From the NCBI RefSeq assembly GCF_003002915.1, contig NZ_PVTG01000001.1, positions 248,001 to 312,000 on the forward strand: a DNA stretch of 64,000 bases, read 5' to 3'. The position numbers and the translations under genes were made by a program. A model generated the notes under the pieces. It was given only the letters and a program-made list of their open reading frames with translations, searched no databases and was not told the origin of the DNA. Below, piece after piece: positions 1 through 64,000 of this stretch (its first letter is position 1; each line of letters starts with the position of its first letter). This DNA is from Geodermatophilus tzadiensis. GTDB lineage: Bacteria; Actinomycetota; Actinomycetes; Mycobacteriales; Geodermatophilaceae.

Positions 1-2
1 AC

Positions 3-860
<858 letters not shown>

Positions 861-880
861 CAGCGAGGACAGACTCCCCC

Positions 881-2839
881 ATGACCGCACAGCAGGTGGC
901 CGACGCACCGGTCAACCCGGACACCGTCAGCGAACCGGCCCAGACCGACCTGGTCCCCGACAAGGCCGTGACGCTCGTCCAGCGGGTCCTCATGCCCCGG
1001 CCGGCCGACCCCCTCAAGGTCCGCAGCCTCTACCTGGACGAGGAGAACTCCCCGATCCGGGTCCGGCAGGACGGGCGGCACTCCGGCCTCATCGCGGCCG
1101 GCTCCGAGGTCTCCTTCGCCACGTACTTCAACGCCTTCCCCGCCAGCTACTGGCGGCGGTGGAGCGTGCTGGGCTCGATCGTCCTGCGGGTCACCGTCTC
1201 CGGGACCTGCCGGGTCGACGTGCACCGCTCCAAGGCCGACGGCGAGTCGATGCACGTCACCGGCGTCTCGCACCAGGGCGACGAGCAGACCCTCGAGCTC
1301 GAGCTGGACCTGGCGCCGTTCATCGACGGCGGTTGGTACTGGTTCGACGTCACCGCCGAGAGCGACACGGTGGTCCGCGAGGCCGGGTGGTACGCCCCCC
1401 AGGCGCCCGCCGAGGAGCCCCGGCTGGCCGTCGGCATCTGCACCTACAACCGCCCCGTCGACGCGCTGGCCGCCGCCCGCGCGCTCGTCGAGGACCCCGC
1501 GGTGCTCGAGCGGCTCGCGCTGGTCACCATCGCCGACCAGGGCAACAACCACGTCCGCGACGCCGCCGGCTACGACGAGGTCCGGGCCGCGCTGGGCGAC
1601 CGGCTGCGGGTGGTCGAGCAGCCCAACCTCGGCGGCAGCGGCGGCTTCGCGCGCACCATGCACGAGGCCTTCACCCGCAGCGACGCCACCCACGTGGTGC
1701 TGCTCGACGACGACATCATGATCGAGCCCGACAGCCTGCTGCGGGCGCGCGCCTTCGCCGCCTACGCGAAGAGCCCGATGATCGTCGGCGGGCAGATGCT
1801 GGCGCTGCAGAACCGCTCGGTGCTGCACAGCATGGGCGAGATCGTCGACCGCGAGACGTTCTTCTGGACCAACGCGCCGAACACCGAGTACCACCACGAC
1901 TTCGGCAGGAAGACGCTGCGCGAGTCGCCGGACCTGCACCGGCGCATCGACGTCGACTACAACGGCTGGTGGATGTGCCTCATCCCCCGCGCGGTGACCG
2001 AGCGGATCGGCATGCCGCTGCCGGTCTTCATCAAGTGGGACGACGCCGAGTACGGCCTGCGCGCCTTCGCCGCCGGCTTCCCCACCGCGTCGCTGCCGGG
2101 CACCGCCATCTGGCACCTGTCCTGGGGCGACAAGGACGACGCCAGCGACTGGCAGGCCTACTACCACATCCGCAACCGGCTGGTCGCCGCGGCGCTGCAC
2201 TCGCCGTACCGGCACGGCGGCAAGCTGTTCCGCGAGATGCTCAAGGCCGACCTGCGGTTCCTCATCAACCTGCAGTACTCGACCGTCGAGCTGCACCACC
2301 TGGCCTACCGCGACTTCCTCGCCGGGCCGGACGCGCTGTTCCGCGACATGCCGCAGTCGGTGGTGCGGGCCCGCGAGGTGCGCGCCACGCACGCCGACGG
2401 CCAGGTGCTGCCCTCCTCGGCCGACCTGCCGCTGCCCTCGATGCCGACGGCCAAGGCGGTGCGGTTCCGCCGCATCCCGGTCAACCCGCTGTCGATCGGC
2501 AAGACCCTGGTCAGCGCGCTGGTGCACAACGCCCGCCCGGTCGCGCCGGAGAACCTGGGCACCCCGCAGCTGAACCTGGCCTTCCAGGACGCGCGCTGGT
2601 TCCTGCTCTCCCGGCTCGACAGCGCCACCGTGGGCACCGCCGACGGCCGCGGGGTCACCTTCCGGCGCCGTGACCCGGCGACCTTCCGCCGGCTGGTGAC
2701 GACGTCGGCGCAGCTGCTGCGCCGGATGTCGCAGGAGTTCCCCGACCTGCAGCGCCGCTACCAGGCCGCGGCCGGCGAGCTGACCTCCATGGACCGCTGG
2801 GGCGAGGCCTTCGAGGAGTGGGGCTACCGGCGCCTGTAG
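881..2839 (+). CDS. glfT2: Galactofuranosyltransferase GlfT2 (galactan polymerase)
   Basis: This GT2-family enzyme extends the lipid-linked galactan with alternating beta-1,5 and beta-1,6 galactofuranose from UDP-Galf. The 652 residues compare with 637 in Mycobacterium tuberculosis Rv3808c. An N-terminal beta-sandwich (residues about 1-180) precedes the GT-A core, where GICTYNRP, the NLGGSGGFAR loop, the metal/nucleotide DDD at 276-278, WDDAEY at 386-391 and the WHLSW segment with His412 are visible. A helical C-terminal domain follows. The ATG start 20 bases after glf fits an operon. Transcription probably ends at the strong hairpin just downstream. Function is assigned by family and by the adjacent mutase. 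Confidence 0.96.
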   Translation: MTAQQVADAPVNPDTVSEPAQTDLVPDKAVTLVQRVLMPRPADPLKVRSLYLDEENSPIRVRQDGRHSGLIAAGSEVSFATYFNAFPASYWRRWSVLGSIVLRVTVSGTCRVDVHRSKADGESMHVTGVSHQGDEQTLELELDLAPFIDGGWYWFDVTAESDTVVREAGWYAPQAPAEEPRLAVGICTYNRPVDALAAARALVEDPAVLERLALVTIADQGNNHVRDAAGYDEVRAALGDRLRVVEQPNLGGSGGFARTMHEAFTRSDATHVVLLDDDIMIEPDSLLRARAFAAYAKSPMIVGGQMLALQNRSVLHSMGEIVDRETFFWTNAPNTEYHHDFGRKTLRESPDLHRRIDVDYNGWWMCLIPRAVTERIGMPLPVFIKWDDAEYGLRAFAAGFPTASLPGTAIWHLSWGDKDDASDWQAYYHIRNRLVAAALHSPYRHGGKLFREMLKADLRFLINLQYSTVELHHLAYRDFLAGPDALFRDMPQSVVRAREVRATHADGQVLPSSADLPLPSMPTAKAVRFRRIPVNPLSIGKTLVSALVHNARPVAPENLGTPQLNLAFQDARWFLLSRLDSATVGTADGRGVTFRRRDPATFRRLVTTSAQLLRRMSQEFPDLQRRYQAAAGELTSMDRWGEAFEEWGYRRL

Positions 2840-2849
2840 CCGCCCCGCA

Positions 2850-2896
2850 GACGACGAGGGCCCCGACCGGGAGATCCGGTCGGGGCCCTCGTCGTC
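2850..2896. terminator. Bidirectional hairpin between convergent glfT2 and glfT1
   Basis: A perfect 21-bp inverted repeat (2850-2870 with 2876-2896) surrounds a 5-base loop and starts 10 bases after the glfT2 stop. There is no T-tract on either side, which is normal for high-GC actinobacterial terminators. It can serve both convergent transcripts. Confidence 0.8.
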
Positions 2897-2939
2897 TCCG
2901 GGCACTCCGGCGTGGCGCAGCGCCGGCCGGGGTCCTCCG

Positions 2940-3848
2940 TCAGGGACGGGTCAGGCGCTCCCGGCGGCCGGCGCGGGTGAGCCGCCGCCACTGCCGCCAG
3001 CCGGCGGGGTCGCGGCGGGAGACGAGGAAGAACCAGCCGAAGCGGACCGTCTCCAGCGGCCGCAGCCAGCGCATGCCGGGCTGGGCCATGAGGTAGCCGC
3101 GGTTGCGGTAGGTGAAGTACCGCTTGACCTCGTCGGCCGGGTACTGCGCCGAGAGCCGGCCGCCGAGGATCGGCGCGAACTCCGTCGTCCCCTCCGGGTG
3201 CAGGTAGGCCGCCTGCGGGCAGGTGCCGAAGGGCAGCCCGGCGCGCAGCAGCCGCCGGTGCACCTCGGTCTCGTCGCCGCGGAAGAACAGCCGGTAGTCC
3301 GGGACGCCGACGACGTCGAGCGCCTCGGCCCGGAACAGCGCGCCGTTGAACAGCGAGGCGTAGTTCGGCAGCAGGTCCAGGCCGGCGAAGTCGCCGCGCC
3401 GGCGCCGCCAGCGCAGGCCGCGGCGCAGCGGGAAGGCCAGCCGGTCGGGGTCGGCCATGTCGGTGACCAGCGGGCTGACCTCGGCCAGCCCGTGCCGCCG
3501 GGCGGCGTCGAGGAGCGTGGCGAGCACGGTGTCGTCGGCCGGGCGGCCGTCGTCGTCGGCGCACCACACCCAGTCCGCGCCGATCGCCAGGGCGTGCAGC
3601 ATCCCGTAGGCGAAGCCGCCGGCCCCGCCGAGGTTGCGCGCGCTGGGCAGGTGGGTGGCCGGCAGCCCGCTGGCCGCGACGACGTCGGCGGCCGACCGGT
3701 CCGGGCCGTTGTCGACGACGACGACGTGGTCGACCGGGCGGGTCTGCGCGGCGAGCGCGGCCAGGCTGTGCGCCAGCAGCTCCTGCCGGTGCCGGGTGAC
3801 GACGACGGCGACGATGCGCTCCCCGGCCGCGGGAGCGGCCGCCGTCAC
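2940..3848 (-). CDS. glfT1: Galactofuranosyltransferase GlfT1 (galactan initiation)
   Basis: This GT2-family cytoplasmic enzyme of 302 residues probably adds the first galactofuranoses to the rhamnosyl-GlcNAc lipid linker. Visible motifs are VVVDNGPDRS (45-52), the RNLGGAGGFAYG loop (71-82), DDD at 98-100 and FFRGDETEV at 188-196. Length matches Rv3782 (304 residues). The GTG start overlaps the wzt stop in a GTGA tetranucleotide, which decides the start and implies translational coupling. Mycobacteria show the same three-gene set Rv3781-Rv3783 (wzt, glfT1, wzm), and this synteny is the main reason to prefer GlfT1 over another rhamnosyl- or Galf-transferase. Confidence 0.88.
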   Translation of the reverse strand: MTAAAPAAGERIVAVVVTRHRQELLAHSLAALAAQTRPVDHVVVVDNGPDRSAADVVAASGLPATHLPSARNLGGAGGFAYGMLHALAIGADWVWCADDDGRPADDTVLATLLDAARRHGLAEVSPLVTDMADPDRLAFPLRRGLRWRRRRGDFAGLDLLPNYASLFNGALFRAEALDVVGVPDYRLFFRGDETEVHRRLLRAGLPFGTCPQAAYLHPEGTTEFAPILGGRLSAQYPADEVKRYFTYRNRGYLMAQPGMRWLRPLETVRFGWFFLVSRRDPAGWRQWRRLTRAGRRERLTRP

Positions 3849-4627
3849 GCCGGCAGGCCCTTGTAGGCCCGCAGCACGTCCTCGAGGTCGCCCTGCTGCT
3901 TGATCCGGCCGTGCTCCATCCAGATGCCGGTGTCGCACAGCTCGCGGAGGAACTCGTCGGAGTGCGAGGCGAACACCAGCAGCCCCGAGCGCTCGACCAG
4001 CGCCACCAGCCGCTGCCGGGACTTCTCCAGGAAGGCGGCGTCGACGGCGCCGATGCCCTCGTCGAGCAGCAGGATCTCCGGGTCGATGCTGGTCACCACG
4101 CCCAGGGCCAGGCGCACCCGCATGCCGGTGGAGTAGGTGCGCAGCGGCATGTGCAGGAAGTCGCCGAGCTCGGTGAAGTCGGCGATGTCGTCGACCCGCT
4201 CCTGCATCTGCCGGCGCGTCATCCCGAGGAACAGGCCGCGGATCATGATGTTCTCGAGCCCGGAGATCTCGGGGTCCATACCGACGCCGAGGTCGAACAC
4301 CGGGGCCACCCGGCCGCGCACCTCGGCGATGCCGCGGGTGGGCTCGTAGATGCCCGACAGCAGCCGCAGCAGGGTGGACTTGCCGGCGCCGTTGTGGCCG
4401 ACCAGGCCGACGCGGGCGCCGTGCTCGAGGGACACCGTGATGTCCCGCAGCGCCTCGATGACCGGGACCTTGCGGCTGCTGTCGACGTTGCCGCCCACCA
4501 GGCCAACGACGGTCTTCTTCAGCGACCGGCTCTTGGCGTCGAAGATCGGGAAGTCGACGCAGGCGTCCTTGGTGACGATGCCGATCGGGCTGCTCGGGTT
4601 CGCCGTGCTGTCGTTGCTCACGCTCAC
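3845..4627 (-). CDS. wzt: ABC transporter ATPase for galactan/polysaccharide export (Wzt/RfbE type)
   Basis: The 260-residue nucleotide-binding subunit pairs with the upstream Wzm permease to flip lipid-linked galactan across the membrane. Walker A is GHNGAGKST (77-85), the ABC signature is YSTGMR (165-170), Walker B is ILLLDE (185-190) and the switch histidine is His222. The protein ends at the ATPase domain and lacks the C-terminal carbohydrate-binding domain found in some O-antigen Wzt proteins, as in Rv3781. Start choice: GTG at 4627 overlaps the wzm stop (GTGA); a second in-frame GTG lies six bases further in. Tight overlaps on both sides mark it as the middle of an operon. Confidence 0.93.
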   Translation of the reverse strand: MSVSNDSTANPSSPIGIVTKDACVDFPIFDAKSRSLKKTVVGLVGGNVDSSRKVPVIEALRDITVSLEHGARVGLVGHNGAGKSTLLRLLSGIYEPTRGIAEVRGRVAPVFDLGVGMDPEISGLENIMIRGLFLGMTRRQMQERVDDIADFTELGDFLHMPLRTYSTGMRVRLALGVVTSIDPEILLLDEGIGAVDAAFLEKSRQRLVALVERSGLLVFASHSDEFLRELCDTGIWMEHGRIKQQGDLEDVLRAYKGLPA

Positions 4628-5478
4628 ACCCAGTAGGAGACGCGGGACCGGTAGCGGCGCAGCACGACCATCGTGAGCGCCCAGCCGACCACCGTGATGG
4701 CGAGGACGACCACCCAGTGCCGCCACACCTGGTCCTGGCCCAGGAGCGGCCTGCGGATGATCTCCACGAAGTGCAGGAAGGGGTTGAACTCGGCCAGCCG
4801 CGCCCGCTCGGCGATGGCGGGGTTGGGGCTGTTCACGAGCTCGTCGTAGATCCAGACGATCGGCGTCAGGAAGAAGGCGAGCTGCACGATGCTCTGCGTG
4901 ATCGGCAGGATGTCGCGGAACCGCGCCGTGATGGTGCCGACCGCCAGGGCCACCCAGGCCCCGTTGAGCGCCAGCAGCACGAAGGCCGGGATCGCGTAGA
5001 CGACGGTCCACGTCAGGGGCTGCGGGAAGACCAGCAGCATGACCACGTACACGAGCAGGTTGTGGGCGAAGAACAGCACCTGCCGCCACACCAGCCGGTA
5101 GACGTGCACCGACAGCGGCGAGGGCAGGTGCTTGATGAGGCCCTCGTTGGCGATGAAGACCTCGGAGCCCTCGTTGATGCAGCCGCTGATGAAGTTCCAG
5201 ACGACGAAGCCCACGAGGACGTGCGGCAGCAGGCGGGACAGCTCGATGTCGAACAGGCCCGAGTAGAGGACCCCGAGCGCGACGGCGGTGACCGCCATGC
5301 TGATCGTGATCCACACCGGCCCGAGGACCGATCGGCGGTAGCGCTGCCGGATGTCCTGCCAGCCGAGGTGCCCCCACAGCTGGCGCTGGCGCCACCCGTC
5401 ACGGAGGTCGTCGACGGCCCTGCGCCAGCTGCGCACGCCGGGAGAGGCCGTTGCGGTCACGGTTCCCAAGCTACCCAT
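4624..5478 (-). CDS. wzm: ABC-2 type polysaccharide exporter permease (Wzm/RfbD type)
   Basis: This 284-residue integral membrane protein of the ABC-2 family has about six hydrophobic segments, beginning near WITISMAVTAVALGVLY. It forms the channel partner of the downstream ATPase. Rv3783 is 280 residues. An ATG at 5478 is 17 bases after the preceding LGFP gene and is preceded by CCAGG. An alternative GTG at 5460 would give 278 residues, and I cannot decide between them firmly. The amphipathic N-terminus (residues 15-45, rich in Trp, Arg and Gln) is typical of the family. It is co-transcribed with wzt and glfT1. Confidence 0.92.
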   Translation of the reverse strand: MGSLGTVTATASPGVRSWRRAVDDLRDGWRQRQLWGHLGWQDIRQRYRRSVLGPVWITISMAVTAVALGVLYSGLFDIELSRLLPHVLVGFVVWNFISGCINEGSEVFIANEGLIKHLPSPLSVHVYRLVWRQVLFFAHNLLVYVVMLLVFPQPLTWTVVYAIPAFVLLALNGAWVALAVGTITARFRDILPITQSIVQLAFFLTPIVWIYDELVNSPNPAIAERARLAEFNPFLHFVEIIRRPLLGQDQVWRHWVVVLAITVVGWALTMVVLRRYRSRVSYWV

Positions 5479-5495
5479 CCTGGACGAGACGGCCG

Positions 5496-7928
5496 TCAGT
5501 GCGTGGTGACGGTGAGGGTGCCGGTGGTGGTGTTGCAGACGATCCGGCCGTGCTCGAAGTCGCCGGCCCGCCCCTCGGGCACGGCGTACTCGTTGCTGGT
5601 GGGCAGGCCCAGCGCGCCGGCCGGGCCACCCTGGGCCAGGTAGGTATCCAGGATCGCGCCGTGCACCTCGCGGGCGCCGGTGGCCGCCGAGGAGTAGATC
5701 CGCCCGCCCTGGAAGGTGCCCACCACCGCCTGCGTGCCCGCCACCGGCGTCTCGTCGGAGGTCGGATAGCCCAGGAAGGACTGCTCGCCGTTGAGCGAGG
5801 AGTACAGCTGCCGGATCCAGCCGTGCACCTCGAACGCGCCGGTGCCCGGTGACCAGTAGATCGCCGCACCGGAGGCGAACACGCTGGCCGCGCCGCGCCG
5901 GTCGGGCATGCCCAGCTGGTCGCTGACCGGCGCACCGATCCACGCCCCGGCCCCGCCCAGGGCGGTCCACTTCGCCGCGATCGGGCCCAGCACCACCCGC
6001 GCGCCGGTGCGCACCGAGGAGTAGACGACCCCGCCGGTGTAGTCCTGCAGCACCCCGGCGCCGTCGGCGGCCGGGCGCTCGTCCGACGTCGGCCAGCCCA
6101 GCGCACCACCGGGCCCGCCGGCGTCGGCCCACTTCTGCCCGATCCAGCCGTGCACCTCGAAGGCCTGCGCCGCCCCCGGCGCCCGGTACACCGACCCGCT
6201 CTGGAACGCGCTCACCGACCCGCCGGCCACCGGCTGGGGATCGGCGGTCGGATAGCCCAGGAAGGAGCGCACCCCGCCCAGCGCCGTCCACTTCGCCGCG
6301 ATCGGGCCGACCAGGTCGTGCGCGCCGGTGCGCGCACTGGAGACGATCAACCCGTTGGAGAACTCGCTGACCGCCCCCACCCCGTCCGGGGCGCGCTGCT
6401 CGTCGCCGACCGGATAGCCCACCGCCGCCGACCCGGCACCGGCGGCGATCCACCGCTGCCCGATCCAGCCGACCACCGCGTGCGCGCCGGTCTGCGCGGT
6501 GGAGTACACCGCGCCTCCGGCGAAGGTGTTGTACGCCCCGGCGGCCGTGGCGACCTCATCGGAGGTCGGGAAGCCCAGCACCCCGCCCTCGCGGCCCAGC
6601 GCCGTCCACTTGTCCAGCACCCAGCCCCACACCGCGTGCGCCCCGGTGCCCGCCGAGGAGGAGATCACCCCCCGCTGGAACGACTGCGTCACCCCACCGG
6701 CGACCCCGGTCTCCTCCGACGTCGGGAACCCCAGCACCGACTGCTCCCGACCCAACGCCGTCCACCGGTCGAACACCCACCCCTTGACGACCCGGGCACC
6801 GGCGGGGCTGACGTAGACCGAGCCGCGCTGGAAGGTCTGGTAGACCCCGTCACCGCGGGGGGTGGGCTGCTCGTCGGAGGTCGGGTAGCCGAGCTCGCCG
6901 CCCTCGCGGCCGGCGGTCCACCAGCGGTCGGCGATCCAGCCGCGGGTGACGCGGGCGCCGGTGGCCGGGGACCAGTGGATGGCGCCGTAGGCGTAGTCCT
7001 GGAAGCAGCCGCCGTCGCGCAGGCCGCAGCCGATGGCCGAGCGGGGGGCGCCGAGGACGCCGCCCTCCCCGCCGAGGGCGGCGTAGCGGCGGGCGACCTC
7101 ACCGCCGCCGGGTGACTGCGTGGTGCCGAACCAGTCGGTGTAGTACAGCCAGAAGTTCCGGTTGCCGTAGGCCGAGCAGCCGTCGCCCACCTTGTAGCCC
7201 GCGGCCAGCGCGGCGGCGTTGGGCTGGTAGGGCGTGTAGTTGTAGAGCCCCGCGGTCGCCTGGTTCTGGATGTAGACCGGCGAGGTGCCGCAGGCGGCGT
7301 CGGGGTGGAACCGGACGTTGACCGTCGTGCCGGCCCGGTGCGCGTAGCGGGTCGCGTTGAGCTGGTAGACGCGGTACTGCCGGGCGCCGCTGTAGACCTG
7401 GTTGAAGAAGCCGTTGTAGGCCGGGTTGCACGGCGCGGTGTCCGGGCAGGCGAAGCCCATCGCCTCGCGGTACCGGCGGGCGTAGAGGGAGGACCCGGTG
7501 TTGGTCACCAGGGACTGCTCCTTCTGCAGGATCACCATGAGCACCCGCTGGCTGATCCCGCAGGACTGCCCGACCTTGGCGATGATGTCGGCCGCGCTCT
7601 CCTGCCAGGCGGCGCGGTAGCCCTGGCAGTACTGGTCGGCCGGCTTGTCCTCGGTGTCCTGCCGGTAGACCTTCAGGCACGGGGTGCCGTCGGCGCCCGT
7701 GCGGCAGGCGGCGCCCTTCTGGTCGAGGAAGACCTGGACCTCCGGCGCGGTCATCGCGCGGCCGTCGTAGAAGAGGTCGTCGGAGATGATGTTGCCGGGC
7801 TGGAACTGCCGGGCGTCGGCGGCCGCGGCCCGGTCGGCCGGCGCGGGCCCGAGCACGGGCAGCAGCACGGCCAGCGAGAGCAGGACCAGGACGAGGACGA
7901 CCGCCCGGGGCGCGGTGCGGCGGCTCAC
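5496..7928 (-). CDS. Secreted LGFP-repeat wall protein with an N-terminal lysozyme-like/hemagglutinin-type domain
   Basis: The 810-residue product starts with a signal peptide (RRTAPRAVVLVLVLLSLAVL then ADRAAAADA). A roughly 240-residue Cys-containing domain follows, with FQPGNIISDDLF, ISQRVLMVILQKEQSLV and YIQNQATAGLYNYTPYQP. I know this domain only as a common actinobacterial secreted module; the Glu of LQKEQ could be catalytic but is unproven. About ten LGFP repeats of roughly 53 residues follow (LGFPTS, LGYPTS, LGWPTS, IGAPVS). LGFP repeats are thought to hold proteins in the wall. Bases 5505-6788 are almost identical to the tail of the next LGFP gene. The GTG start overlaps the lipoprotein stop (GTGA). 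Location in the wzm-wzt-glfT1 operon suggests a role at the galactan layer. Confidence 0.85.
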   Translation of the reverse strand: MSRRTAPRAVVLVLVLLSLAVLLPVLGPAPADRAAAADARQFQPGNIISDDLFYDGRAMTAPEVQVFLDQKGAACRTGADGTPCLKVYRQDTEDKPADQYCQGYRAAWQESAADIIAKVGQSCGISQRVLMVILQKEQSLVTNTGSSLYARRYREAMGFACPDTAPCNPAYNGFFNQVYSGARQYRVYQLNATRYAHRAGTTVNVRFHPDAACGTSPVYIQNQATAGLYNYTPYQPNAAALAAGYKVGDGCSAYGNRNFWLYYTDWFGTTQSPGGGEVARRYAALGGEGGVLGAPRSAIGCGLRDGGCFQDYAYGAIHWSPATGARVTRGWIADRWWTAGREGGELGYPTSDEQPTPRGDGVYQTFQRGSVYVSPAGARVVKGWVFDRWTALGREQSVLGFPTSEETGVAGGVTQSFQRGVISSSAGTGAHAVWGWVLDKWTALGREGGVLGFPTSDEVATAAGAYNTFAGGAVYSTAQTGAHAVVGWIGQRWIAAGAGSAAVGYPVGDEQRAPDGVGAVSEFSNGLIVSSARTGAHDLVGPIAAKWTALGGVRSFLGYPTADPQPVAGGSVSAFQSGSVYRAPGAAQAFEVHGWIGQKWADAGGPGGALGWPTSDERPAADGAGVLQDYTGGVVYSSVRTGARVVLGPIAAKWTALGGAGAWIGAPVSDQLGMPDRRGAASVFASGAAIYWSPGTGAFEVHGWIRQLYSSLNGEQSFLGYPTSDETPVAGTQAVVGTFQGGRIYSSAATGAREVHGAILDTYLAQGGPAGALGLPTSNEYAVPEGRAGDFEHGRIVCNTTTGTLTVTTH
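5505..6788 (-). repeat. 1,284-bp direct repeat, copy 1 (eight LGFP repeats)
   Basis: This block matches 8765-10048 at a constant offset of 3,260 bases. By eye I find three differences: A5646/G8906 and G5838/C9098, both silent, and C6407/T9667, which swaps Gly for Ser in the motif VGYPVxDEQ. Identity begins at the last six bases before GGTGAGGG near the 3' ends and stops exactly at CCCTTGAC, where the N-terminal parts of the two proteins diverge. Confidence 0.97.
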
Positions 7929-8563
7929 GGGACGTCCACCTGCACCGGCTCGGCCGTCCCGGAGGCGCCCGACGAGCGGTAGGACAGCACCGCCGTCCAC
8001 CGCCCGGAGCCGAGCGCCGACCCGGCGACCTCGAGCCCGCCGCACGCGGTGGTGGAGGCGTCGGCCAGGCCGGTGGTCTCGGCGACGACCTCCTGGCCCC
8101 CGCGGGTCAGGGTGAGCGTGCACGCGCCGCCGTCCTCGACGACGCCGGTCACGTACCCGCCGGCGGCCACCACCCCGGCGGCGCCGTCCCAGGCGGCGTA
8201 GCTGGTGACCACCTCGACGCGGGCGTCGTCGTCGGCGTCGTCGTCGGCGTCCCCGCCGGTGTCCCCGCCGGCGCCCGGGCCCGGTGCCGGGTCGCGGTCG
8301 GTGGCCACGTCGTCGTCGCCGTGGGAGACCGGCGCCGGCGTGGGGACCGCGGTCGAGCTGCCGGAGCCGCCGGCCGGGTCCTCCGCCGTCGTGCTGCCCG
8401 GTGCCGTGCTGCCGGCGGCCGGGCTGCCGGCGGCGGGGGTCCGTGAGCTGTCGGCCGCCGGCGTGCCGCCCGACGAGCAGCCGCCGAGCAGGAGCGCCGC
8501 GGCCACGGGGACCAGCGCTGCGGGGAGCAGGACGGCGGGACGGCGGGAGCGGGCGCGGGTCAC
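7925..8563 (-). CDS. Putative secreted lipoprotein, low-complexity linker and small beta domain
   Basis: The product is 212 residues and I do not recognise a named family. A signal peptide with basic start VTRARSRR, hydrophobic core and lipobox LLGGC (about residues 18-22) predicts lipid anchoring. A Thr/Ser/Pro/Gly- and Asp-rich linker runs to about residue 115, including DDDADDDA, followed by a compact domain of about 90 residues with two Cys (GACTLTLTRGG and STTACGGLE) that could form a disulfide. The GTG start is chosen because AGGAGGAA lies just upstream. The stop overlaps the GTG of the LGFP gene. It is the first gene of the lipoprotein-LGFP-wzm-wzt-glfT1 operon. Confidence 0.75.
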   Translation of the reverse strand: MTRARSRRPAVLLPAALVPVAAALLLGGCSSGGTPAADSSRTPAAGSPAAGSTAPGSTTAEDPAGGSGSSTAVPTPAPVSHGDDDVATDRDPAPGPGAGGDTGGDADDDADDDARVEVVTSYAAWDGAAGVVAAGGYVTGVVEDGGACTLTLTRGGQEVVAETTGLADASTTACGGLEVAGSALGSGRWTAVLSYRSSGASGTAEPVQVDVP

Positions 8564-8706
8564 GGGTTCCTCCTGGACGCGTACGCACGGACACCCGGCC
8601 CGAGCCGGACGGCCGCGCACCGCCGGAGGCCGGGGGCCGACGGCGGTGCGGTCGGGGTGCGGGGGGACCGGCTGTGCCGCCGGTCGTCCCCCTCGGTCAT
8701 CGGCAG

Positions 8707-8755
8707 CCGGGGGAGCCGGGTGTACCGCCGTGGCGGGGGCGCCCGGCTCCCGGGG
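8707..8755 (-). terminator. Possible terminator after the LGFP amidase gene
   Basis: An imperfect inverted repeat abuts the stop codon. An 8-bp core GAGCCGGG/CCCGGCTC at 8712-8719 and 8744-8751 extends through a bulge. It lies between this gene and the promoter region of the downstream lipoprotein operon. There is no T-tract. Confidence 0.45.
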
Positions 8756-11554
8756 TCACCGGGGGGTGACGGTGAGGGTGCCGGTGGTGGTGTTGCAGAC
8801 GATCCGGCCGTGCTCGAAGTCGCCGGCCCGCCCCTCGGGCACGGCGTACTCGTTGCTGGTGGGCAGGCCCAGCGCGCCGGCCGGGCCACCCTGGGCCAGG
8901 TAGGTGTCCAGGATCGCGCCGTGCACCTCGCGGGCGCCGGTGGCCGCCGAGGAGTAGATCCGCCCGCCCTGGAAGGTGCCCACCACCGCCTGCGTGCCCG
9001 CCACCGGCGTCTCGTCGGAGGTCGGATAGCCCAGGAAGGACTGCTCGCCGTTGAGCGAGGAGTACAGCTGCCGGATCCAGCCGTGCACCTCGAACGCCCC
9101 GGTGCCCGGTGACCAGTAGATCGCCGCACCGGAGGCGAACACGCTGGCCGCGCCGCGCCGGTCGGGCATGCCCAGCTGGTCGCTGACCGGCGCACCGATC
9201 CACGCCCCGGCCCCGCCCAGGGCGGTCCACTTCGCCGCGATCGGGCCCAGCACCACCCGCGCGCCGGTGCGCACCGAGGAGTAGACGACCCCGCCGGTGT
9301 AGTCCTGCAGCACCCCGGCGCCGTCGGCGGCCGGGCGCTCGTCCGACGTCGGCCAGCCCAGCGCACCACCGGGCCCGCCGGCGTCGGCCCACTTCTGCCC
9401 GATCCAGCCGTGCACCTCGAAGGCCTGCGCCGCCCCCGGCGCCCGGTACACCGACCCGCTCTGGAACGCGCTCACCGACCCGCCGGCCACCGGCTGGGGA
9501 TCGGCGGTCGGATAGCCCAGGAAGGAGCGCACCCCGCCCAGCGCCGTCCACTTCGCCGCGATCGGGCCGACCAGGTCGTGCGCGCCGGTGCGCGCACTGG
9601 AGACGATCAACCCGTTGGAGAACTCGCTGACCGCCCCCACCCCGTCCGGGGCGCGCTGCTCGTCGCTGACCGGATAGCCCACCGCCGCCGACCCGGCACC
9701 GGCGGCGATCCACCGCTGCCCGATCCAGCCGACCACCGCGTGCGCGCCGGTCTGCGCGGTGGAGTACACCGCGCCTCCGGCGAAGGTGTTGTACGCCCCG
9801 GCGGCCGTGGCGACCTCATCGGAGGTCGGGAAGCCCAGCACCCCGCCCTCGCGGCCCAGCGCCGTCCACTTGTCCAGCACCCAGCCCCACACCGCGTGCG
9901 CCCCGGTGCCCGCCGAGGAGGAGATCACCCCCCGCTGGAACGACTGCGTCACCCCACCGGCGACCCCGGTCTCCTCCGACGTCGGGAACCCCAGCACCGA
10001 CTGCTCCCGACCCAACGCCGTCCACCGGTCGAACACCCACCCCTTGACCCACTTCGAGCCGTGGGCCTGCGTCCAGTAGATGCCGCCGTTCTCGAAGAGG
10101 GCGTAGTAGCCGTCGCCGCGGGGGGTGGGCAGGTGGTCCGACGTGGGGGCGCCCAGTGCCTCGGGCCCGCCGAGCGCGAGGTAGCGGTTGAGGATGTCGC
10201 CCCACAGCGCGCGGGCGCCGGTGGTCGGGGTCCAGTACATCCGGCCGCCGCTGTACTGCTGCCAGACCGTGCCGGCGGTGATCCGCGCCGCGCCCACCGG
10301 GGACCCCAGCTGCGCCCGGATCGCCGGGTCGGAGGCGTACCGGGCGGGAATGCCCTGCAGGGACCCGGCCATCGCGGCCGTCACCCGGTTGCGGATCTCC
10401 GGCAGCCGGCCGTAGCCGTACTGGCCGGGACAGGTGGTGCTGCCGACGTCGCGGTGCCCGAAGACCGTCGGGAGGGTGACCTGCACCCCGGCGGCGTAGC
10501 GCGAGGTGCCGCCGCCGCCGGAGGTCAGCACGGTGCTGCCGCGCGGGTCGACGTTGTACAGGGCGAACTTCCACGCGATGACGGCGGCCACCGAGTCGAC
10601 CGTGGCCTGCGGGACGGCGACGGTGTCGTAGCTGCCGAGCATGGAGACGCCGAAGGTCCCGGTGTTGAAGCCCCCGGCGTGGGCGCCGACCACGGTGCTG
10701 GCCAGGCCGCCGTAGCGGCCCTCCCACAGGCGGCCGAACTTGTCGACGATCACGTTGTAGCCGATGTCGCCCCAGCCGCGGCTGACCGTGTGGTAGCGGT
10801 AGATCGAGCGCATCATCGCCGGCACCTGGTCGGCCGTGTAGCCGTTGGTGTCGGCCGTGTGGTGCAGCGTCGCGGCCTTGATCGTGGTCGCGTACTCGGG
10901 GTCCCAGGTGCGGATGTTCTCGTCGGCGCCCCACTGCGCGCGGGAGTACACCGGCGGCATGGTCGCCGCCGCGTTCGCGGTGTCCTGGATGTCGGGCTGG
11001 CCCAGGGACGTGTCGGCGTCGCTGTCACCCGGGTCGATCAGGTCGAGCTGGACGTCGGTCGGGGCCGCGCCGGAGCGGGTCACCAGCTCGACCTCGACGC
11101 CGGTGCTCGGCCCGGTCCACAGCGGGGAGGTGCCGCCGCGGGTGTCGGGGTCCCCGGCGACGTCGGCGTCCGGCTCCTGCTCGGCGTCCTCGGTGCCGAC
11201 CTCGGTCCAGGCGCCCCAGTCGCCGTCCGCGTCCTGCACGCGGACCTGCACGCGGACGTCGACGACGGCGGGGTCGGCCGCCCAGGTGACGCCGACCAGG
11301 GAGAACTCGTCGACGTCGGTGCGGGTGACGGTGAGCGTGGGCGCGCTGTCCGGGACGCCGGGCACCGGGTCGGTCGTGCCGTCCTGCACGTCGGCGTCCC
11401 CGGCGGGGTCCTCGACCGAGCCGAGGTCGACCTGCACGGCGGCGGTCTCGACCGGCTCGGGCTCCGGGGCCGGTGCGGCGTAGACGGGCAGCACGGTGAC
11501 GAGCGCCAGCAGCGCGGTGAACGCGAGCAGTCCCGTGACGAGGCGGCGACGCAA
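8756..11554 (-). CDS. Secreted N-acetylmuramoyl-L-alanine amidase (PGRP/Amidase_2) with LGFP repeats
   Basis: The 932-residue product probably cleaves peptidoglycan outside the membrane. A signal peptide (MRRRLVTGLLAFTALLALV) is followed by an acidic region of about 170 residues, then a PGRP/type-2 amidase domain. Its zinc-ligand pattern is LHHTAD (about residue 230), FGHRD (about 367) and TTCPG (about 375), so catalysis looks intact. About ten LGFP repeats follow; the last eight are the duplicated block. I chose a TTG start at 11554 because GGAGG sits six bases upstream and the signal peptide begins there; a GTG at 11584 is the alternative. This is the common actinobacterial design of a wall hydrolase tethered by LGFP repeats. 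Confidence 0.88.
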   Translation of the reverse strand: MRRRLVTGLLAFTALLALVTVLPVYAAPAPEPEPVETAAVQVDLGSVEDPAGDADVQDGTTDPVPGVPDSAPTLTVTRTDVDEFSLVGVTWAADPAVVDVRVQVRVQDADGDWGAWTEVGTEDAEQEPDADVAGDPDTRGGTSPLWTGPSTGVEVELVTRSGAAPTDVQLDLIDPGDSDADTSLGQPDIQDTANAAATMPPVYSRAQWGADENIRTWDPEYATTIKAATLHHTADTNGYTADQVPAMMRSIYRYHTVSRGWGDIGYNVIVDKFGRLWEGRYGGLASTVVGAHAGGFNTGTFGVSMLGSYDTVAVPQATVDSVAAVIAWKFALYNVDPRGSTVLTSGGGGTSRYAAGVQVTLPTVFGHRDVGSTTCPGQYGYGRLPEIRNRVTAAMAGSLQGIPARYASDPAIRAQLGSPVGAARITAGTVWQQYSGGRMYWTPTTGARALWGDILNRYLALGGPEALGAPTSDHLPTPRGDGYYALFENGGIYWTQAHGSKWVKGWVFDRWTALGREQSVLGFPTSEETGVAGGVTQSFQRGVISSSAGTGAHAVWGWVLDKWTALGREGGVLGFPTSDEVATAAGAYNTFAGGAVYSTAQTGAHAVVGWIGQRWIAAGAGSAAVGYPVSDEQRAPDGVGAVSEFSNGLIVSSARTGAHDLVGPIAAKWTALGGVRSFLGYPTADPQPVAGGSVSAFQSGSVYRAPGAAQAFEVHGWIGQKWADAGGPGGALGWPTSDERPAADGAGVLQDYTGGVVYSSVRTGARVVLGPIAAKWTALGGAGAWIGAPVSDQLGMPDRRGAASVFASGAAIYWSPGTGAFEVHGWIRQLYSSLNGEQSFLGYPTSDETPVAGTQAVVGTFQGGRIYSSAATGAREVHGAILDTYLAQGGPAGALGLPTSNEYAVPEGRAGDFEHGRIVCNTTTGTLTVTPR
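8765..10048 (-). repeat. 1,284-bp direct repeat, copy 2 (eight LGFP repeats)
   Basis: Partner of 5505-6788, in the same orientation and the same reading phase, at the 3' end of the amidase gene. The flanks are unrelated. No inverted terminal repeats, target-site duplications or transposase are visible at its edges. Confidence 0.97.
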
Positions 11555-11560
11555 GGGTGT

Positions 11561-11565
11561 CCTCC
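11561..11565 (-). promoter_or_regulatory. Shine-Dalgarno site that selects the TTG start of the LGFP amidase
   Basis: GGAGG on the minus strand is separated by six bases from TTG at 11554. It is the only strong ribosome site near the start of the signal peptide and argues against the upstream GTG. Confidence 0.75.
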
Positions 11566-11732
11566 GGTGTGCCGGGGTGCGCACGCCGGGGAGCGCACGG
11601 CTTCCCCTGGAGGATCGGCGCCGCCGGCACCCCGCCCGGTGCTCCGACACGGCCCGGCACCTGGGAGTCCGTCCCACCCGTCACACCCACCGCAGCCGAC
11701 CCCCGCGTGGGGGACCGGTCGGTCACACCGGC

Positions 11733-12608
11733 TCAGCCGAGGGTGCGCACCGCCCGGGCCAGCGCCTCGCGCCAGGGCCGCTGCGGGGGCAGCCCCGCGG
11801 CGAGCCAGGCGCTGCCGTCGAGCACCGACCAGGCCGGGCGGGGTGCCGGCCGGGGGAAGGCGGCCGTCGTCGTCGGCGAGACCAGCGCGGGGTCGGCGCC
11901 GAGCTCCTCGTAGACCGCCCGCGCGAGCCCGAACCAGCTCACCGCGCCGGCGTCGGTCCGGTGCAGCAGCGGCGGGACGGGCCCGGTCCGCTCCCCCACG
12001 GCGACCAGCCCGGCCGCCAGGTCGGCCGACCAGGTGGGCGAGCCGACCTGGTCGTCGACCACCGACACCGGGGCGCCGGCGGCGGCGCGGCCGGCCATCG
12101 TCCTCACGAAGTTGGCCCCGTGCCGGCCGTACACCCAGGCGGTGCGGACGACGGTGGCGTCCCCGCCGGCCGCAGCGACGGCGCGCTCGCCGAGCGCCTT
12201 GCTGCGCCCGTAGGCCGAGCGCGGGGCGACCGGGGCGTCGACCGGGTAGGGCGTGGTGGCGGTGCCGTCGAAGACGTAGTCGGTGGAGACGTGCACGAGC
12301 CGGGCGCGGCCGGCCAGCTCCTGCGCCAGCCAGCCCGGGGCGTGGCCGTTGACGACGGTGGCGGTGTCCTCGTCGGTCTCGGCGGCGTCGACCGCGGTGT
12401 AGGCGGCGGCGTTGACCAGCACGGCCCGGTCGGCGCGGACGCCGTCGAGCCAGGCCCGGACGGCGCCGCGGACCGCCGTCTCGTCGGTGAGGTCGAGCTC
12501 GGCCCGGCCCAGCGCGGTCACCGCGTCGCCGGGCCGGCCGGCGAGCACCTCGAGCAGGTCGTGCCCGAGCTGCCCGCGGGCGCCGGTGACCAGCCAGGCG
12601 GTGCTCAC
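11733..12608 (-). CDS. rmlD: dTDP-4-dehydrorhamnose reductase
   Basis: This 291-residue NAD(P)H-dependent SDR-superfamily enzyme reduces dTDP-4-keto-L-rhamnose to dTDP-L-rhamnose, the donor for the rhamnose linker of arabinogalactan. The nucleotide-binding motif TGARGQLG is at the N-terminus. NAAAYTAVDAAE, VSTDYVFDG and the YGRSK active-site motif are all present. GTG at 12608 overlaps the rmlB stop (GTGA), so the pair is translationally coupled. Length and motifs are canonical. Epimerase rmlC and thymidylyltransferase rmlA are not in this window. Confidence 0.95.
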   Translation of the reverse strand: MSTAWLVTGARGQLGHDLLEVLAGRPGDAVTALGRAELDLTDETAVRGAVRAWLDGVRADRAVLVNAAAYTAVDAAETDEDTATVVNGHAPGWLAQELAGRARLVHVSTDYVFDGTATTPYPVDAPVAPRSAYGRSKALGERAVAAAGGDATVVRTAWVYGRHGANFVRTMAGRAAAGAPVSVVDDQVGSPTWSADLAAGLVAVGERTGPVPPLLHRTDAGAVSWFGLARAVYEELGADPALVSPTTTAAFPRPAPRPAWSVLDGSAWLAAGLPPQRPWREALARAVRTLG

Positions 12609-13627
12609 GCCTCCGGGTCCGGCGCGACGGGGGCGCGGTGGGCCGTCGCGGCGGCGGCCTTGAGCGGCTCCCACCACGCGCGGTTGTCGCGGTACCACTG
12701 CACGGTCAGCGCCAGGCCCTCCTCGAAGGGCACCTGCGGCGCGTACCCCAGCGCCGCGGTCCTGGAGTAGTCGACCGAGTAGCGCAGGTCGTGGCCACCG
12801 CCGCGCGGGTCGACGATGGGCTGCACGTAGCTCCAGTCGCGCCCCGTGGCCTCGAGCAGCTTCTCGGTGAGCTCGCGGTTGGACAGCTCCCGGCCGCCCC
12901 CGATGTTGTAGTACTCGCCGGGCAGGCCCTTGTCGACGACGAGCTGGATGCCCCGGCAGTGGTCGTCGACGAACAGCCAGTCGCGGACGTTGGCGCCCTC
13001 GCCGTAGAGCGGCACCGGCTGCCCGTCGAGCAGGTTGGTGACGAACAGCGGGATGACCTTCTCGGGGAAGTGGTAGGGCCCGTAGTTGTTGCTGCAGCGG
13101 GTCACCGAGATGTCCAGGCCGTAGGTCTTGGCGTAGGCGCGGGCGACGAGGTCGCTGCCGGCCTTGGCCGCCGAGTACGGCGAGTTCGGCTCGAGCAGGG
13201 AGTCCTCGGTCCAGGAGCCCTCGTCGATGGAGCCGTAGACCTCGTCGGTGGACACGTGCAGCACCCGGCGCACGCCGTGCCGCAGCGCCGCCTCGAAGAC
13301 CTGCTGCGCGCCGAGCACGTTGGTCAGCACGAAGTCGGCCGCGCCGTGGATGGACCGGTCGACGTGCGACTCGGCGGCGAAGTTGACGACCAGGTCGTGC
13401 CCGGGGACGGCGGCGTCGAGGTCCTCGCGGCTGCAGATGTCGCCGCGCACGAAGCGGAACCGCGGGCTGTCGGCCACCGGGGCGAGGTTGGCGGGGTTGC
13501 CCGCGTAGGTCAGCTTGTCGAAGACGGTCACCTCGGCGTCCTCGTAGCCGGGGTAACCGCCGGTCAGCATCGTCCGGACGTAGTGCGAGCCGATGAAGCC
13601 CGCTCCGCCGGTCACCAGCACGCGCAT
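12605..13627 (-). CDS. rmlB: dTDP-glucose 4,6-dehydratase
   Basis: This 340-residue extended SDR enzyme oxidises and dehydrates dTDP-glucose to dTDP-4-keto-6-deoxyglucose. GGAGFIGS (residues 7-14) binds NAD. The catalytic STDEVYGS motif places Thr127-Asp128-Glu129 and YSAAK gives Tyr151 and Lys155. The ATG at 13627 has GGAGG upstream. It is the first gene of the rmlB-rmlD operon, divergent from the LytR-CpsA-Psr gene across 183 bases. Both gene products contribute to the linker joining galactan to peptidoglycan. Confidence 0.97.
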   Translation of the reverse strand: MRVLVTGGAGFIGSHYVRTMLTGGYPGYEDAEVTVFDKLTYAGNPANLAPVADSPRFRFVRGDICSREDLDAAVPGHDLVVNFAAESHVDRSIHGAADFVLTNVLGAQQVFEAALRHGVRRVLHVSTDEVYGSIDEGSWTEDSLLEPNSPYSAAKAGSDLVARAYAKTYGLDISVTRCSNNYGPYHFPEKVIPLFVTNLLDGQPVPLYGEGANVRDWLFVDDHCRGIQLVVDKGLPGEYYNIGGGRELSNRELTEKLLEATGRDWSYVQPIVDPRGGGHDLRYSVDYSRTAALGYAPQVPFEEGLALTVQWYRDNRAWWEPLKAAAATAHRAPVAPDPEA

Positions 13628-13797
13628 GGCTGCATCCTCCGTCGGGCTGCGGCCGCGGGCATCCTCCCCCGGTGTGACGTCTGGGGCGCGTGGGGCCGGC
13701 CGCGACTCGTCGGGCGGCCGGTGTCAGACGGGCGGGGGCGACGGCGAGACGGAGCGTTCCGCCGTGTCGCGGGCCCGGCGGGTCCACCCGGCGCCCC

Positions 13798-13803
13798 TAA
13801 CCT
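13798..13803 (+). promoter_or_regulatory. Probable -10 box of a leaderless promoter for the LCP gene
   Basis: TAACCT lies seven bases before the GTG at 13811 with no Shine-Dalgarno site, so transcription would start at or beside the start codon. Confidence 0.6.
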
Positions 13804-13810
13804 CGGTCCC

Positions 13811-15385
13811 GTGAGCCGAGACCGCAACGAGCGAGGCGGGTCCTCGGGCCGGCCCCTCCCGGCCCGGCTCGACCCGCGCGCCGGCCGTCCTCCCCGCAGC
13901 GTCCGCGGCCAGGCGGCTCCCGCCCGGACCGGGCAGCGCGACGACGACGAGCGCGCCGTTCGCGGGCGGTCGCGCACCGGCCGGGGCGCCGTCGTGGCGC
14001 GCGCGGTCGCCGCCGTCCTGTCGGTGGTGCTGCTCGGCGCCAGCGGCTGGGGCTGGTACCTCGGCCGCGTCGCGGAGGCCACGGTCAACCGCACCGACGC
14101 CATCCCGACGGCGGGCAACTCCAACGCCGGCGACGCCCCCGAGGCGATGAACCTGCTGCTGGTGGGCAACGACAGCCGCTCGCAGCTGTCCGAGGAGCAG
14201 CTGGCCGAGCTCAGCGCCGGCACCGACTCCGGCATCAACACCGACACGATGATCCTGGTGCACGTCCCGGCCGACGGGTCGCGCGCCTCGTTCGTGTCGT
14301 TCCCGCGCGACTCCTACGTGGAGATCCCCGGCCACGGGATGGACAAGCTCAACGCCGCCTACGCCTACGGCTACGGCGAGGTCGACGACTCCGCGCCCGA
14401 GGAGGAGCGCGCCGCCGGCGGCGCGCAGCTGCTGGTGCAGACGATCAGCCAGCTGACCGGCCTGATGATCGACCACTACGCCGAGGTCGACCTGCTCGGC
14501 TTCTTCGAGCTCAGCAGCGTCGTCGGCGGCGTCGAGGTCAACCTCTGCGCGCCCGTGGACGACTCGGCCTACTCCGGCGCGGTGTTCGACGCCGGCGTGC
14601 AGACGATCGCGGGCGCCGAGGCGCTGGCCTTCGTCCGGCAGCGGCACGGCCTGCCGCGCGGCGACCTCGACCGCATCGTGCGCCAGCAGGTGTTCATGGC
14701 CGGTGTGCTGCGCAAGATCCTCGACGAGGACGTGCTGCTCGACCTGGGCAAGCAGCGGCAGCTGGTGGAGGCGGCCTCGCAGTCGCTGACCATCGACCGC
14801 GACCTGGTGCTGCTCGAGCTGGCGCAGCAGATGCAGGCCGTCACCGCCGGCAGCATCGAGTTCCAGACCGTGCCCATCGTCGGCGACGACCGCGACGACG
14901 AGGGCCGCTCCATCCTCCGGCTGGCCGACGAGGACGACCTGCACGCCTTCTTCGCCGACCTGTCGGCCGAGCCGGAGCAGGCGGCCGCGCCCACCGCGGA
15001 AGCCCCGCCGACGGCCGCGCCGTCGGAGGTGTCGGTCGAGGTCTACAACGGCTCGGGCATCCCCGGCCTGGCCGGCGAGGCAGGCACCGCCCTGGAGGAC
15101 GCCGGGTTCACCGTGACCAGCACCGGCAACGCCTCGAGCAGCGACTACACGCAGACGACGATCCGTCACGCCGCGGGCGACGAGGCACTGGCCGCGGCCC
15201 TGGCCGCACAGGTCCCCGGCGCGGTGACCGAGGCGAGCGAGGACCCCTCCCCCGGCACGGTCCAGCTCGTCCTGGGCGAGGACTTCAACGGCGTCGGCCA
15301 GCAGACCACCCCGCAGGCCCCGGCGCCGACCGCCACGGCGGCCGAGCCCCCGCGGACGGCGGCGGACACCTCCTGCATCAACTGA
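13811..15385 (+). CDS. LytR-CpsA-Psr (LCP) family glycopolymer ligase with LytR_C domain
   Basis: The 524-residue membrane-anchored enzyme probably transfers undecaprenyl-phosphate-linked arabinogalactan or a related polymer onto peptidoglycan. An Arg/Pro-rich cytoplasmic N-terminus (about 55 residues) leads to one membrane helix (about 58-84). The LCP core then shows NLLLVGNDSRS, VSFPRDSYVEIPG with the conserved basic and acidic residues, KLNAAYAYG and FVRQRHGLPRGDLDRI. A C-terminal LytR_C domain (about 410-500, with VEVYNGSGIPGLA) precedes a Pro/Thr-rich tail. The GTG start fits a leaderless promoter. Nearby glf, rml and glfT genes support arabinogalactan ligation (Lcp1-like), but a wall teichoic-acid-like substrate cannot be excluded. 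Confidence 0.9.
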   Translation: MSRDRNERGGSSGRPLPARLDPRAGRPPRSVRGQAAPARTGQRDDDERAVRGRSRTGRGAVVARAVAAVLSVVLLGASGWGWYLGRVAEATVNRTDAIPTAGNSNAGDAPEAMNLLLVGNDSRSQLSEEQLAELSAGTDSGINTDTMILVHVPADGSRASFVSFPRDSYVEIPGHGMDKLNAAYAYGYGEVDDSAPEEERAAGGAQLLVQTISQLTGLMIDHYAEVDLLGFFELSSVVGGVEVNLCAPVDDSAYSGAVFDAGVQTIAGAEALAFVRQRHGLPRGDLDRIVRQQVFMAGVLRKILDEDVLLDLGKQRQLVEAASQSLTIDRDLVLLELAQQMQAVTAGSIEFQTVPIVGDDRDDEGRSILRLADEDDLHAFFADLSAEPEQAAAPTAEAPPTAAPSEVSVEVYNGSGIPGLAGEAGTALEDAGFTVTSTGNASSSDYTQTTIRHAAGDEALAAALAAQVPGAVTEASEDPSPGTVQLVLGEDFNGVGQQTTPQAPAPTATAAEPPRTAADTSCIN

Positions 15386-15412
15386 CGCCCTGCGCCGGCT
15401 GACGGCGTCGCG

Positions 15413-15456
15413 AGACGGGTCGGGCCCCTCCCAGCCGGGAGGGGCCCGACCCGTCT
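15413..15456. terminator. Strong hairpin terminator after the LCP gene
   Basis: A perfect 20-bp stem (15413-15432 with 15437-15456) and a 4-base loop start 28 bases after the LCP stop. It resembles the hairpin at 2850 in design, with a long GC-rich stem and no T-run. Confidence 0.8.
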
Positions 15457-16018
15457 GTGTGTCCGTCCCTGCGTCCGCCCGTCGGTGCCGTGAGCCGGCC
15501 GGTGCTGGTGGCCCCGGGGCCGCCGCACGCCCAGGACGCCGGACCCGGTGGCCGGACCCGGTGGCCGGACCCGGTGGCCGGACCCGGTGGCCGGACCCGG
15601 TGGCCGGACCCGGTGCCCGGGCAGGACGGGGCGGCACGGACACGGCCGGGTGACCGGCAGCCCGTGGCCCGGCGGTCGTGGGAGGGTCGGCCGCCACCGT
15701 GCCGCGGCCGTCCTGCCGTGCCGTGCCGTCGCGCCGTGGGCCCTCGTCCTGCAGTCACGTCGGGCGGCCGCGCCGGGTGGCCGCGGGCGGGGTGGGTCCT
15801 GGCACACGGGAGGCGGCGCGGCGACCGGGTCGGCGCCGTCCTCCCGGGCGGACCCACCGCGGGGAGCCGCCACGGCCGGGCCGCCGGTGGGCGCCGGGAG
15901 CGCTGCCGTCGGGGCCGCCGTCCCCGGCCGGACGCGGGGCTCCACGTCCCGGGGACCCGCGCCCATCGGACGGCCGGGGTCCCCGCACGGGACCGCCCCA
16001 CAGGGTCCGGACACGCCG
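15457..16018. other. Non-coding spacer between convergent LCP and ubiA genes
   Basis: About 560 bases, the longest gene-free stretch in the window. Open frames cross it, but their translations are Arg/Gly/Pro-rich with no recognisable domain, start site or codon pattern. It holds a 13-bp tandem array at its left end. I see no gene, promoter or mobile-element end in the rest. Confidence 0.6.
15541..15618. repeat. Six tandem copies of a 13-bp unit
   Basis: The unit GGACCCGGTGGCC is repeated five times exactly from 15541 and a sixth time with one change (GGACCCGGTGCCC). There is no spacer between units, so it is a simple direct-repeat array, possibly a slippage product in non-coding DNA. Confidence 0.95.
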
Positions 16019-16050
16019 GCGCCCCGCCCGGCAGGAGCCGGACGGGGCGC
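16019..16050 (-). terminator. Hairpin terminator after ubiA
   Basis: A 14-bp inverted repeat with one mismatch (16019-16032 with 16037-16050) and an AGGA loop lies 33 bases beyond the ubiA stop. Confidence 0.65.
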
Positions 16051-16083
16051 GGGGGCGGGAGGCCGGGCGGACCCGGCGCGGGG

Positions 16084-17097
16084 TCAGCGGGTGTAGATGC
16101 CGATCCCCACGACGGCGGCCCACAGGACGCCGAGGACGAGCAGGACCCGGTCGCCGAGGACGATCTCCTCGGGAGCGCCGGCCTCGCCCTTGTCCACGTC
16201 GCGGGCGTAGCGCAGCACGGCCATCACGAAGGGCGCGATGGAGATCGTCGACCAGGGCACGCCCTCCTGCGTGCGGCCCATCTCGAAGGCCCACAGGCAG
16301 TAGGCGGTGCAGGCGACGCCGGCGGACAGGCTCCACACGAAGCGCAGGTAGCTGGCCGAGTACTCCTGGAGCGTCTTGCGGGTGGCCGCGGCGTCCCCGA
16401 GGACGACGAGCTCGGAGTACCGCTTGCCGGCCACCATGAACAGCGAGCCGAAGGCGGCGACGAGCAGGAACCACTGCGACAGGGCCAGGCCCGCGGCCAC
16501 ACCGCCGGCGATGCCGCGCAGGAGGAAGCCGGAGGCGACCACCGCGAGGTCGATGACCGGCTGGTTCTTCAGGAAGAGGCAGTACGCCAGCTGGATGACC
16601 ACGTAGGCGCCGAGCACCCCGGCCAGCGCCGGGCGGGTGAGCAGCACCGCCGCCACGAGCGCCGTCGCGAAGAGCACCACGGCCATCGCCACGGCCAGCC
16701 AGCGCGGGATGATGCCGGCGGCGATCGGCCGGAACCGCTTGCGCGGGTGCCGGCGGTCCTCGAGGACGTCGATCGTGTCGTTGACCAGGTAGACCGCCGA
16801 CGAGGCCAGGCAGAACAGCAGGAACGCCACCGCGGTCGGGCCGAGCACCTCGGGCCGGTGCACGACGCCCGCGGCCATCGGCGCCGCCAGCACCAGGACG
16901 TTCTTGACCCACTGGCGGGGGCGGACCGACCGCACGAGCGCCCAGGCGAAGGTGCCGCGCCACCCGGGGAGCCGGGGCGGCAGCGGCGGGTTGGCGGAGC
17001 GGGTGCTCGGGGCGACCTCCGCCGCGGGGGCCGGCGCCGGCGGGACCTCCGGCGGGGCGCCGCTCGGGCGGGACTGCGGGGACACGGTCACGGTCAT
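16084..17097 (-). CDS. ubiA: Decaprenyl-phosphate phosphoribosyltransferase (DPPR synthase, UbiA family)
   Basis: This membrane prenyltransferase-fold enzyme joins decaprenyl phosphate to phosphoribosyl pyrophosphate, the first committed step to decaprenyl-phospho-arabinose. The 337 residues include a Pro-rich N-terminal extension (about 45 residues), the metal-binding motif NDTIDVLED (Asn106, Asp107, Asp110, Asp114) and about eight to nine hydrophobic helices. Rv3806c is 302 residues. The ATG at 17097 overlaps the stop of the PAP2 phosphatase (ATGA). The pair corresponds to Rv3806c-Rv3807c, although in mycobacteria it adjoins glfT2 and here it lies 13 kb away. The mycobacterial downstream partner aftB is absent. 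Confidence 0.93.
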   Translation of the reverse strand: MTVTVSPQSRPSGAPPEVPPAPAPAAEVAPSTRSANPPLPPRLPGWRGTFAWALVRSVRPRQWVKNVLVLAAPMAAGVVHRPEVLGPTAVAFLLFCLASSAVYLVNDTIDVLEDRRHPRKRFRPIAAGIIPRWLAVAMAVVLFATALVAAVLLTRPALAGVLGAYVVIQLAYCLFLKNQPVIDLAVVASGFLLRGIAGGVAAGLALSQWFLLVAAFGSLFMVAGKRYSELVVLGDAAATRKTLQEYSASYLRFVWSLSAGVACTAYCLWAFEMGRTQEGVPWSTISIAPFVMAVLRYARDVDKGEAGAPEEIVLGDRVLLVLGVLWAAVVGIGIYTR

Positions 17098-17630
17098 GCC
17101 TTCCAACCTTCGGGACGGGTCAGGCGGCGCCGGACCACGGAGCCGACCCCGGCGCCGAGCAGGGCACCGGAGACGACGTCGGACGGATAGTGGACGCCCA
17201 GCAGGACCCGCGACACGAGCATGAGCGCGGTGACCGACGTCATCGCCGGCCGGCCGACCATGGGGCCGAAGCCGACGGCCGCGGCCGCGGTCGAGCAGCT
17301 GTGCGCGCTGGGGAAGGACAGCCGGCCGGCCGTCCTCACCAGCGAGGGCACGTCCTCCAGCGCGGGCCGCACCCGCCGGACGACGCGCTTGACGACGACG
17401 CCCGAGGCGTGCGCGGCCAGGACACCGGCCGAGCCGGCGAGCCACTCCTGGCGGCGGCGGCCGCTGAGCGCGCCCGCGGCGCCGATCGCGAGCCAGCCGA
17501 GGGCGTGCTCGCCGAAGAAGGACAGGGCACGCGCGGCCGGGACCGCGGGCGTGCCGCCCAGGGTCCGCCGGGTGCTGCGGAGGAGTGCGTGGTCGGCGCG
17601 GGTCAGCGCGGCCACCAGAGTCGCGGTCAT
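17094..17630 (-). CDS. PAP2-family phosphatase, likely decaprenylphosphoryl-5-phosphoribose phosphatase
   Basis: This 178-residue membrane protein matches Rv3807c (165 residues), which is proposed to dephosphorylate decaprenyl-phospho-5-phosphoribose. All three phosphatase motifs are visible: KRVVRRVRP (Lys81, Arg88, Pro89), PSAHS (107-111, with Ala in place of the usual Gly) and SRVLLGVHYPSD (Ser140, Arg141, His147, Asp151). The start at ATG 17630 is chosen because a -10-like TACAGT lies nine bases upstream and there is only a weak ribosome site. It is coupled to ubiA by an ATGA overlap. The substrate is inferred from that pairing. Confidence 0.88.
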   Translation of the reverse strand: MTATLVAALTRADHALLRSTRRTLGGTPAVPAARALSFFGEHALGWLAIGAAGALSGRRRQEWLAGSAGVLAAHASGVVVKRVVRRVRPALEDVPSLVRTAGRLSFPSAHSCSTAAAAVGFGPMVGRPAMTSVTALMLVSRVLLGVHYPSDVVSGALLGAGVGSVVRRRLTRPEGWKA

Positions 17631-17639
17631 CGGTTCCCG

Positions 17640-17645
17640 ACTGTA
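17640..17645 (-). promoter_or_regulatory. Probable -10 box for the PAP2-ubiA operon
   Basis: TACAGT on the minus strand lies nine bases from the ATG at 17630, giving a leader of about two bases or none. Confidence 0.5.
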
Positions 17646-17713
17646 GGGCCGTCCCGAGCACCGCCCCGGGAGGCGCGGGGCGGACTGTCCCGTCACGGTG
17701 CCACTCTCGTACC

Positions 17714-18517
17714 GTGCCTCCCACCCGACCCACCACGCCCTCGGACCTGCTGACCGCCGCGCTGCGCCGGGACGCCGCCGCCCCGCTGGTCACCTCCTAC
17801 GACGACGCCACGGGCGAGCGGGTGGAGCTGTCGGCCACGACGCTGGCGAACTGGGTGGCCAAGACGGCGAACCTGCTGCAGGACGAGTTCGACGTCGGCC
17901 CGGGCAGCACCGTCGCGGTCGCGCTGCCGGTGCACTGGCAGACCGCCGCGGTGCTGCTCGGCGTCTGGAGCTGCGGCGCCGCCGTCCTGGACACCGCCGT
18001 GGAGGACGACGGCCGGCTCGACTCTGCCGACGTCGTCCTGGCCGCGCAGGACCGGCTCGCCCCGCTCGAGGAGCAGGACCTGCCCGACCTGATGGGCCTC
18101 TCCCTGCACCCGCTGGGCCTGGGCATGACCGACTACCGCGGCCCGGCCCGCGACTTCGCCCTGGAGGTGCGCGCCCACGGCGACGTGTTCACCCCCTGTG
18201 TGCCGGCCGACCCGGACGCGCCCGGCCTGCTCGCCGGCGGGCTGCAGCTGACCCTCGGCGGGCTGGCCGCCGCGGCCGGCGAGCTGGCCGGCCGGCTCGG
18301 CATCGCGGCCGGCGACCGGGTGATGGTCGAGGAACGGACGGCGGCGGAGGCCGGGCCGGTCGCCTGGCTGCTCGCGCCGCTGGCCGCCGGCGCCTCGCTG
18401 GTGCTGTGCCGGAACGCCGTGGTCGGCGCGCTGAGGAGCCGGGCGGAGGCCGAACGGGTCACCGCTACGCTCGGCCTCCGGATCGAGGGCTTCCGCGAGC
18501 TCGGCCGGCCCGCCTGA
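17714..18517 (+). CDS. TIGR03089 family protein (AMP-binding-like)
   Basis: The 267-residue protein resembles the actinobacterial TIGR03089 family, which shares the N-terminal fold of acyl-CoA synthetases but is far shorter and lacks the ATP-binding and catalytic signature motifs. I see an ordered N-terminal half (TLANWVAKTANLLQDEFDVGPGSTVAVALP), a middle region around LSLHPLGLGMTDYRGPARDF and a Gly/Ala-rich C-terminal half. No membrane segment is evident. Family members are often found near LytR-type and rhamnose genes, as here, but the function is unknown. The GTG start at 17714 has no ribosome site. It is divergent from the PAP2-ubiA operon. Confidence 0.75.
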   Translation: MPPTRPTTPSDLLTAALRRDAAAPLVTSYDDATGERVELSATTLANWVAKTANLLQDEFDVGPGSTVAVALPVHWQTAAVLLGVWSCGAAVLDTAVEDDGRLDSADVVLAAQDRLAPLEEQDLPDLMGLSLHPLGLGMTDYRGPARDFALEVRAHGDVFTPCVPADPDAPGLLAGGLQLTLGGLAAAAGELAGRLGIAAGDRVMVEERTAAEAGPVAWLLAPLAAGASLVLCRNAVVGALRSRAEAERVTATLGLRIEGFRELGRPA

Positions 18518-18557
18518 GGGCGCCGGCCGGGCCGCCTCACGGACGGACGGTGGTCAG

Positions 18558-19379
18558 ATGGTGGACAAGGTCGTCGGGAGCGCCCGGGAGGCGGTGGCCG
18601 ACATCGGGGACGGCGCGACCCTCGCCGTCGGCGGGTTCGGGTTGTGTGGTGTGCCGATCAGGCTCATCGACGCGCTGCTGGAGAAGGGCAGCCGTGACCT
18701 GACCACCATCTCCAACAACTGCGGCGTCGACGACCAGGCGCTGGGCGTGCTGCTCTACGCCGGCCGCATCCGGCGCACGATCAGCTCGTTCGTCGGCGGC
18801 AACAAGGAGCTCGCGCGGCTCTACCTCTCCGGTGAGCTGGAGGTCGAGCTGACCCCGCAGGGCACCCTGGCCGAGCGGCTGCGCGCCGGCGGCGCCGGCA
18901 TCCCCGCCTTCTACACGCCCACCGGCGTGGGCACGATGGTCGCCGACGGCGGCATCCCGGTGCGCTACGACGCCGAGGGCGCCGTGGTGGAGACCTCCCG
19001 GCCCAAGGAGCTGCGCGAGTTCGACGGCCGGCAGTACGTGCTCGAGACCGCGCTGACCGCCGACTTCGGGCTGGTCCGGGCGGCGGTGGGTGACCGGCAC
19101 GGCAACCTGGTGTTCCACGAGTCGGCGATGAACTTCAACCCGCTGGCCGGGATGGCCGGGCGGGTCACGATCGCCGAGGTCGAGGAGCTCGTCGAGCCCG
19201 GCGAGATCACTCCCGAGCAGGTGCACCTGCCCGGGGTGTTCGTCGACCGGGTGGTCGTCGTCGGCCCGGAGGGCAAGAAGATCGAGCGGCGCACCACCCG
19301 ACCACGCCCGACTGCTGCCGAGCCGTCCGCCGCACCCCTGGCGGCCGGCGGCGAGGAAGCGACGGAGGAGACCCGATGA
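18558..19379 (+). CDS. scoA: Succinyl-CoA:3-ketoacid CoA-transferase subunit A
   Basis: The alpha subunit of the type I CoA-transferase moves CoA between succinyl-CoA and 3-keto acids such as acetoacetate in ketone-body and branched-chain catabolism. The 273 residues begin with [31 protein letters not shown], the conserved oxyanion/CoA region, and include [15 protein letters not shown] and FYTPTGVGT. About 40 residues at the C-terminus ([17 protein letters not shown]) form a low-complexity extension beyond the usual end. The ATG is 40 bases after the TIGR03089 gene. Its stop overlaps scoB by ATGA, as expected for two subunits made in equal amounts. Confidence 0.95.
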
Positions 19380-20044
19380 CCCTGTCCCGCGACCAGCTCG
19401 CCGCCCGGGTGGCCCAGGAGCTCACCGACGGCTCCTACGTCAACCTCGGCATCGGCATGCCGACGCTGGTGCCGAACTTCGTGCCCGACGGCGTGCACGT
19501 CGTGCTGCACTCGGAGAACGGCGTCCTCGGGGTGGGGCCCTACCCGTTCGAGGGCGAGGAGGACCCCGACCTCATCAACGCCGGCAAGGAGACGGTGACG
19601 ATCCTGCCCGGCGCCAGCTTCTTCGACTCCGCCACCAGCTTCGCGATGATCCGCGGGAAGCACCTCGACCTCGCCGTCCTCGGCGCCATGCAGGTCAACC
19701 CACGCGGCGACCTGGCCAACTGGCTGATCCCCGGCAAGATGGTCAACGGCATGGGCGGCGCGATGGACCTCGTCCACGGCGCCCGCCGGGTGATCATCAT
19801 GATGGAGCACGTGGCCCGCGACGGGTCCCCGAAGCTGGTCGAGGAGTGCACCCTCCCGCTGACCGGCCGGGCCTGCGTCGACCGGGTGGTCACCGACCTG
19901 GCCGTCGTCGACGTCACCGAGGACGGGTTCGTGCTGCGCGAGGTCGCCCCCGGCGTGAGCACCGACGAGGTCGTCGAGAGGACCGGCGCCCCGCTGACCG
20001 TCCCCGGGGACGTCCCGACGATGGCGCTGCCGGCCACGGTCTGA
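19376..20044 (+). CDS. scoB: Succinyl-CoA:3-ketoacid CoA-transferase subunit B
   Basis: The 222-residue beta subunit carries the catalytic glutamate: HSENGVLG places Glu47 in the SENG motif that forms the glutamyl-CoA thioester intermediate. [42 protein letters not shown] and VTDLAVVDV are canonical. Length matches family norms. It is translationally coupled to scoA and followed after 19 bases by the DUF1028 gene. No link to the surrounding wall genes is apparent beyond co-location. Confidence 0.96.
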
Positions 20045-20063
20045 GCGCGCCACCGCTCCCCCG

Positions 20064-20885
20064 GTGACGTTCTCGGTCGTCGCCCGCCACCCCGGCACCG
20101 GGGAGATGGGCATCGCGGTCTCCTCGTGCATCCTCGCCGTCGGCCGCGCCGTGCCCAGCGCCCGGCCGGGGGTGGGCGTGGTCGCCGTCCAGGCGCGCAG
20201 CCCCCGGGGCCTGGGGCCGGTGCTGCTGTCCGGGCTGGCCGAGGGCACCGCGCCGGCGGTGCTGGTGCGCCGCGCCGCGCACGCGGCCGAGGACGTCGAC
20301 CGGCAGATCGCCGTCCTCGACGTCTCCGGCGCGGTGGCCGCCGACACCGGGCCGGGCTCGTTCCCGGTCAGCGGCCACCGGGTCGGCGACGGGTGGAGCG
20401 TGCAGGGCAACATGCTGGCCTCGCCCGACGTGCTGCCGGCGATGGCGCGGGCCTGCGAGACCGCGCGCGGCCCGCTGCCCGACCGGCTGCTGGCCGCCCT
20501 CGCCGCGGGCCAGGACGCCGGCGGCGACCTGCGCGGGCGGCAGTCCGCGGCGCTGCTGGTGGTGAGCGGGGAGCCCGCGTCGGAGGAGGACGACGGCGTG
20601 CGGGTGGACCTGCGCGTCGACGACTCCGGCGACCCGGTGGCGCAGCTGCGGATGCTGCGCAACCTGCAGCGCGCCTACGACGAGCGCGACTACGAGACCC
20701 TCGCGCTGTTCGCGCCGGAGGGCGCCCGCGACCTGTACGCCGCGCTCGCCGCCTCCCGGCGCGGGGACCGGGCGGCGGCGCGGGCCGCGCTGGAGGCCGT
20801 CCGCGCCCGGCCGGGCTGGTCGGCGTGGCTGGCCTCGATGGCCGGTGACGCGCGGCTGTCGGCGGTGTCCCGCCTGCTGGGGTGA
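20064..20885 (+). CDS. DUF1028 family protein (predicted Ntn-hydrolase-like)
   Basis: The 273-residue product begins TFSVVARHPGTGEMGIAVSS, the signature N-terminus of DUF1028, a family with an Ntn-hydrolase-like fold and no established substrate. ARPGVGVVAVQA, GPVLLSGLAEGTAP, GNMLASPDVLPAM and RQSAALLVV follow the family pattern. A C-terminal region of about 60 residues (residues about 210-270, EARDYETLALFAPEG-like helices) resembles the additional helical domain of longer members. The GTG start is 19 bases after scoB with no Shine-Dalgarno site, which suggests translation by reinitiation. Confidence is good for the family, low for any function. Confidence 0.85.
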   Translation: MTFSVVARHPGTGEMGIAVSSCILAVGRAVPSARPGVGVVAVQARSPRGLGPVLLSGLAEGTAPAVLVRRAAHAAEDVDRQIAVLDVSGAVAADTGPGSFPVSGHRVGDGWSVQGNMLASPDVLPAMARACETARGPLPDRLLAALAAGQDAGGDLRGRQSAALLVVSGEPASEEDDGVRVDLRVDDSGDPVAQLRMLRNLQRAYDERDYETLALFAPEGARDLYAALAASRRGDRAAARAALEAVRARPGWSAWLASMAGDARLSAVSRLLG

Positions 20886-20916
20886 GCCCGGTGGTCCCCG
20901 CCGGGGACCACCGGGC
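20886..20916. terminator. Hairpin between convergent DUF1028 gene and emb
   Basis: A perfect 14-bp stem (20886-20899 with 20903-20916) and a 3-base loop begin at the DUF1028 stop and end six bases short of the emb stop, so it can terminate both. Confidence 0.75.
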
Positions 20917-20922
20917 CCACGC

Positions 20923-23900
20923 TCAGCCCTGCGGGTAGGGCCAGCGGGCCTCCTCCGGGCCCTGCCAGCCCCAGCGGGTGTCGGTCGTGACGTCGAGGTC
21001 GTAGGCGTCGGCGGCGTACGGGGCCACGACCCGGTACACCTGGACGTCGCGGATGCCCGGCCAGTCGCGGAACGCCCCGCCGACCAGGGTCACCGACGAG
21101 GTCCGCAGCGTCGGCGCGAACAGCCCGCCGCGGTTGAACTGCCAGGTGGCGTCCGCGACGCCCTGCACGCCGCGGTCGCCCCACATGACCGCGTACTGCA
21201 TCGGCTCGGTGATCCCGCTGGTGATGTCGAGCTGGCGCTCGCAGGGGAACAGCCAGGAGAACTGCCAGGCGACGCCGACCGGGGCGTCGGCCGGGGTGTA
21301 GTCGGACAGCGCGACGACGGGCACCACCGACGGTCCGGTGACGGCCAGCCAGCCGGGGCTCGTGGTCGTCCCGTCCTCGGCGACCAGGCGGACGGCGTCC
21401 GCGCCGGCCGCGAGCTCGGGGCCGACGTCGAGGGCCACGGTGCGCCAGATGGCCGCCTGGGTGCCGTCCTGGATCTCGGCGCTGGAGACGACGGCCGGCT
21501 CGCCGTCGTCCGAGGACCGGCCGTACTCGACGGTCAGGCGGTTGCCCTCCCCGTCGAGCTTGCCGCTCACCAGCACCGTGACCCGCTCGTCCGCGGCGAG
21601 GTCGGCGGGCAGCTCGAACCACGGGGAGGTCAGCGCGCCGATGGCCTCGCCGTCGGTCTCGCCGTCCAGGCTGCCCCAGACGTAGGTGGCCGGCCCCTCC
21701 CCCGCCGGCGTCGGCGGCGGGCTGGGCGGGTACCAGCCGCCGCCCTCGGTGAACACGCCGTCCCCGCCCGTCGCCTCGCCGGTGGCGGCTAGCGGCCGGG
21801 CGGCCTCGACGTCGAGCAGGTCGATGCCCTGCGCCGCCCCGCAGTCGCGGGCCAGCGGGTCGGTGATCGCGTCGCTCCACGGCGAGTAGCCGTCGAGGGT
21901 CCGCAGCGCCCCGTAGGCGAAGCCGCCCACGAGGTAGAGCACCGAGGTGGCCAGCAGGACCGACGCCAGCACCGGCACGGCGGTCAGCCACGGCCGCCTC
22001 CGCGGCAGCCCGAGCCGGCGGCCGGCCACCCGCACCAGCAGCACGACCGCCACGGCGGCGGCCAGCCACAGCACCGGGCTGTCGAAGGACACGGGCCCCA
22101 CGAACGGCGCCTCGAACGCGTGCGGGACGCCCTGCAGCCAGGAGTACGCCCAGGAGTTCGGGCCGTGCATGACCAGCGCGGAGAGCAGGACCAGCGTGCC
22201 GAGCGCCGGGACGGCCGCCGGCCACCCGGGCCGGCGTCCGGGCAGCGTGCGGACCAGCACCGGCAGCGAGGTGAGGAACAGCGCGAGGAACGCCGGCCCC
22301 AGCCCGGAGAGGGCGCCGAAGTGGTGCGTCCACTTGCTCGGGGTGATCCACAGCAGGAGGAAGGCCGCGGCCAGGCTCTGCGCGGCGAGGACCAGCTGCG
22401 GGCTCAGCGTGCCGCGCCGGCGGGAGGCCGCGGCGAGAACGGCGAACCACAGCAGCGAGGCCACGCCCAGCAGGACCGCCGTCCGCTTGGCGAAGGAGCC
22501 CATGGCGATCTCGGAGAACAGGAAGTTCCAGCGCTGGTACTCGTCGAACCAGTCGTTCTGCGCCTGGATCGACAGGAAGATCTGCTGGCCGCGCAGGAAG
22601 TCGTTGAGCGAGCCGTCGCCGAACGCGGCGACGCCGGCCACGGCGCCGGGGGCCAGCACCGTGAGACCGCGCAACCACGCCGCGCCGGCGGGCACGCCCT
22701 CCCGCACGACGCCGACGATCGCCGGCAGCCCGACGAGCAGCGGCGCGAGCGCGACGAAGCCGGTGGGGTGGGCGACCATGCCGAGCGCGCCGGTGACCGC
22801 GGCGACGCCGAGCAGGGCCAGCCGCCGCTGCCGGACGCCGACCGACACCGCGAGCAGGGTGGCGACGGCGAGGAAGCCGACGGCGGCCTCGGGGCGCACG
22901 CCCATGCCGTAGGGCAGCCACCACGCCAGCAGGGTGAGGGCGAGGACCACCTGCAGGCCGGCCCGGCCGCGGCGGGAGCGCTCGAGGACCGCGGGCAGCG
23001 CGCCGGGCTGGGTGGTGAACCGGCGCAGCGCCCACCAGGTCAGCAGCCCGGTCACCAGGGCCGGGATGCGCTGCACCGTGGAGCTGTCGCCGAACACCTG
23101 CCACTCGCCGAGCACCCGGTAGAACCAGGTGAACGGCGTGAAGTTCTGGTTGAGCAGCTGGTAGTAGTTGCCCACCATGCCCTCGTCGGCGGCGCTGCGG
23201 GCCATGGCGGCGTAGTAGCCGTCGTCGTCGGACATCGGCGCCAGGAAGACCCACGCCACCATGACGGCGGGGACGACGAGGTCGACGACGGAGAAGCGGC
23301 CCCCCACCCGGCGGGTGCGCTCCCGGTGCCGGCCGGCGGCCCGGTCCTCGGCGACGAGGAAGGCCAGGGCCAGGGCCGCGCCGATGACGACCAGCGCGAC
23401 GAGCACCCACTTGAGCGGGGACGGCGAGGTGGCGAACTGGTCGTCGACGACCAGCTCGACGGACAGGTCCTCACCGGCGGAGGTGTCCAGCGCGGTGACC
23501 GACGTGGCCAGCACGTCGACGGCGGGGAGCCGGCCGGGCTCGCCCTGCGCCACCGTCTCGCCGTCACGGGCGACGGTCAGGCCGCCCGCGTCCCCGGTGA
23601 CGGTGTAGACGCAGTCGCCGTCGAGCGGGGCGTCGGTGACCAGCTGGCGGCCGTTGGCGTAGACGTCGAGGGTGCCGTCGGTGGTGGCGGCGAGCAGACC
23701 CTCCCCGCCGGCACTCGGCTGGCCGGGCACGACTGTGGCGAGGACCACACCCCCGTCCGTCCCGTCCGCCACACGCGCCGCGGCGCAGGTGAACCGGGCG
23801 TCGAGCTCCAGGGGGGTCTGGGCGGTCAGCTCGAGCATGCTCGACACGGGGGCCGAGGGATCCTGCGGCCAGGAGACGACGGGGCGCTCCATCTCCACCG

Positions 23901-24045
23901 GGGCCACCGGGAGGAGCACCACCGCCAGCACGGCGACCAGTGCCGCCACCTGCGCGAACCGCGTCCACCGCGGTCGGCGCCGCCGGTCCTCCACCGGTGG
24001 GGGCGGCGTCACGACCGGGCGGGGCGCGATCCCGGATCGGGTCAC
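20923..24045 (-). CDS. emb: Arabinosyltransferase, EmbA/B/C family (GT-C)
   Basis: The 1,040-residue membrane enzyme polymerises arabinan outside the membrane from decaprenyl-phospho-arabinose; Emb proteins are the ethambutol targets. The first helix (about residues 25-45) precedes an extracytoplasmic domain to about 190. A multi-helix GT-C region then carries APMSDDDGYY (Asp273-275, metal/donor site) and the Pro-motif region WITPSKWTHHFG (about 566-577). A large C-terminal carbohydrate-binding domain starts near 690. EmbC of M. tuberculosis is 1,094 residues. Only one Emb gene is seen, as in Corynebacterium. I use the second GTG at 24045 because GAGGAG overlaps the first one (24051). Confidence 0.93.
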   Translation of the reverse strand: MTRSGIAPRPVVTPPPPVEDRRRRPRWTRFAQVAALVAVLAVVLLPVAPVEMERPVVSWPQDPSAPVSSMLELTAQTPLELDARFTCAAARVADGTDGGVVLATVVPGQPSAGGEGLLAATTDGTLDVYANGRQLVTDAPLDGDCVYTVTGDAGGLTVARDGETVAQGEPGRLPAVDVLATSVTALDTSAGEDLSVELVVDDQFATSPSPLKWVLVALVVIGAALALAFLVAEDRAAGRHRERTRRVGGRFSVVDLVVPAVMVAWVFLAPMSDDDGYYAAMARSAADEGMVGNYYQLLNQNFTPFTWFYRVLGEWQVFGDSSTVQRIPALVTGLLTWWALRRFTTQPGALPAVLERSRRGRAGLQVVLALTLLAWWLPYGMGVRPEAAVGFLAVATLLAVSVGVRQRRLALLGVAAVTGALGMVAHPTGFVALAPLLVGLPAIVGVVREGVPAGAAWLRGLTVLAPGAVAGVAAFGDGSLNDFLRGQQIFLSIQAQNDWFDEYQRWNFLFSEIAMGSFAKRTAVLLGVASLLWFAVLAAASRRRGTLSPQLVLAAQSLAAAFLLLWITPSKWTHHFGALSGLGPAFLALFLTSLPVLVRTLPGRRPGWPAAVPALGTLVLLSALVMHGPNSWAYSWLQGVPHAFEAPFVGPVSFDSPVLWLAAAVAVVLLVRVAGRRLGLPRRRPWLTAVPVLASVLLATSVLYLVGGFAYGALRTLDGYSPWSDAITDPLARDCGAAQGIDLLDVEAARPLAATGEATGGDGVFTEGGGWYPPSPPPTPAGEGPATYVWGSLDGETDGEAIGALTSPWFELPADLAADERVTVLVSGKLDGEGNRLTVEYGRSSDDGEPAVVSSAEIQDGTQAAIWRTVALDVGPELAAGADAVRLVAEDGTTTSPGWLAVTGPSVVPVVALSDYTPADAPVGVAWQFSWLFPCERQLDITSGITEPMQYAVMWGDRGVQGVADATWQFNRGGLFAPTLRTSSVTLVGGAFRDWPGIRDVQVYRVVAPYAADAYDLDVTTDTRWGWQGPEEARWPYPQG

Positions 24046-24050
24046 TGTCA

Positions 24051-24056
24051 CTCCTC
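24051..24056 (-). promoter_or_regulatory. Shine-Dalgarno site deciding the emb start
   Basis: GAGGAG on the minus strand ends five bases before the GTG at 24045 and overlaps the upstream GTG at 24051, making the upstream codon unusable as the main start. Confidence 0.65.
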
Positions 24057-24071
24057 GTGTTTGAACGGTGT

Positions 24072-24086
24072 CACTCGGTACGAGTG
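24072..24086. promoter_or_regulatory. Palindromic candidate operator between emb and the flippase gene
   Basis: CACTCG-GTA-CGAGTG is a perfect 6-3-6 palindrome, extended by near-matching GTGT/ACAC flanks. It lies 27 bases upstream of emb, in its expected 5' untranslated region or promoter, and about 90 bases upstream of the flippase start. Confidence 0.4.
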
Positions 24087-24161
24087 AACACTGCCGCGGC
24101 GGTCCGCCGAGTGTGACGCGCTGGTCCTTCTCACCTGCGACGGGCGCACGGCCCACCCGGT

Positions 24162-24167
24162 TACCGT
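24162..24167 (+). promoter_or_regulatory. Probable -10 box of a leaderless promoter for the flippase gene
   Basis: TACCGT lies six bases before the GTG at 24174, with no ribosome-binding site. Confidence 0.6.
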
Positions 24168-24173
24168 GCCAGA

Positions 24174-25529
24174 GTGCGGAAGCAGGTGACGGCCCCGGAG
24201 GCTGCCGCGGGGCCCGCTCCCGGCTCGTCCTCGGGTGTCGGCGCCTCCGGCCTGGGGCTCGTCGCGGTGGCGATCGTCGGCTCCGGCCTGTTCACCTACG
24301 CCTACCTCGCGCTGGTCGCCCGCTCCGTCCCGGTCGAGGACTACGGCTGGTTCGGCTCCTACTGGTCCCTGGCGCTGGTCCTGGGCTTCGGCGTCTTCCA
24401 GCCCATCGAGCTGGAGCTGGCCCGGCTGGTGCACCTGCGACCCCCGGGCGCCCCGCTCCCCCGCGGCGCGGTCGCCTGCCTGGCGGCGCTCACGACGGGC
24501 TCCACCGCCGTCGTCCTGCTCGCCGCCGGCCTGCTGGTGCCCGCGCTGGGCGGGGAGTCGGGCTTCCTCTTCGCGCTGCTGTGCGTGTGCCTGGTCTCCG
24601 CCGGCCAGTTCCTCCTCCGCGGCCTGCTGCTCGGCAGCGGCCGGCTCGGCCTGCACGGCGCCGTGCTGCTCGTCGACTCCGGACTCCGGGTGGTCCTCGC
24701 GCTCGGGCTGGCCCTGCTCGCGCCGTCGGCCGGCGGCGTCGTCTACGCCTGGACCCTGGTCGCGGCGATGGCGCTGGCGCACCTGCCGCTGCTGGGCTGG
24801 GTGCTGCTGCGCCGCCGCACGCGGCGGGTCCCGCGGCCGGCCGACGACCCGTCTGCGGGCGAGCTGGCCGGCGCCGTCGGGCACCTGCTCACCGGCTCGC
24901 TGGCCGCCCAGGTGGTGCTCAACGCGGCCCCGGTGCTGGTCAGCGTGCTCGCCGCGCCGGGCGAGGACGCCGACGCCGCCCGCTTCGTCGCCTCCTTCAC
25001 GCTCGTGCGGCTGCCGCTGTTCGTCGCGGTGCCGCTGCAGAGCGCGCTCATCCCGCTGCTCACCCGCCTGCAGAGCGAGGGCGACGACGCCCGGCTGCGC
25101 CGCACGGTCGTCCGGGGCTGCGCCCTGGTCGGCGGCCTGGCCGTGCTCGCCGCACTCGCCGGGTGGCTGCTCGGCCGGCCCGTCGTCGCGCTCGTCTTCG
25201 GGGAGCGCTACGCCCTCGAGGGCGGCGCGATCGCCCTGCTCGCCGTCGGCAGCGTCCTGCACCTGGGCCTGCTCGTGGCCAGCCAGGCGCTGGTCGCGGC
25301 CGCCCGGCACCGCCGGGTCGCCGTCGTCTGGCTCTCCGGGCTGGCCGCGAGCGCGGTCGCCCTCGCTGCGGTCCCCGACCTGGTGCTGCGCTGCGCCGCC
25401 GCGTTCACCGTCGGCTCCGGCGTGGCCCTGCTGGTGGCCGCCGTCTCGCTCCTGCGGGCGGGCCGGGAGACCCCCGCGCCCGCCGCCCCGTCCTCCCGGG
25501 AGGAACCCCGCCATGCCCCGCACGCATGA
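24174..25529 (+). CDS. Polysaccharide/lipid-linked oligosaccharide flippase-like membrane protein
   Basis: The 451-residue protein has about 12 hydrophobic segments and looks like the MATE/MOP-superfamily polysaccharide transporters (Wzx-like). The first helix follows a short polar N-terminus, then the pattern YLALVARSVPVEDYGWFGSYWSL, typical of these families. VLVSVLA and RLPLFVAVPLQSALIPLLTRL lie in the second half. It probably moves a lipid-linked glycan or supports an envelope glycoconjugate. The next gene, a GT4 glycosyltransferase, overlaps it by 17 bases, so the two form a unit. The substrate cannot be told; proximity to emb only suggests an envelope glycan. Confidence 0.75.
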   Translation: MRKQVTAPEAAAGPAPGSSSGVGASGLGLVAVAIVGSGLFTYAYLALVARSVPVEDYGWFGSYWSLALVLGFGVFQPIELELARLVHLRPPGAPLPRGAVACLAALTTGSTAVVLLAAGLLVPALGGESGFLFALLCVCLVSAGQFLLRGLLLGSGRLGLHGAVLLVDSGLRVVLALGLALLAPSAGGVVYAWTLVAAMALAHLPLLGWVLLRRRTRRVPRPADDPSAGELAGAVGHLLTGSLAAQVVLNAAPVLVSVLAAPGEDADAARFVASFTLVRLPLFVAVPLQSALIPLLTRLQSEGDDARLRRTVVRGCALVGGLAVLAALAGWLLGRPVVALVFGERYALEGGAIALLAVGSVLHLGLLVASQALVAAARHRRVAVVWLSGLAASAVALAAVPDLVLRCAAAFTVGSGVALLVAAVSLLRAGRETPAPAAPSSREEPRHAPHA

Positions 25530-26631
25530 CGTCCTGATCGGCGTCAACTACTACGCGCCCTACGTCAGCGGCCTGACCAACGTCGCCCGCGACGTCGCGG
25601 TCGGCCTGGTGCAGCGCGGGCTGCGGGTCAAGGTGGTCACCAGCCGGCACGACGCCGCCCTGCCCGCGCACGAGGTGCTCGACGGCGTCGAGGTGGAGCG
25701 CGCGCCGGTGGTCGCCCGGCTGGGCAAGGGCGTGATCAGCCCGTCGTTCGTGCCGCGGCTGCTCGCGGCCAGCCGCACGGCCGGGGTGACCAACCTGCAC
25801 CTGCCGATGCTGGAGGCCGGCCTGGTCGCCGGGCGCTGCTCCTCCCCGCTGGTGGTCACCTACCACTGCGACGTGAGCCTGCCGCCGGGCCTGCTCAACT
25901 CCGTGCAGCGCACCGGCATCGACCTCTCCAGCCGGCGCGCGCTGCGGGCCGCCGACGCCGTCGTGGTCACCAGCGACGACTACGCGCGGCACAGCCGGCT
26001 GTGGCCGGCGATGGCCGGGCGCACGGTCGCCATCCCGCCGTCGTGCCACCAGCGCCCGGCCGGCTCGCCCCGCTACCGCGACGGCCAGGGCCTGCACGTC
26101 GGCTTCCTCGGCCGGATCGTCGAGGAGAAGGGCCTGCAGTACCTGGTGCGCGGCTTCCAGCGGTTCGCCGGCCCCGACGACCGGCTGCTCATCGGCGGCG
26201 ACTTCGCCAACGTGGCCGGCGGGTCGGTCGTCGACGAGATCCGCGGCCTGGTCGACGCCGACCCGCGCACCCGGCTGCTCGGCTTCCTGCCCGACGAGGA
26301 CATCGCCGACTTCTACGCCTCGCTCGACGTGTTCGCGCTGCCCTCGATCAACGCCTTCGAGGCGTTCGGCATCGTGCAGGTCGAGGCGATGATGGTCGGC
26401 GTCCCCGCGCTGGCCAGCGACCTGCCCGGGGTGCGGACGCCGGTGCAGGAGACCGGCTTCGGCGTCGTCGTCGCCCGGGAGGACGCCGACGCGATCGCCG
26501 ACGGGCTGCGGCGGCTGGCCGCCGACCGGCCCGACCGGGAGACCGGTGCCGCGCGGGCGCGGGAGCGCTACGGCCTGGACACCGTCCTCGACGCCTACGA
26601 GCGGCTGCTCACCTCCACCGCCGTCCACTAG
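25513..26631 (+). CDS. Family 4 glycosyltransferase (GT-B)
   Basis: The 372-residue retaining-type transferase has an N-terminal acceptor half (GVNYYAPYVSGLTNVARDVA, TYHCDVSLPPG) and a C-terminal nucleotide-sugar half with GFLGRIVEEKGLQYLV and the EAFGIVQVE motif (E-x7-E) that defines GT4. No membrane helix is present. The ATG has GGAGGAA upstream, inside the flippase gene, and the reading frames overlap by 17 bases. The stop TAG shares the palindrome CTAG with the stop of the convergent acetyltransferase gene. It likely acts on the substrate of its flippase partner; the sugar is unknown. Confidence 0.88.
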   Translation: MPRTHDVLIGVNYYAPYVSGLTNVARDVAVGLVQRGLRVKVVTSRHDAALPAHEVLDGVEVERAPVVARLGKGVISPSFVPRLLAASRTAGVTNLHLPMLEAGLVAGRCSSPLVVTYHCDVSLPPGLLNSVQRTGIDLSSRRALRAADAVVVTSDDYARHSRLWPAMAGRTVAIPPSCHQRPAGSPRYRDGQGLHVGFLGRIVEEKGLQYLVRGFQRFAGPDDRLLIGGDFANVAGGSVVDEIRGLVDADPRTRLLGFLPDEDIADFYASLDVFALPSINAFEAFGIVQVEAMMVGVPALASDLPGVRTPVQETGFGVVVAREDADAIADGLRRLAADRPDRETGAARARERYGLDTVLDAYERLLTSTAVH

Positions 26632-27248
26632 GCCGGGCCGCCGGCGTCCGCCCGGCAGGGTGCGCGGCGCATCAGCCAGGTGCGCGGGCCGCCGTCGGGC
26701 AGGTCGACGACGGCGGTCACGGCGAAGCCCAGCCGCCGGTAGAGGCGCACGGTGGACTCGGCGCTGGTCTCCAGCCGCACCGGCAGCCCGTCCCGGTCGG
26801 CGCGGGTCAGGCCGGCGGCGAGCGCCGCCGTCCCCAGGCCGCGTCCCTGCCGGCGCCGGACGACGCCGACGCTGGCCAGGAGCAGGTGCTCCTCGCCCGA
26901 CCGGTGGGGCGCCAGCACCGCCTCGGCCGCGGCCGCGGCGGCCGCCCGGCTGCCGGCCAGCTCGACCGACGCGGCACCGACCTCGGCCCAGACGTCCTCG
27001 GGGACCGCGGCGCTGGGCAGCCAGACGGCGACGGCGGCCGGGCCCTCGGGGGTCGTGCCGATGTCGACGTGCCCGTACGGCAGGGCGACGGTGCCGAGGT
27101 CGAGGCGGAAGAGCCCGGTGAGCCGCTGGGCGTGGGCGTCGGCATCGACGGTCCACCGGGTCCAGGGGTGGTCGGCGAAGGCGTCGGCGAGGACGTCGGC
27201 GGCGGTGGGGACGTCCTCGGGTCGCGCCGGGCGCACCTGCAGGGTCAT
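26628..27248 (-). CDS. GNAT family N-acetyltransferase
   Basis: The 206-residue cytoplasmic protein has the GNAT acetyl-CoA signature VGVVRRRQGRGLGTAAL (the R/Q-x-x-G-x-G/A motif) and the C-terminal YRRLGFAVTAVVDLPDG block. An insert rich in Ala separates the N-terminal part from motif A. The substrate is unknown. The ATG at 27248 has GGAGGAG directly upstream. It converges on the GT4 gene with a 4-base overlap at the stops and follows the copA gene by 41 bases on the same strand, but its ribosome site suggests it could be read alone or with that transcript. Confidence 0.88.
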   Translation of the reverse strand: MTLQVRPARPEDVPTAADVLADAFADHPWTRWTVDADAHAQRLTGLFRLDLGTVALPYGHVDIGTTPEGPAAVAVWLPSAAVPEDVWAEVGAASVELAGSRAAAAAAAEAVLAPHRSGEEHLLLASVGVVRRRQGRGLGTAALAAGLTRADRDGLPVRLETSAESTVRLYRRLGFAVTAVVDLPDGGPRTWLMRRAPCRADAGGPA

Positions 27249-27289
27249 CTCGCTCCTCCGTCTGCAGCCGGGGGCTGCCGGTCGTGGGA

Positions 27290-30200
27290 TCAGGTCGCCC
27301 GGACGGTGAACGGGACCGTGACCACGTCCCCGTCGGCCAGGCGGAACTGGCCCCACAGCTGGTACGTCCCGACGGTGGGGAACTCGACGTGGACGTCCAG
27401 CTCCGGCCCGAACGTCTGCCCGGGCAGGGCGAAGACCGGCCGGCCGGTCTCGTCCTCCACCTCGGCGTGCTCGTGGGCGAACGTGTGCCCGTCGGCACGC
27501 ATCACCACGACGTGCCCGGCGGCGGCCAGGTAGGGCTGCAGGTCGTCGACCGGTCGCCCGGTGGCGGGGTCGGTGAACGTGAAGTGCAGGTCGCTCGACC
27601 CCCCGGCCTCGGCGTCGCCCCCGAGCTCGACCCGCACGCCGTCGACGACCACGGCGCGCGGCCCGGCGGCGAGCTCCACCGGCTCCGGCGCGGCACCGGC
27701 CACGGTGACCACCTGCCGCTGGTGGACGTCGCTCATCTCGCCCTGCCGCCGGAACTCCGTGTTGACGACGTAGCGCCCGGCCGTGGGGAAGGTGAGGTCG
27801 ACGGCGAGCTGCCCGGGCCGTCCGGCGGGCTGCGGGTGGACGTGGGCGAAGGTGCCCAGGTCGTCGCGCGTGGCGATGAGGTGCATCCACGCCTCGTGGC
27901 TGCGGGCGATGTCCTCGACCGGCTCGCCGGTGGCGCTGTCGGTGACGGTGACGCGCAGGCGGGTCGGCTGCCCGGGACGCACGTCGGCGGGCAGGTCGAG
28001 GTGGACGTCGACCCCGGCGTCATCGGCTCCGGTGGGTGGCACCTCGGCGGTCATCATCACGCTCATCGCCGGGCGCATGGGCATGCCGGTGCCCTGGACC
28101 CACGCCAGCTGGCCGTTCATGCCGTGCTCGGCGAAGTCCATCCGGGACACCGCGGTCAGCCCGGCGCCGAGCCCGAGGGCGACGACCGCGATCCCGCCCA
28201 GGTAGGCGTACTGGCCGACACGGGAGCGCAGCGGCGGGTGCAGGATCGCCGCGGCGGTGGCCGGGCGGTGGAAGCGGCGCAGCCGCAGCGCGTTGGTCAC
28301 GACGCTCACCGAGCTCATGGCCATCGCGGCGCTGGCCAGGACCGGGTCGAGCAGCAGGCCGTTCCACCAGTACAGCGCGCCGGCGGCGACCGGGAGGAGC
28401 AGCAGGTTGTAGACGCCGGCCCAGGCGAGCCCCTGCTTCATCGTGGTGACGGTGCGCCGCGACAGGGCGATCGCCGAGACGATGCCGCGCAGGTCGCCGC
28501 CGACGAGGGTGATGTCCGAGGCGGCGATGGCGACGTCGGCGCCGGTGCCGATGGCGATGCCCACGTCGGCCGCGCTCAGGGCTGCGGCGTCGTTGACCCC
28601 GTCCCCGGAGAAGGCGACGACGTGCCCCCGCTGCTGCAGCTCGCGGACCTCCGCCGCCTTGTCCGCGGGCAGGACCTCGGCCAGCACGTGGTCGATGCCG
28701 ACCTGTCCGGCGATCGCCGCCGCGGTGGCGGCGTTGTCGCCGGTCAGCATCCACACCTCCAGACCGAGCGCCTGCAGCTGGGCGACGGCCTCGGCCGACT
28801 CGGGCTTGACGGTGTCGGCGACGGCGAGCACCGCGGCCGCGGCTCCGTCGACGGCGGCGAACATCGGCGTCCGACCGGCCGCGGCCTCGCGCGCCGCTGT
28901 GGGTTCCAGAGCGGTGACGTCCACGACGTGGGCGGCCATCAGGGCGGCGTTGCCGACCAGGACGTGCCGCTCGTCCACGACGGCGTCGATCCCGTGGCCG
29001 GGCACCGCGTCGAAGGAGCGCAGCGGCGGCAGGTCGAGGGAGCGCTCGGCGGCCGCGGCCACGACGGCCTCCCCGACCGGGTGCTCGCTGCCGGCCTCGG
29101 CGGCGGCCACGAGCGCCAGGACGTCGTCCTCGGTCCACGCGGACGCGGTGGTGATGCCGGTGAGGGCCGGCTTGCCGCGCGTGATGGTGCCGGTCTTGTC
29201 GAGCACGACGGCGGTCACCCGGCGGGCGGTCTGCAGGGCGTCGCCGTTGCCGATGAGGATGCCGAGTTCCGCGGCGCGCCCGGTGCCGACCATGACCGCG
29301 GTCGGCGTGGCCAGGCCCAGCGCACAGGGGCAGGCGATGATCAGGACCGCGATGGTCGTCGTGATCGCCATCGTCAGCCGGCCGCTGTCCGGGCCGAACA
29401 GCGCCCAGACGAGGAAGGTGGCCGCGGCCAGGCCGAGGACGATCGGGACGAACCAGGCCGAGACCCGGTCGGCCAGCCGCTGCAGCGGGACCTTCGCGCC
29501 CTGCGCGTCCTCCACCAGGCGGACGATCTGCGCGAGCGCGGTGTCGGCACCGACCGCGGTGGCCCGGAGGACGACGGTGCCGGTGCGGTTGAGCGTGGCG
29601 CCGATCAGCTGGTCGCCGGCCGTCTTGTCCACCGGCAGGCTCTCGCCGGTCAGCATGCTCTCGTCGACCGCGGTCGCCCCGTCGGTGACGACGCCGTCGA
29701 CCGGGACCTTCTCGCCGGGCCGGACCCGCACCAGGTCCCCGACGGCGACCTGCTCGACCGGGACGTCGACCTCGGCGCCGTCGCGCACCACGCGGGCCGT
29801 CCTCGGCGCGAGGCCGACCAGGGCGGTGATCGCCGCGGCGGTCTGCTTCTTCGCCCGGGCCTCCATCCACCGGCCGGCCAGGACCAGGGCGAGGATCACC
29901 AGCGAGGTCTCGAAGTAGACGTGCAGCGGCAGTCCCCAGCGCTCCGCGGCGGCCGGCCACAGGGTGACGAACGCGCTGTAGCCGTAGGCGACGCCGGTGC
30001 CCAGCGCCACCAGGGTGTTCATGGTGGTGGTGCGGTGGCGGGCGGCGACCCAGGCGGCGCGGTAGACCTCCCGTCCGGCCCAGAACTGCACGACGGTGGC
30101 GACCACGAGGACGGCCGGCATCAGCCAGTCCATCGTGTCGAGGTACAGCGGCACGTACATCAGCGCCATCAGGCCGAGCCCGACGGCGAGGGTGACCTGC

Positions 30201-30544
30201 CACCTCCTCCTCAGCGCGGCGAGGTGCGCGTCGCCGTCGGCGGTCGGGGCCTCGGCCGGCGCGGCCGTCCCGGTCGCGGCCTGCGCCTCGCGGCGCGGGG
30301 TCGCGGTGTAGCCGGCGCGGGCCACCGCGGCGGTCAGCTCGTCGAGGCCGACCTGTCGCGGGTCGAACCGGACGGTGGCCACCTCGGTGGCCAGGTTGAC
30401 CTCCGCGGCGGACACACCGTCCACCCGGTTGAGGGCCTTCTCCACCCGGCCCACGCAGGAGGCGCAGGTCATGCCACCGATCTCGAGCGTGCACGCGGCG
30501 GGAGCCTCGTTCGCGGCGGGCGGTGGCGCGGTCGTCGTCGTCAT
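27290..30544 (-). CDS. copA: Copper-translocating P1B-type ATPase with extra C-terminal extracytoplasmic domain
   Basis: The 1,084-residue pump exports Cu(I). An N-terminal heavy-metal domain has GMTCASC (Cys27, Cys30). The CPC metal site is 405-407, the phosphorylated aspartate is Asp449 in DKTGT, and GDGVNDAA marks the hinge. The canonical pump ends near residue 760. An additional hydrophobic segment (about 785-805) and about 280 further residues follow, rich in His and Met at the membrane edge ([17 protein letters not shown] and MSVMM) and containing two beta-rich segments ([37 protein letters not shown]). These look like YtkA/FixH-type folds outside the cell. Upstream genes encode a small membrane protein and a CopZ-like chaperone. 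Confidence 0.93.
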
Positions 30545-30664
30545 CTCCGGGTCTCCTGGTCGGGCGGCGTCTTGGCGCTGGACCGGTGCTCGGCGGCCGG
30601 CTCCCGGCTCGGACCGGGAGAACCGCCGGGCTCGGGGCGGTGATCGACCGGTCGTCGGCGGGGC

Positions 30665-31132
30665 TCAGCAGTGGGCGTACTCGTGCGGGCGCAGCAGCAT
30701 CGCCGCGGCCATCGCCGGGAGCATGAGCACGTGGCCCCACAGCAGCAGGGCGTCCCGGTCGATGAGCCCGAGGGCGAGCGGCACGAACAGCACCAGGAAG
30801 GGCAGGTACATCGCCGCGGCCATCTCGGCGACGGGCCGCCACCGGTGGCCGCGGAACCTCATCCACGCCGACATGGCGACGGTCATGTCCGTCGCCATGA
30901 CCAGCGCGCCCGTGTACGGGTCGTGCATCAGCTCGGCGGCGCCCAGGGCGTCGAGGACGAGGGTCCACACCGGGTGCAGGGCCACCATGCCGACGGCCAT
31001 CGCGACGACCATCTCGAGGAAGTGGAGGGTGAACCTCCTGGCGCTCAGGTGGTGCGTGGTGTGCGCGGTCTCGGGGTGCGCGGTCTCGGGGTGCGCCGTG
31101 GCGGCGCTGGGCGTGTGGGTGGAGGTGGACAC
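30665..31132 (-). CDS. Small Met/His-containing membrane protein of the copper cluster
   Basis: The 155-residue protein has four hydrophobic segments after a His/Thr-rich polar N-terminus. Conserved-looking features are HFLEMVVAMAVGM, LVMATDMTVAMSAWMRFRGH, VAEMAAAMYLPFLVL and GHVLMLPAMAAAMLLR, with methionines clustered in the helices. Similar actinobacterial proteins beside copper ATPases are sometimes mislabelled FliP; no flagellar link is likely. A role in copper binding or membrane routing is inferred. I chose the GTG at 31132 because GGAG precedes it. A GTG at 31168, overlapping the chaperone stop as GTGA, would add 12 residues. Confidence 0.75.
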   Translation of the reverse strand: MSTSTHTPSAATAHPETAHPETAHTTHHLSARRFTLHFLEMVVAMAVGMVALHPVWTLVLDALGAAELMHDPYTGALVMATDMTVAMSAWMRFRGHRWRPVAEMAAAMYLPFLVLFVPLALGLIDRDALLLWGHVLMLPAMAAAMLLRPHEYAHC

Positions 31133-31164
31133 GGTGGGTCTCCGGTGAGGATCGAGGTGGGGGA

Positions 31165-31398
31165 TCACGGGACGAGGGCGTAGCCGGCCTCGTCGACCGC
31201 GGCGGCGATGTCGGCGCGGTCCAGCGGCGCGGAGGCGGTGACGGTCACCGTGCCGGTGGCCAGGTCGACGGTGACCGACTCGACGCCGGCCACCCCGGAG
31301 ATCTCCTCGGTGACCGCCCGCCGGCAGTGTGCGCAGGTCATGCCGGTGATGGTGAAGGTGGTCGAGCCGACGAAGGTGCGGGGCGTCTTGGACAACAC
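31165..31398 (-). CDS. copZ: Heavy-metal-associated domain protein, CopZ-like copper chaperone
   Basis: The 77-residue cytoplasmic protein has the ferredoxin-like HMA fold with GMTCAHC for metal binding. It carries Cu(I) to the pump encoded downstream. The GTG start at 31398 is chosen because GAGGAG lies five bases upstream. It is the first gene of the chaperone - membrane protein - ATPase set and its stop abuts the next gene. No CsoR- or CueR-type regulator gene is found nearby, so control of this module is unclear. Confidence 0.9.
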   Translation of the reverse strand: MLSKTPRTFVGSTTFTITGMTCAHCRRAVTEEISGVAGVESVTVDLATGTVTVTASAPLDRADIAAAVDEAGYALVP

Positions 31399-31507
31399 GG
31401 GGACTCCTCGGGGTGGTGGTGGCCGTCGGGGACGAGACTCGGTGCGGGGGTGGGTCGCTCTCACCGGGGAAACCGCCGGGATCCGCACCGGGATCGCCAG
31501 GTGGGGG

Positions 31508-33001
31508 TCAGTGACCGTGGGCACCGTGGCCGTGGCCGTGGCCCGCGGCCCCGGCGGGCGGCCGGCCGCCGGGCAGGGCGAGCGCGGTGAGGACGACCAG
31601 CGCGGCCAGGACGCCGACGGTGGCGACGAAGGCGCGGCCGTAGCCGTCGACGAGACCGGCGGAGGTGGCGAGGTCACCGGCGACGGCGGTGAGCCCGGCG
31701 ACGCCGAGGGCGGCGCCGATCTCGTGTCCGGTCATCATCAGCCCGCTCGCCAGGCCCGAGCTCTCCCCCGGCACGTCGCCCATCGCGGCGACCGCGACGG
31801 CCACGAACACCGGCCCGACGCCCGCGCCGAGGAGCAGGGAGCCGGGCAGCACGTCCGCGACGTAGGAGGCGCCGCCGGCGTTCGCGGCCAGCAGGAGCGC
31901 GCCACCGGCCGTGCCGACCAGGCCGCCGAGGACCAGCGTGCGGGCCCCGAGGTGGCCGATGACCCTCGATGCGACGGCGGCGGTCAGGGTGATCGCCGCG
32001 GCCAGGGGCAGGAACTGCAGGCCGGCGACGACGGGGGACGAGCCGAGGACGTCCTGCAGGTACAGCGAGGTCAGGAAGACGGCGCCGACGACGACGCCGG
32101 TGACGCCGGCCATGACAGCCGAGGCGGAGACCAGCGATCGGGTGCGCCACGTCGCCGGGGGCACGAGGGGCTCCGGGACCCGGCGCTCGAGCCGGGCGAA
32201 CGCGGTGAGCAGCACCGCGGCGGCGGCCAGCGCGAGCCAGGTGCGCGGCGCCGTCCAGCCGGCCGAGCGGGTGGCCTCGATGCCCGACACCAGGGCCAGC
32301 AGGCCGCCCACCAGGGTCAGCGCGCCCGGCACGTCGAGCCGGCGCAGCGCACCCGTCCGGGACGCGCCCCGGGCCACGGCGCGCAGGGTGCCGAGCACGA
32401 CGGCGACGCCGATCGGCACGTTGATCACGAACACCGCCCGCCAGCCCAGCGCGCTGGTCAGCGCCCCGCCGAAGAGCACGCCTGCGGCGATGCCGAGGCT
32501 GCCCACGGTGCCCCACACGGCCAGCGCCGTCCGCCGCTGCCTGCCGGCGTAGACGGTCATGACGATCGACAGCGCCGCCGGGGTGAGCAGCGCGGCGCCG
32601 GCTCCCTGCGCGGCGCGGGAGACGATCAGCATCCACGGGGCCTGGGCGAGCGCGCTGGTCAGGGAGGCGGCGGTGAACAGGCCGACGCCGGTGAGGAACG
32701 CCCCTCGGCGGTCGAACAGGTCCGCGATGCGGCCGCCGAGCAGCAGCAGGCCGCCGGAGAGCAGCACGTAGGCGCTGACGGTCCACTGGAGGTCCGCGGT
32801 CGAGAGGTGCAGGCCGCGGCTGATCGACGGCAGCGCGACGTTCACCACGGAGACGTCGAGGACCACCATCACCTGCGCGGCGATCGCGAGGCCGAAGACG
32901 GTCCACGGCCGGCGCGGCTCGTCGACGGGAGTCGTGGTCGGGGAGGCCGACGGGTGCGGGTGGGCCGGCGCCGCCGGTCCGGGAGCGGAGTGGGTCGACA
33001 C
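31508..33001 (-). CDS. MFS drug/H+ antiporter, DHA2 (EmrB/QacA) type, with His-rich C-terminus
   Basis: The 497-residue protein has about 14 predicted helices. Signature motifs include VVLDVSVVNVALPSI in helix 1, LLLGGRIADLFDRRG (loop 2-3) and the antiporter motif region GTVGSLGIAAGVLFGGAL. Both termini are unusual: the N-terminus has HPHPS and the C-terminus ends GHGHGHGAHGH, a possible metal-binding tail. The GTG start has GAGGAG upstream. It is 109 bases from the copper chaperone gene on the same strand and divergent from the first LAL regulator across 176 bases. The substrate may be a toxic compound; metal is speculation based on the tail. Confidence 0.88.
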   Translation of the reverse strand: MSTHSAPGPAAPAHPHPSASPTTTPVDEPRRPWTVFGLAIAAQVMVVLDVSVVNVALPSISRGLHLSTADLQWTVSAYVLLSGGLLLLGGRIADLFDRRGAFLTGVGLFTAASLTSALAQAPWMLIVSRAAQGAGAALLTPAALSIVMTVYAGRQRRTALAVWGTVGSLGIAAGVLFGGALTSALGWRAVFVINVPIGVAVVLGTLRAVARGASRTGALRRLDVPGALTLVGGLLALVSGIEATRSAGWTAPRTWLALAAAAVLLTAFARLERRVPEPLVPPATWRTRSLVSASAVMAGVTGVVVGAVFLTSLYLQDVLGSSPVVAGLQFLPLAAAITLTAAVASRVIGHLGARTLVLGGLVGTAGGALLLAANAGGASYVADVLPGSLLLGAGVGPVFVAVAVAAMGDVPGESSGLASGLMMTGHEIGAALGVAGLTAVAGDLATSAGLVDGYGRAFVATVGVLAALVVLTALALPGGRPPAGAAGHGHGHGAHGH

Positions 33002-33165
33002 GGGTCTCTCCTCGGGAAGCAGGTCCGGGTGCGTCTGCCACCGTCCGGCGTGGCCGGGTTCGGTCGCGCCGGTGGTTCCGCCGGGACGGGGTGCTCCCGC
33101 GGGCGACGGCTCCCGATCGGCCGGGGACTACACGGAGAACCGGTCGATCCCGTCCCGAAGCGCAC

Positions 33166-33171
33166 TAGGGT
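33166..33171 (+). promoter_or_regulatory. Probable -10 box of a leaderless promoter, first LAL gene
   Basis: TAGGGT lies six bases before the GTG at 33178. No Shine-Dalgarno site is present. Confidence 0.6.
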
Positions 33172-33177
33172 CCCGAC

Positions 33178-35901
33178 GTGCTGTCCGGCAGGCACCCCGA
33201 GCGCGCGGCCATCGCGGCACTGGTGGACGAGGCGCGGGTCGGCCGGGGCGGGGTGCTGGTGCTCACGGGGCAGCCCGGCGTGGGCAAGTCGGCGTTGCTC
33301 GCCGACGCGGTGGCCCGGGCCGACGGCATGACCGTGCTCCGCACCCAGGGCCTCGAGTCGGAGTCCCCGCTGGCGTTCGCCGCGCTGCAGCGCCTGCTGC
33401 GCCCGGTCGTGGCCGGGTGCGTGCACCACCTGCCGCCGCCGCAGGCCCGGGCGCTGCGGGCGGCCTTCGGCGAGGTCGACGACGGCCCCGGCGACCGCTT
33501 CCTCGTCTTCCTGGCGGCGTTGAGCGTGCTCGCCGACGCCGGACAGCACCGCCCGGTGCTCGCCGTCGTCGACGACGCCCACTGGCTCGACGACGCCTCC
33601 GCCGCGGCGCTGCTGTTCGTGGCCCGCCGGCTGCAGGTGGAGCGGGTCGCCCTGCTGTTCGCCGCCCGGGACGCCGACGTGCGGACCTTCGACAGCGGCG
33701 ACCTGCCCCGCCTCTCCCTCGGCGGCATCGACGCCGAGGCGGCCGGTGAGCTGCTCGGCACCCGTGCCGGGGTGTCGGTGCCGGCGGACGTGCGCGACGC
33801 ACTGCTCGCGAGCACCGGGGGCAACCCGCTGGCGCTCGTGGAGCTCGCGGAGGCCCTGACGTCCGAGCAGCTGTCCGGCCTGGTGCGGTTGCCCGCCCGG
33901 CTGCCGCTGACCGAGGGCGTGGAACGCGCGTTCCTCGACCGCTGCCTGCGGCTGCCCGAGCCGGCCCGGACGGTGCTGCTGGTGGCGGCGGCCGACGACT
34001 CCGGCCGGGCGCGGGTCGTGCGGCAGGCGGCCGCCTCCCTCGGAGCCGGGGAGGACGCGCTGCAGGTGGCCGAGCGTTCGGGACTGCTGCAGGTCCGCGA
34101 CGCCGCCGTCGACCTCCGGCACCCACTCGTGCGCTCGGCGGTGTACGGCGCAGCCACCAGCACCGAGCGACGCCGGGCGCACCGGGCGCTCGCGGCCGTG
34201 CTGACCGGTCCCGACGGAGCCGACCGGCGCGCCTGGCACCTCGCGGCCTCCGTCGAGGAGCCGGACGAGGCCGTCGTCGCCGCGCTCGACGCCGCCGCCG
34301 AGCGGGCCCGGGCGCGGGGAGGGCTGGAGGCGGCCGCGGCCGCCTGGGAACGCGCCGCCGAGCTCTCGCCCGCCGGGGACGCCCAGGCCGAGCGGCTCTA
34401 CGCCGCAGCCCGCTCCGCCTGGCTGGCCGCCCAGCCGGCGCGGGCCCGGGCGCTGGTCGACGCCGCCGCGGCCCAGGCCGGGGACCCGCTGCTGCGCGCC
34501 GACGTCCTGCGGCTGCGGGCGCGTGTCGAGTGGAACACCGGCTCGCTGCACACCGGGCAGCGGATGGTGCTCGAGGCCGCCGCCGAGGTCGCTCCCCACG
34601 ACCACCAGCGGGCGCGGGAGATGGCCGTGTTCGCCGTGGCGCTCGCCGCGTTCGGGGCGCGTTCCGGCAGCGCCGTCGACCCCACCGCGCTGGTCCCCGC
34701 GCCGGTGTCGGCAGCACCGCTGCGCGCCCGGTGCTTCTCCGACCTGCTGCACGGCCTCGACGCCGCCGTGCGCGGCGACTGGCCGGCGGCGATGCCGCCG
34801 CTGCAGGAGGCCTTCGCCCTCGCCGAGCACCTGGCCGAGGAGGACCTGGACCTGCTGCCCAACCTGGGCATCGCCGCGGTGTACCTGGGCGACGACGCAC
34901 TGATCCGGCGCTACCACGAGCAGCTGCTGGCCCGGGCCCGGAGCACCGGCGCGGTGCTGATGACCCTCTACTCGCTGGCCCGGCTCGGGTTCGCCGACCT
35001 GACCGGCGGGCGGTGGACCACTGCCCGCGCCGCGGCCGCCGAGGCGCTGTCGCTGGCGGAGCAGTCCGGGCACCGCGGGTTGGCCGCCCTCCCGACGGCG
35101 TGGCTGGCGCTGCTGGCCGCTCTGCGGGGTGAGGACACGGTCGACGAGCACCTCGCCGACGTGGAGCAGATCTGCGCCGAGCACCCGCTCGGCATCCTGG
35201 CCGAGGTGGTCCCCGACGTCCTGCGCTGGGCCCGCGGCGTCCGCGACGCCGCCGAGCCCGCCGGCGCGCTGCACCAGCTGGAGCAGATCCGCCACCCGAT
35301 CACCCGTCGGCTGGCCGCCACCGACCGCATCGAGGCCGCCGTGCGGGCCGGCCGGCCGGACCTGGCGTCCGCCTGGGTGGAGGAGCTGGCCGGTTTCGCC
35401 GAGGCGACCGGCTCGGGCTGGGCGCAGGCCGTGGCCGCGCACGGCCGGGCGCTGCTCAGCGACGGACCGGAGGCCGAGCGCCACTTCGACCAGGCCCTCG
35501 CCGCGCACGCCGGGACCGGACGCCCACCCGACCGAGCCCGCACCCAGCTGGCCTACGGCGCCTTCCTGCGCCGCGCCCGTCGCCGGGTCGACGCCCGTCC
35601 CCACCTGCGCGCCGCCCTGGAGACCCTCGAGGACCTCGGCGCGCACCGGTGGGCCGACCGCGCCCGGCAGGAGCTGCGGGCGTCCGGGGAGACGACCCGC
35701 CGCCGCGACGTCTCCACCGTGGTGGACCTCACCCCGCAGGAACTGCAGGTGGCCCTCCTGGTGAGGCAGGGCCTGGCCAACCGGGACGTCGCCGCTCAGC
35801 TGTACGTCAGCCCCCGCACCGTCGACTTCCACCTGCGCAACGTGTTCGCCAAGCTCGGGGTCAGCAGTCGCACCGCACTGGCCGCCCACCCGCTGGACTG
35901 A
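33178..35901 (+). CDS. Large ATP-binding LuxR-family (LAL) transcriptional regulator 1
   Basis: The 907-residue regulator combines an N-terminal AAA/STAND-type ATPase, a long helical repeat region and a C-terminal LuxR DNA-binding domain. Walker A is GQPGVGKS (31-38), Walker B is AVVDDAHWLDDAS, and the GNPLALVELAEAL sensor motif is present. The last 65 residues give LTPQELQVALLVRQGLANRDVAAQLYVS and PRTVDFHLRNVFAKLGV. The GTG start has a leaderless -10 box. A close paralogue follows 60 bases downstream. The inducer and targets are unknown. The divergent MFS pump and the downstream flavoprotein are candidate targets by position only. Confidence 0.93.
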   Translation: MLSGRHPERAAIAALVDEARVGRGGVLVLTGQPGVGKSALLADAVARADGMTVLRTQGLESESPLAFAALQRLLRPVVAGCVHHLPPPQARALRAAFGEVDDGPGDRFLVFLAALSVLADAGQHRPVLAVVDDAHWLDDASAAALLFVARRLQVERVALLFAARDADVRTFDSGDLPRLSLGGIDAEAAGELLGTRAGVSVPADVRDALLASTGGNPLALVELAEALTSEQLSGLVRLPARLPLTEGVERAFLDRCLRLPEPARTVLLVAAADDSGRARVVRQAAASLGAGEDALQVAERSGLLQVRDAAVDLRHPLVRSAVYGAATSTERRRAHRALAAVLTGPDGADRRAWHLAASVEEPDEAVVAALDAAAERARARGGLEAAAAAWERAAELSPAGDAQAERLYAAARSAWLAAQPARARALVDAAAAQAGDPLLRADVLRLRARVEWNTGSLHTGQRMVLEAAAEVAPHDHQRAREMAVFAVALAAFGARSGSAVDPTALVPAPVSAAPLRARCFSDLLHGLDAAVRGDWPAAMPPLQEAFALAEHLAEEDLDLLPNLGIAAVYLGDDALIRRYHEQLLARARSTGAVLMTLYSLARLGFADLTGGRWTTARAAAAEALSLAEQSGHRGLAALPTAWLALLAALRGEDTVDEHLADVEQICAEHPLGILAEVVPDVLRWARGVRDAAEPAGALHQLEQIRHPITRRLAATDRIEAAVRAGRPDLASAWVEELAGFAEATGSGWAQAVAAHGRALLSDGPEAERHFDQALAAHAGTGRPPDRARTQLAYGAFLRRARRRVDARPHLRAALETLEDLGAHRWADRARQELRASGETTRRRDVSTVVDLTPQELQVALLVRQGLANRDVAAQLYVSPRTVDFHLRNVFAKLGVSSRTALAAHPLD

Positions 35902-35948
35902 CTCCCGTGTCGGCCGCCGGGACCCGCCCGGTGGTCCCGCCGCCGTCG

Positions 35949-35954
35949 TACGGT
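35949..35954 (+). promoter_or_regulatory. Probable -10 box of a leaderless promoter, second LAL gene
   Basis: TACGGT lies seven bases before the GTG at 35962, so the second regulator can be expressed independently of the first. Confidence 0.6.
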
Positions 35955-35961
35955 CGGCGCC

Positions 35962-38676
35962 GTGCTGGCCGGACGGGACGCCGAACGCGCGCGGATCGCC
36001 GCCCTGCTCGACGGCGCGCGCGGCGGGACCGGAGGTGCGCTGGTCGTCCGCGGCGTCGCCGGAGCCGGGAAGTCGACGGTGCTGACCGAGGCGGTGGACG
36101 CCGCGGCGGACATGCGGGTGCTGCGCACGTCGGGTGTGGAGTCGGAGTCGCCGCTGGCCTTCGCCGCGCTGCAGCGGCTGCTGTGGCCGGTGCGGTCCCT
36201 CCTCGCCGGGCTGCCCGCGCCGCAGCAGGCCGCGCTCGGTGCCGCCCTCGGCGAGGCCGCCGGTGAGGGGGAGCGCTTCCTGGCCTTCCTCGGCACGCTG
36301 AGCCTGCTCGCCGACGCCGCCGAGGACTCCCCCGTGCTGGCCGTCGTCGACGACGCGCACTGGCTGGACGACGCCTCGGCCGCGGCGCTGCTGTTCGTCG
36401 CACGGCGGCTGCAGGCCGAGCGGGTGGCCCTGCTCTTCGCCGCGCGCGACGGCGACGCCCTCCGCTTCGACGCGCCCGACCTGCCGGCCGTCGTCCTCGG
36501 CGGCCTGACCGGGGCGGACGCCGAGGTGGTGCTGGCCGCGCGGGCCGGCGGCGCCGTCGACCCCGCGGTGCGCGACCAGCTGGTCGAGGCCACCGGTGGC
36601 AACCCGCTGGCGCTGGGAGAGCTGTCCGAGGTGCTGACCGCCGATCAGCTGGCCGGCCGGGCGCCGCTGCCGACGCCGCTGCCGCTGACCGGCGGGGTGG
36701 AGCGCGCCTTCCTGGACCGCTACCGCCGTCTGGGCGAGGCGGCGCGGCGGTTCCTGCTGGTGGCCGCGGCCGACGACACCGCCCGGTCGGCCGTGGTCCG
36801 GGCCGCCGCGGAGCACCTCGGGGTCGGCGACGACGCCCTCGACGAGGCCGAGCGCGCCGGTCTGCTGCGCGTCGACGGGAGCGTCGTGTCCCTCTACCAC
36901 CCGCTGGTGCGCTCGGCGGTCTACCGCGCGGCCACGAGCGCGCAGCGCCGGGCCACCCACCGCGCGCTCGCCGAGGTGTCGGGCGCCGACCCGGACCGGC
37001 GGGCGTGGCACCTGGCCGCCGCGGCCGACCGGCCCGACGACACGGTCGTCGCCGCACTCGACGCCGTGGCGGAACGGGCGGCCGGCCGTGGCGGGCACGA
37101 GGCGGCCGCGGCGGCGTGGGCGCGCGCGGCCGAGCTCACCGCGGGCGGGGAGGCGCGCGGGCGCCGGCTGTACCTGGCCGCGGCGTCCCAGTGGCTCGGC
37201 GCCCACCCGGCACGGGCGGTCGCGCTCGCCGCGGCCGCGGCCGCCGACGTGAGCGACCCCCGGACACGTGCCCAGCTGCTGGTGCTGCGGGGGCAGGTCG
37301 AGTCGCACACCCGGTCCCTCGACGACGGCTTCGACCTGGTCCTGCAGGCGACGGAGGTCGCCGCCGGTGTCGACCCGGCGATGGCGTCCTCGCTGGCCAT
37401 GGTCGCGGCGGCGTTCTCCGCGTTCGGCGCGCGGTCGCCGCGGCGTCTCGACCCGTCGGCACTGGTCCCCTCGCCGGCCCTGGAGGCCCCGGCCGCCGTG
37501 CGCACCGCCTCCGCCCTGCAACGGGGTTTCTCGGCGGTGGCCCGGCGGGAGTGGGCCGTGGCGGCGGAGTGCTTCGCGGACGCGTTCGCCGTGGCCGACG
37601 ACGAGCCGGCCGAGGACCAGCACGCGCTGCAACCCAACCTGGGCCTGGCCGCGATCCTGATCGGCGACGACGAGCGGGGGCTGCGGCTCCACGCGCAGCA
37701 CCTGACCACGGCACGCCGTGCCGGAGCCCTCAACTGGGTCGAGCACGCGCTGACCCGGGGCGTGCTCCCCCAGGTCGCGACCGGGGCCTGGACGCAGGCG
37801 GCCGCTGCTGCGGCGGAGGCACTGCCGCTGGCCGCCAGCACCGGCCACGCGGCCATGACCGCCCTGCCCACCGTCGAGCTGGCCCTGCTGGCCGCCCTGC
37901 GCGGGGACGCCGCGGCGGAGGAGCACCTGGCCCACGCGGCCGCCGTCCGGCAGGCGCACCCGGCCGGGGTCACCGACACCCTCGTCCTCGACCTGCTGCA
38001 CTGGGCCAGGGGACTGCACGCCGCCCGGCAGCCGGCGACCGCTCTGCACCACCTCGAGCAGATCGGCGCCCCCTGGGTGCGCCGGCTCGCGGCGATCGAC
38101 GCCCTGGAGACCGCGGTCCGGGCCGACCGCGCGGACGTGGCCCGCGCGTGGCTGGCGGAGCTCACCGCGTTCGCCGCCGGCACCGGCGCCCCCGCCGCGG
38201 TCGCCGTCGTCGAGCACGGGCACGCCCTGCTCGCCGGGGGGGACCGCGCGGAGGAGCACTTCCGCCGCGCCCTCGCCGTGCACGCCTCCTCCCCGCGCCT
38301 GCCCGACCGCGCCCGCACCGAGCTCGCGTTCGGCGAGCACCTGCGCCGCGCCCGGCGCCGGGTCGACGCCCGCGAGCACCTGCGCACCGCCCTGGCGCTG
38401 TTCGAGGAGCTGGGCGCCACCCCGTGGGCCGAGCGGGCCGCTCAGGAACTGCGCGCCTCCGGGGAGACCGCCCGGCGCCGCGACGTCTCCACCGCCACCG
38501 AGCTGACCCCGCAGGAGCGCCAGGTGACCGCCCTCGTCCGGCAGGGCCTGTCCAACCGCGACGTCGCAGCCCAGCTGTTCGTCAGCCCGCGCACCGTCGA
38601 CTTCCACCTGCGGAACGTCTTCACCAAGCTCGGGGTGGCCTCCCGCGCGGAGCTCACCGCCCTCCCCCTGAGCTGA
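35962..38676 (+). CDS. Large ATP-binding LuxR-family (LAL) transcriptional regulator 2
   Basis: The 904-residue paralogue of the preceding gene has the same architecture: Walker A GVAGAGKS (31-38), AVVDDAHWLDDAS, GNPLALGELSEVL, a long helical mid-section, and a C-terminal LuxR domain (LTPQERQVTALVRQGLSNRDV, PRTVDFHLRNVFTKLGVAS). The two recognition helices are nearly identical, so both may bind the same sites, whereas the mid-sections differ more, suggesting distinct signals. It has its own leaderless promoter. It arose by tandem duplication within the family. Targets are not known. Confidence 0.93.
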   Translation: MLAGRDAERARIAALLDGARGGTGGALVVRGVAGAGKSTVLTEAVDAAADMRVLRTSGVESESPLAFAALQRLLWPVRSLLAGLPAPQQAALGAALGEAAGEGERFLAFLGTLSLLADAAEDSPVLAVVDDAHWLDDASAAALLFVARRLQAERVALLFAARDGDALRFDAPDLPAVVLGGLTGADAEVVLAARAGGAVDPAVRDQLVEATGGNPLALGELSEVLTADQLAGRAPLPTPLPLTGGVERAFLDRYRRLGEAARRFLLVAAADDTARSAVVRAAAEHLGVGDDALDEAERAGLLRVDGSVVSLYHPLVRSAVYRAATSAQRRATHRALAEVSGADPDRRAWHLAAAADRPDDTVVAALDAVAERAAGRGGHEAAAAAWARAAELTAGGEARGRRLYLAAASQWLGAHPARAVALAAAAAADVSDPRTRAQLLVLRGQVESHTRSLDDGFDLVLQATEVAAGVDPAMASSLAMVAAAFSAFGARSPRRLDPSALVPSPALEAPAAVRTASALQRGFSAVARREWAVAAECFADAFAVADDEPAEDQHALQPNLGLAAILIGDDERGLRLHAQHLTTARRAGALNWVEHALTRGVLPQVATGAWTQAAAAAAEALPLAASTGHAAMTALPTVELALLAALRGDAAAEEHLAHAAAVRQAHPAGVTDTLVLDLLHWARGLHAARQPATALHHLEQIGAPWVRRLAAIDALETAVRADRADVARAWLAELTAFAAGTGAPAAVAVVEHGHALLAGGDRAEEHFRRALAVHASSPRLPDRARTELAFGEHLRRARRRVDAREHLRTALALFEELGATPWAERAAQELRASGETARRRDVSTATELTPQERQVTALVRQGLSNRDVAAQLFVSPRTVDFHLRNVFTKLGVASRAELTALPLS

Positions 38677-38859
38677 CGCACCGCTGCCGGACGGCCCGGG
38701 GACACGTGCCCGCGGCCGACCCGGCGGTTCTGCCGGTGTGACGCCTCCGGCCCGTTCCTAGCGTCCGACGCGGACCCGGCGCGGCGAAGGGACCCTCGGG
38801 ACCGGCACCACCCGTCCGCCTCCACCGCCGCCCACCGCCGTTCCCCGACAGGAGCCGTC

Positions 38860-39984
<1,125 letters not shown>

Positions 39985-40034
39985 CGCCTCTCCGCGCTCC
40001 CGACCTCGGCCCCGTTCCGCCGGAGGAGGCACCG

Positions 40035-40517
40035 GTGCCCACCTCGACCCTCGCACCGGGCTCCGACCCTGGCACCGGCGCCCCGCCGGTCCCGGCGGCC
40101 GGTGCCTCCGCGGCGGTCCGCACGTTCCTCCTCCGCTACGTCGCCACGCTGGTGCCGCTGCTGACCGCTCTGACCGCGCTCGACCTCGGGTGGGAGCTGC
40201 TCGGCGGCGGTTCGTGGCCGGCCGCCGCAGCCGTCGTCACCGGCTGGACGCCGGCCGTCGCCGCCTGGGTGCGCCGCTGCGGCTGGCCGGCCGGCGTCGT
40301 CCTCGCGGCCGGCGCAGCCCCGGCCGCCGTGCTCGCGCCACCGGCCGCGCTGGGCTGGCTGTCCCCGACCGGACTGGTGCTCTGGGGACCGGTGAGCACG
40401 GTGCTGGCCGGGGCGCTGGCGATGGCCGGCTCGTCACCCGCACTCGCACCCGCGGGCCCGCGGCCGGTCGAGCCGTCCCCCTCGACCCGACCACCTCGAC
40501 CGAGGAGTCCTCGATGA
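40035..40517 (+). CDS. Hypothetical small membrane protein
   Basis: The 160-residue product is not recognised. A Pro/Thr/Gly-rich N-terminus of about 30 residues is followed by about four hydrophobic segments (LLRYVATLVPLLTALTALDLG; PAAAAVVTGWTPAVAAWV; GVVLAAGAAPAAVLAP; LVLWGPVSTVLAGALAMAG) and a Pro-rich tail. The GTG at 40035 is chosen because GGAGGAGG sits four bases upstream; a GTG at 39981, overlapping the flavoprotein stop, is possible. The stop overlaps the next gene (ATGA). Some members of such pairs accompany LAL-type regulators, but I would not assign a role. Confidence 0.6.
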   Translation: MPTSTLAPGSDPGTGAPPVPAAGASAAVRTFLLRYVATLVPLLTALTALDLGWELLGGGSWPAAAAVVTGWTPAVAAWVRRCGWPAGVVLAAGAAPAAVLAPPAALGWLSPTGLVLWGPVSTVLAGALAMAGSSPALAPAGPRPVEPSPSTRPPRPRSPR

Positions 40518-40942
40518 CCGCACACCGCACCTCCCGCGCACTGCGCACACCGGTGGCGTGGGGCGTCGTCCTCGGGGTCCTGCAGGCCGCCTCCCCGGTG
40601 GCCTTCCCCTGGCTGGACGCCGCGACCGTCTACGCCCTGGGGCTCGCCCTCATCGCCGCGGTCTACGTCGGCTTCGCCGTGGCCGACGGGCGCCGGCACG
40701 TCCTGGTCGTCGAGACCGCCGTGGCGGCCCTGTTCGTGGTGGTCGCCGCGGCGGGGGCGCCCGGCTCGACCTGGCTGCTCGTCGCCGGCCTGGCCGGCCA
40801 CGGCGTCAAGGACGCCTGGCAGCACCGCACCGGCTTCGTCCGCGGGACCCGGTGGTGGCCACCGTTCTGCGCCACGGTCGACTGGGTCGCAGCCGGGCTG
40901 ATCGCCCTCGCGATCGGCACCGGCTCCCCCGTCGCGTCCTGA
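40514..40942 (+). CDS. Hypothetical four-helix membrane protein
   Basis: The 142-residue protein has four hydrophobic segments and a conserved-looking charged loop HGVKDAWQHRTGFVRGTRWWPPFCATVDW between helices 3 and 4. I recall similar short proteins as a common uncharacterised actinobacterial family without a known function. The ATG overlaps the preceding stop and has GAGGAG upstream. It is probably the last gene of the flavoprotein - membrane protein - membrane protein unit and ends 109 bases before a truncated regulator on the opposite strand. Confidence 0.7.
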   Translation: MTAHRTSRALRTPVAWGVVLGVLQAASPVAFPWLDAATVYALGLALIAAVYVGFAVADGRRHVLVVETAVAALFVVVAAAGAPGSTWLLVAGLAGHGVKDAWQHRTGFVRGTRWWPPFCATVDWVAAGLIALAIGTGSPVAS

Positions 40943-41051
40943 GCCGACCCGACACCACCCGCCGTGTCCGCGACGGCGGCGCCCCACCGCAGGAGCTGGC
41001 GGGCGACGACCGTCCGCCGGACCTGGCCGGTGCCCCCGTGGACCGGGGTGG

Positions 41052-41291
41052 TCACGGCCGCTCGGTCACCGGGGTGGCCGCGTCGTCGACGGTCGGAGCC
41101 GCGTGGGTCGCCGCCCAGCTGGCGAGCAGCCTGAGTGCGTCGTCGGAGGGCGTGCCGGGCTCGGCGGTGTAGAGGGTCGTGCGCAGGTCCGCGGCGTCCT
41201 CGGCCGGCAGGTCGAAGGTGGGGTAGCCCAGCTCGAGGGAGCCCACCACGGGGTGGTGGAACCGCTTGACGCCGTTGTGGTGGATGCGGAC
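41052..41291 (-). pseudogene. 3' fragment of an MmyB-type XRE-family regulator gene
   Basis: About 79 codons remain. The sequence VRIHHNGVKRFHHPVVG, LELGYPTFDLPAEDA and LYTAEPGTPSDDALRLLASWAA is the C-terminus of the MmyB ligand-binding domain that follows an N-terminal helix-turn-helix in full-length regulators of about 270-290 residues. Homology stops at the Val codon at 41289-41291. Upstream DNA is the 5' edge of an alcohol dehydrogenase fragment on the other strand. With no HTH domain and no start region it cannot be functional as a regulator. Identification rests on family recall; confidence is good but not checked by search. Confidence 0.75.
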
Positions 41292-41294
41292 GCC

Positions 41295-41561
41295 GTGGAC
41301 GGCGCGCTGGTCAACGTCGGCGCGCCCGCCGACCCGCTGAGCGTCACCGCCGTGTCGCTCATCGGCGGACGGCGGACCTCCGCCGGCTCGATGATCGGCG
41401 GAATCGCCGCAACCCAGGAGATGCTCGACTTCTGCGCCGAGCGCGGCATCGGCGCCGAGGTGGCGGTCATCCCCGCCGACCGGGTCGACGAGGCCCACGA
41501 GCGGGTCCTGGCCTCCGACGTCCGCTACCGGTTCGTCATCGACACCGCCACCCTGCGGTGA
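41295..41561 (+). pseudogene. 3' fragment of a zinc-dependent alcohol dehydrogenase gene (CAD-like)
   Basis: About 88 codons remain. ALVNVGAPADPLSV, RRTSAGSMIGGIAATQEMLDFCAE, IPADRVDEAHERVLASDVRYRFVID and the terminal TATLR match the C-terminal end of the cinnamyl-alcohol-dehydrogenase family of the MDR superfamily. The N-terminal catalytic zinc site and the cofactor-binding motif are missing. The homology starts at about 41295, four bases from where the MmyB fragment ends. The two fragments are divergent, with their 5' ends facing each other. The open frame shows no internal stop, so truncation may be recent. Confidence 0.75.
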
Positions 41562-41578
41562 CCTCGGACCGGTTGGCC

Positions 41579-41622
41579 CGCCCGGAGGGGACGGCGACCC
41601 CGGCCGTCGTCCCCTCCGGGCG
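41579..41622. terminator. Hairpin terminator between the ADH remnant and the acyl-CoA dehydrogenase
   Basis: A perfect 15-bp stem (41579-41593 with 41608-41622) has a 14-base loop and sits 9 bases before the acyl-CoA dehydrogenase stop on the other strand. It can terminate both convergent transcripts. Confidence 0.75.
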
Positions 41623-41631
41623 GCGGCTCCC

Positions 41632-42801
41632 CTACCGCAGGAGACTCCGTGCGATCACCATGCGCTGGATCTGGTTGGTGCCCTCGTAGATCTGGGTGAT
41701 CTTGGCGTCGCGCATCATGCGCTCGACCGGGAAGTCCTGCGTGTAGCCGGCGCCGCCGAAGAGCTGGACGGCGTCGGTGGTGACCTTCATGGCGACGTCG
41801 GAGGCGAAGGCCTTGGCCGCCGCGCAGAGCCGGCCGAGGTCGGGGTCCACCTTGCCGCCGGAGTTGCCCGTCTCGCCGCGGGCGGCGGCGACGTAGACGA
41901 GGTGCCGAGCGGCCTCGATCTGCATGGCCATGTCGGCGAGCATGAACTGGACGCCCTGGAAGTCGCTGACCGCCTGGCCGAACTGCTTCCGCTCGCGGGT
42001 GTACTCCACGGCGGCGTCCAGGGCGCCCTGTGCGATGCCGACGGCCTGAGCGCCGATGGTCGGGCGGGTGAAGTCCAGCGTGCGCAGCGCGGTCTTGAAG
42101 CCGGTGCCCTCGGCCCCGATGATCCGGTCGGCCGGGATGGTGCAGTCGGTGAAGTAGAGCTCGCAGGTGGGCGAGCCCTTGATGCCCATCTTCCGCTCCT
42201 TGGGACCCACGGTGAAGCCGGGGTCGTCGCGGTGGACGACGAACGCGGAGATGCCGCTGGCCCGCTTCTCCGGGTCGGTGACGGCCATGACCGTGTACCA
42301 CTCCGAGACGCCGGAGTTGGTGATCCAGGCCTTGGTGCCGTTGAGCACCCAGGTGTCGCCGTCGCGGCGGGCGCGGGTCCTCATCGCGGCGGCGTCGGAG
42401 CCGGCCTCCCGCTCGGACAGGCCGTAGCTGATCATCGCGTCGCCGCGGGCGATCGAGGGCAGCACCGCCTGCTTGAGCTCCTCCGACGCCGACAGGATGA
42501 TCGGCATCGAGCCCAGCTTGTTGACCGCCGGGATGAGCGACGCGGACACGTCGACCCGGGCGACCTCCTCGATCACGATGCAGGTGGCGACCGCGTCGGC
42601 AGCCTCACCGCCGTAGGCCTCGGGGATGTGCGTGGCGTGGAAGCCGGCCGCGGTCAGCGCCTTCTGCGCCTCGATCGGGTAGCGGGACTCCGCGTCGACC
42701 TCGGCCGCGTACGGCGCGATCTCCCGCTCGGCGATGTCCCGGACGGCGGCCCGGATCGCGTCGTGCTCGTCGGTCAGCTGGTAGAGCCCGCTCGTACTCA
42801 C
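41632..42801 (-). CDS. fadE25: Acyl-CoA dehydrogenase (FadE25-like)
   Basis: The 389-residue FAD enzyme catalyses the first step of fatty or branched acyl-CoA beta-oxidation. YGLSEREAGSDAAA (residue about 125-138) contacts flavin and substrate, KAWITNSGVSEWYTVMA is canonical, and IYEGTNQIQ gives the catalytic base Glu373. Rv3274c (FadE25) also has 389 residues and also lies next to purE/purK. The GTG at 42801 has a -10-like TAGCAT six bases upstream that overlaps the purE stop codon, so it is probably transcribed both from its own leaderless promoter and by readthrough. The substrate chain length cannot be told. Confidence 0.93.
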   Translation of the reverse strand: MSTSGLYQLTDEHDAIRAAVRDIAEREIAPYAAEVDAESRYPIEAQKALTAAGFHATHIPEAYGGEAADAVATCIVIEEVARVDVSASLIPAVNKLGSMPIILSASEELKQAVLPSIARGDAMISYGLSEREAGSDAAAMRTRARRDGDTWVLNGTKAWITNSGVSEWYTVMAVTDPEKRASGISAFVVHRDDPGFTVGPKERKMGIKGSPTCELYFTDCTIPADRIIGAEGTGFKTALRTLDFTRPTIGAQAVGIAQGALDAAVEYTRERKQFGQAVSDFQGVQFMLADMAMQIEAARHLVYVAAARGETGNSGGKVDPDLGRLCAAAKAFASDVAMKVTTDAVQLFGGAGYTQDFPVERMMRDAKITQIYEGTNQIQRMVIARSLLR

Positions 42802-42807
42802 GAGTAG

Positions 42808-42813
42808 ATGCTA
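42808..42813 (-). promoter_or_regulatory. Probable -10 box of a leaderless promoter, acyl-CoA dehydrogenase
   Basis: TAGCAT on the minus strand ends six bases before the GTG at 42801. Its first three bases are the purE stop codon TAG. Confidence 0.6.
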
Positions 42814-43347
42814 GGACGTCCCAGCACTTGAGCGGGAGGCGTCCTCACCCTCGGCGAGGCGGGCCCGCAGGGCGGCGTCACGGGCGACGACGGTGTCGGC
42901 GAGGTCGGCCTGGAACCGCTCGACGGCGGCCCGCAGCTCCGGGTCGGCGGCGGCGAGGACGCGGACGGCGAGCAGCCCGGCGTTGCGGCCGCCGCCGATC
43001 GACACCGTGGCCACCGGGACGCCGGCGGGCATCTGCACGATCGACAGCAGGCTGTCGAGGCCGTCGAGCCGGTCGAGCGATCGGGGCACCCCGATCACCG
43101 GCAGCGACGTCGCGGCGGCGAGCATGCCCGGCAGGTGCGCCGCTCCCCCGGCGCCGGCCACGAGCACCCGCAGCCCCCGCCCGGCCGCCGCGGTGGCGTA
43201 GTCGAGCATCCGCTGCGGCGTGCGGTGCGCGGAGAGGACGTGCACCTCGTACGGGACGCCGAACTCGGCCAGCGCCTGGGCGGCGGGCTCCATCGTCGGC
43301 CAGTCCGAGTCGCTGCCCATGACGATGCCGACGACGGGCTGGTCCAC
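42811..43347 (-). CDS. purE: N5-carboxyaminoimidazole ribonucleotide mutase
   Basis: The 178-residue class I PurE converts N5-CAIR to CAIR in purine synthesis. [13 protein letters not shown] (the SDSD motif with Asp and Ser), SAHRTPQRM with the active-site His, and [13 protein letters not shown] are all present. The GTG start follows the purK stop directly with no gap, and GAGGAG of the ribosome site lies inside the end of purK, so the two are translationally coupled. Length is close to Rv3275c. The C-terminal 20 residues are a poorly conserved acidic and serine-rich tail. Confidence 0.97.
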
Positions 43348-44562
43348 TCAGTGCTCCTCGGGAGGGGAGAAGGCGAACGCGGGGTCGACCTCGCCGTCGG
43401 CGAGGTAGCGGGCCGCGGCGACGGCCCGGGCGCGCACCTCGGCGAGGTCGCCGCCCAGCGCGGTGACGTGGCCGAGCTTGCGGCCGGGGCGCTGGCCCTT
43501 GCCGTACCAGTGCAGCTTCACGTCCGGCCAGTGCGCCATCAGGTGGTGCACCCGCTCGTCGATGCCCGGGCCGGTCCAGCCCTCGGCCGACGCGGCGCCG
43601 CCGAGCACGTTGGCCATGACGACGGCCGGCGCGGCGAGCGCCGTCGACCCCAGCGGGTAGTCGAGGACGGCGCGCAGGTGCTGCTCGAACTGGCTGGTGC
43701 GGGCACCCTCGATGGTCCAGTGGCCGGAGTTGTGCGGGCGCATGGCCAGCTCGTTGACCAGCACGCCGTCGGCGACCTCGAACAGCTCCACGGCCATCAC
43801 CCCGACGACGCCGACCCGGTCGGCGATCCGCACCGCGAGCTCCTGCGCGGTGCCGGCGATCTCCTCGTCGAGGCCGGGCGCCGGCGCCAGCACCTCGGTG
43901 TTGATCCCGTCCTGCTGGACGGTCTCCACCACCGGCCAGACCGCGACCTGGCCGAACGGCGAGCGGGCCACCAGCACGGCGAGCTCGCGCACCAGCGGCA
44001 CCCGCTCCTCGGCCAGCAGCGCCGGGTGCGCGGCGAACAGGTCGGCCGCCTGACCGGCCTCGTCGAGGACGAACACGCCGCGGCCGTCGTAGCCGCCGCG
44101 CGGGGTCTTGACCACCACCGGCCACCCGCCGTGCGCGTCGGCGAAGGCGGCGAGCTCCCCGGGCGAGCGCACCTCGGCCCACGCGGGCTGCGGCTCGCCG
44201 GCCGCGGCCAGCGCGCGGCGCAGCACCAGCTTGTCCTGCGCGTGCACCAGGGCCTCGGGGCCGGGCGCGACGCGGACGCCCTCGGCGGCCAGCGCCCGCA
44301 GGTGCTCGGTCGGGACGTGCTCGTGGTCGAAGGTGACCACCGTCGCGCCCTCGGCCAGGGCGCGCAGCGCGTCGAGGTCGCGGTGGTCGCCGATCCGCAC
44401 GTCGGCGGCGACCAGCGCGGCGGACTCGGCGGGGTCGGTGGCCAGCACGCGCAGCGACTGGCCCAGCGCGATGGCGGCCTGGTGGGTCATCCGGGCCAGC
44501 TGCCCGCCCCCCACCATCGCCACGACGGGCAGGCCGGTCCTCGGGTCGGTCGGGGCAGCCAT
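43348..44562 (-). CDS. purK: 5-(carboxyamino)imidazole ribonucleotide synthase
   Basis: The 404-residue ATP-grasp enzyme carboxylates AIR with bicarbonate and ATP to give N5-CAIR, feeding PurE. VAMVGGGQLARM is the N-terminal nucleotide-fold motif. KTPRGGYDGRGV is the ATP-grasp glycine loop, and ELFEVADGVLVNELAMRPHNSGHWT holds the metal/ATP site. The ATG at 44562 is preceded by GGAG five bases away. A TACGGT hexamer ten bases further upstream may be its -10 box. The upstream gene is GtrA, divergent, as in mycobacteria (Rv3276c and Rv3277). Confidence 0.97.
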   Translation of the reverse strand: MAAPTDPRTGLPVVAMVGGGQLARMTHQAAIALGQSLRVLATDPAESAALVAADVRIGDHRDLDALRALAEGATVVTFDHEHVPTEHLRALAAEGVRVAPGPEALVHAQDKLVLRRALAAAGEPQPAWAEVRSPGELAAFADAHGGWPVVVKTPRGGYDGRGVFVLDEAGQAADLFAAHPALLAEERVPLVRELAVLVARSPFGQVAVWPVVETVQQDGINTEVLAPAPGLDEEIAGTAQELAVRIADRVGVVGVMAVELFEVADGVLVNELAMRPHNSGHWTIEGARTSQFEQHLRAVLDYPLGSTALAAPAVVMANVLGGAASAEGWTGPGIDERVHHLMAHWPDVKLHWYGKGQRPGRKLGHVTALGGDLAEVRARAVAAARYLADGEVDPAFAFSPPEEH

Positions 44563-44637
44563 GGTGGCTCCACCGTAGCGAGCGCCACCGCCGTCGCCCG
44601 TCCGCGCCGGGTGCACCCCGGAGGACCCGCGGGTCCG

Positions 44638-44643
44638 TACAGT
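44638..44643 (+). promoter_or_regulatory. Probable -10 box of a leaderless promoter for the GtrA gene
   Basis: TACAGT lies eight bases before the GTG at 44652, with no ribosome-binding site. Confidence 0.55.
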
Positions 44644-44651
44644 GCGGAGAC

Positions 44652-45104
44652 GTGCTGTGGCTCCCCGCGGTCCGTCGCCGCCTCGGGAGCACCCGGCTCC
44701 TCGTGCGGGAGCTCGGCGCGTACGGAGCGGTGGGTGCGGCCTGCTTCGTCCTCGACCTCGGCGTCTTCCAGCTGCTCTACACCTCCGGCACCGGCGCGGT
44801 GACGGCGAAGCTGGTGTCGTCGGTCGTCGCGGGGACCGCGGCCTACGCCGGACACCGGTTCTGGTCCTTCGCGCACCGGGAGCGCTCGGGCTACGGCCGC
44901 GAGTACGTCGTCTTCATGGTGGTCAACGGCCTGGCCCTGCTCCTCGGGCTGTCGCTGGTCGCCCTCGTGCGGCACCCGCTGGGGCAGGAGGGCACCCTGG
45001 TCCTCCAGGCCACCAACGTCGCGTCGATCGCGCTCGGGACGGTGATCCGCTGGTCGGCCTACCGGCGCTGGGTCTTCCGGGCGCCGGTCGCCGACCGGGC
45101 GTGA
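44652..45104 (+). CDS. GtrA family membrane protein
   Basis: The 150-residue protein has four hydrophobic segments and the GtrA family pattern: ELGAYGAVGAACFVLDLGVF in helix 1, then HRFWSF between helices 2 and 3 (YAGHRFWSFAH), and the C-terminal WSAYRRWVF. GtrA-type proteins are thought to help move polyprenyl-linked sugars across the membrane. It occupies the same place as Rv3277 beside purK. The stop overlaps the GTG of the next gene (GTGA), so an SGNH lipoprotein is made from the same message. Confidence 0.9.
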   Translation: MLWLPAVRRRLGSTRLLVRELGAYGAVGAACFVLDLGVFQLLYTSGTGAVTAKLVSSVVAGTAAYAGHRFWSFAHRERSGYGREYVVFMVVNGLALLLGLSLVALVRHPLGQEGTLVLQATNVASIALGTVIRWSAYRRWVFRAPVADRA

Positions 45105-45850
45105 CGCGCCGGCACGGGCGTGCCGGGCGCGGCCGCGCCCGCGGCGTACGGCCCGCGTCGCCCCTGGTGCTGGTGCTGGCGCTGGCGCTGGCGCTGGTGG
45201 CCGGCTGCACCGCCACCGGGCCGGTGGGCGCGCCGGGCGGCGCGTCGCCGTCCGCGGGCGGGGGCACCGACGCGCCCGCACCGCCCCCGCCCGGCAGCCG
45301 GGTGCTGTTCTTCGGCGACTCCTACACGGCGGGCTACGGCGCGTCGTCGGAGGAGGCCGCCTTCCCCGCCCTGACCGCGGCCGACTTCGGCTGGGACGCC
45401 GACGTCCGCGCCGGGCCGGGCACCGGTTTCGTCGCCGGCGGCGGGGTGGGCCAGGTCTACCTGGAGCGGCTGGGCACCGTCGACCCGCCCCGGCCCGACC
45501 TCGTCGTCCTCCAGGGCGGGCTCAACGACGCCCGCCTCGTCCAGGACACCGCGGTGGAGCGGACGGCGGCCCTCCGGTTCCTCGCCGAGCTGGACCGGCG
45601 GTTCCCGGGAGTCCCGGTGGTGCTCCTCGGACCGCCGCTGGTCCCCTCCATCCCCGACGTCGCCGTGCGGCGGGTCGACCGGGCGCTCGCCGAGGCCGCC
45701 GCCCAGGCCGGGGTGCGCTACGTCAGCCCGGCGCAGGAGGGGTGGGACGTCGCCTCCCGCCTGACGGCCGACGACCTGCACCCCGACGACGACGGCCACG
45801 CCTACCTCGCCGCGCGCCTCGCCGCGGCGCTCCGCGCCTCCGGGGGCTGA
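45101..45850 (+). CDS. SGNH/GDSL hydrolase lipoprotein
   Basis: The 249-residue exported esterase-fold protein has a basic N-terminus, a Leu/Ala/Val-rich core and lipobox LVAGC (about 31-35), predicting lipid anchoring. Its SGNH blocks are complete: GDSYTAG with the nucleophile Ser74, a Gly block (GPGTGFVAGG), GGLNDAR with the Asn, and DDLHPDD with Asp224 and His227. It may remove acetyl or acyl groups from a surface glycan; the substrate is not known. The GTG start overlaps the GtrA stop (GTGA). Confidence 0.85.
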   Translation: MTRRHGRAGRGRARGVRPASPLVLVLALALALVAGCTATGPVGAPGGASPSAGGGTDAPAPPPPGSRVLFFGDSYTAGYGASSEEAAFPALTAADFGWDADVRAGPGTGFVAGGGVGQVYLERLGTVDPPRPDLVVLQGGLNDARLVQDTAVERTAALRFLAELDRRFPGVPVVLLGPPLVPSIPDVAVRRVDRALAEAAAQAGVRYVSPAQEGWDVASRLTADDLHPDDDGHAYLAARLAAALRASGG

Positions 45851-45954
45851 CGGGATCACCGGGGCACCCGTGGCGGTTGTGACGCCTGGGTCGGCAGACG
45901 TGACCGGTCCGTCCGGCTGCCGGGTGTCGGACTCCAGTCGAATGACCGGATCGT

Positions 45955-45960
45955 TACCTT
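45955..45960 (+). promoter_or_regulatory. Possible -10 box upstream of the acyltransferase-3 gene
   Basis: TACCTT would place the transcript start close to 45967, upstream of the chosen GTG start by about 85 bases. In that reading the first ATG (45964) would not be in the message. Confidence 0.35.
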
Positions 45961-46050
45961 CCGATGGCCCGCGTGTCCGACGGCGGGTGGGGCCGGGACC
46001 CAGCCGCTGAGGCGGCGGTCGGCTCGAGGCACAGACGGGAGACCAGCCGA

Positions 46051-47559
46051 GTGCGCACGACCACGACCCCTCCTCGCGCCGAGCGGCGCCTGGGCATGCT
46101 CGACGTGCTGCGCCTGTTCGCCGCCGTCACCGTCGTCGCCTTCCACTACACGGCCCGTCACAGCCCGGGCTGGAACGGTCCGGTGCCCGAGGAGCTGGCC
46201 GGCGTCGGCCAGTGGGCGGCCTACGGCCGGATGGGCGTCCCGCTGTTCTTCGTCATCAGCGGCTTCGTCCTGCTGATGAGCGCCTGGGGCCGGGACGTGC
46301 GCGGCTTCGTCGCCTCGCGGGTGGGCCGGCTGTTCCCGGCGTACTGGGTCGCGGTGGCGTTCAGCGTCGTGCTCGTCGTCGTCATCTGGCCGGAGAACCC
46401 CGCCTTCCTCGGGCACGAGGTCACCACGTCCGGTGCGCTGCTGAACTTCACGATGGTGCAGGGCGCCTTCGGCGTCCCGGACGTCGACGGCCCGTACTGG
46501 ACGCTGTGGTACGAGGCCCGCTTCTACCTGCTCATCGCGCTGTTCATGATGGTCGGCATCACCCGCAACCGGGTCCTGGCCTTCTGCGCGCTGTGGCCGG
46601 TCCTCGGCGCCATGGCCCACGGCACCGGCTCGGGCCTGCTGTCGGCGTTCCTCATGCCCGACTACGCGCCGTTCTTCGCCGGCGGCATGCTGCTCTACCT
46701 CATCCACCGCGACGGCCACGACCTCGGCAGCTGGCTGCTGGTCGGGCTGCAGGTGTCCATCGCGCTCAACTTCTCGATGAACGTCTACCCCGGCGTCCTC
46801 GGCGCCGAGACCCCCTGGACGCCGTCGAAGGCCGTGATCGCGATCGTGTCGCTGGCCTGCTTCGGGCTGGTGGCCCTGGTGACGCTCACCCCGCTGGCCG
46901 CCCGCAGCGCCGGGTGGATGACCGTCGCGGGTGCGCTGACCTACCCCGTCTACCTCGTGCACGAGAACCTCGGCTGGTGGGTCATCCACCTGACCCGCGG
47001 GGCCCTCGGCCCCTGGGGCGCGGTCGCCCTGGCGACGGCCGTCGCCTTCGCCGCCGCCTTCGCGCTGCACTACGGGGTCGAGAAGCCCTACGGCGGCCGG
47101 CTGCGCCAGGCGACGCTGCGGATGCTCAGCCGCCCGGAGGAGCGCCGCACGCAGCGGCCGGCGGGGGACGCCGCCGGCGCTGCCGGTCCCGCCGAGGTGA
47201 CGCCCGCGCCGCGGGGGACCGGGATCCCGGTGCACCGCGAGCCGGCCGCCGACCGCCGCACCGCCGACCACCGCGGTCCCGACCGTCGCGCCGCCGACCA
47301 CCGCGCCGCCGACCACCGCGCCGCCGACCACCGCGCCGCCGACCGTGCCGTGGGCAGCCGTCCCGCCGGCGGCCGCCCGGCCGGGTCCGGGCCGGCCGCC
47401 GACCCGGGGCGGTCCGCCGCGGGCCGGCACGCGGAGCGGCGCAGCTCGCGGCTGGCCCGGCCCGGCCAGGACGACGAGGACCCCGCGACCGTGGTCTTCC
47501 CGCCGGAGCTGCCCGAGCCGCGCGACAGCGCACTGACCGGTCCGCAGCTGCTGCGCTGA
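46051..47559 (+). CDS. Acyltransferase family 3 (AT3) membrane protein
   Basis: The 502-residue protein has about ten transmembrane helices and the AT3 signature MLDVLRLFAAVTVVAFHYTAR, with the catalytic-region His in FHY, followed by VPLFFVISGFVLLMSAWGRD. Such enzymes O-acylate surface sugars or peptidoglycan. After the last helix a cytoplasmic tail of about 130 residues contains four AADHR repeats and Arg/Pro-rich sequence. The GTG at 46051 (GGAG nine bases upstream) is preferred over an ATG at 45964, which lies inside a likely promoter; the latter would add 29 low-complexity residues. The neighbouring SGNH lipoprotein could reverse its reaction, but this pairing is inference. Confidence 0.82.
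   Translation: MRTTTTPPRAERRLGMLDVLRLFAAVTVVAFHYTARHSPGWNGPVPEELAGVGQWAAYGRMGVPLFFVISGFVLLMSAWGRDVRGFVASRVGRLFPAYWVAVAFSVVLVVVIWPENPAFLGHEVTTSGALLNFTMVQGAFGVPDVDGPYWTLWYEARFYLLIALFMMVGITRNRVLAFCALWPVLGAMAHGTGSGLLSAFLMPDYAPFFAGGMLLYLIHRDGHDLGSWLLVGLQVSIALNFSMNVYPGVLGAETPWTPSKAVIAIVSLACFGLVALVTLTPLAARSAGWMTVAGALTYPVYLVHENLGWWVIHLTRGALGPWGAVALATAVAFAAAFALHYGVEKPYGGRLRQATLRMLSRPEERRTQRPAGDAAGAAGPAEVTPAPRGTGIPVHREPAADRRTADHRGPDRRAADHRAADHRAADHRAADRAVGSRPAGGRPAGSGPAADPGRSAAGRHAERRSSRLARPGQDDEDPATVVFPPELPEPRDSALTGPQLLR
47287..47349 (+). repeat. 15-bp tandem repeats coding for AADHR in the AT3 tail
   Basis: Four near-exact in-frame copies of GCCGCCGACCACCGC encode AADHR AADHR AADHR AADR-type units near the C-terminus of the acyltransferase. 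The array is within the coding sequence and does not alter the frame. Confidence 0.85.
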
Positions 47560-47570
47560 CGACCACCCCG

Positions 47571-47620
47571 GACGGCCCGGGGCCCGCGCGGACGCGATCC
47601 CGCTCGGGTCCCGGGCCGTC
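47571..47620. terminator. Hairpin between convergent AT3 and sbcC genes
   Basis: A 16-bp inverted repeat with one mismatch (47571-47586 with 47605-47620) and an 18-base loop lies between the two stop codons. Confidence 0.65.
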
Positions 47621-47658
47621 GGCCGTGCCGGGCGGCCCCGGACGACCGGGCGGCGGGG

Positions 47659-50619
47659 TCAGCCGGCCAGGCGCGAGCCCGACCGTCCCGCGACCACCTC
47701 GAGCCGGGTCGCGACCCGCGTGCGCAGCTCCTCGAGGTGGCTGATGACACCGACCGTCCGCCCGCCCCGGCGCAGCTCGTCGAGCACCGTCATCACCGCG
47801 TCGAGCGCCTGGGCGTCGAGGGTGCCGAAGCCCTCGTCGACGAAGAGCGTGTCCATCTGCACGCCGCCGGCCTCGGCGGTGACGACGTCGGCCAGCCCGA
47901 GGGCCAGGGCGAGGGAGGCCATGAAGCTCTCCCCGCCGGAGAGGGTCTTGGTGGGCCGCCGGGTGCCGGTGTACTCGTCGAGCACGTCGAGGCCCAGGCC
48001 GCCGCGGGCGCCGTGGCGGCCCAGCGCGTCGCTGTGCAGGAAGGTGTAGCGCCCGCGCGACATCTCCTGCAGCCGCCGGCTGGCCACCTCGGCCACCTGC
48101 TCGAGCCGGGCGGCGAGCACGAAGGACTGCAGCCGCATCCGCAGCGTGTTCGCGCCCCGTCCTCCCACCAGGTCGGCCAGCCCGCCCACCTGGTCGGCGC
48201 GGGCCCGGCGCTCGGCCAGCTCGACCTCGGCGGCGACCACCTCGCCGGCCAGCCCGTCGAGGGCGGCGGCGCAGCGGCGCGCCTGGTCCAGCGCGGTCAC
48301 CGCCTCCTCGCGGCGGGCGGTCACCTCCGCGCAGTGGGCCTGCAGCGCCGCGACGTCGGGCCGCTCCCCGAGGTCGGCGAGCTCGGGGTCGGCGAGGGTG
48401 GCGGCCAGCACCGACCGGGCCTCGTCGTGCTCCCTCAGCCGGCGGTCGAGCGCGGCCAGCTCCCCGCCGGCCAGCAGGGCCGCACCGGCGTCGCGGACGT
48501 CGGCGAAGCCGGCCGCGGCGGCCCGCTCCGCGGCGGCCGCCCGCGCCTCCGCGTCGGCGGCGAGCTCACGGCGCTCCTCCTCGGCGGCGGCGACGACGGC
48601 CTCGCACCGCTCGGCCGCGGCGGTGAGCCGGGCGACCCGGGCGCGCAGGTCGGCGTCCTCGCCGCGGGCGGCGTCCAGCCGGGTGGTCAGCTCGGCGAGC
48701 GCCTCGGCGCGCGCCGCCCGCTCGGCGGCGCACCGCTGCAGGGCCTCGCGGTCGGCGGCCAGCGCGGTGGCGGCCGCGTCGCGCCGGGCCTCGGCCGCGG
48801 CGAGCGCGCGGCGGGCCCCCTCGACCTCCGCGGCCCGCGCGCCGACCTCGCGACGCTCCGCGCGGGCGGCAGCCGCCTGCGCGGCGAGCTCGTCGGCCGG
48901 CCGCTCCCCCGCCCGCTCGCGCAGGACGGCGAGCTCGCGCTGACCCTCCTCGACGACCCGGCCGGCGGCGGCCCGCCGCTCGTCGGCGGCGTCGACCGCG
49001 GCGCGGGCCCGCTCCTCGTCGTCGGCGGTCACCGACGCCCCGGCCGGCACCGCGGGCCGCGGGTGCTCGACCGAGCCGCACACCGGGCAGTCGGCACCGT
49101 CGGTGAGCCCGGCGGCGAGCTCGGCGGCCATGCCCTCCAGCCGAGCGGTGCGCACGTCGACCAGCCGCTCGCGGGCCTGCAACCAGGTCAGCCGGGCGGC
49201 GTCGGCGTCGGCGCGGGCCCGCTCGAGGCGGCCGGCGACCGCGGCGGCGCGCGTGGCGGCGTCCAGCGCGGCGGCCGCGGCCTCCTCGCCGGCGACCACC
49301 CCGGGCAGGCGGGCGGCGGCGGCGTGGGCGGCGTCGAGCCGTTCCTGGGCGGCGGCCACCCGGGCCGGCTCCTCCTCGGCGGCGCGGGCGCCCTCGGCGC
49401 AGCGGGCAGTGAGCCGCTCGGCCTCCCGCGCCAGGCGGGTGACCTCGGCAGCGAGCTGGGCGGCCCGGCCGGCCTCGGGCAGCAGCGCCCGGGCGGCGGC
49501 GGCGGTGTCGCGCAGCTCGCGGGCCGTGTCGGCGGTGGCCTCGCGCCCGCCGGCGACCGCGTCCCACGCCGCGGCGGCGGCCTCCCGCGCGGCGGTCGCG
49601 CGCCGGGCGTCCCGGGTGGTGCGGGCCGCCGTCCCCAGGACGTCGCGCAGCACCTCGGCGCGGCGGCCGGCGTCGGCGCGGGACCGCAACGGCGCCAGCT
49701 CCGGGTCCCGCGCGGTGAGCCGCTCGAGCTCGGTGCGGGCGCGGTCGCGGCGGGCGTGCCGGTCGGCCAGCGCCCGGGCCGCGGCCAGGTCCCCGTCGGC
49801 ACGGGCACCGTCGGCGGCCGCGGCCTCCGCGGCCTCCGCGGCGCGGTCCTGCCGCTCCGCGGCCCGGGTGCGGACCCCGCGCACCCACGTCCCCACCGAC
49901 GCGCCGGGGCGCGCGCCGACCAGCTCGGGCGCCAGCTCCTCGGGCACCTCGACGTCGGCGATCTGGGCGACCCGGTGCAGCAGCGTGCTCACCCGGTGCC
50001 GCTCGGCCCGCAGCGCCTCGTCGGCGGCCCGCCGCTCGCCGGCCAGCCACTCCTCGGCGCGGGCGAAGCGGTCGACGTCGAACAGCGTGCGCAGCAGCCG
50101 CCCGCGGTCCTCGGGCTCGGCGCGCAGGAAGCGGGCGAAGTCGCCCTGCGGCAGCAGCACCACCTGGCAGAACTGCTCGGCCGACAGGCCCAGCCGCGCC
50201 CGCAGGTGCTCCGAGCCCTCGTCGATGCGGGTGCTCACCGGCTCCCAGCCCCCGCCGGACCAGCGCTGCACGGTCAGCCGGGCCTGCTCGGTGGTCTCCC
50301 CGGCGCCGCGCTTCTTCGGCCGGGTCTGCTCCGGCCGGCGGGTGACCAGCAGCCGCTCGCCGGCCAGGGTCAGCTCGCAGGACACCTCGGTGCGGGTGGC
50401 GGCGTCGGCGTGGTCGCTGCGCAGCCGCCGCGCCTCGCCGCGCGCGCCGGGGACGGTGCCGTAGAGCGCGAACACCACGGCGTCGAGCAGCGTGGTCTTC
50501 CCGGCGCCGGTGGGTCCCCACAGGAGGAACAGCCCGTCGCGGGCGACCTCGTCGACGTCGAGGGTCTCGGTGCCGGCGAACGGGCCGAAGGCGGTGAGGG
50601 TGAGGGAGTGCAGCCTCAC
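47659..50619 (-). CDS. sbcC: SbcC-type exonuclease ATPase subunit
   Basis: The 986-residue SMC-like protein forms with SbcD a nuclease that opens hairpins and trims double-strand breaks. An N-terminal ATPase half has GPTGAGKTTLLDAV (Walker A). Long coiled coils rich in Ala, Arg and Glu follow on both sides of the zinc hook CPVCGS (Cys511, Cys514), and the C-terminal half has TLSGGESFMASLALAL (signature) and TLFVDEGFGTLD (Walker B). GTG 50619 overlaps the sbcD stop (GTGA), giving coupled synthesis. Its length is close to that of other actinobacterial SbcC proteins. Confidence 0.95.
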   Translation of the reverse strand: MRLHSLTLTAFGPFAGTETLDVDEVARDGLFLLWGPTGAGKTTLLDAVVFALYGTVPGARGEARRLRSDHADAATRTEVSCELTLAGERLLVTRRPEQTRPKKRGAGETTEQARLTVQRWSGGGWEPVSTRIDEGSEHLRARLGLSAEQFCQVVLLPQGDFARFLRAEPEDRGRLLRTLFDVDRFARAEEWLAGERRAADEALRAERHRVSTLLHRVAQIADVEVPEELAPELVGARPGASVGTWVRGVRTRAAERQDRAAEAAEAAAADGARADGDLAAARALADRHARRDRARTELERLTARDPELAPLRSRADAGRRAEVLRDVLGTAARTTRDARRATAAREAAAAAWDAVAGGREATADTARELRDTAAAARALLPEAGRAAQLAAEVTRLAREAERLTARCAEGARAAEEEPARVAAAQERLDAAHAAAARLPGVVAGEEAAAAALDAATRAAAVAGRLERARADADAARLTWLQARERLVDVRTARLEGMAAELAAGLTDGADCPVCGSVEHPRPAVPAGASVTADDEERARAAVDAADERRAAAGRVVEEGQRELAVLRERAGERPADELAAQAAAARAERREVGARAAEVEGARRALAAAEARRDAAATALAADREALQRCAAERAARAEALAELTTRLDAARGEDADLRARVARLTAAAERCEAVVAAAEEERRELAADAEARAAAAERAAAAGFADVRDAGAALLAGGELAALDRRLREHDEARSVLAATLADPELADLGERPDVAALQAHCAEVTARREEAVTALDQARRCAAALDGLAGEVVAAEVELAERRARADQVGGLADLVGGRGANTLRMRLQSFVLAARLEQVAEVASRRLQEMSRGRYTFLHSDALGRHGARGGLGLDVLDEYTGTRRPTKTLSGGESFMASLALALGLADVVTAEAGGVQMDTLFVDEGFGTLDAQALDAVMTVLDELRRGGRTVGVISHLEELRTRVATRLEVVAGRSGSRLAG

Positions 50620-51767
50620 CGGGTCAGCTCCTCGCGGGCCGCCGCGCCCAGCGCCCGGGCCAGCAGGTCCCGCTCGGCGGGGGTGGTCCCCACTCCGTCG
50701 CGGACGTGGGCGACGAACTCGCCGGCGACGTCGACGTCGCCGCGGCCGCGCAGCCGCTCCTGGTAGCTGCGGCCGTCCCCGCCGCCCCCGCCGCCGACCC
50801 ACTCCAGGTGCACGCAGTGCCCGAACCGGGCGCGCAGCTTGCGCATCGGGTCGGCCGGGCGGACGTCGTCGGTCAGCCGCGCGGACACGAACGCCTCCTC
50901 CGCCGCGGCGTGCGCCGGGTCGTCGAGCAGCTCCTCGAGGGTGCCGGTGAGGACCACCAGCGGCCGGGGCTCCGGCAGCGGCACGGCGCGCACGCCGGCC
51001 AGGCCGGAGGCGTCGAGGTCGACCAGCCACACCTGCTTGCCCTGCCCCGCCTCGCCGAAGGAGTAGGCCATCGGCGAGCCGCTGTAGCGCAGCCGGTCGG
51101 TGAGCGACTGGGGCCGGTGCAGGTGGCCCAGCGCCACGTAGTCGACGCCGTCGAACACCCACGCCGGCACCAGGTCCACCCCGCCGACGCAGATGTCGCG
51201 CTCGCTCTCGCTGGCCACGCCGCCGCCGACGAAGGCGTGCGCGAGCACCACCGACCGCGCCCCGGGGCGCAGGAACAGGTCGGCGCGCACCCGCTCCATC
51301 GCCGCCCGCAGCACCGCCTCGTGACTGCGCGCCACCGGCAGCCCGAGCTCGTGGCGGGCGATCTCGGGCTCGAGGTAGGGCACGCCGTAGACGGCGACCT
51401 CGCCGTGCCCGTCGCCGAGCAGCACCGGCTCGTCGAGCCGCGCGGTGGCCGCGCGGACGTGCAGGCCCGCCTTGGTCAGCAGCCCGGAGAAGGTGCCCAG
51501 CCGACGGGCGGAGTCGTGGTTGCCGGGGGTGAGCACGACCGTGGCGCCGGCGCCGAGCAGCCGCTCGACCACCCGGTCGAGGACCGCCTGCGCGTCGGCC
51601 GAGGGGACCGCGCGGTCGTAGACGTCCCCGGCCACGACGACGGCGTCGACGCCCTCGGCGGCCACCACGCCGGCCAGCCCGGACAGCACCGCCTCCTGCT
51701 CGGCGAGCAGGTCGGCACCGTGCAGCGACCGCCCGATGTGCCAGTCGGAGGTGTGCAGCAGCCGCAT
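50616..51767 (-). CDS. sbcD: SbcD-type exonuclease nuclease subunit
   Basis: The 383-residue metallophosphoesterase-fold nuclease begins MRLLHTSDWHIGRSL with the metal-binding Asp-x-His. VVAGDVYDR, LTPGNHDS, LAHAFVGG and YVALGHLHRPQ supply the remaining four metallophosphoesterase motifs. A Gly-rich stretch (WVGGGGGGDGRS) lies in the C-terminal capping region. The ATG at 51767 has a -10-like TACCGT eight bases upstream and no Shine-Dalgarno site, so the sbcDC message is probably leaderless. Confidence 0.95.
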   Translation of the reverse strand: MRLLHTSDWHIGRSLHGADLLAEQEAVLSGLAGVVAAEGVDAVVVAGDVYDRAVPSADAQAVLDRVVERLLGAGATVVLTPGNHDSARRLGTFSGLLTKAGLHVRAATARLDEPVLLGDGHGEVAVYGVPYLEPEIARHELGLPVARSHEAVLRAAMERVRADLFLRPGARSVVLAHAFVGGGVASESERDICVGGVDLVPAWVFDGVDYVALGHLHRPQSLTDRLRYSGSPMAYSFGEAGQGKQVWLVDLDASGLAGVRAVPLPEPRPLVVLTGTLEELLDDPAHAAAEEAFVSARLTDDVRPADPMRKLRARFGHCVHLEWVGGGGGGDGRSYQERLRGRGDVDVAGEFVAHVRDGVGTTPAERDLLARALGAAAREELTR

Positions 51768-51775
51768 GGGCGCGG

Positions 51776-51781
51776 ACGGTA
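51776..51781 (-). promoter_or_regulatory. Probable -10 box of a leaderless promoter for sbcDC
   Basis: TACCGT on the minus strand ends eight bases before the ATG at 51767. Confidence 0.55.
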
Positions 51782-51852
51782 GGTCGGGGTGCTGACAGAA
51801 CCGGACAGGCTCGCCGTGACCGGTCGGTCACACACCGGCGGGCGGACGCCGC

Positions 51853-52503
51853 TCAGAGCGGTGCGGTGGAGTGCCCGGAGGCGCGACGCCACCGCCGGCG
51901 GCCGTCGTCCGGCTCGTCGTCCGGGTCGGCCCAGGAGTCGTACGCCTCGTCGTACCCGTCGTCGTACGGGTGCGCGTGGGGGCCGGTGTGCGGGTCGGCC
52001 GGGCGCTCCCGGCGGTCGGCGTCCTCCTCGACCAGGTGGCTGAGCAGCTGCTGCACGCCGGCGCTGTCGGGCACCTTGCGCAGCACCGTGGGGCCGCCCT
52101 CGCCGGCCGACTCGACGGTCACCGTGCCCGAGCGCACGACCCGCTCCCACAGCGTCTGGGAGAAGGAGACGTCGGTGACCCGCGAGAGCGGCAGGTCGCG
52201 GCCCCTGCGGGCGAGCACGCCCTCGCGCAGCAGCAGCCGCTGCGTGGTCAGCACGGTGGAGGTGGTCCGCCAGCGCAGCACCGGCCGGCCGACGAGCACC
52301 GCGAGCAGGACCACCGCGACGGCGAGCAGCACCAGCCGCAGCACGCCCTGGTGGTCGCCCGCGGGCACCAGCGCCGCCAGGTAGGAGCCGGCGCCGACGA
52401 CGAGCAGGAACCGGACGACCGGCCAGAACAGCGTCGTCCAGTGCGGGTGCAGGTGGCGCACGACCTCCTCGTCGTCGGCGAGGAGCTTGTCGGGGTAGGG
52501 CAC
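51853..52503 (-). CDS. PH-domain (bPH2) membrane protein
   Basis: The 216-residue protein corresponds to Rv3278c, which sits at the same place beside birA and accD5. Two hydrophobic helices (WPVVRFLLVVGAGSYLAALV; LVLLAVAVVLLAVLV) are followed by a bPH2 domain (VLTTQRLLLREGVLARRGRDLPLSRVTDV). The His/Asp-rich C-terminal tail (HAHPYDDGYDEAYDS) is not conserved. The GTG at 52503 lies 31 bases after birA and is probably co-transcribed with it. The function is unknown. Confidence 0.88.
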   Translation of the reverse strand: MPYPDKLLADDEEVVRHLHPHWTTLFWPVVRFLLVVGAGSYLAALVPAGDHQGVLRLVLLAVAVVLLAVLVGRPVLRWRTTSTVLTTQRLLLREGVLARRGRDLPLSRVTDVSFSQTLWERVVRSGTVTVESAGEGGPTVLRKVPDSAGVQQLLSHLVEEDADRRERPADPHTGPHAHPYDDGYDEAYDSWADPDDEPDDGRRRWRRASGHSTAPL

Positions 52504-52534
52504 CCCGCCAGGATGACCGAGCGGGGGCGGCGCG

Positions 52535-53377
52535 TCAGGCTCCCGCCGGGCGTGTCCGCACGTGCTGCACGTCGCCGCTGGCCAGCTCCACGGTGCCGTC
52601 GGGGGTGCGCACCACCAGCCGGCCGTCCCAGTCGACGCCGGTGGCGGTGCCCGACAGCGTGGCGCCGTCGGGCAGGGCGACGGCGACCTCGGCGCCGACG
52701 GTGGAGCACCAGGCGAGGTAGTCGGTGGCCAGGCCGGTGGCCACCGGGTCGCCGAGCGCGGCGGTCCAGGCGAGGTAGCGCCGCTCCAGGGCCCGCAGGT
52801 AGGCCAGCAGCACGGGGGCGCGGTCGACCGGGGCGCCGGTCACCAGCGTCAGTGACGACCCGGTCGGGGGCAGCTCCTCGCGCCGGGTCGAGACGTTCAG
52901 GCCGGTGCCGACGACGACCGCGGTGCCGGCCGCCTCGGCCAGGATGCCGGCGAGCTTGGCGCCGTCCACCGCGAGCAGGTCGTTGGGCCACTTGAGCGAG
53001 GAGCGCACGCCGGTGACCTCGCCGACGGCCTCGGCCAGCGCCACGCCGGTGAGCAGCGGCAGCCACCCGCGCCGGGCCGCCGGCACGTCGGGGCGCAACA
53101 GCACCGAGACGGTCAGCCCGGCCCGCGGCGGGGAGGCCCAGGTGCGCGCCAGCCGCCCGCGGCCGGCGGCCTGGTGCTCGGCGACGAGGACGAGCCCCTC
53201 GCCGGCGTCGTCGTCGCCGGCCCGCTCGAGGAGGACGGCGTTGGTCGAGCCGACCTCGTCCACGACCTCCACCGAGCGCCACAGCCGGCTGTCGCGGGTC
53301 AGCGCCGCCTGCAGCGCCGGGGCGTCCAGGGGCGGGCGGTCGAGCTCCGACCAGCGGGCGGAGGACGCGTCGGGCAC
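52535..53377 (-). CDS. birA: Biotin-[acetyl-CoA-carboxylase] ligase
   Basis: The 280-residue monofunctional biotin protein ligase activates biotin with ATP and attaches it to the carboxylase carrier lysine. [14 protein letters not shown] is the biotinyl-adenylate loop, [11 protein letters not shown] contains the catalytic Lys, and the C-terminal SH3-like domain runs from about residue 220. There is no N-terminal DNA-binding domain, so it does not act as a repressor. The GTG start at 53377 has a -10 box six bases upstream that overlaps, on the opposite strand, the -10 box of the divergent accD5 gene. It serves AccA3, encoded 3 kb away. Confidence 0.94.
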
Positions 53378-53382
53378 TCCCC

Positions 53383-53388
53383 TACGCT
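53383..53388 (+). promoter_or_regulatory. Probable -10 box of the leaderless accD5 promoter
   Basis: TACGCT lies eight bases before the GTG at 53397. It shares five bases with the -10 box on the other strand. Confidence 0.6.
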
Positions 53389-53389
53389 A
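53384..53389 (-). promoter_or_regulatory. Probable -10 box of the leaderless birA promoter
   Basis: TAGCGT on the minus strand ends six bases before the GTG at 53377. It shares bases 53384-53388 with the accD5 -10 box, so only one of the two promoters can be opened at once. Confidence 0.6.
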
Positions 53390-53396
53390 CGGCCCC

Positions 53397-55022
53397 GTGA
53401 CTGCGGCTGAACGGGAGAGCGCCGGCGAGCACACGCCCGGTGACATCGACGTCCACACGACCGCCGGCAAGCTGGCGGACTTCGAGCGCCGGGTCCAGGA
53501 GGCCGTCCACGCCGGGTCCGAGCGGGCGGTGGAGAAGCAGCACGCCGCCGGCAAGATGACCGCCCGCGAGCGCATCGAGGCGCTGCTGGACCCCGGCTCG
53601 TTCACGGAGCTCGACGAGTTCGCCCGCCACCGCTCCACCACCTTCGGCATGGAGGCCCGGCGCCCCTTCGGCGACGGCGTCGTCACCGGGTACGGGACGG
53701 TCGACGGCCGCCCGGTCTGCGTCTTCTCCCAGGACGTCACCGTCTTCGGCGGCAGCCTCGGCGAGGTCTACGGCGAGAAGATCACCAAGGTCCTCGACCT
53801 GGCCGTGCGCAACGGCTGCCCGGTGATCGGCATCAACGAGGGCGGCGGCGCGCGCATCCAGGAGGGCGTGGTCTCCCTGGGCCTCTACGGCGAGATCTTC
53901 CGGCGCAACGTGCACGCCTCCGGGGTCATCCCGCAGATCTCGCTGGTCATGGGCGCCGCGGCCGGCGGGCACGTGTACTCCCCCGCGCTCACCGACTTCG
54001 TCGTGATGGTCGACCAGACCTCGCAGATGTTCATCACCGGCCCCGACGTGGTGAAGACGGTGACCGGTGAGGACGTGACGCTCGAGGAGCTCGGCGGCGC
54101 CCGCACGCACAACACCAAGTCCGGCGTCGCGCACTACCTGGCCGAGGACGAGGCCGACGCGCTGGACTACGTCACGGCGCTGCTGTCCTACCTGCCGAGC
54201 AACAACCTCGACCCGCTGCCGGTCGTGGAGGTCGCCCCGGCCGACACCACGCCGGACGGCGTCACCGACGCCGACCACGAGCTCGACACGCTCGTCCCCG
54301 ACTCGGCCAACACGCCCTACGACATGCACACCGTCGTCGAGCACGTGCTCGACGACGGGGAGTTCCTCGAGGTGCAGGCGCTGTTCGCGCCCAACATCGT
54401 GGTCGGCTTCGGCCGGGTCGAGGGCCGGCCGGTCGGCGTGGTGGCCAACCAGCCCACCCAGTTCGCCGGCACGCTGGACATCGACGCCAGCGAGAAGGCC
54501 GCCCGCTTCGTGCGCACCTGCGACGCCTTCAACATCCCGGTGCTCACCTTCGTCGACGTCCCGGGCTTCCTCCCGGGGACCTCGCAGGAGTGGGAGGGGA
54601 TCATCCGCCGCGGCGCGAAGCTGATCTACGCCTACGCCGAGGCCACGGTCCCGAAGATCACCGTGATCACCCGCAAGGCCTACGGCGGCGCCTACGACGT
54701 CATGGGCTCCAAGCACCTGGGCGCCGACCTCAACCTGGCCTGGCCGACCGCGCAGGTCGCCGTCATGGGGGCCCAGGGGGCGGTCAACATCCTGTACCGG
54801 CGCGAGCTCGCCGACGCCGCCGACCCCGACGCCCGCCGCGCCGAGCTCGTCACCGAGTACGAGGACACGCTGCTGTCGCCGTACATCGCGGCCGACCGTG
54901 GGTACGTGGACCAGGTGATCCGCCCCTCGGAGACCCGCATCGAGATCACCAAGGCGTTGCGGCTGCTGGCCAACAAGCGGCAGACGCTCCCGCCGAAGAA
55001 GCACGGGAACATCCCGCTGTGA
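53397..55022 (+). CDS. accD5: Acyl-CoA carboxylase carboxyltransferase beta subunit
   Basis: The 541-residue carboxyltransferase transfers CO2 from biotin to propionyl- or acetyl-CoA to make methylmalonyl- or malonyl-CoA. The two crotonase-like halves include [18 protein letters not shown], the first oxyanion loop [24 protein letters not shown] and the second loop with [16 protein letters not shown]. AccD5 of M. tuberculosis is 548 residues. The stop overlaps the accE start (GTGA). Placement before accE, maf and, further on, accA3 matches Rv3280-Rv3285. Substrate range is by analogy. Confidence 0.96.
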
Positions 55023-55234
55023 GCGAGCAGCGTCCCCTCCTGCGGGTCGTGCGGGGCGAGCCCACCGACGAGGAGCTCGCCGCCCTCACCGTCGTGGTGG
55101 CCGCGCTCGCGCAGGGCGGCCGGCCGCGCCGCCGTCCGGTGCCGGTCGGCGCGTGGGCCTCGTACGGCGACGCGCACCGGCAGCCGGTGCGGCCCGGCCC
55201 GGGCGGCTGGCGCGCCTCGGGGAGGTTCGCGTGA
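55019..55234 (+). CDS. accE: Acyl-CoA carboxylase epsilon subunit
   Basis: The 71-residue protein has the short AccE/epsilon pattern: [24 protein letters not shown] followed by an Arg/Pro-rich stretch and a C-terminal Trp- and Pro-rich motif (GGWRASGRF). It stabilises the AccA3-AccD5 complex. Rv3281 is 177 residues, so this is the minimal form. GTG overlaps the accD5 stop and its own stop overlaps maf, tying all three in one translated unit. Confidence 0.88.
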
Positions 55235-55839
55235 CCGGCGTGCGCCGGCTGGTGCTCGCCTCGGCGTCCCCCGCCCGACTGGCCCTGCTGCGCCAGGCGG
55301 GCCTCGCACCCGAGGTCGTGGTGAGCGACCTGGACGAGTCCACCGTGACGGCGCCGCGGGTCGCCGAACGGGTCGCCCTGCTGGCCGCGGCCAAGGCCGC
55401 CACCGTCGCCGGGCGGGAGGACGACGCGCTCGTCGTGGGCGCGGACTCGCTGCTGGAGTTCCGCGGCCAGGCGATGGGCAAGCCGGCCGACGCCGCCGAG
55501 GCGCGGGACCGCTGGCGGCGGATGTCCGGCCGCAGCGGCACCCTGCACACCGGCCAGGCGCTGCTCGACGTCCGCGGCGGGTCGGTGGCGTCCCGGGACG
55601 TCGTCGTCACCTCGACGGTCGTGCACTTCGCCACCCCGACCGCCGCCGAGGTGGACGCCTACCTGGCCACCGGGGAGCCGCTGGCGGTGGCCGGCGCCTT
55701 CACCCTCGACGGGCTGGGCGCGCCGTTCGTCCGGCGGGTGGAGGGCGACCCGGCGTCGGTGGTCGGGCTGTCCCTGGCCGCGCTGCGCGAGCAGCTGGCC
55801 CGGCGCGGCCTGGCGATCACCGACCTCTGGCGCCGGTAG
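55231..55839 (+). CDS. maf: Maf family nucleotide pyrophosphatase
   Basis: The 202-residue cytoplasmic enzyme hydrolyses non-canonical or modified nucleoside triphosphates and prevents their incorporation. The N-terminus LVLASASPARLALLRQAGL carries the SASPAR motif, and GADSLLEFRG supplies the catalytic acid region. RVEGDPASVVGLSL is the C-terminal consensus. The GTG overlaps the accE stop; GGAGG is just upstream. It matches Rv3282 in position. Confidence 0.93.
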   Translation: MTGVRRLVLASASPARLALLRQAGLAPEVVVSDLDESTVTAPRVAERVALLAAAKAATVAGREDDALVVGADSLLEFRGQAMGKPADAAEARDRWRRMSGRSGTLHTGQALLDVRGGSVASRDVVVTSTVVHFATPTAAEVDAYLATGEPLAVAGAFTLDGLGAPFVRRVEGDPASVVGLSLAALREQLARRGLAITDLWRR

Positions 55840-55843
55840 GGCG

Positions 55844-56626
55844 TCAGCCGCCGGGCGCCGGCGCGGGCCGACGCGAGGCCGACACGTCGGGGTCCGGGGA
55901 CAGCGCGAGGCAGTCGCAGTGGTCCGGCGTGCCGGCGATGTGGTCGCGCGCCTCCGCCGCCGACATGACCCGCCGGGTGACCCAGTCCGGCCGCTCGCCC
56001 AGGCGCAGCAGGAACTCGGTGTAGCCGCGCTCGGCGAGCAGGTCGAGCACCTCGTACGCCCCGGGGCGGTTCACCTCGAAGAACACCGACGGCCGCACCG
56101 TCGTCAGCCCCCGCAGGGCCCCGAGCTCGTGCCCCTCGACGTCGATCTTGACCAGCGTGGGTGCCCCGTGCTCGGCCACCAGCGTGTCCAGGGTGTTGAG
56201 CGGGACGGTGATGCTGGTCCCCCACTCCAGCTCCGCCCCCGCGCCGGTCGCCCCCGTCACGCGCTCCTCCTCGAGGGTCGCGAGCGCGTCGGCCGTCGTG
56301 CAGAACAGCAGCGCCTCGCCGGCGTGGTCGGACACGGCGGTCTGCACCACGGTCACCCCGTCGTCGGCGCGGAACCGGCGGTGCAGGTGCTCGGACAGGC
56401 GCGGCTGGGGCTCGACGGCCACGACCCGGGCGGCGAGGTCGCGGAAGGCCGCGGTGAACTCGCCGATGTTGGCACCGACGTCGAGGACCAGGTCGCCGGG
56501 GTGGACCAGCTCCGAGAACAGCCGGCGCTGGTTGCGGCGCGTCCCGACGACCTTCCGGCCGACGTTGCGGACGTGGAAGTACAGCCCCGGCGTCCGGGTG
56601 AGCAGCAGTCGGTGGAGGGCCAGCAT
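55844..56626 (-). CDS. FkbM family methyltransferase
   Basis: The 260-residue class I methyltransferase has the SAM-binding motif LVLDVGANIGEF (about 46-57), VVAVEPQPRLSEHL and VKIDVEGHELGALRGL, which together define the FkbM family. Members O-methylate sugars or small molecules. The target is unknown. The ATG at 56626 has a -10-like TAGCCT six bases upstream. It converges on maf with a four-base gap and is divergent from accA3. Its position between maf and accA3 is not part of the mycobacterial order, so it may be an insertion in this lineage. Confidence 0.88.
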   Translation of the reverse strand: MLALHRLLLTRTPGLYFHVRNVGRKVVGTRRNQRRLFSELVHPGDLVLDVGANIGEFTAAFRDLAARVVAVEPQPRLSEHLHRRFRADDGVTVVQTAVSDHAGEALLFCTTADALATLEEERVTGATGAGAELEWGTSITVPLNTLDTLVAEHGAPTLVKIDVEGHELGALRGLTTVRPSVFFEVNRPGAYEVLDLLAERGYTEFLLRLGERPDWVTRRVMSAAEARDHIAGTPDHCDCLALSPDPDVSASRRPAPAPGG

Positions 56627-56632
56627 CCGCGA

Positions 56633-56638
56633 AGGCTA
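56633..56638 (-). promoter_or_regulatory. Probable -10 box of a leaderless promoter, FkbM gene
   Basis: TAGCCT on the minus strand ends six bases before the ATG at 56626. Confidence 0.6.
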
Positions 56639-56741
56639 AGCGACCGGGGCGGGTTTCGGTACGGCGCCCGGGACGGTCGATCCGGCGTCCGGCGCGGCGG
56701 GCGCGGACCGAACCGGGCGGGAGCCGGGAGACCGCACTGGA

Positions 56742-56747
56742 TACAGT
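56742..56747 (+). promoter_or_regulatory. Possible -10 box of the accA3 promoter (leadered)
   Basis: TACAGT lies 30 bases before the TTG start, leaving room for a leader of about 24 bases that includes GAGGAG at 56765-56770. This differs from the leaderless spacing used by other genes here. Confidence 0.45.
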
Positions 56748-56777
56748 CCGGGCGGTCCACGAGCGAGGAGACGTCCG

Positions 56778-58547
56778 TTGCAGAAGGTCCTGATCGCCAA
56801 CCGCGGGGAGATCGCCGTCCGCGTCGCGCGTGCGTGCCGGGACGCGGGGCTGGTCAGCGTCGCCGTCTACGCCGAGCCCGACCGGGACGCGCTGCACGTG
56901 CGGGCGGCCGACGAGGCCTTCGCCCTCGGCGGGACGACGCCCGGCGACTCCTACCTGGTGATCGACAAGATCCTCGACGCCGCGAAGCGGTCGGGCGCCG
57001 ACGCCGTCCACCCCGGCTACGGGTTCCTGTCGGAGAACGCCGGCTTCGCCCAGGCCGTCCTCGACGCCGGGCTCACCTGGATCGGCCCCTCCCCGCAGGC
57101 GATCATCGACCTCGGCGACAAGGTCGCCGCCCGGCACATCGCCATGAAGGTGGGCGCACCCCTCGTCCCGGGCACCGAGGACCCGGTCGGGGGCGCCGAC
57201 GAGGTGCTCGCCTTCGCCCGCGAGCACGGCCTCCCCGTGGCCATCAAGGCCGCCTTCGGCGGGGGCGGGCGCGGCCTGAAGGTCGCCCGCACCGAGGAGG
57301 AGATCCCGGAGCTGTTCGACTCCGCCGTCCGCGAGGCGGTGGCCGCCTTCGGCCGCGGCGAGTGCTTCGTCGAGCGGTTCCTCGACCAGCCGCGGCACGT
57401 CGAGGCGCAGGTGCTCGCCGACACCCACGGCAACGTCGTCGTCGTCGGCACCCGGGACTGCTCGCTGCAGCGGCGCAACCAGAAGCTGGTCGAGGAGGCG
57501 CCCGCGCCGTTCCTCAGCGACGAGCAGCGGGCGCGCATCCACGAGTCGGCCAAGGCCATCTGCCGGGAGGCCGGCTACCACGGCGCCGGCACCGTCGAGT
57601 ACCTCGTCGGCGCCGACGGGTCGATCTCCTTCCTCGAGGTCAACACCCGGCTGCAGGTCGAGCACCCGGTGTCGGAGGAGACCAGCGGCATCGACCTGGT
57701 GCGCCAGCAGTTCCGCATCGCCGACGGGCTGCCGCTCGAGGTTCCCGAGGACCCGGTCCCGCGGGGGCACAGCATCGAGTTCCGCATCAACGCCGAGGAC
57801 GCCGGGCGCGGCTTCATGCCCGCCCCCGGCCCGGTGACCCGCCTGGAGATCCCGCAGGGCCCGGGTGTGCGCTGGGACTCCGGCGTGGAGACCGGCGGCG
57901 AGGTGGCCGGCGCGTTCGACTCGATGCTGGCCAAGCTGATCGTCACCGGCGCCACCCGCACCGAGGCCCTGCAGCGGGCCCGCCGCGCGCTCGACGAGCT
58001 GGTGGTCGAGGGCATGCCCACGGTGATCCCGTTCCACCGGGCGGTGGTGCGCGACGAGGCCTTCACCAGCGAGCCGTTCAGCGTGCACACCCGCTGGATC
58101 GAGACCGGCTGGGACAACCAGGTCCCGCCCTACACGGCCCCGCCGGCCGGGACCGACGAGGAGGCGCCGCGGCAGACGGTCGTCGTCGAGGTCGGCGGCC
58201 GCCGGCTGGAGGTCTCGCTGCCCGCCGGCCTGGCCGCGGGGGGCGGCGTTCCGGTGGCCGCGGGCGGCGGTGCGAAGCCGCGCAGGCGGGGGTCCGGGCA
58301 CGGCGGCTCGGGGGCGTCCGGCGACTCCCTCACCTCGCCGATGCAGGGCACGATCGTCAAGGTCGCCGTGGAGGAGGGCGCCTCGGTGGAGGCCGGCGAC
58401 CTCGTCGTCGTCCTCGAGGCCATGAAGATGGAGCAGCCGATCGTGGCGCACAAGGCCGGCACCGTGACCGGCCTGGCGGCCGAGGTCGGTGCCGGCGTCA
58501 CCAGCGGCGCGGTCCTCTGCACCATCGTCGACGCCGCCGCGGAGTAG
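56778..58547 (+). CDS. accA3: Acyl-CoA carboxylase biotin carboxylase/carrier alpha subunit
   Basis: The 589-residue protein carboxylates its own biotin with ATP and bicarbonate and delivers it to AccD5. The biotin carboxylase domain begins [18 protein letters not shown], has the ATP-grasp loop [11 protein letters not shown] and [16 protein letters not shown] Gly/Arg-rich linker leads to the carrier domain with EAMKMEQP; Lys550 is the biotinylated residue. AccA3 of M. tuberculosis is 600 residues. The start is TTG at 56778, chosen because GAGGAG lies seven bases upstream and the protein begins [10 protein letters not shown] as in homologues. Confidence 0.96.
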
Positions 58548-58549
58548 TC

Positions 58550-58568
58550 GGCCGCCGACCCGGCGGCC
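58550..58568. terminator. Short hairpin between convergent accA3 and the lectin metalloprotease gene
   Basis: A 7-bp stem (GGCCGCC at 58550-58556 with GGCGGCC at 58562-58568) and a 5-base loop lie between the stop codons. Short, so uncertain. Confidence 0.4.
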
Positions 58569-58575
58569 CCCGCCC

Positions 58576-60984
58576 TCAGCGGAGGGGGTCGGCCGGGGAG
58601 GTCCAGACGACCCGGCCGGCGGAGTGGATCGCCAGCCGCCCGTCGTCCTGCACGACGGCCACCGCCCCCGGCGACCGCCACGTGCCGGTCGCCCACAGCG
58701 CCCGGCCGTCCCCGGCGTAGCTGACCAGGTTGCCGTCGGACTGCATCACCAGCCGCACGCCGCCGCCGTAGGCGTGGCTCGCCCAGACGGGGCGGCCGTC
58801 GGCGGCGTAGACCACCAGGTTGCCGTCGGTCTGCGTCACCGCGCGGTAGCGGCCGTTCGGCGAGGTGATCGCCTGCTCGGCGGCGAGGGCCTGCCCGGGC
58901 CGCAGCCGGTCGGGGGTGTCCCAGCCGGTGGACCACACCGGCGCCCCGTCGGCGCGGTAGAGCACCAGGTTGCCGTCGTCCTGCATCACCAGCGCGCCCG
59001 GCCGCGCGCCCCAGGTCCGGGTGTCCCAGACCGGGTGGCCGCCGTGGGTGTAGACGACGAGGTTGCCGTCGGTCTGCAGGGTCAGGTAGGTGTCGCGCGC
59101 GTAGGTGTTGCTCGCCCACAGCACCCGCCCGTCGGCGGCGTAGACGACGAGGTTGCCGTCGGCCTGGAACACCGCGCGGTAGCGGCCACCGGGGGCGGTG
59201 AGGGCCTGGTCGGCGACGAGGGCCCGGCCCGGGCGCAGCGCCTCGGGCCGGTCGCGCCCGGTCGACCAGGCGGTGCTGCCGTCGGCCCGGACCAGCCGCA
59301 GGTCGCCGGAGTCCTGCAGCACGAGGCGGGTCGCGCCGCTGCCCCACGTGCGGCTGTCCCACAGCGCGCGCGTGCCGGCGTAGACGACCAGGTTGCCGTC
59401 GGTCTGCATCACCAGCCGGGCCCCCGCGCCGTAGCTGCCGCTGGCCCACGGGACGCGACCGTCGGGGGCCTGGACGACGAGGTTGCCGTCGGTCTGCATC
59501 GTCGCCCGGTAGCGGCCGTCGGCCGACCGCAGCGCCTGGCCGGCGGTGAGCTCCTGACCGGCCTGGAGCACGGGGGTGCCGTCCGCGCCGGCGCTCGGCG
59601 TCGCGCCCACGACCTCCACCGTGGCACCGGCGGTCCCGAGCTCGCGCACGGTGACGGTGAGGCCGGCGACGGCCACCGGCCGGCCCACCGGCAGGGCGGT
59701 CTGCCGGTCACGCGACCAGTTCGCGCGGGCCGACGGGGTGGCGTCGAGCAGGAGGGCGCCGTCGGACCCGGTCGTGCTGCGGCGGAGCAGCACCCCGGCC
59801 TCCAGCTGCCACCGGTTGGTCGGGGCGAGGTAGGCGTCGCGGCCGGCCGCCGGCCGGTACTCCAGCCACGACTCGGTGCCGTCGGCGGCGACCAGGCGCA
59901 GGGCACGCACGCCCGTGCGACCGGAGACCGGCGCCAGGGTGTGGGTCGCCGGGGGTCCCGAGGGGGTGACGGTGCGCACGCCGTCCGCGGGCAGCACGCC
60001 GAGTCGGGCGGCCTGCGGGACGCTCAGCGACCCGACCTGCTCCCAGGAGCCGCCCATGACGTCGTAGTAGTCCTCGTAGGGCGCCACCGCGCAGGAGCCG
60101 GTGTCGAGAGCGGCGTCGCACTGGCGCAGCGAGGAGTGGCCCAGGCCGAGGTTGTGGCCCACCTCGTGAGCGAGAACGGACAGGGTGGTCGCGCGCACGT
60201 AGAGGTAGCCGCCGGAGCCCGGTCCGGTGCCGATCTGCGCGAGGCCGTACGCGCAGTCGGGCATCTGCGCCGGGTAGCCCGGGACGTAGAGGAGCAGGTG
60301 CCGGCCCGGGCCGCGGGGAAAGCCCACGGTGGCCGCCACGTCGTCCCACATCCGCCAGGGGTCGCTGCAGGCGTAGGACGTGGACACCCAGGACGGGGCG
60401 CCGGCGGTGGCGTGCAGGCGGACCGCGCCGTCGGTCTGGCTGGACCAGAAGTCGGCGACCGGCCCGTTCACCGCGTCGACCACCTGCTGCACCGTGGTGG
60501 CGTCCGCGGCCAGGCCCGGGGGGCTGACCAGGACGACCGTGACCTCGTTGGTGTACGGGGCCGTCGTCGCCGCGGGCGCGGGCTCGGCCGGGGCGAGGAC
60601 CTCCGCGGCCACCACCTCGTGCACCGGCTCGTCGGTCGCGGCGGTCGTCCCGGGCACCTCCTCGCCGAGGACCACCTCGACGGTGGCGCCCACCGGGAGC
60701 TCGTCGACGTCGGCGGTGTCGACGCGGACGCCCTCCCCCGTGTCGGTCTCCACCCAGCTGGCCAGGTCGCCGTGGTCGCCGGTGCGCTCCGCGGCCGCGG
60801 CCGGGTCGGCGGACTCGACGTAGGCCTGGACGAGCTCACCGACCACCGTCGCGCCGGCGGCGGGCTCCTCGTCGGCGTGCGCGGGCGCGCCCACCCCGAG
60901 ACCGGGCACGAGGGCCAGCGCCGCCGCGGCGACGGTGACGAGCACCGGGGTCCGCAGGGCACGCGGGCGGGACACGAGTGACAC
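58576..60984 (-). CDS. Secreted zinc metalloprotease with bulb-type lectin repeats
   Basis: The 802-residue product has a signal peptide (PVLVTVAAAALALVPGLGVG then APAHA), an acidic N-terminal part of about 130 residues, and a metzincin-like protease domain. The zinc motif HEVGHNLGLGHSS gives His273, Glu274, His277 and His283, with the Met-turn YDVMG. It resembles gametolysin-type (M11) sequences but I would not fix the family. The C-terminal 260 residues contain nine QxDGNLVxY-like strands, about three B-lectin domains, seven of them with a near-complete mannose-site motif. The GTG at 60984 has GGAG five bases upstream. It probably binds surface glycans and cleaves protein outside the cell. 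Confidence 0.85.
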   Translation of the reverse strand: MSLVSRPRALRTPVLVTVAAAALALVPGLGVGAPAHADEEPAAGATVVGELVQAYVESADPAAAAERTGDHGDLASWVETDTGEGVRVDTADVDELPVGATVEVVLGEEVPGTTAATDEPVHEVVAAEVLAPAEPAPAATTAPYTNEVTVVLVSPPGLAADATTVQQVVDAVNGPVADFWSSQTDGAVRLHATAGAPSWVSTSYACSDPWRMWDDVAATVGFPRGPGRHLLLYVPGYPAQMPDCAYGLAQIGTGPGSGGYLYVRATTLSVLAHEVGHNLGLGHSSLRQCDAALDTGSCAVAPYEDYYDVMGGSWEQVGSLSVPQAARLGVLPADGVRTVTPSGPPATHTLAPVSGRTGVRALRLVAADGTESWLEYRPAAGRDAYLAPTNRWQLEAGVLLRRSTTGSDGALLLDATPSARANWSRDRQTALPVGRPVAVAGLTVTVRELGTAGATVEVVGATPSAGADGTPVLQAGQELTAGQALRSADGRYRATMQTDGNLVVQAPDGRVPWASGSYGAGARLVMQTDGNLVVYAGTRALWDSRTWGSGATRLVLQDSGDLRLVRADGSTAWSTGRDRPEALRPGRALVADQALTAPGGRYRAVFQADGNLVVYAADGRVLWASNTYARDTYLTLQTDGNLVVYTHGGHPVWDTRTWGARPGALVMQDDGNLVLYRADGAPVWSTGWDTPDRLRPGQALAAEQAITSPNGRYRAVTQTDGNLVVYAADGRPVWASHAYGGGVRLVMQSDGNLVSYAGDGRALWATGTWRSPGAVAVVQDDGRLAIHSAGRVVWTSPADPLR

Positions 60985-61070
60985 GGGGACTCCAGACGTG
61001 TGGGACGTGCCCTTCATCGGCACGCCGCCCGCCCGCCTGTACCGGCGCCCGGCGCGCTCACCCCAAGAGG

Positions 61071-62816
61071 TCAGCGGCGGCGCAGGAGGGGCAGCCGGCG
61101 CGCGGCCAGCGCGGTCCCACCGATGCCGAGGACGCTGCCGGCGGCCAGTGCCGGGGTGGTCCACGACGGACCCGCCGGCTCGCTCGCGGCGGCCTCGGCC
61201 GGGGCGGCGGCCTCGGCGGGCACCGCCGGAACCGGGCCGGCGGACGGCGCGGCGGGAGCGGACGCGGGGACCGGCGTGGACGTCGGCGCGGGGACGGCTG
61301 CCGTGCCCGCCGCTGTCCCCGGCGCCGCGGCGGTGACGGGGGCCGGTGCGGTGGCCGGGGCGGTCGCGGCCGCGCCGGGCAGCACGTCCGGCGCCGGTGC
61401 CGGGGCGGTCGCGACCGCACCGGCGGCCGGGGCGCCACCGACCACGGTGACCGTGGCGCCCGCGGCGGTGACCGCGTCGACCGTGACGGTGAGCTCGCCG
61501 CCGCCGACCGACACCGGGACCCCGGGCCGGAGCGCGGCCTGCAGGTCGGCCTCCCAGCCGGCGCGCGGCGACGGCGAGCCGTCGAGCAGCAGCGAGGTGT
61601 CGGGCAGCGCGCCGACCCGGTGCAGCAGCACGCCGCTGTCGAGCCGGTAGCGGTTGTCGGTGCCCAGCCACTCGTCGCGGCCCACGGGCGCGCGGTACTC
61701 CAGCCAGTAGGCGGTGCCCGCGGCGTCGGTCAGCCGCACCGCGCGGGTGCCGCCGCCGCTGCCCAGGGGGGCGAGGGTGACCGTCGTCGTCCCCGGGCCG
61801 GCGGTCTGCGTGGCGGCGGCGGGCAGGACGCCGAGCCGGTCGGCCTGGGCCGCGGTGAGGCTGCCGACGCGGTCCCACGAGACGCCCATGACGTCGTAGA
61901 AGTCGCGGTAGGCGGCGGTGCGGCACGCGCCGGGGCCCTCCACCGTGCCCTCGACCGTGCCGTCGCACTGCAGGCCGCTGGAGTGGCCGAGGCCGAGGTT
62001 GTGGCCCAGCTCGTGGGCGATGAGGGCGGGCAGGTCGTCGCGGACGTAGAGCCGGCCGCCGGACGCCGCCGACGAGCCGACCTGGGCCAGCCCGTACGAG
62101 CAGCCGGGCAGGTCCCCGGGCTGGCTGCTGACGTAGAGCAGCAGGTGCCGGCCGGGGCCGGGCTGGAAGCCGACGCGGGCGGCGGCCTCGTCCCACAGCG
62201 CCGTCGGGTCGGCGCAGCCGGCGGCGGTGCGGATCCAGTCCTGCGCCTGGGTGACGCCGACGGTGACCGCGCCACCGGTCTGCTCGGACCAGAAGCGGGC
62301 GACCGGGTCGTTGACGGCGGAGACGACCGAGTCCAGCGACGTGCCGTCCGGGGTGCCGCCGTGCGGGACGACCATGACGACGGTGACCTGGTTGGTGACC
62401 GAGCCGGCCGGCACCGGGGCGGCCGCCGGGGCGGCCGCGACGAGCTCGGCGCCGAGGACCTGGCGGGCCGGCTCGTAGCCGTCCGCGACAGCCTCGTCGG
62501 TCTGGGGGGCGCCGACGGTGACCTCGACGGTGCTGCCGGGCTCGAGGTCGCCGACGGCCGCGGTCGGGACGCGCACCGAGGTGCCGTCCTCGCCCTCGAC
62601 GAACGTCAGCGGCTCCTCGTGCGACTCACCCGCGTGCTGGCCCTCCGGGGAGGTCTCGGGCCAGGCCTGCACCAGCTCCCCGACGACGGTCTCCCCGCCG
62701 TCGGCCTGCGCCGACGGCGCGAACGGGCCCGCGCAGACCGCGAGCACGGCACCGGCGACGGCCAGGGACCGGGGCAGGCGGGCGGGGACTCGGCGCGGGG
62801 ACATCTCCCCGCACAT
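61071..62816 (-). CDS. Secreted zinc metalloprotease with C-terminal membrane anchor
   Basis: The 581-residue paralogue of the lectin protease shares the acidic N-terminal part (VVGELVQA), the region TNQVTVVMVVPHG, PGPGRHLLLYV and HELGHNLGLGHSS (His268, Glu269, His272, His278), then YDVMGVSWDRVGSL. After the catalytic domain a beta segment and an Ala/Pro/Thr-rich linker of about 100 residues lead to a hydrophobic stretch (PALAAGSVLGIGGTALAA) and a basic end (RRLPLLRRR). There is no LPxTG motif, so it is a membrane-anchored rather than sortase-attached tail. I kept the ATG at 62816; an ATG four codons downstream is equally possible. Confidence 0.85.
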   Translation of the reverse strand: MCGEMSPRRVPARLPRSLAVAGAVLAVCAGPFAPSAQADGGETVVGELVQAWPETSPEGQHAGESHEEPLTFVEGEDGTSVRVPTAAVGDLEPGSTVEVTVGAPQTDEAVADGYEPARQVLGAELVAAAPAAAPVPAGSVTNQVTVVMVVPHGGTPDGTSLDSVVSAVNDPVARFWSEQTGGAVTVGVTQAQDWIRTAAGCADPTALWDEAAARVGFQPGPGRHLLLYVSSQPGDLPGCSYGLAQVGSSAASGGRLYVRDDLPALIAHELGHNLGLGHSSGLQCDGTVEGTVEGPGACRTAAYRDFYDVMGVSWDRVGSLTAAQADRLGVLPAAATQTAGPGTTTVTLAPLGSGGGTRAVRLTDAAGTAYWLEYRAPVGRDEWLGTDNRYRLDSGVLLHRVGALPDTSLLLDGSPSPRAGWEADLQAALRPGVPVSVGGGELTVTVDAVTAAGATVTVVGGAPAAGAVATAPAPAPDVLPGAAATAPATAPAPVTAAAPGTAAGTAAVPAPTSTPVPASAPAAPSAGPVPAVPAEAAAPAEAAASEPAGPSWTTPALAAGSVLGIGGTALAARRLPLLRRR

Positions 62817-62899
62817 CGGCCGCCCCGCACCCCGGGGGCACCATCGGGGACCCGCCCGTCACACCGGTCCCGCCCGCCCCGTCCCGGGCGTCCCGTGCG

Positions 62900-64000
62900 T
62901 CACGCCAGCGCGTCGGCCCTCATCAGCCGCCGGCCGGCCTCGGTGATCGAGCCCGACAGCGACGGGTAGATGGCGAAGGTCTGCGCCAGGTCGCTGACCG
63001 TGAGGCCCTTGGTGACCGCCAGCGCGATCGGCAGGATCAGCTCGCTCGCGCCCGGCGCGACGACCACGCCGCCGACCACGACGCCGGTGGTCCGGCGGGC
63101 GAACAGCTTGACGAAGCCGGCGTGCAGGTCGCTCATCTTGGCGCGCGCGTTGGTGGCCAGCGGCAGCCGGACGACGTCGAGGTCGTGGCCCTCCGGCAGC
63201 GTCTTCTCCTGGACGCCGACGGTGGCGATCTCCGGGTGGGTGAACACGTTGGCCGCCACGGTCTTCAGGCGGATGGGCTGCACGGCCTCCCCCAGCGCGT
63301 GCCACATGGCGATCCGCCCCTGCATGGCCGCGACGCTGGCCAGCTGGAAGACCCCGGTGACGTCGCCGGCGGCGTAGATCCCGGGCACGTTGGTGCGCGA
63401 GACCCGGTCGACGACGACGTGCCCGGACTCGCGCAGCTCCACGCCGCACGCCTCGAGGTTGAGGCCGGCGGTGTTGGGCACGGTGCCCACGGTCATCAGC
63501 GCGTGCGAGCCCTCGACGGTGCGGCCGTCGGTGAGCTCGACGAGCACGCCCTTCTCGGTGCGGGTGACGCCGGCCGCGCGGCCGCGCTCGGCGATCCGCC
63601 CGCCGCGCGCCTGGAAGACCTCGGCGATGACGTCGGCGGCGTCGGCGTCCTCACCGGGCAGCACCTGGTCGCGGGAGGAGACGAGGGTGACCGGCACGCC
63701 CGCCTCGAGGTAGCCGGAGGCGAACTCCGCGCCGGTGACGCCCGAGCCGACGACGACGAGGTGCTCGGGCATGTCCTCGAGCTCGTAGAGGTCGCGCCAG
63801 TCGAGGATGCGCTCGCCGTCGGGCTCGCTGCCGGGCAGCACGCGCGGGTCGGCGCCGGTGGCCACGAGGACGACGTCGCACTCGAGGGTCTCGAGGACCG
63901 CGCCGTCGGGACCGAGCACCTCGACGCGGTGCTCGACCAGCCCGCGGACGTCGTCGGCGAGGCGGCCCTGCCCGGCGACGATCCGCACGCCCTCGGCGGA
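62900..64000 (-). CDS. lpdA: NAD(P)H quinone reductase / dihydrolipoamide dehydrogenase-like flavoprotein (5' end cut by window edge)
   Basis: The last 366 codons are present; the FAD-binding N-terminus lies beyond the window. The NAD(P)H-binding motif VVVGSGVTGAEFASGY, the FAD-2 motif GIYAAGDVTGVF, and the C-terminal dimerisation domain (IATVGVQEK, NARAKMSD, YPSLSGSITEA) are visible. The sequence resembles Rv3303c (LpdA) more than lipoamide dehydrogenase, so it probably reduces quinones rather than acting in a keto-acid complex. The active-site cysteines and start cannot be judged here. Confidence 0.9.
   Translation of the reverse strand, partial: SAEGVRIVAGQGRLADDVRGLVEHRVEVLGPDGAVLETLECDVVLVATGADPRVLPGSEPDGERILDWRDLYELEDMPEHLVVVGSGVTGAEFASGYLEAGVPVTLVSSRDQVLPGEDADAADVIAEVFQARGGRIAERGRAAGVTRTEKGVLVELTDGRTVEGSHALMTVGTVPNTAGLNLEACGVELRESGHVVVDRVSRTNVPGIYAAGDVTGVFQLASVAAMQGRIAMWHALGEAVQPIRLKTVAANVFTHPEIATVGVQEKTLPEGHDLDVVRLPLATNARAKMSDLHAGFVKLFARRTTGVVVGGVVVAPGASELILPIALAVTKGLTVSDLAQTFAIYPSLSGSITEAGRRLMRADALA

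Follow-up and report, generated by a model that had tools for sequence, protein, structure and literature searches.

The question raised by this locus is how two otherwise unrelated secreted proteins came to share a long stretch of C-terminal coding sequence almost base for base. The window, i.e., the whole 64,000-nucleotide stretch of Geodermatophilus tzadiensis that was analysed (genome G000 below), carries on its minus strand, in this order, gene B (a PGRP-type amidase followed by an LGFP array), a lipoprotein-like open reading frame, gene A (a domain here called cargo A, followed by an LGFP array) and the galactan exporter Wzm/Wzt. The answer that we consider probable is that both copies represent a single wall-binding tail module, which gene conversion within the genome has homogenised between adjacent genes of the same strand. 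The features concerned are the following:

2940..3938, minus strand: family 2 glycosyltransferase of the same locus (PF00535)
3845..4576, minus strand: Wzt, galactan exporter ATPase (NF050108, 447.3 bits, cut-off 400)
4624..5433, minus strand: Wzm, galactan exporter permease (NF050109, 421.5 bits, cut-off 380)
5496..7928, minus strand: gene A, open reading frame for a secreted protein of cargo A plus LGFP array; GTG at 7928 is the candidate start
5505..6788, minus strand: shared block, gene A copy; eight LGFP units in the helix-first register
6789..7076, minus strand: gene A's own LGFP part, about two units, absent from B
7077..7886, minus strand: cargo A, about 270 aa, widespread in Actinomycetota, with no match in the libraries searched
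7925..8563, minus strand: lipoprotein-like open reading frame between genes B and A; signal and Cys as read from the sequence
8756..11584, minus strand: gene B, secreted PGRP-type amidase plus LGFP array; frame open to 11677, GTG at 11584 is the candidate start
8765..10048, minus strand: shared block, gene B copy; eight LGFP units in the helix-first register
10049..10357, minus strand: gene B's own LGFP part, about two units, absent from A
10421..10888, minus strand: Amidase_2 domain of gene B (Pfam PF01510, E 1.6e-14, residues 264-419)

Both proteins have an apparent N-terminal signal peptide and both belong to the LGFP family (PF08310), with scores of 452.9 and 444.7 bits against a cut-off of 22 and ten stretches each (Pfam E 5.7e-139 for the ten of gene A); all 20 LGFP matches in the genome (E up to 0.001) lie inside these two genes. 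The first-pass annotation had read the two N-terminal domains as a PGRP amidase and a lysozyme-like domain. The former stands, since the Amidase_2 match of 54.8 bits against a cut-off of 26 places gene B in the PGRP/N-acetylmuramoyl-L-alanine amidase family; its sequence also contains LHHT and GHRDVGSTTCPG, which we take to be putative zinc ligands. The latter does not: cargo A of the window protein matched no family in Pfam, NCBIfam or PHROGs, nor any PDB entry by sequence, and a lysozyme or transglycosylase family was not among its matches. With 47 members as queries the matches were weak and each confined to one or two members (lowest E 0.034 in Pfam and 0.025 in PHROGs), and in a PDB profile search the top match, an unrelated phosphatase, had E 0.38. 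As a secreted domain cargo A is conserved and widespread (L009-L088), with an invariant Cys and an invariant KE pair in the 47 aligned sequences. The lipoprotein-like frame matched no family in Pfam or NCBIfam.

The two copies of the block, offset by 3260, are identical at 1281 of 1284 bases, which confirms the claim of a near-identical 1.28-kb block with three substitutions, two of them silent: GAT/GAC at 5646/8906 (Asp), GGC/GGG at 5838/9098 (Gly) and GGC/AGC at 6407/9667 (Gly/Ser). The three differences favour neither gene as the donor. Outside the block the similarity falls away, 11 of the 12 adjoining 50-base bins matching at 13-24 of 50 positions and one at 37. The repeats within one array were likewise correctly said to differ more from each other than the copies do, being 60-70% alike over 86-114 bases (at most 79%, over 48 bases). 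The LGFP repeat of 54 residues is named in the available part of PMC2447325, and the domain is described in an extract of PMC11299179 as having a helix at its N-terminus and a sheet after it. If the arrays are cut with the helix first, the block would comprise eight whole units, running in both proteins from VKGW to two codons before the stop, which supports the idea that it was copied or homogenised as a unit of eight repeats; in the Pfam register its start falls within repeat 2. From the border between cargo and tail, the N-terminal edge is some 290-310 bases further into the tail. Because each protein retains about two LGFP units of its own ahead of the block, the block edges are unit borders, and the proposal that domain boundaries coincide with block edges holds for the LGFP units but not for the cargoes.

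Near full-length relatives of the block were found in G011, in G048 (Blastococcus xanthinilyticus, also L011), in G075 and in G093. If protein-level purifying selection held two old tails identical, as might be supposed if both need the same ligand, silent sites should have drifted; yet the G000 copies agree at 99.7% of 295 fourfold-degenerate sites, while G011, G048 and G075 have blocks that depart from those of G000 at 36-39% of such sites. Since constraint on the protein cannot explain a match at silent sites, this explanation is refuted, and we give it next to no credence.

That the second copy is an artefact, one real tail having been doubled in silico, has to be considered, because the G000 assembly consists of 36 contigs and contains no 16S rRNA gene that could be found; it is therefore probably a short-read assembly from which some long repeats are probably missing, and sister assemblies break at this place. 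However, the locus lies inside a 613-kb contig in which each copy continues into its own cargo and flanks, and B. xanthinilyticus has the same arrangement in a separate assembly, so that we regard an artefact as very improbable. The four family genomes in which a homogenised pair is resolved are all in more than one contig. Between the B cargo and Wzm, the G011 and G075 assemblies break at the block or inside it. One G011 contig runs from cargo B through the entire block and ends just past it, another begins within the block and extends into Wzm, the two ends having 1031 exact bases in common, and cargo A was not found elsewhere in the assembly; there may be two blocks, the gap holding the lipoprotein frame and cargo A, or a single stretch may have been assembled at each of the two ends, and for this reason G011 is no proof of two copies. 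In G075 the contig with B stops after the first 95 bases of the block, and the other one begins at the block edge. The cargo A contigs of G090 and G035 measure 3.7 and 3.1 kb, and their ends have at least 55 and at least 77 exact bases, respectively, in common with the end of the B contig, which suggests collapsed identical ends; an overlap of this kind was not seen in G080. Breaks of this sort in some assemblies call for caution at this locus.

In B. xanthinilyticus the BLAST alignment of genes A and B covers 1292 bases at 99.4%, with an ungapped core of 1276 bases at 99.84%. The blocks are 99.8% identical within G000 and 99.5% within G048, as against 68-73% between species (G000, G011, G048 and G075); between G000 and G048 they are 71% alike, and 61-62% at fourfold sites. 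In the tree of block DNA the two G000 copies pair with each other and so do the two G048 copies, with support of 100/100 each (for G011x, only the position in this tree was used). Gene conversion as such, which had been proposed beside recent duplication, is supported by these values, and, as concerted evolution would have it, copies within a genome are more alike than orthologues, silent sites included, in G000 and G048. G093 counts against it, having the block in gene B alone and its cargo A about 14 kb away on the opposite strand.

A single recent segmental copy of the tail in this strain, without recurring conversion and with the other genomes having copied theirs separately after gaining the tail, is an alternative that we hold possible but unlikely. 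Separate gains are thinkable, as the block phylogeny fits neither cargo, and most adjacent pairs are not homogenised (see below). On the other hand, G000 and G048 agree in the protein position of the block's left edge, and a G075 contig starts there, so that the same edge in three genera (by group code) would require repeated coincidence. The array ahead of the block also speaks against it: among the loci then compared, that of G000 is closest to its B. xanthinilyticus counterpart in gene A (68.5%) and in gene B (60%), which suggests that the matching parts descend from a common ancestral arrangement in both genes; G011, added later, is closer for B (65%). Homogenisation by conversion remains our preferred reading; conversion, not crossing over or independent copying, would have made the copies alike, and would have done so more than once.

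To see how general this is, an adjacent pair was defined as B before A on the same strand with a gap between the frames of -600 to 3000, and near-identical stretches were sought in 147 loci, with repeated genomes included and the short loci L001-L008 and L109-L112 excluded; 16 loci repeating a genome under another identifier were dropped from the pair, tail-type, third-position and neighbourhood counts. Cargo A is found in 73 of 112 family genomes (E up to 1e-30) and cargo B in 80 of 112 (E up to 1e-60); both occur in 52 distinct loci and are adjacent in 39. Near-identical stretches between A and the PGRP gene are present in five distinct genomes. Besides G000 and G048 these are G019 (Geodermatophilus sp. 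TF02-6), with a separate block of 740 bp, 100% identical, elsewhere in the array; G036, with two older stretches, one of 344 bp (93.9%) and one of 136 bp (97.8%); and Actinotalea sp. Marseille-Q4924 (L056), in which cargo A and PGRP genes separated by one gene share 458 bp at 98.25% in a tail that is not LGFP. The tails are reciprocal best matches in 5 of the 39 adjacent pairs (G000, G019, G048, G036 and L132, the last at only 69% identity and with a tail of another type, T2), and in the other 34 the A tail is nearest another A tail and the B tail nearest another B tail. General concerted evolution across the family is thereby rejected, and with it the notion of "ongoing" conversion as a rule; since the tails of 34 of the 39 adjacent pairs are not mutual best matches, homogenisation is episodic. 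Taken together, the sequences point to gene conversion that is neither a single event nor the norm.

The tails also change independently of the proteins that carry them. The cargo B domains of G002, G003 and G025 form the sister group of the G000 one (support 99/91), and yet G000 and G025 are 83% identical in cargo B and only about 37% in the tail, whereas with G011 the values are 71.5% and 67%. A tree in which the five block-bearing B cargoes form one clade is weakly rejected (AU p 0.046). This indicates that tails have been replaced across species independently of the rest of the protein, so that the exchange of cargo that had been envisaged survives in altered form. As the block fits the phylogeny of neither cargo, it would have entered the gene pair by such a tail replacement.

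Cargo A is also borne with two other long tails, T2 (L120, L132, L034), with repeats of about 105 residues, and T3 (L056, L054); both are absent from Pfam, and NCBIfam has none for T2 and one far-below-cut-off match (EccB) for T3. A few tails resemble what we presume to be cell-wall-binding repeat 2. No near-identical stretch between the genes was found in the 12 adjacent T2 pairs. Relatives of the lipoprotein-like frame (blastp, at least 35% identity) occur in 45 of 48 LGFP, 28 of 40 T2 and 12 of 23 T3 loci. The tail types of A and B agree in all 39 adjacent pairs (27 LGFP, 12 T2) and in 11 of 13 non-adjacent ones; because the latter mostly match as well, and because a quick tree gives good support to only one independent switch, common inheritance explains the agreement, and coordinated switching was rejected.

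By analogy with the LGFP units of MytA, the tail may anchor both proteins to the wall polysaccharide exported by the adjoining Wzm/Wzt. Of the 73 family genomes with a typed tail, those with LGFP have the galactan exporter in 49 of 60 cases, those with T2 in 0 of 11, and the single genomes with T3 and with a truncated tail both have it; the 11 LGFP genomes without it make the proposed link to the glycan a loose one, although some of their assemblies are incomplete. A permease of the exporter (at least 60% identity) was present within the fetched stretches at 30 of 48 LGFP, 0 of 40 T2 and 0 of 23 T3 loci. Tail type and exporter are associated by Fisher's test (p 1e-5) but not significantly on the tree, where only three independent pairs are supported, and with so few independent changes the association is suggestive only. 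In 20 added genomes, the exporter's presence went with LGFP in 11 of 11, and its absence, for which a non-LGFP tail was expected, with T2 in 4 of 9 and LGFP in 5 of 9. Upkeep of the likeness could be due to selection for one anchor on both proteins or to the mere proximity of similar arrays, and proximity is enough for the data.

The tail has a counterpart in MytA/protein PS1 of Corynebacterium glutamicum (PDB 6swz, 6sx4; match E 7e-33), also a secreted wall-acting enzyme with C-terminal LGFP units, which according to an extract of PMC11299179 interact with peptidoglycan-arabinogalactan. MytA, in the same extract, has five units on a mycoloyltransferase; here, there are ten on each of two different cargoes, and the two genes have a block in common. 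Long-lasting concerted evolution has been reported for 26 prokaryotic genes, e.g., tuf (PMC6053082, as available in part). The likeness is that copies within a genome are closer than orthologues, at silent sites too; the cases in that part are mainly whole genes, although its mtrA case also involves domain shuffling, while here one C-terminal binding module on two otherwise unrelated proteins is affected, in some lineages only. As the module also changes between species without its cargo, it becomes testable whether the targeting of wall-acting proteins tracks wall chemistry by recombination. A literature search, with most subscription papers outside its scope, found no paper joining "LGFP" and "gene conversion".

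A bolder and rather doubtful extension, which we would put forward only tentatively, is that the tails are swappable cassettes, whose alleles cross species and are converted onto both proteins to bind the polysaccharide currently exported, favoured by G-rich codons on the coding strand that are prone to R-loops or G-quadruplexes. Compared with the remainder of the same A tail, the converted block has more codons ending in G in G000 (p 1e-7), G048 (2e-8) and G019 (0.0015), not significantly so in G036 (p 0.35), and in G000 the change falls at the edge of the block. G000 has 74 GGG runs where 58 +/- 8 would be expected, and G048 has 100 where 67 +/- 8 would be, the latter expectation being built on the codon usage of G000's neighbouring genes. 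Across 27 pairs the correlation with third-position G is 0.52 (Spearman, p 0.005, not corrected for relatedness). The signal could be a cause, a consequence or a mark of the block's common descent. Gene conversion in a surface protein, with a guanine quartet element, is described in the available part of PMC3547852 for the Neisseria pilin, which, unlike the two complete genes made alike here, diversifies from silent copies; a role of G-rich DNA at this locus is only a lead.

Some minor observations may be added. Enrichment of third-position G in the homogenised block, relative to the remaining part of the same tail or gene, was seen in the window copies, L113, L116 and L090. In L056 (9191-18147) the T3 tail is common to three neighbours, namely cargo A, a metalloprotease-like protein with HELGH, and a PGRP. 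Recent duplications within single tails (L028, L107, L123, L136, L102, L050 and L130) span 324-782 bases at 98-100% identity, and their spacing of 312-321 bases fits two LGFP units or one T2 unit.
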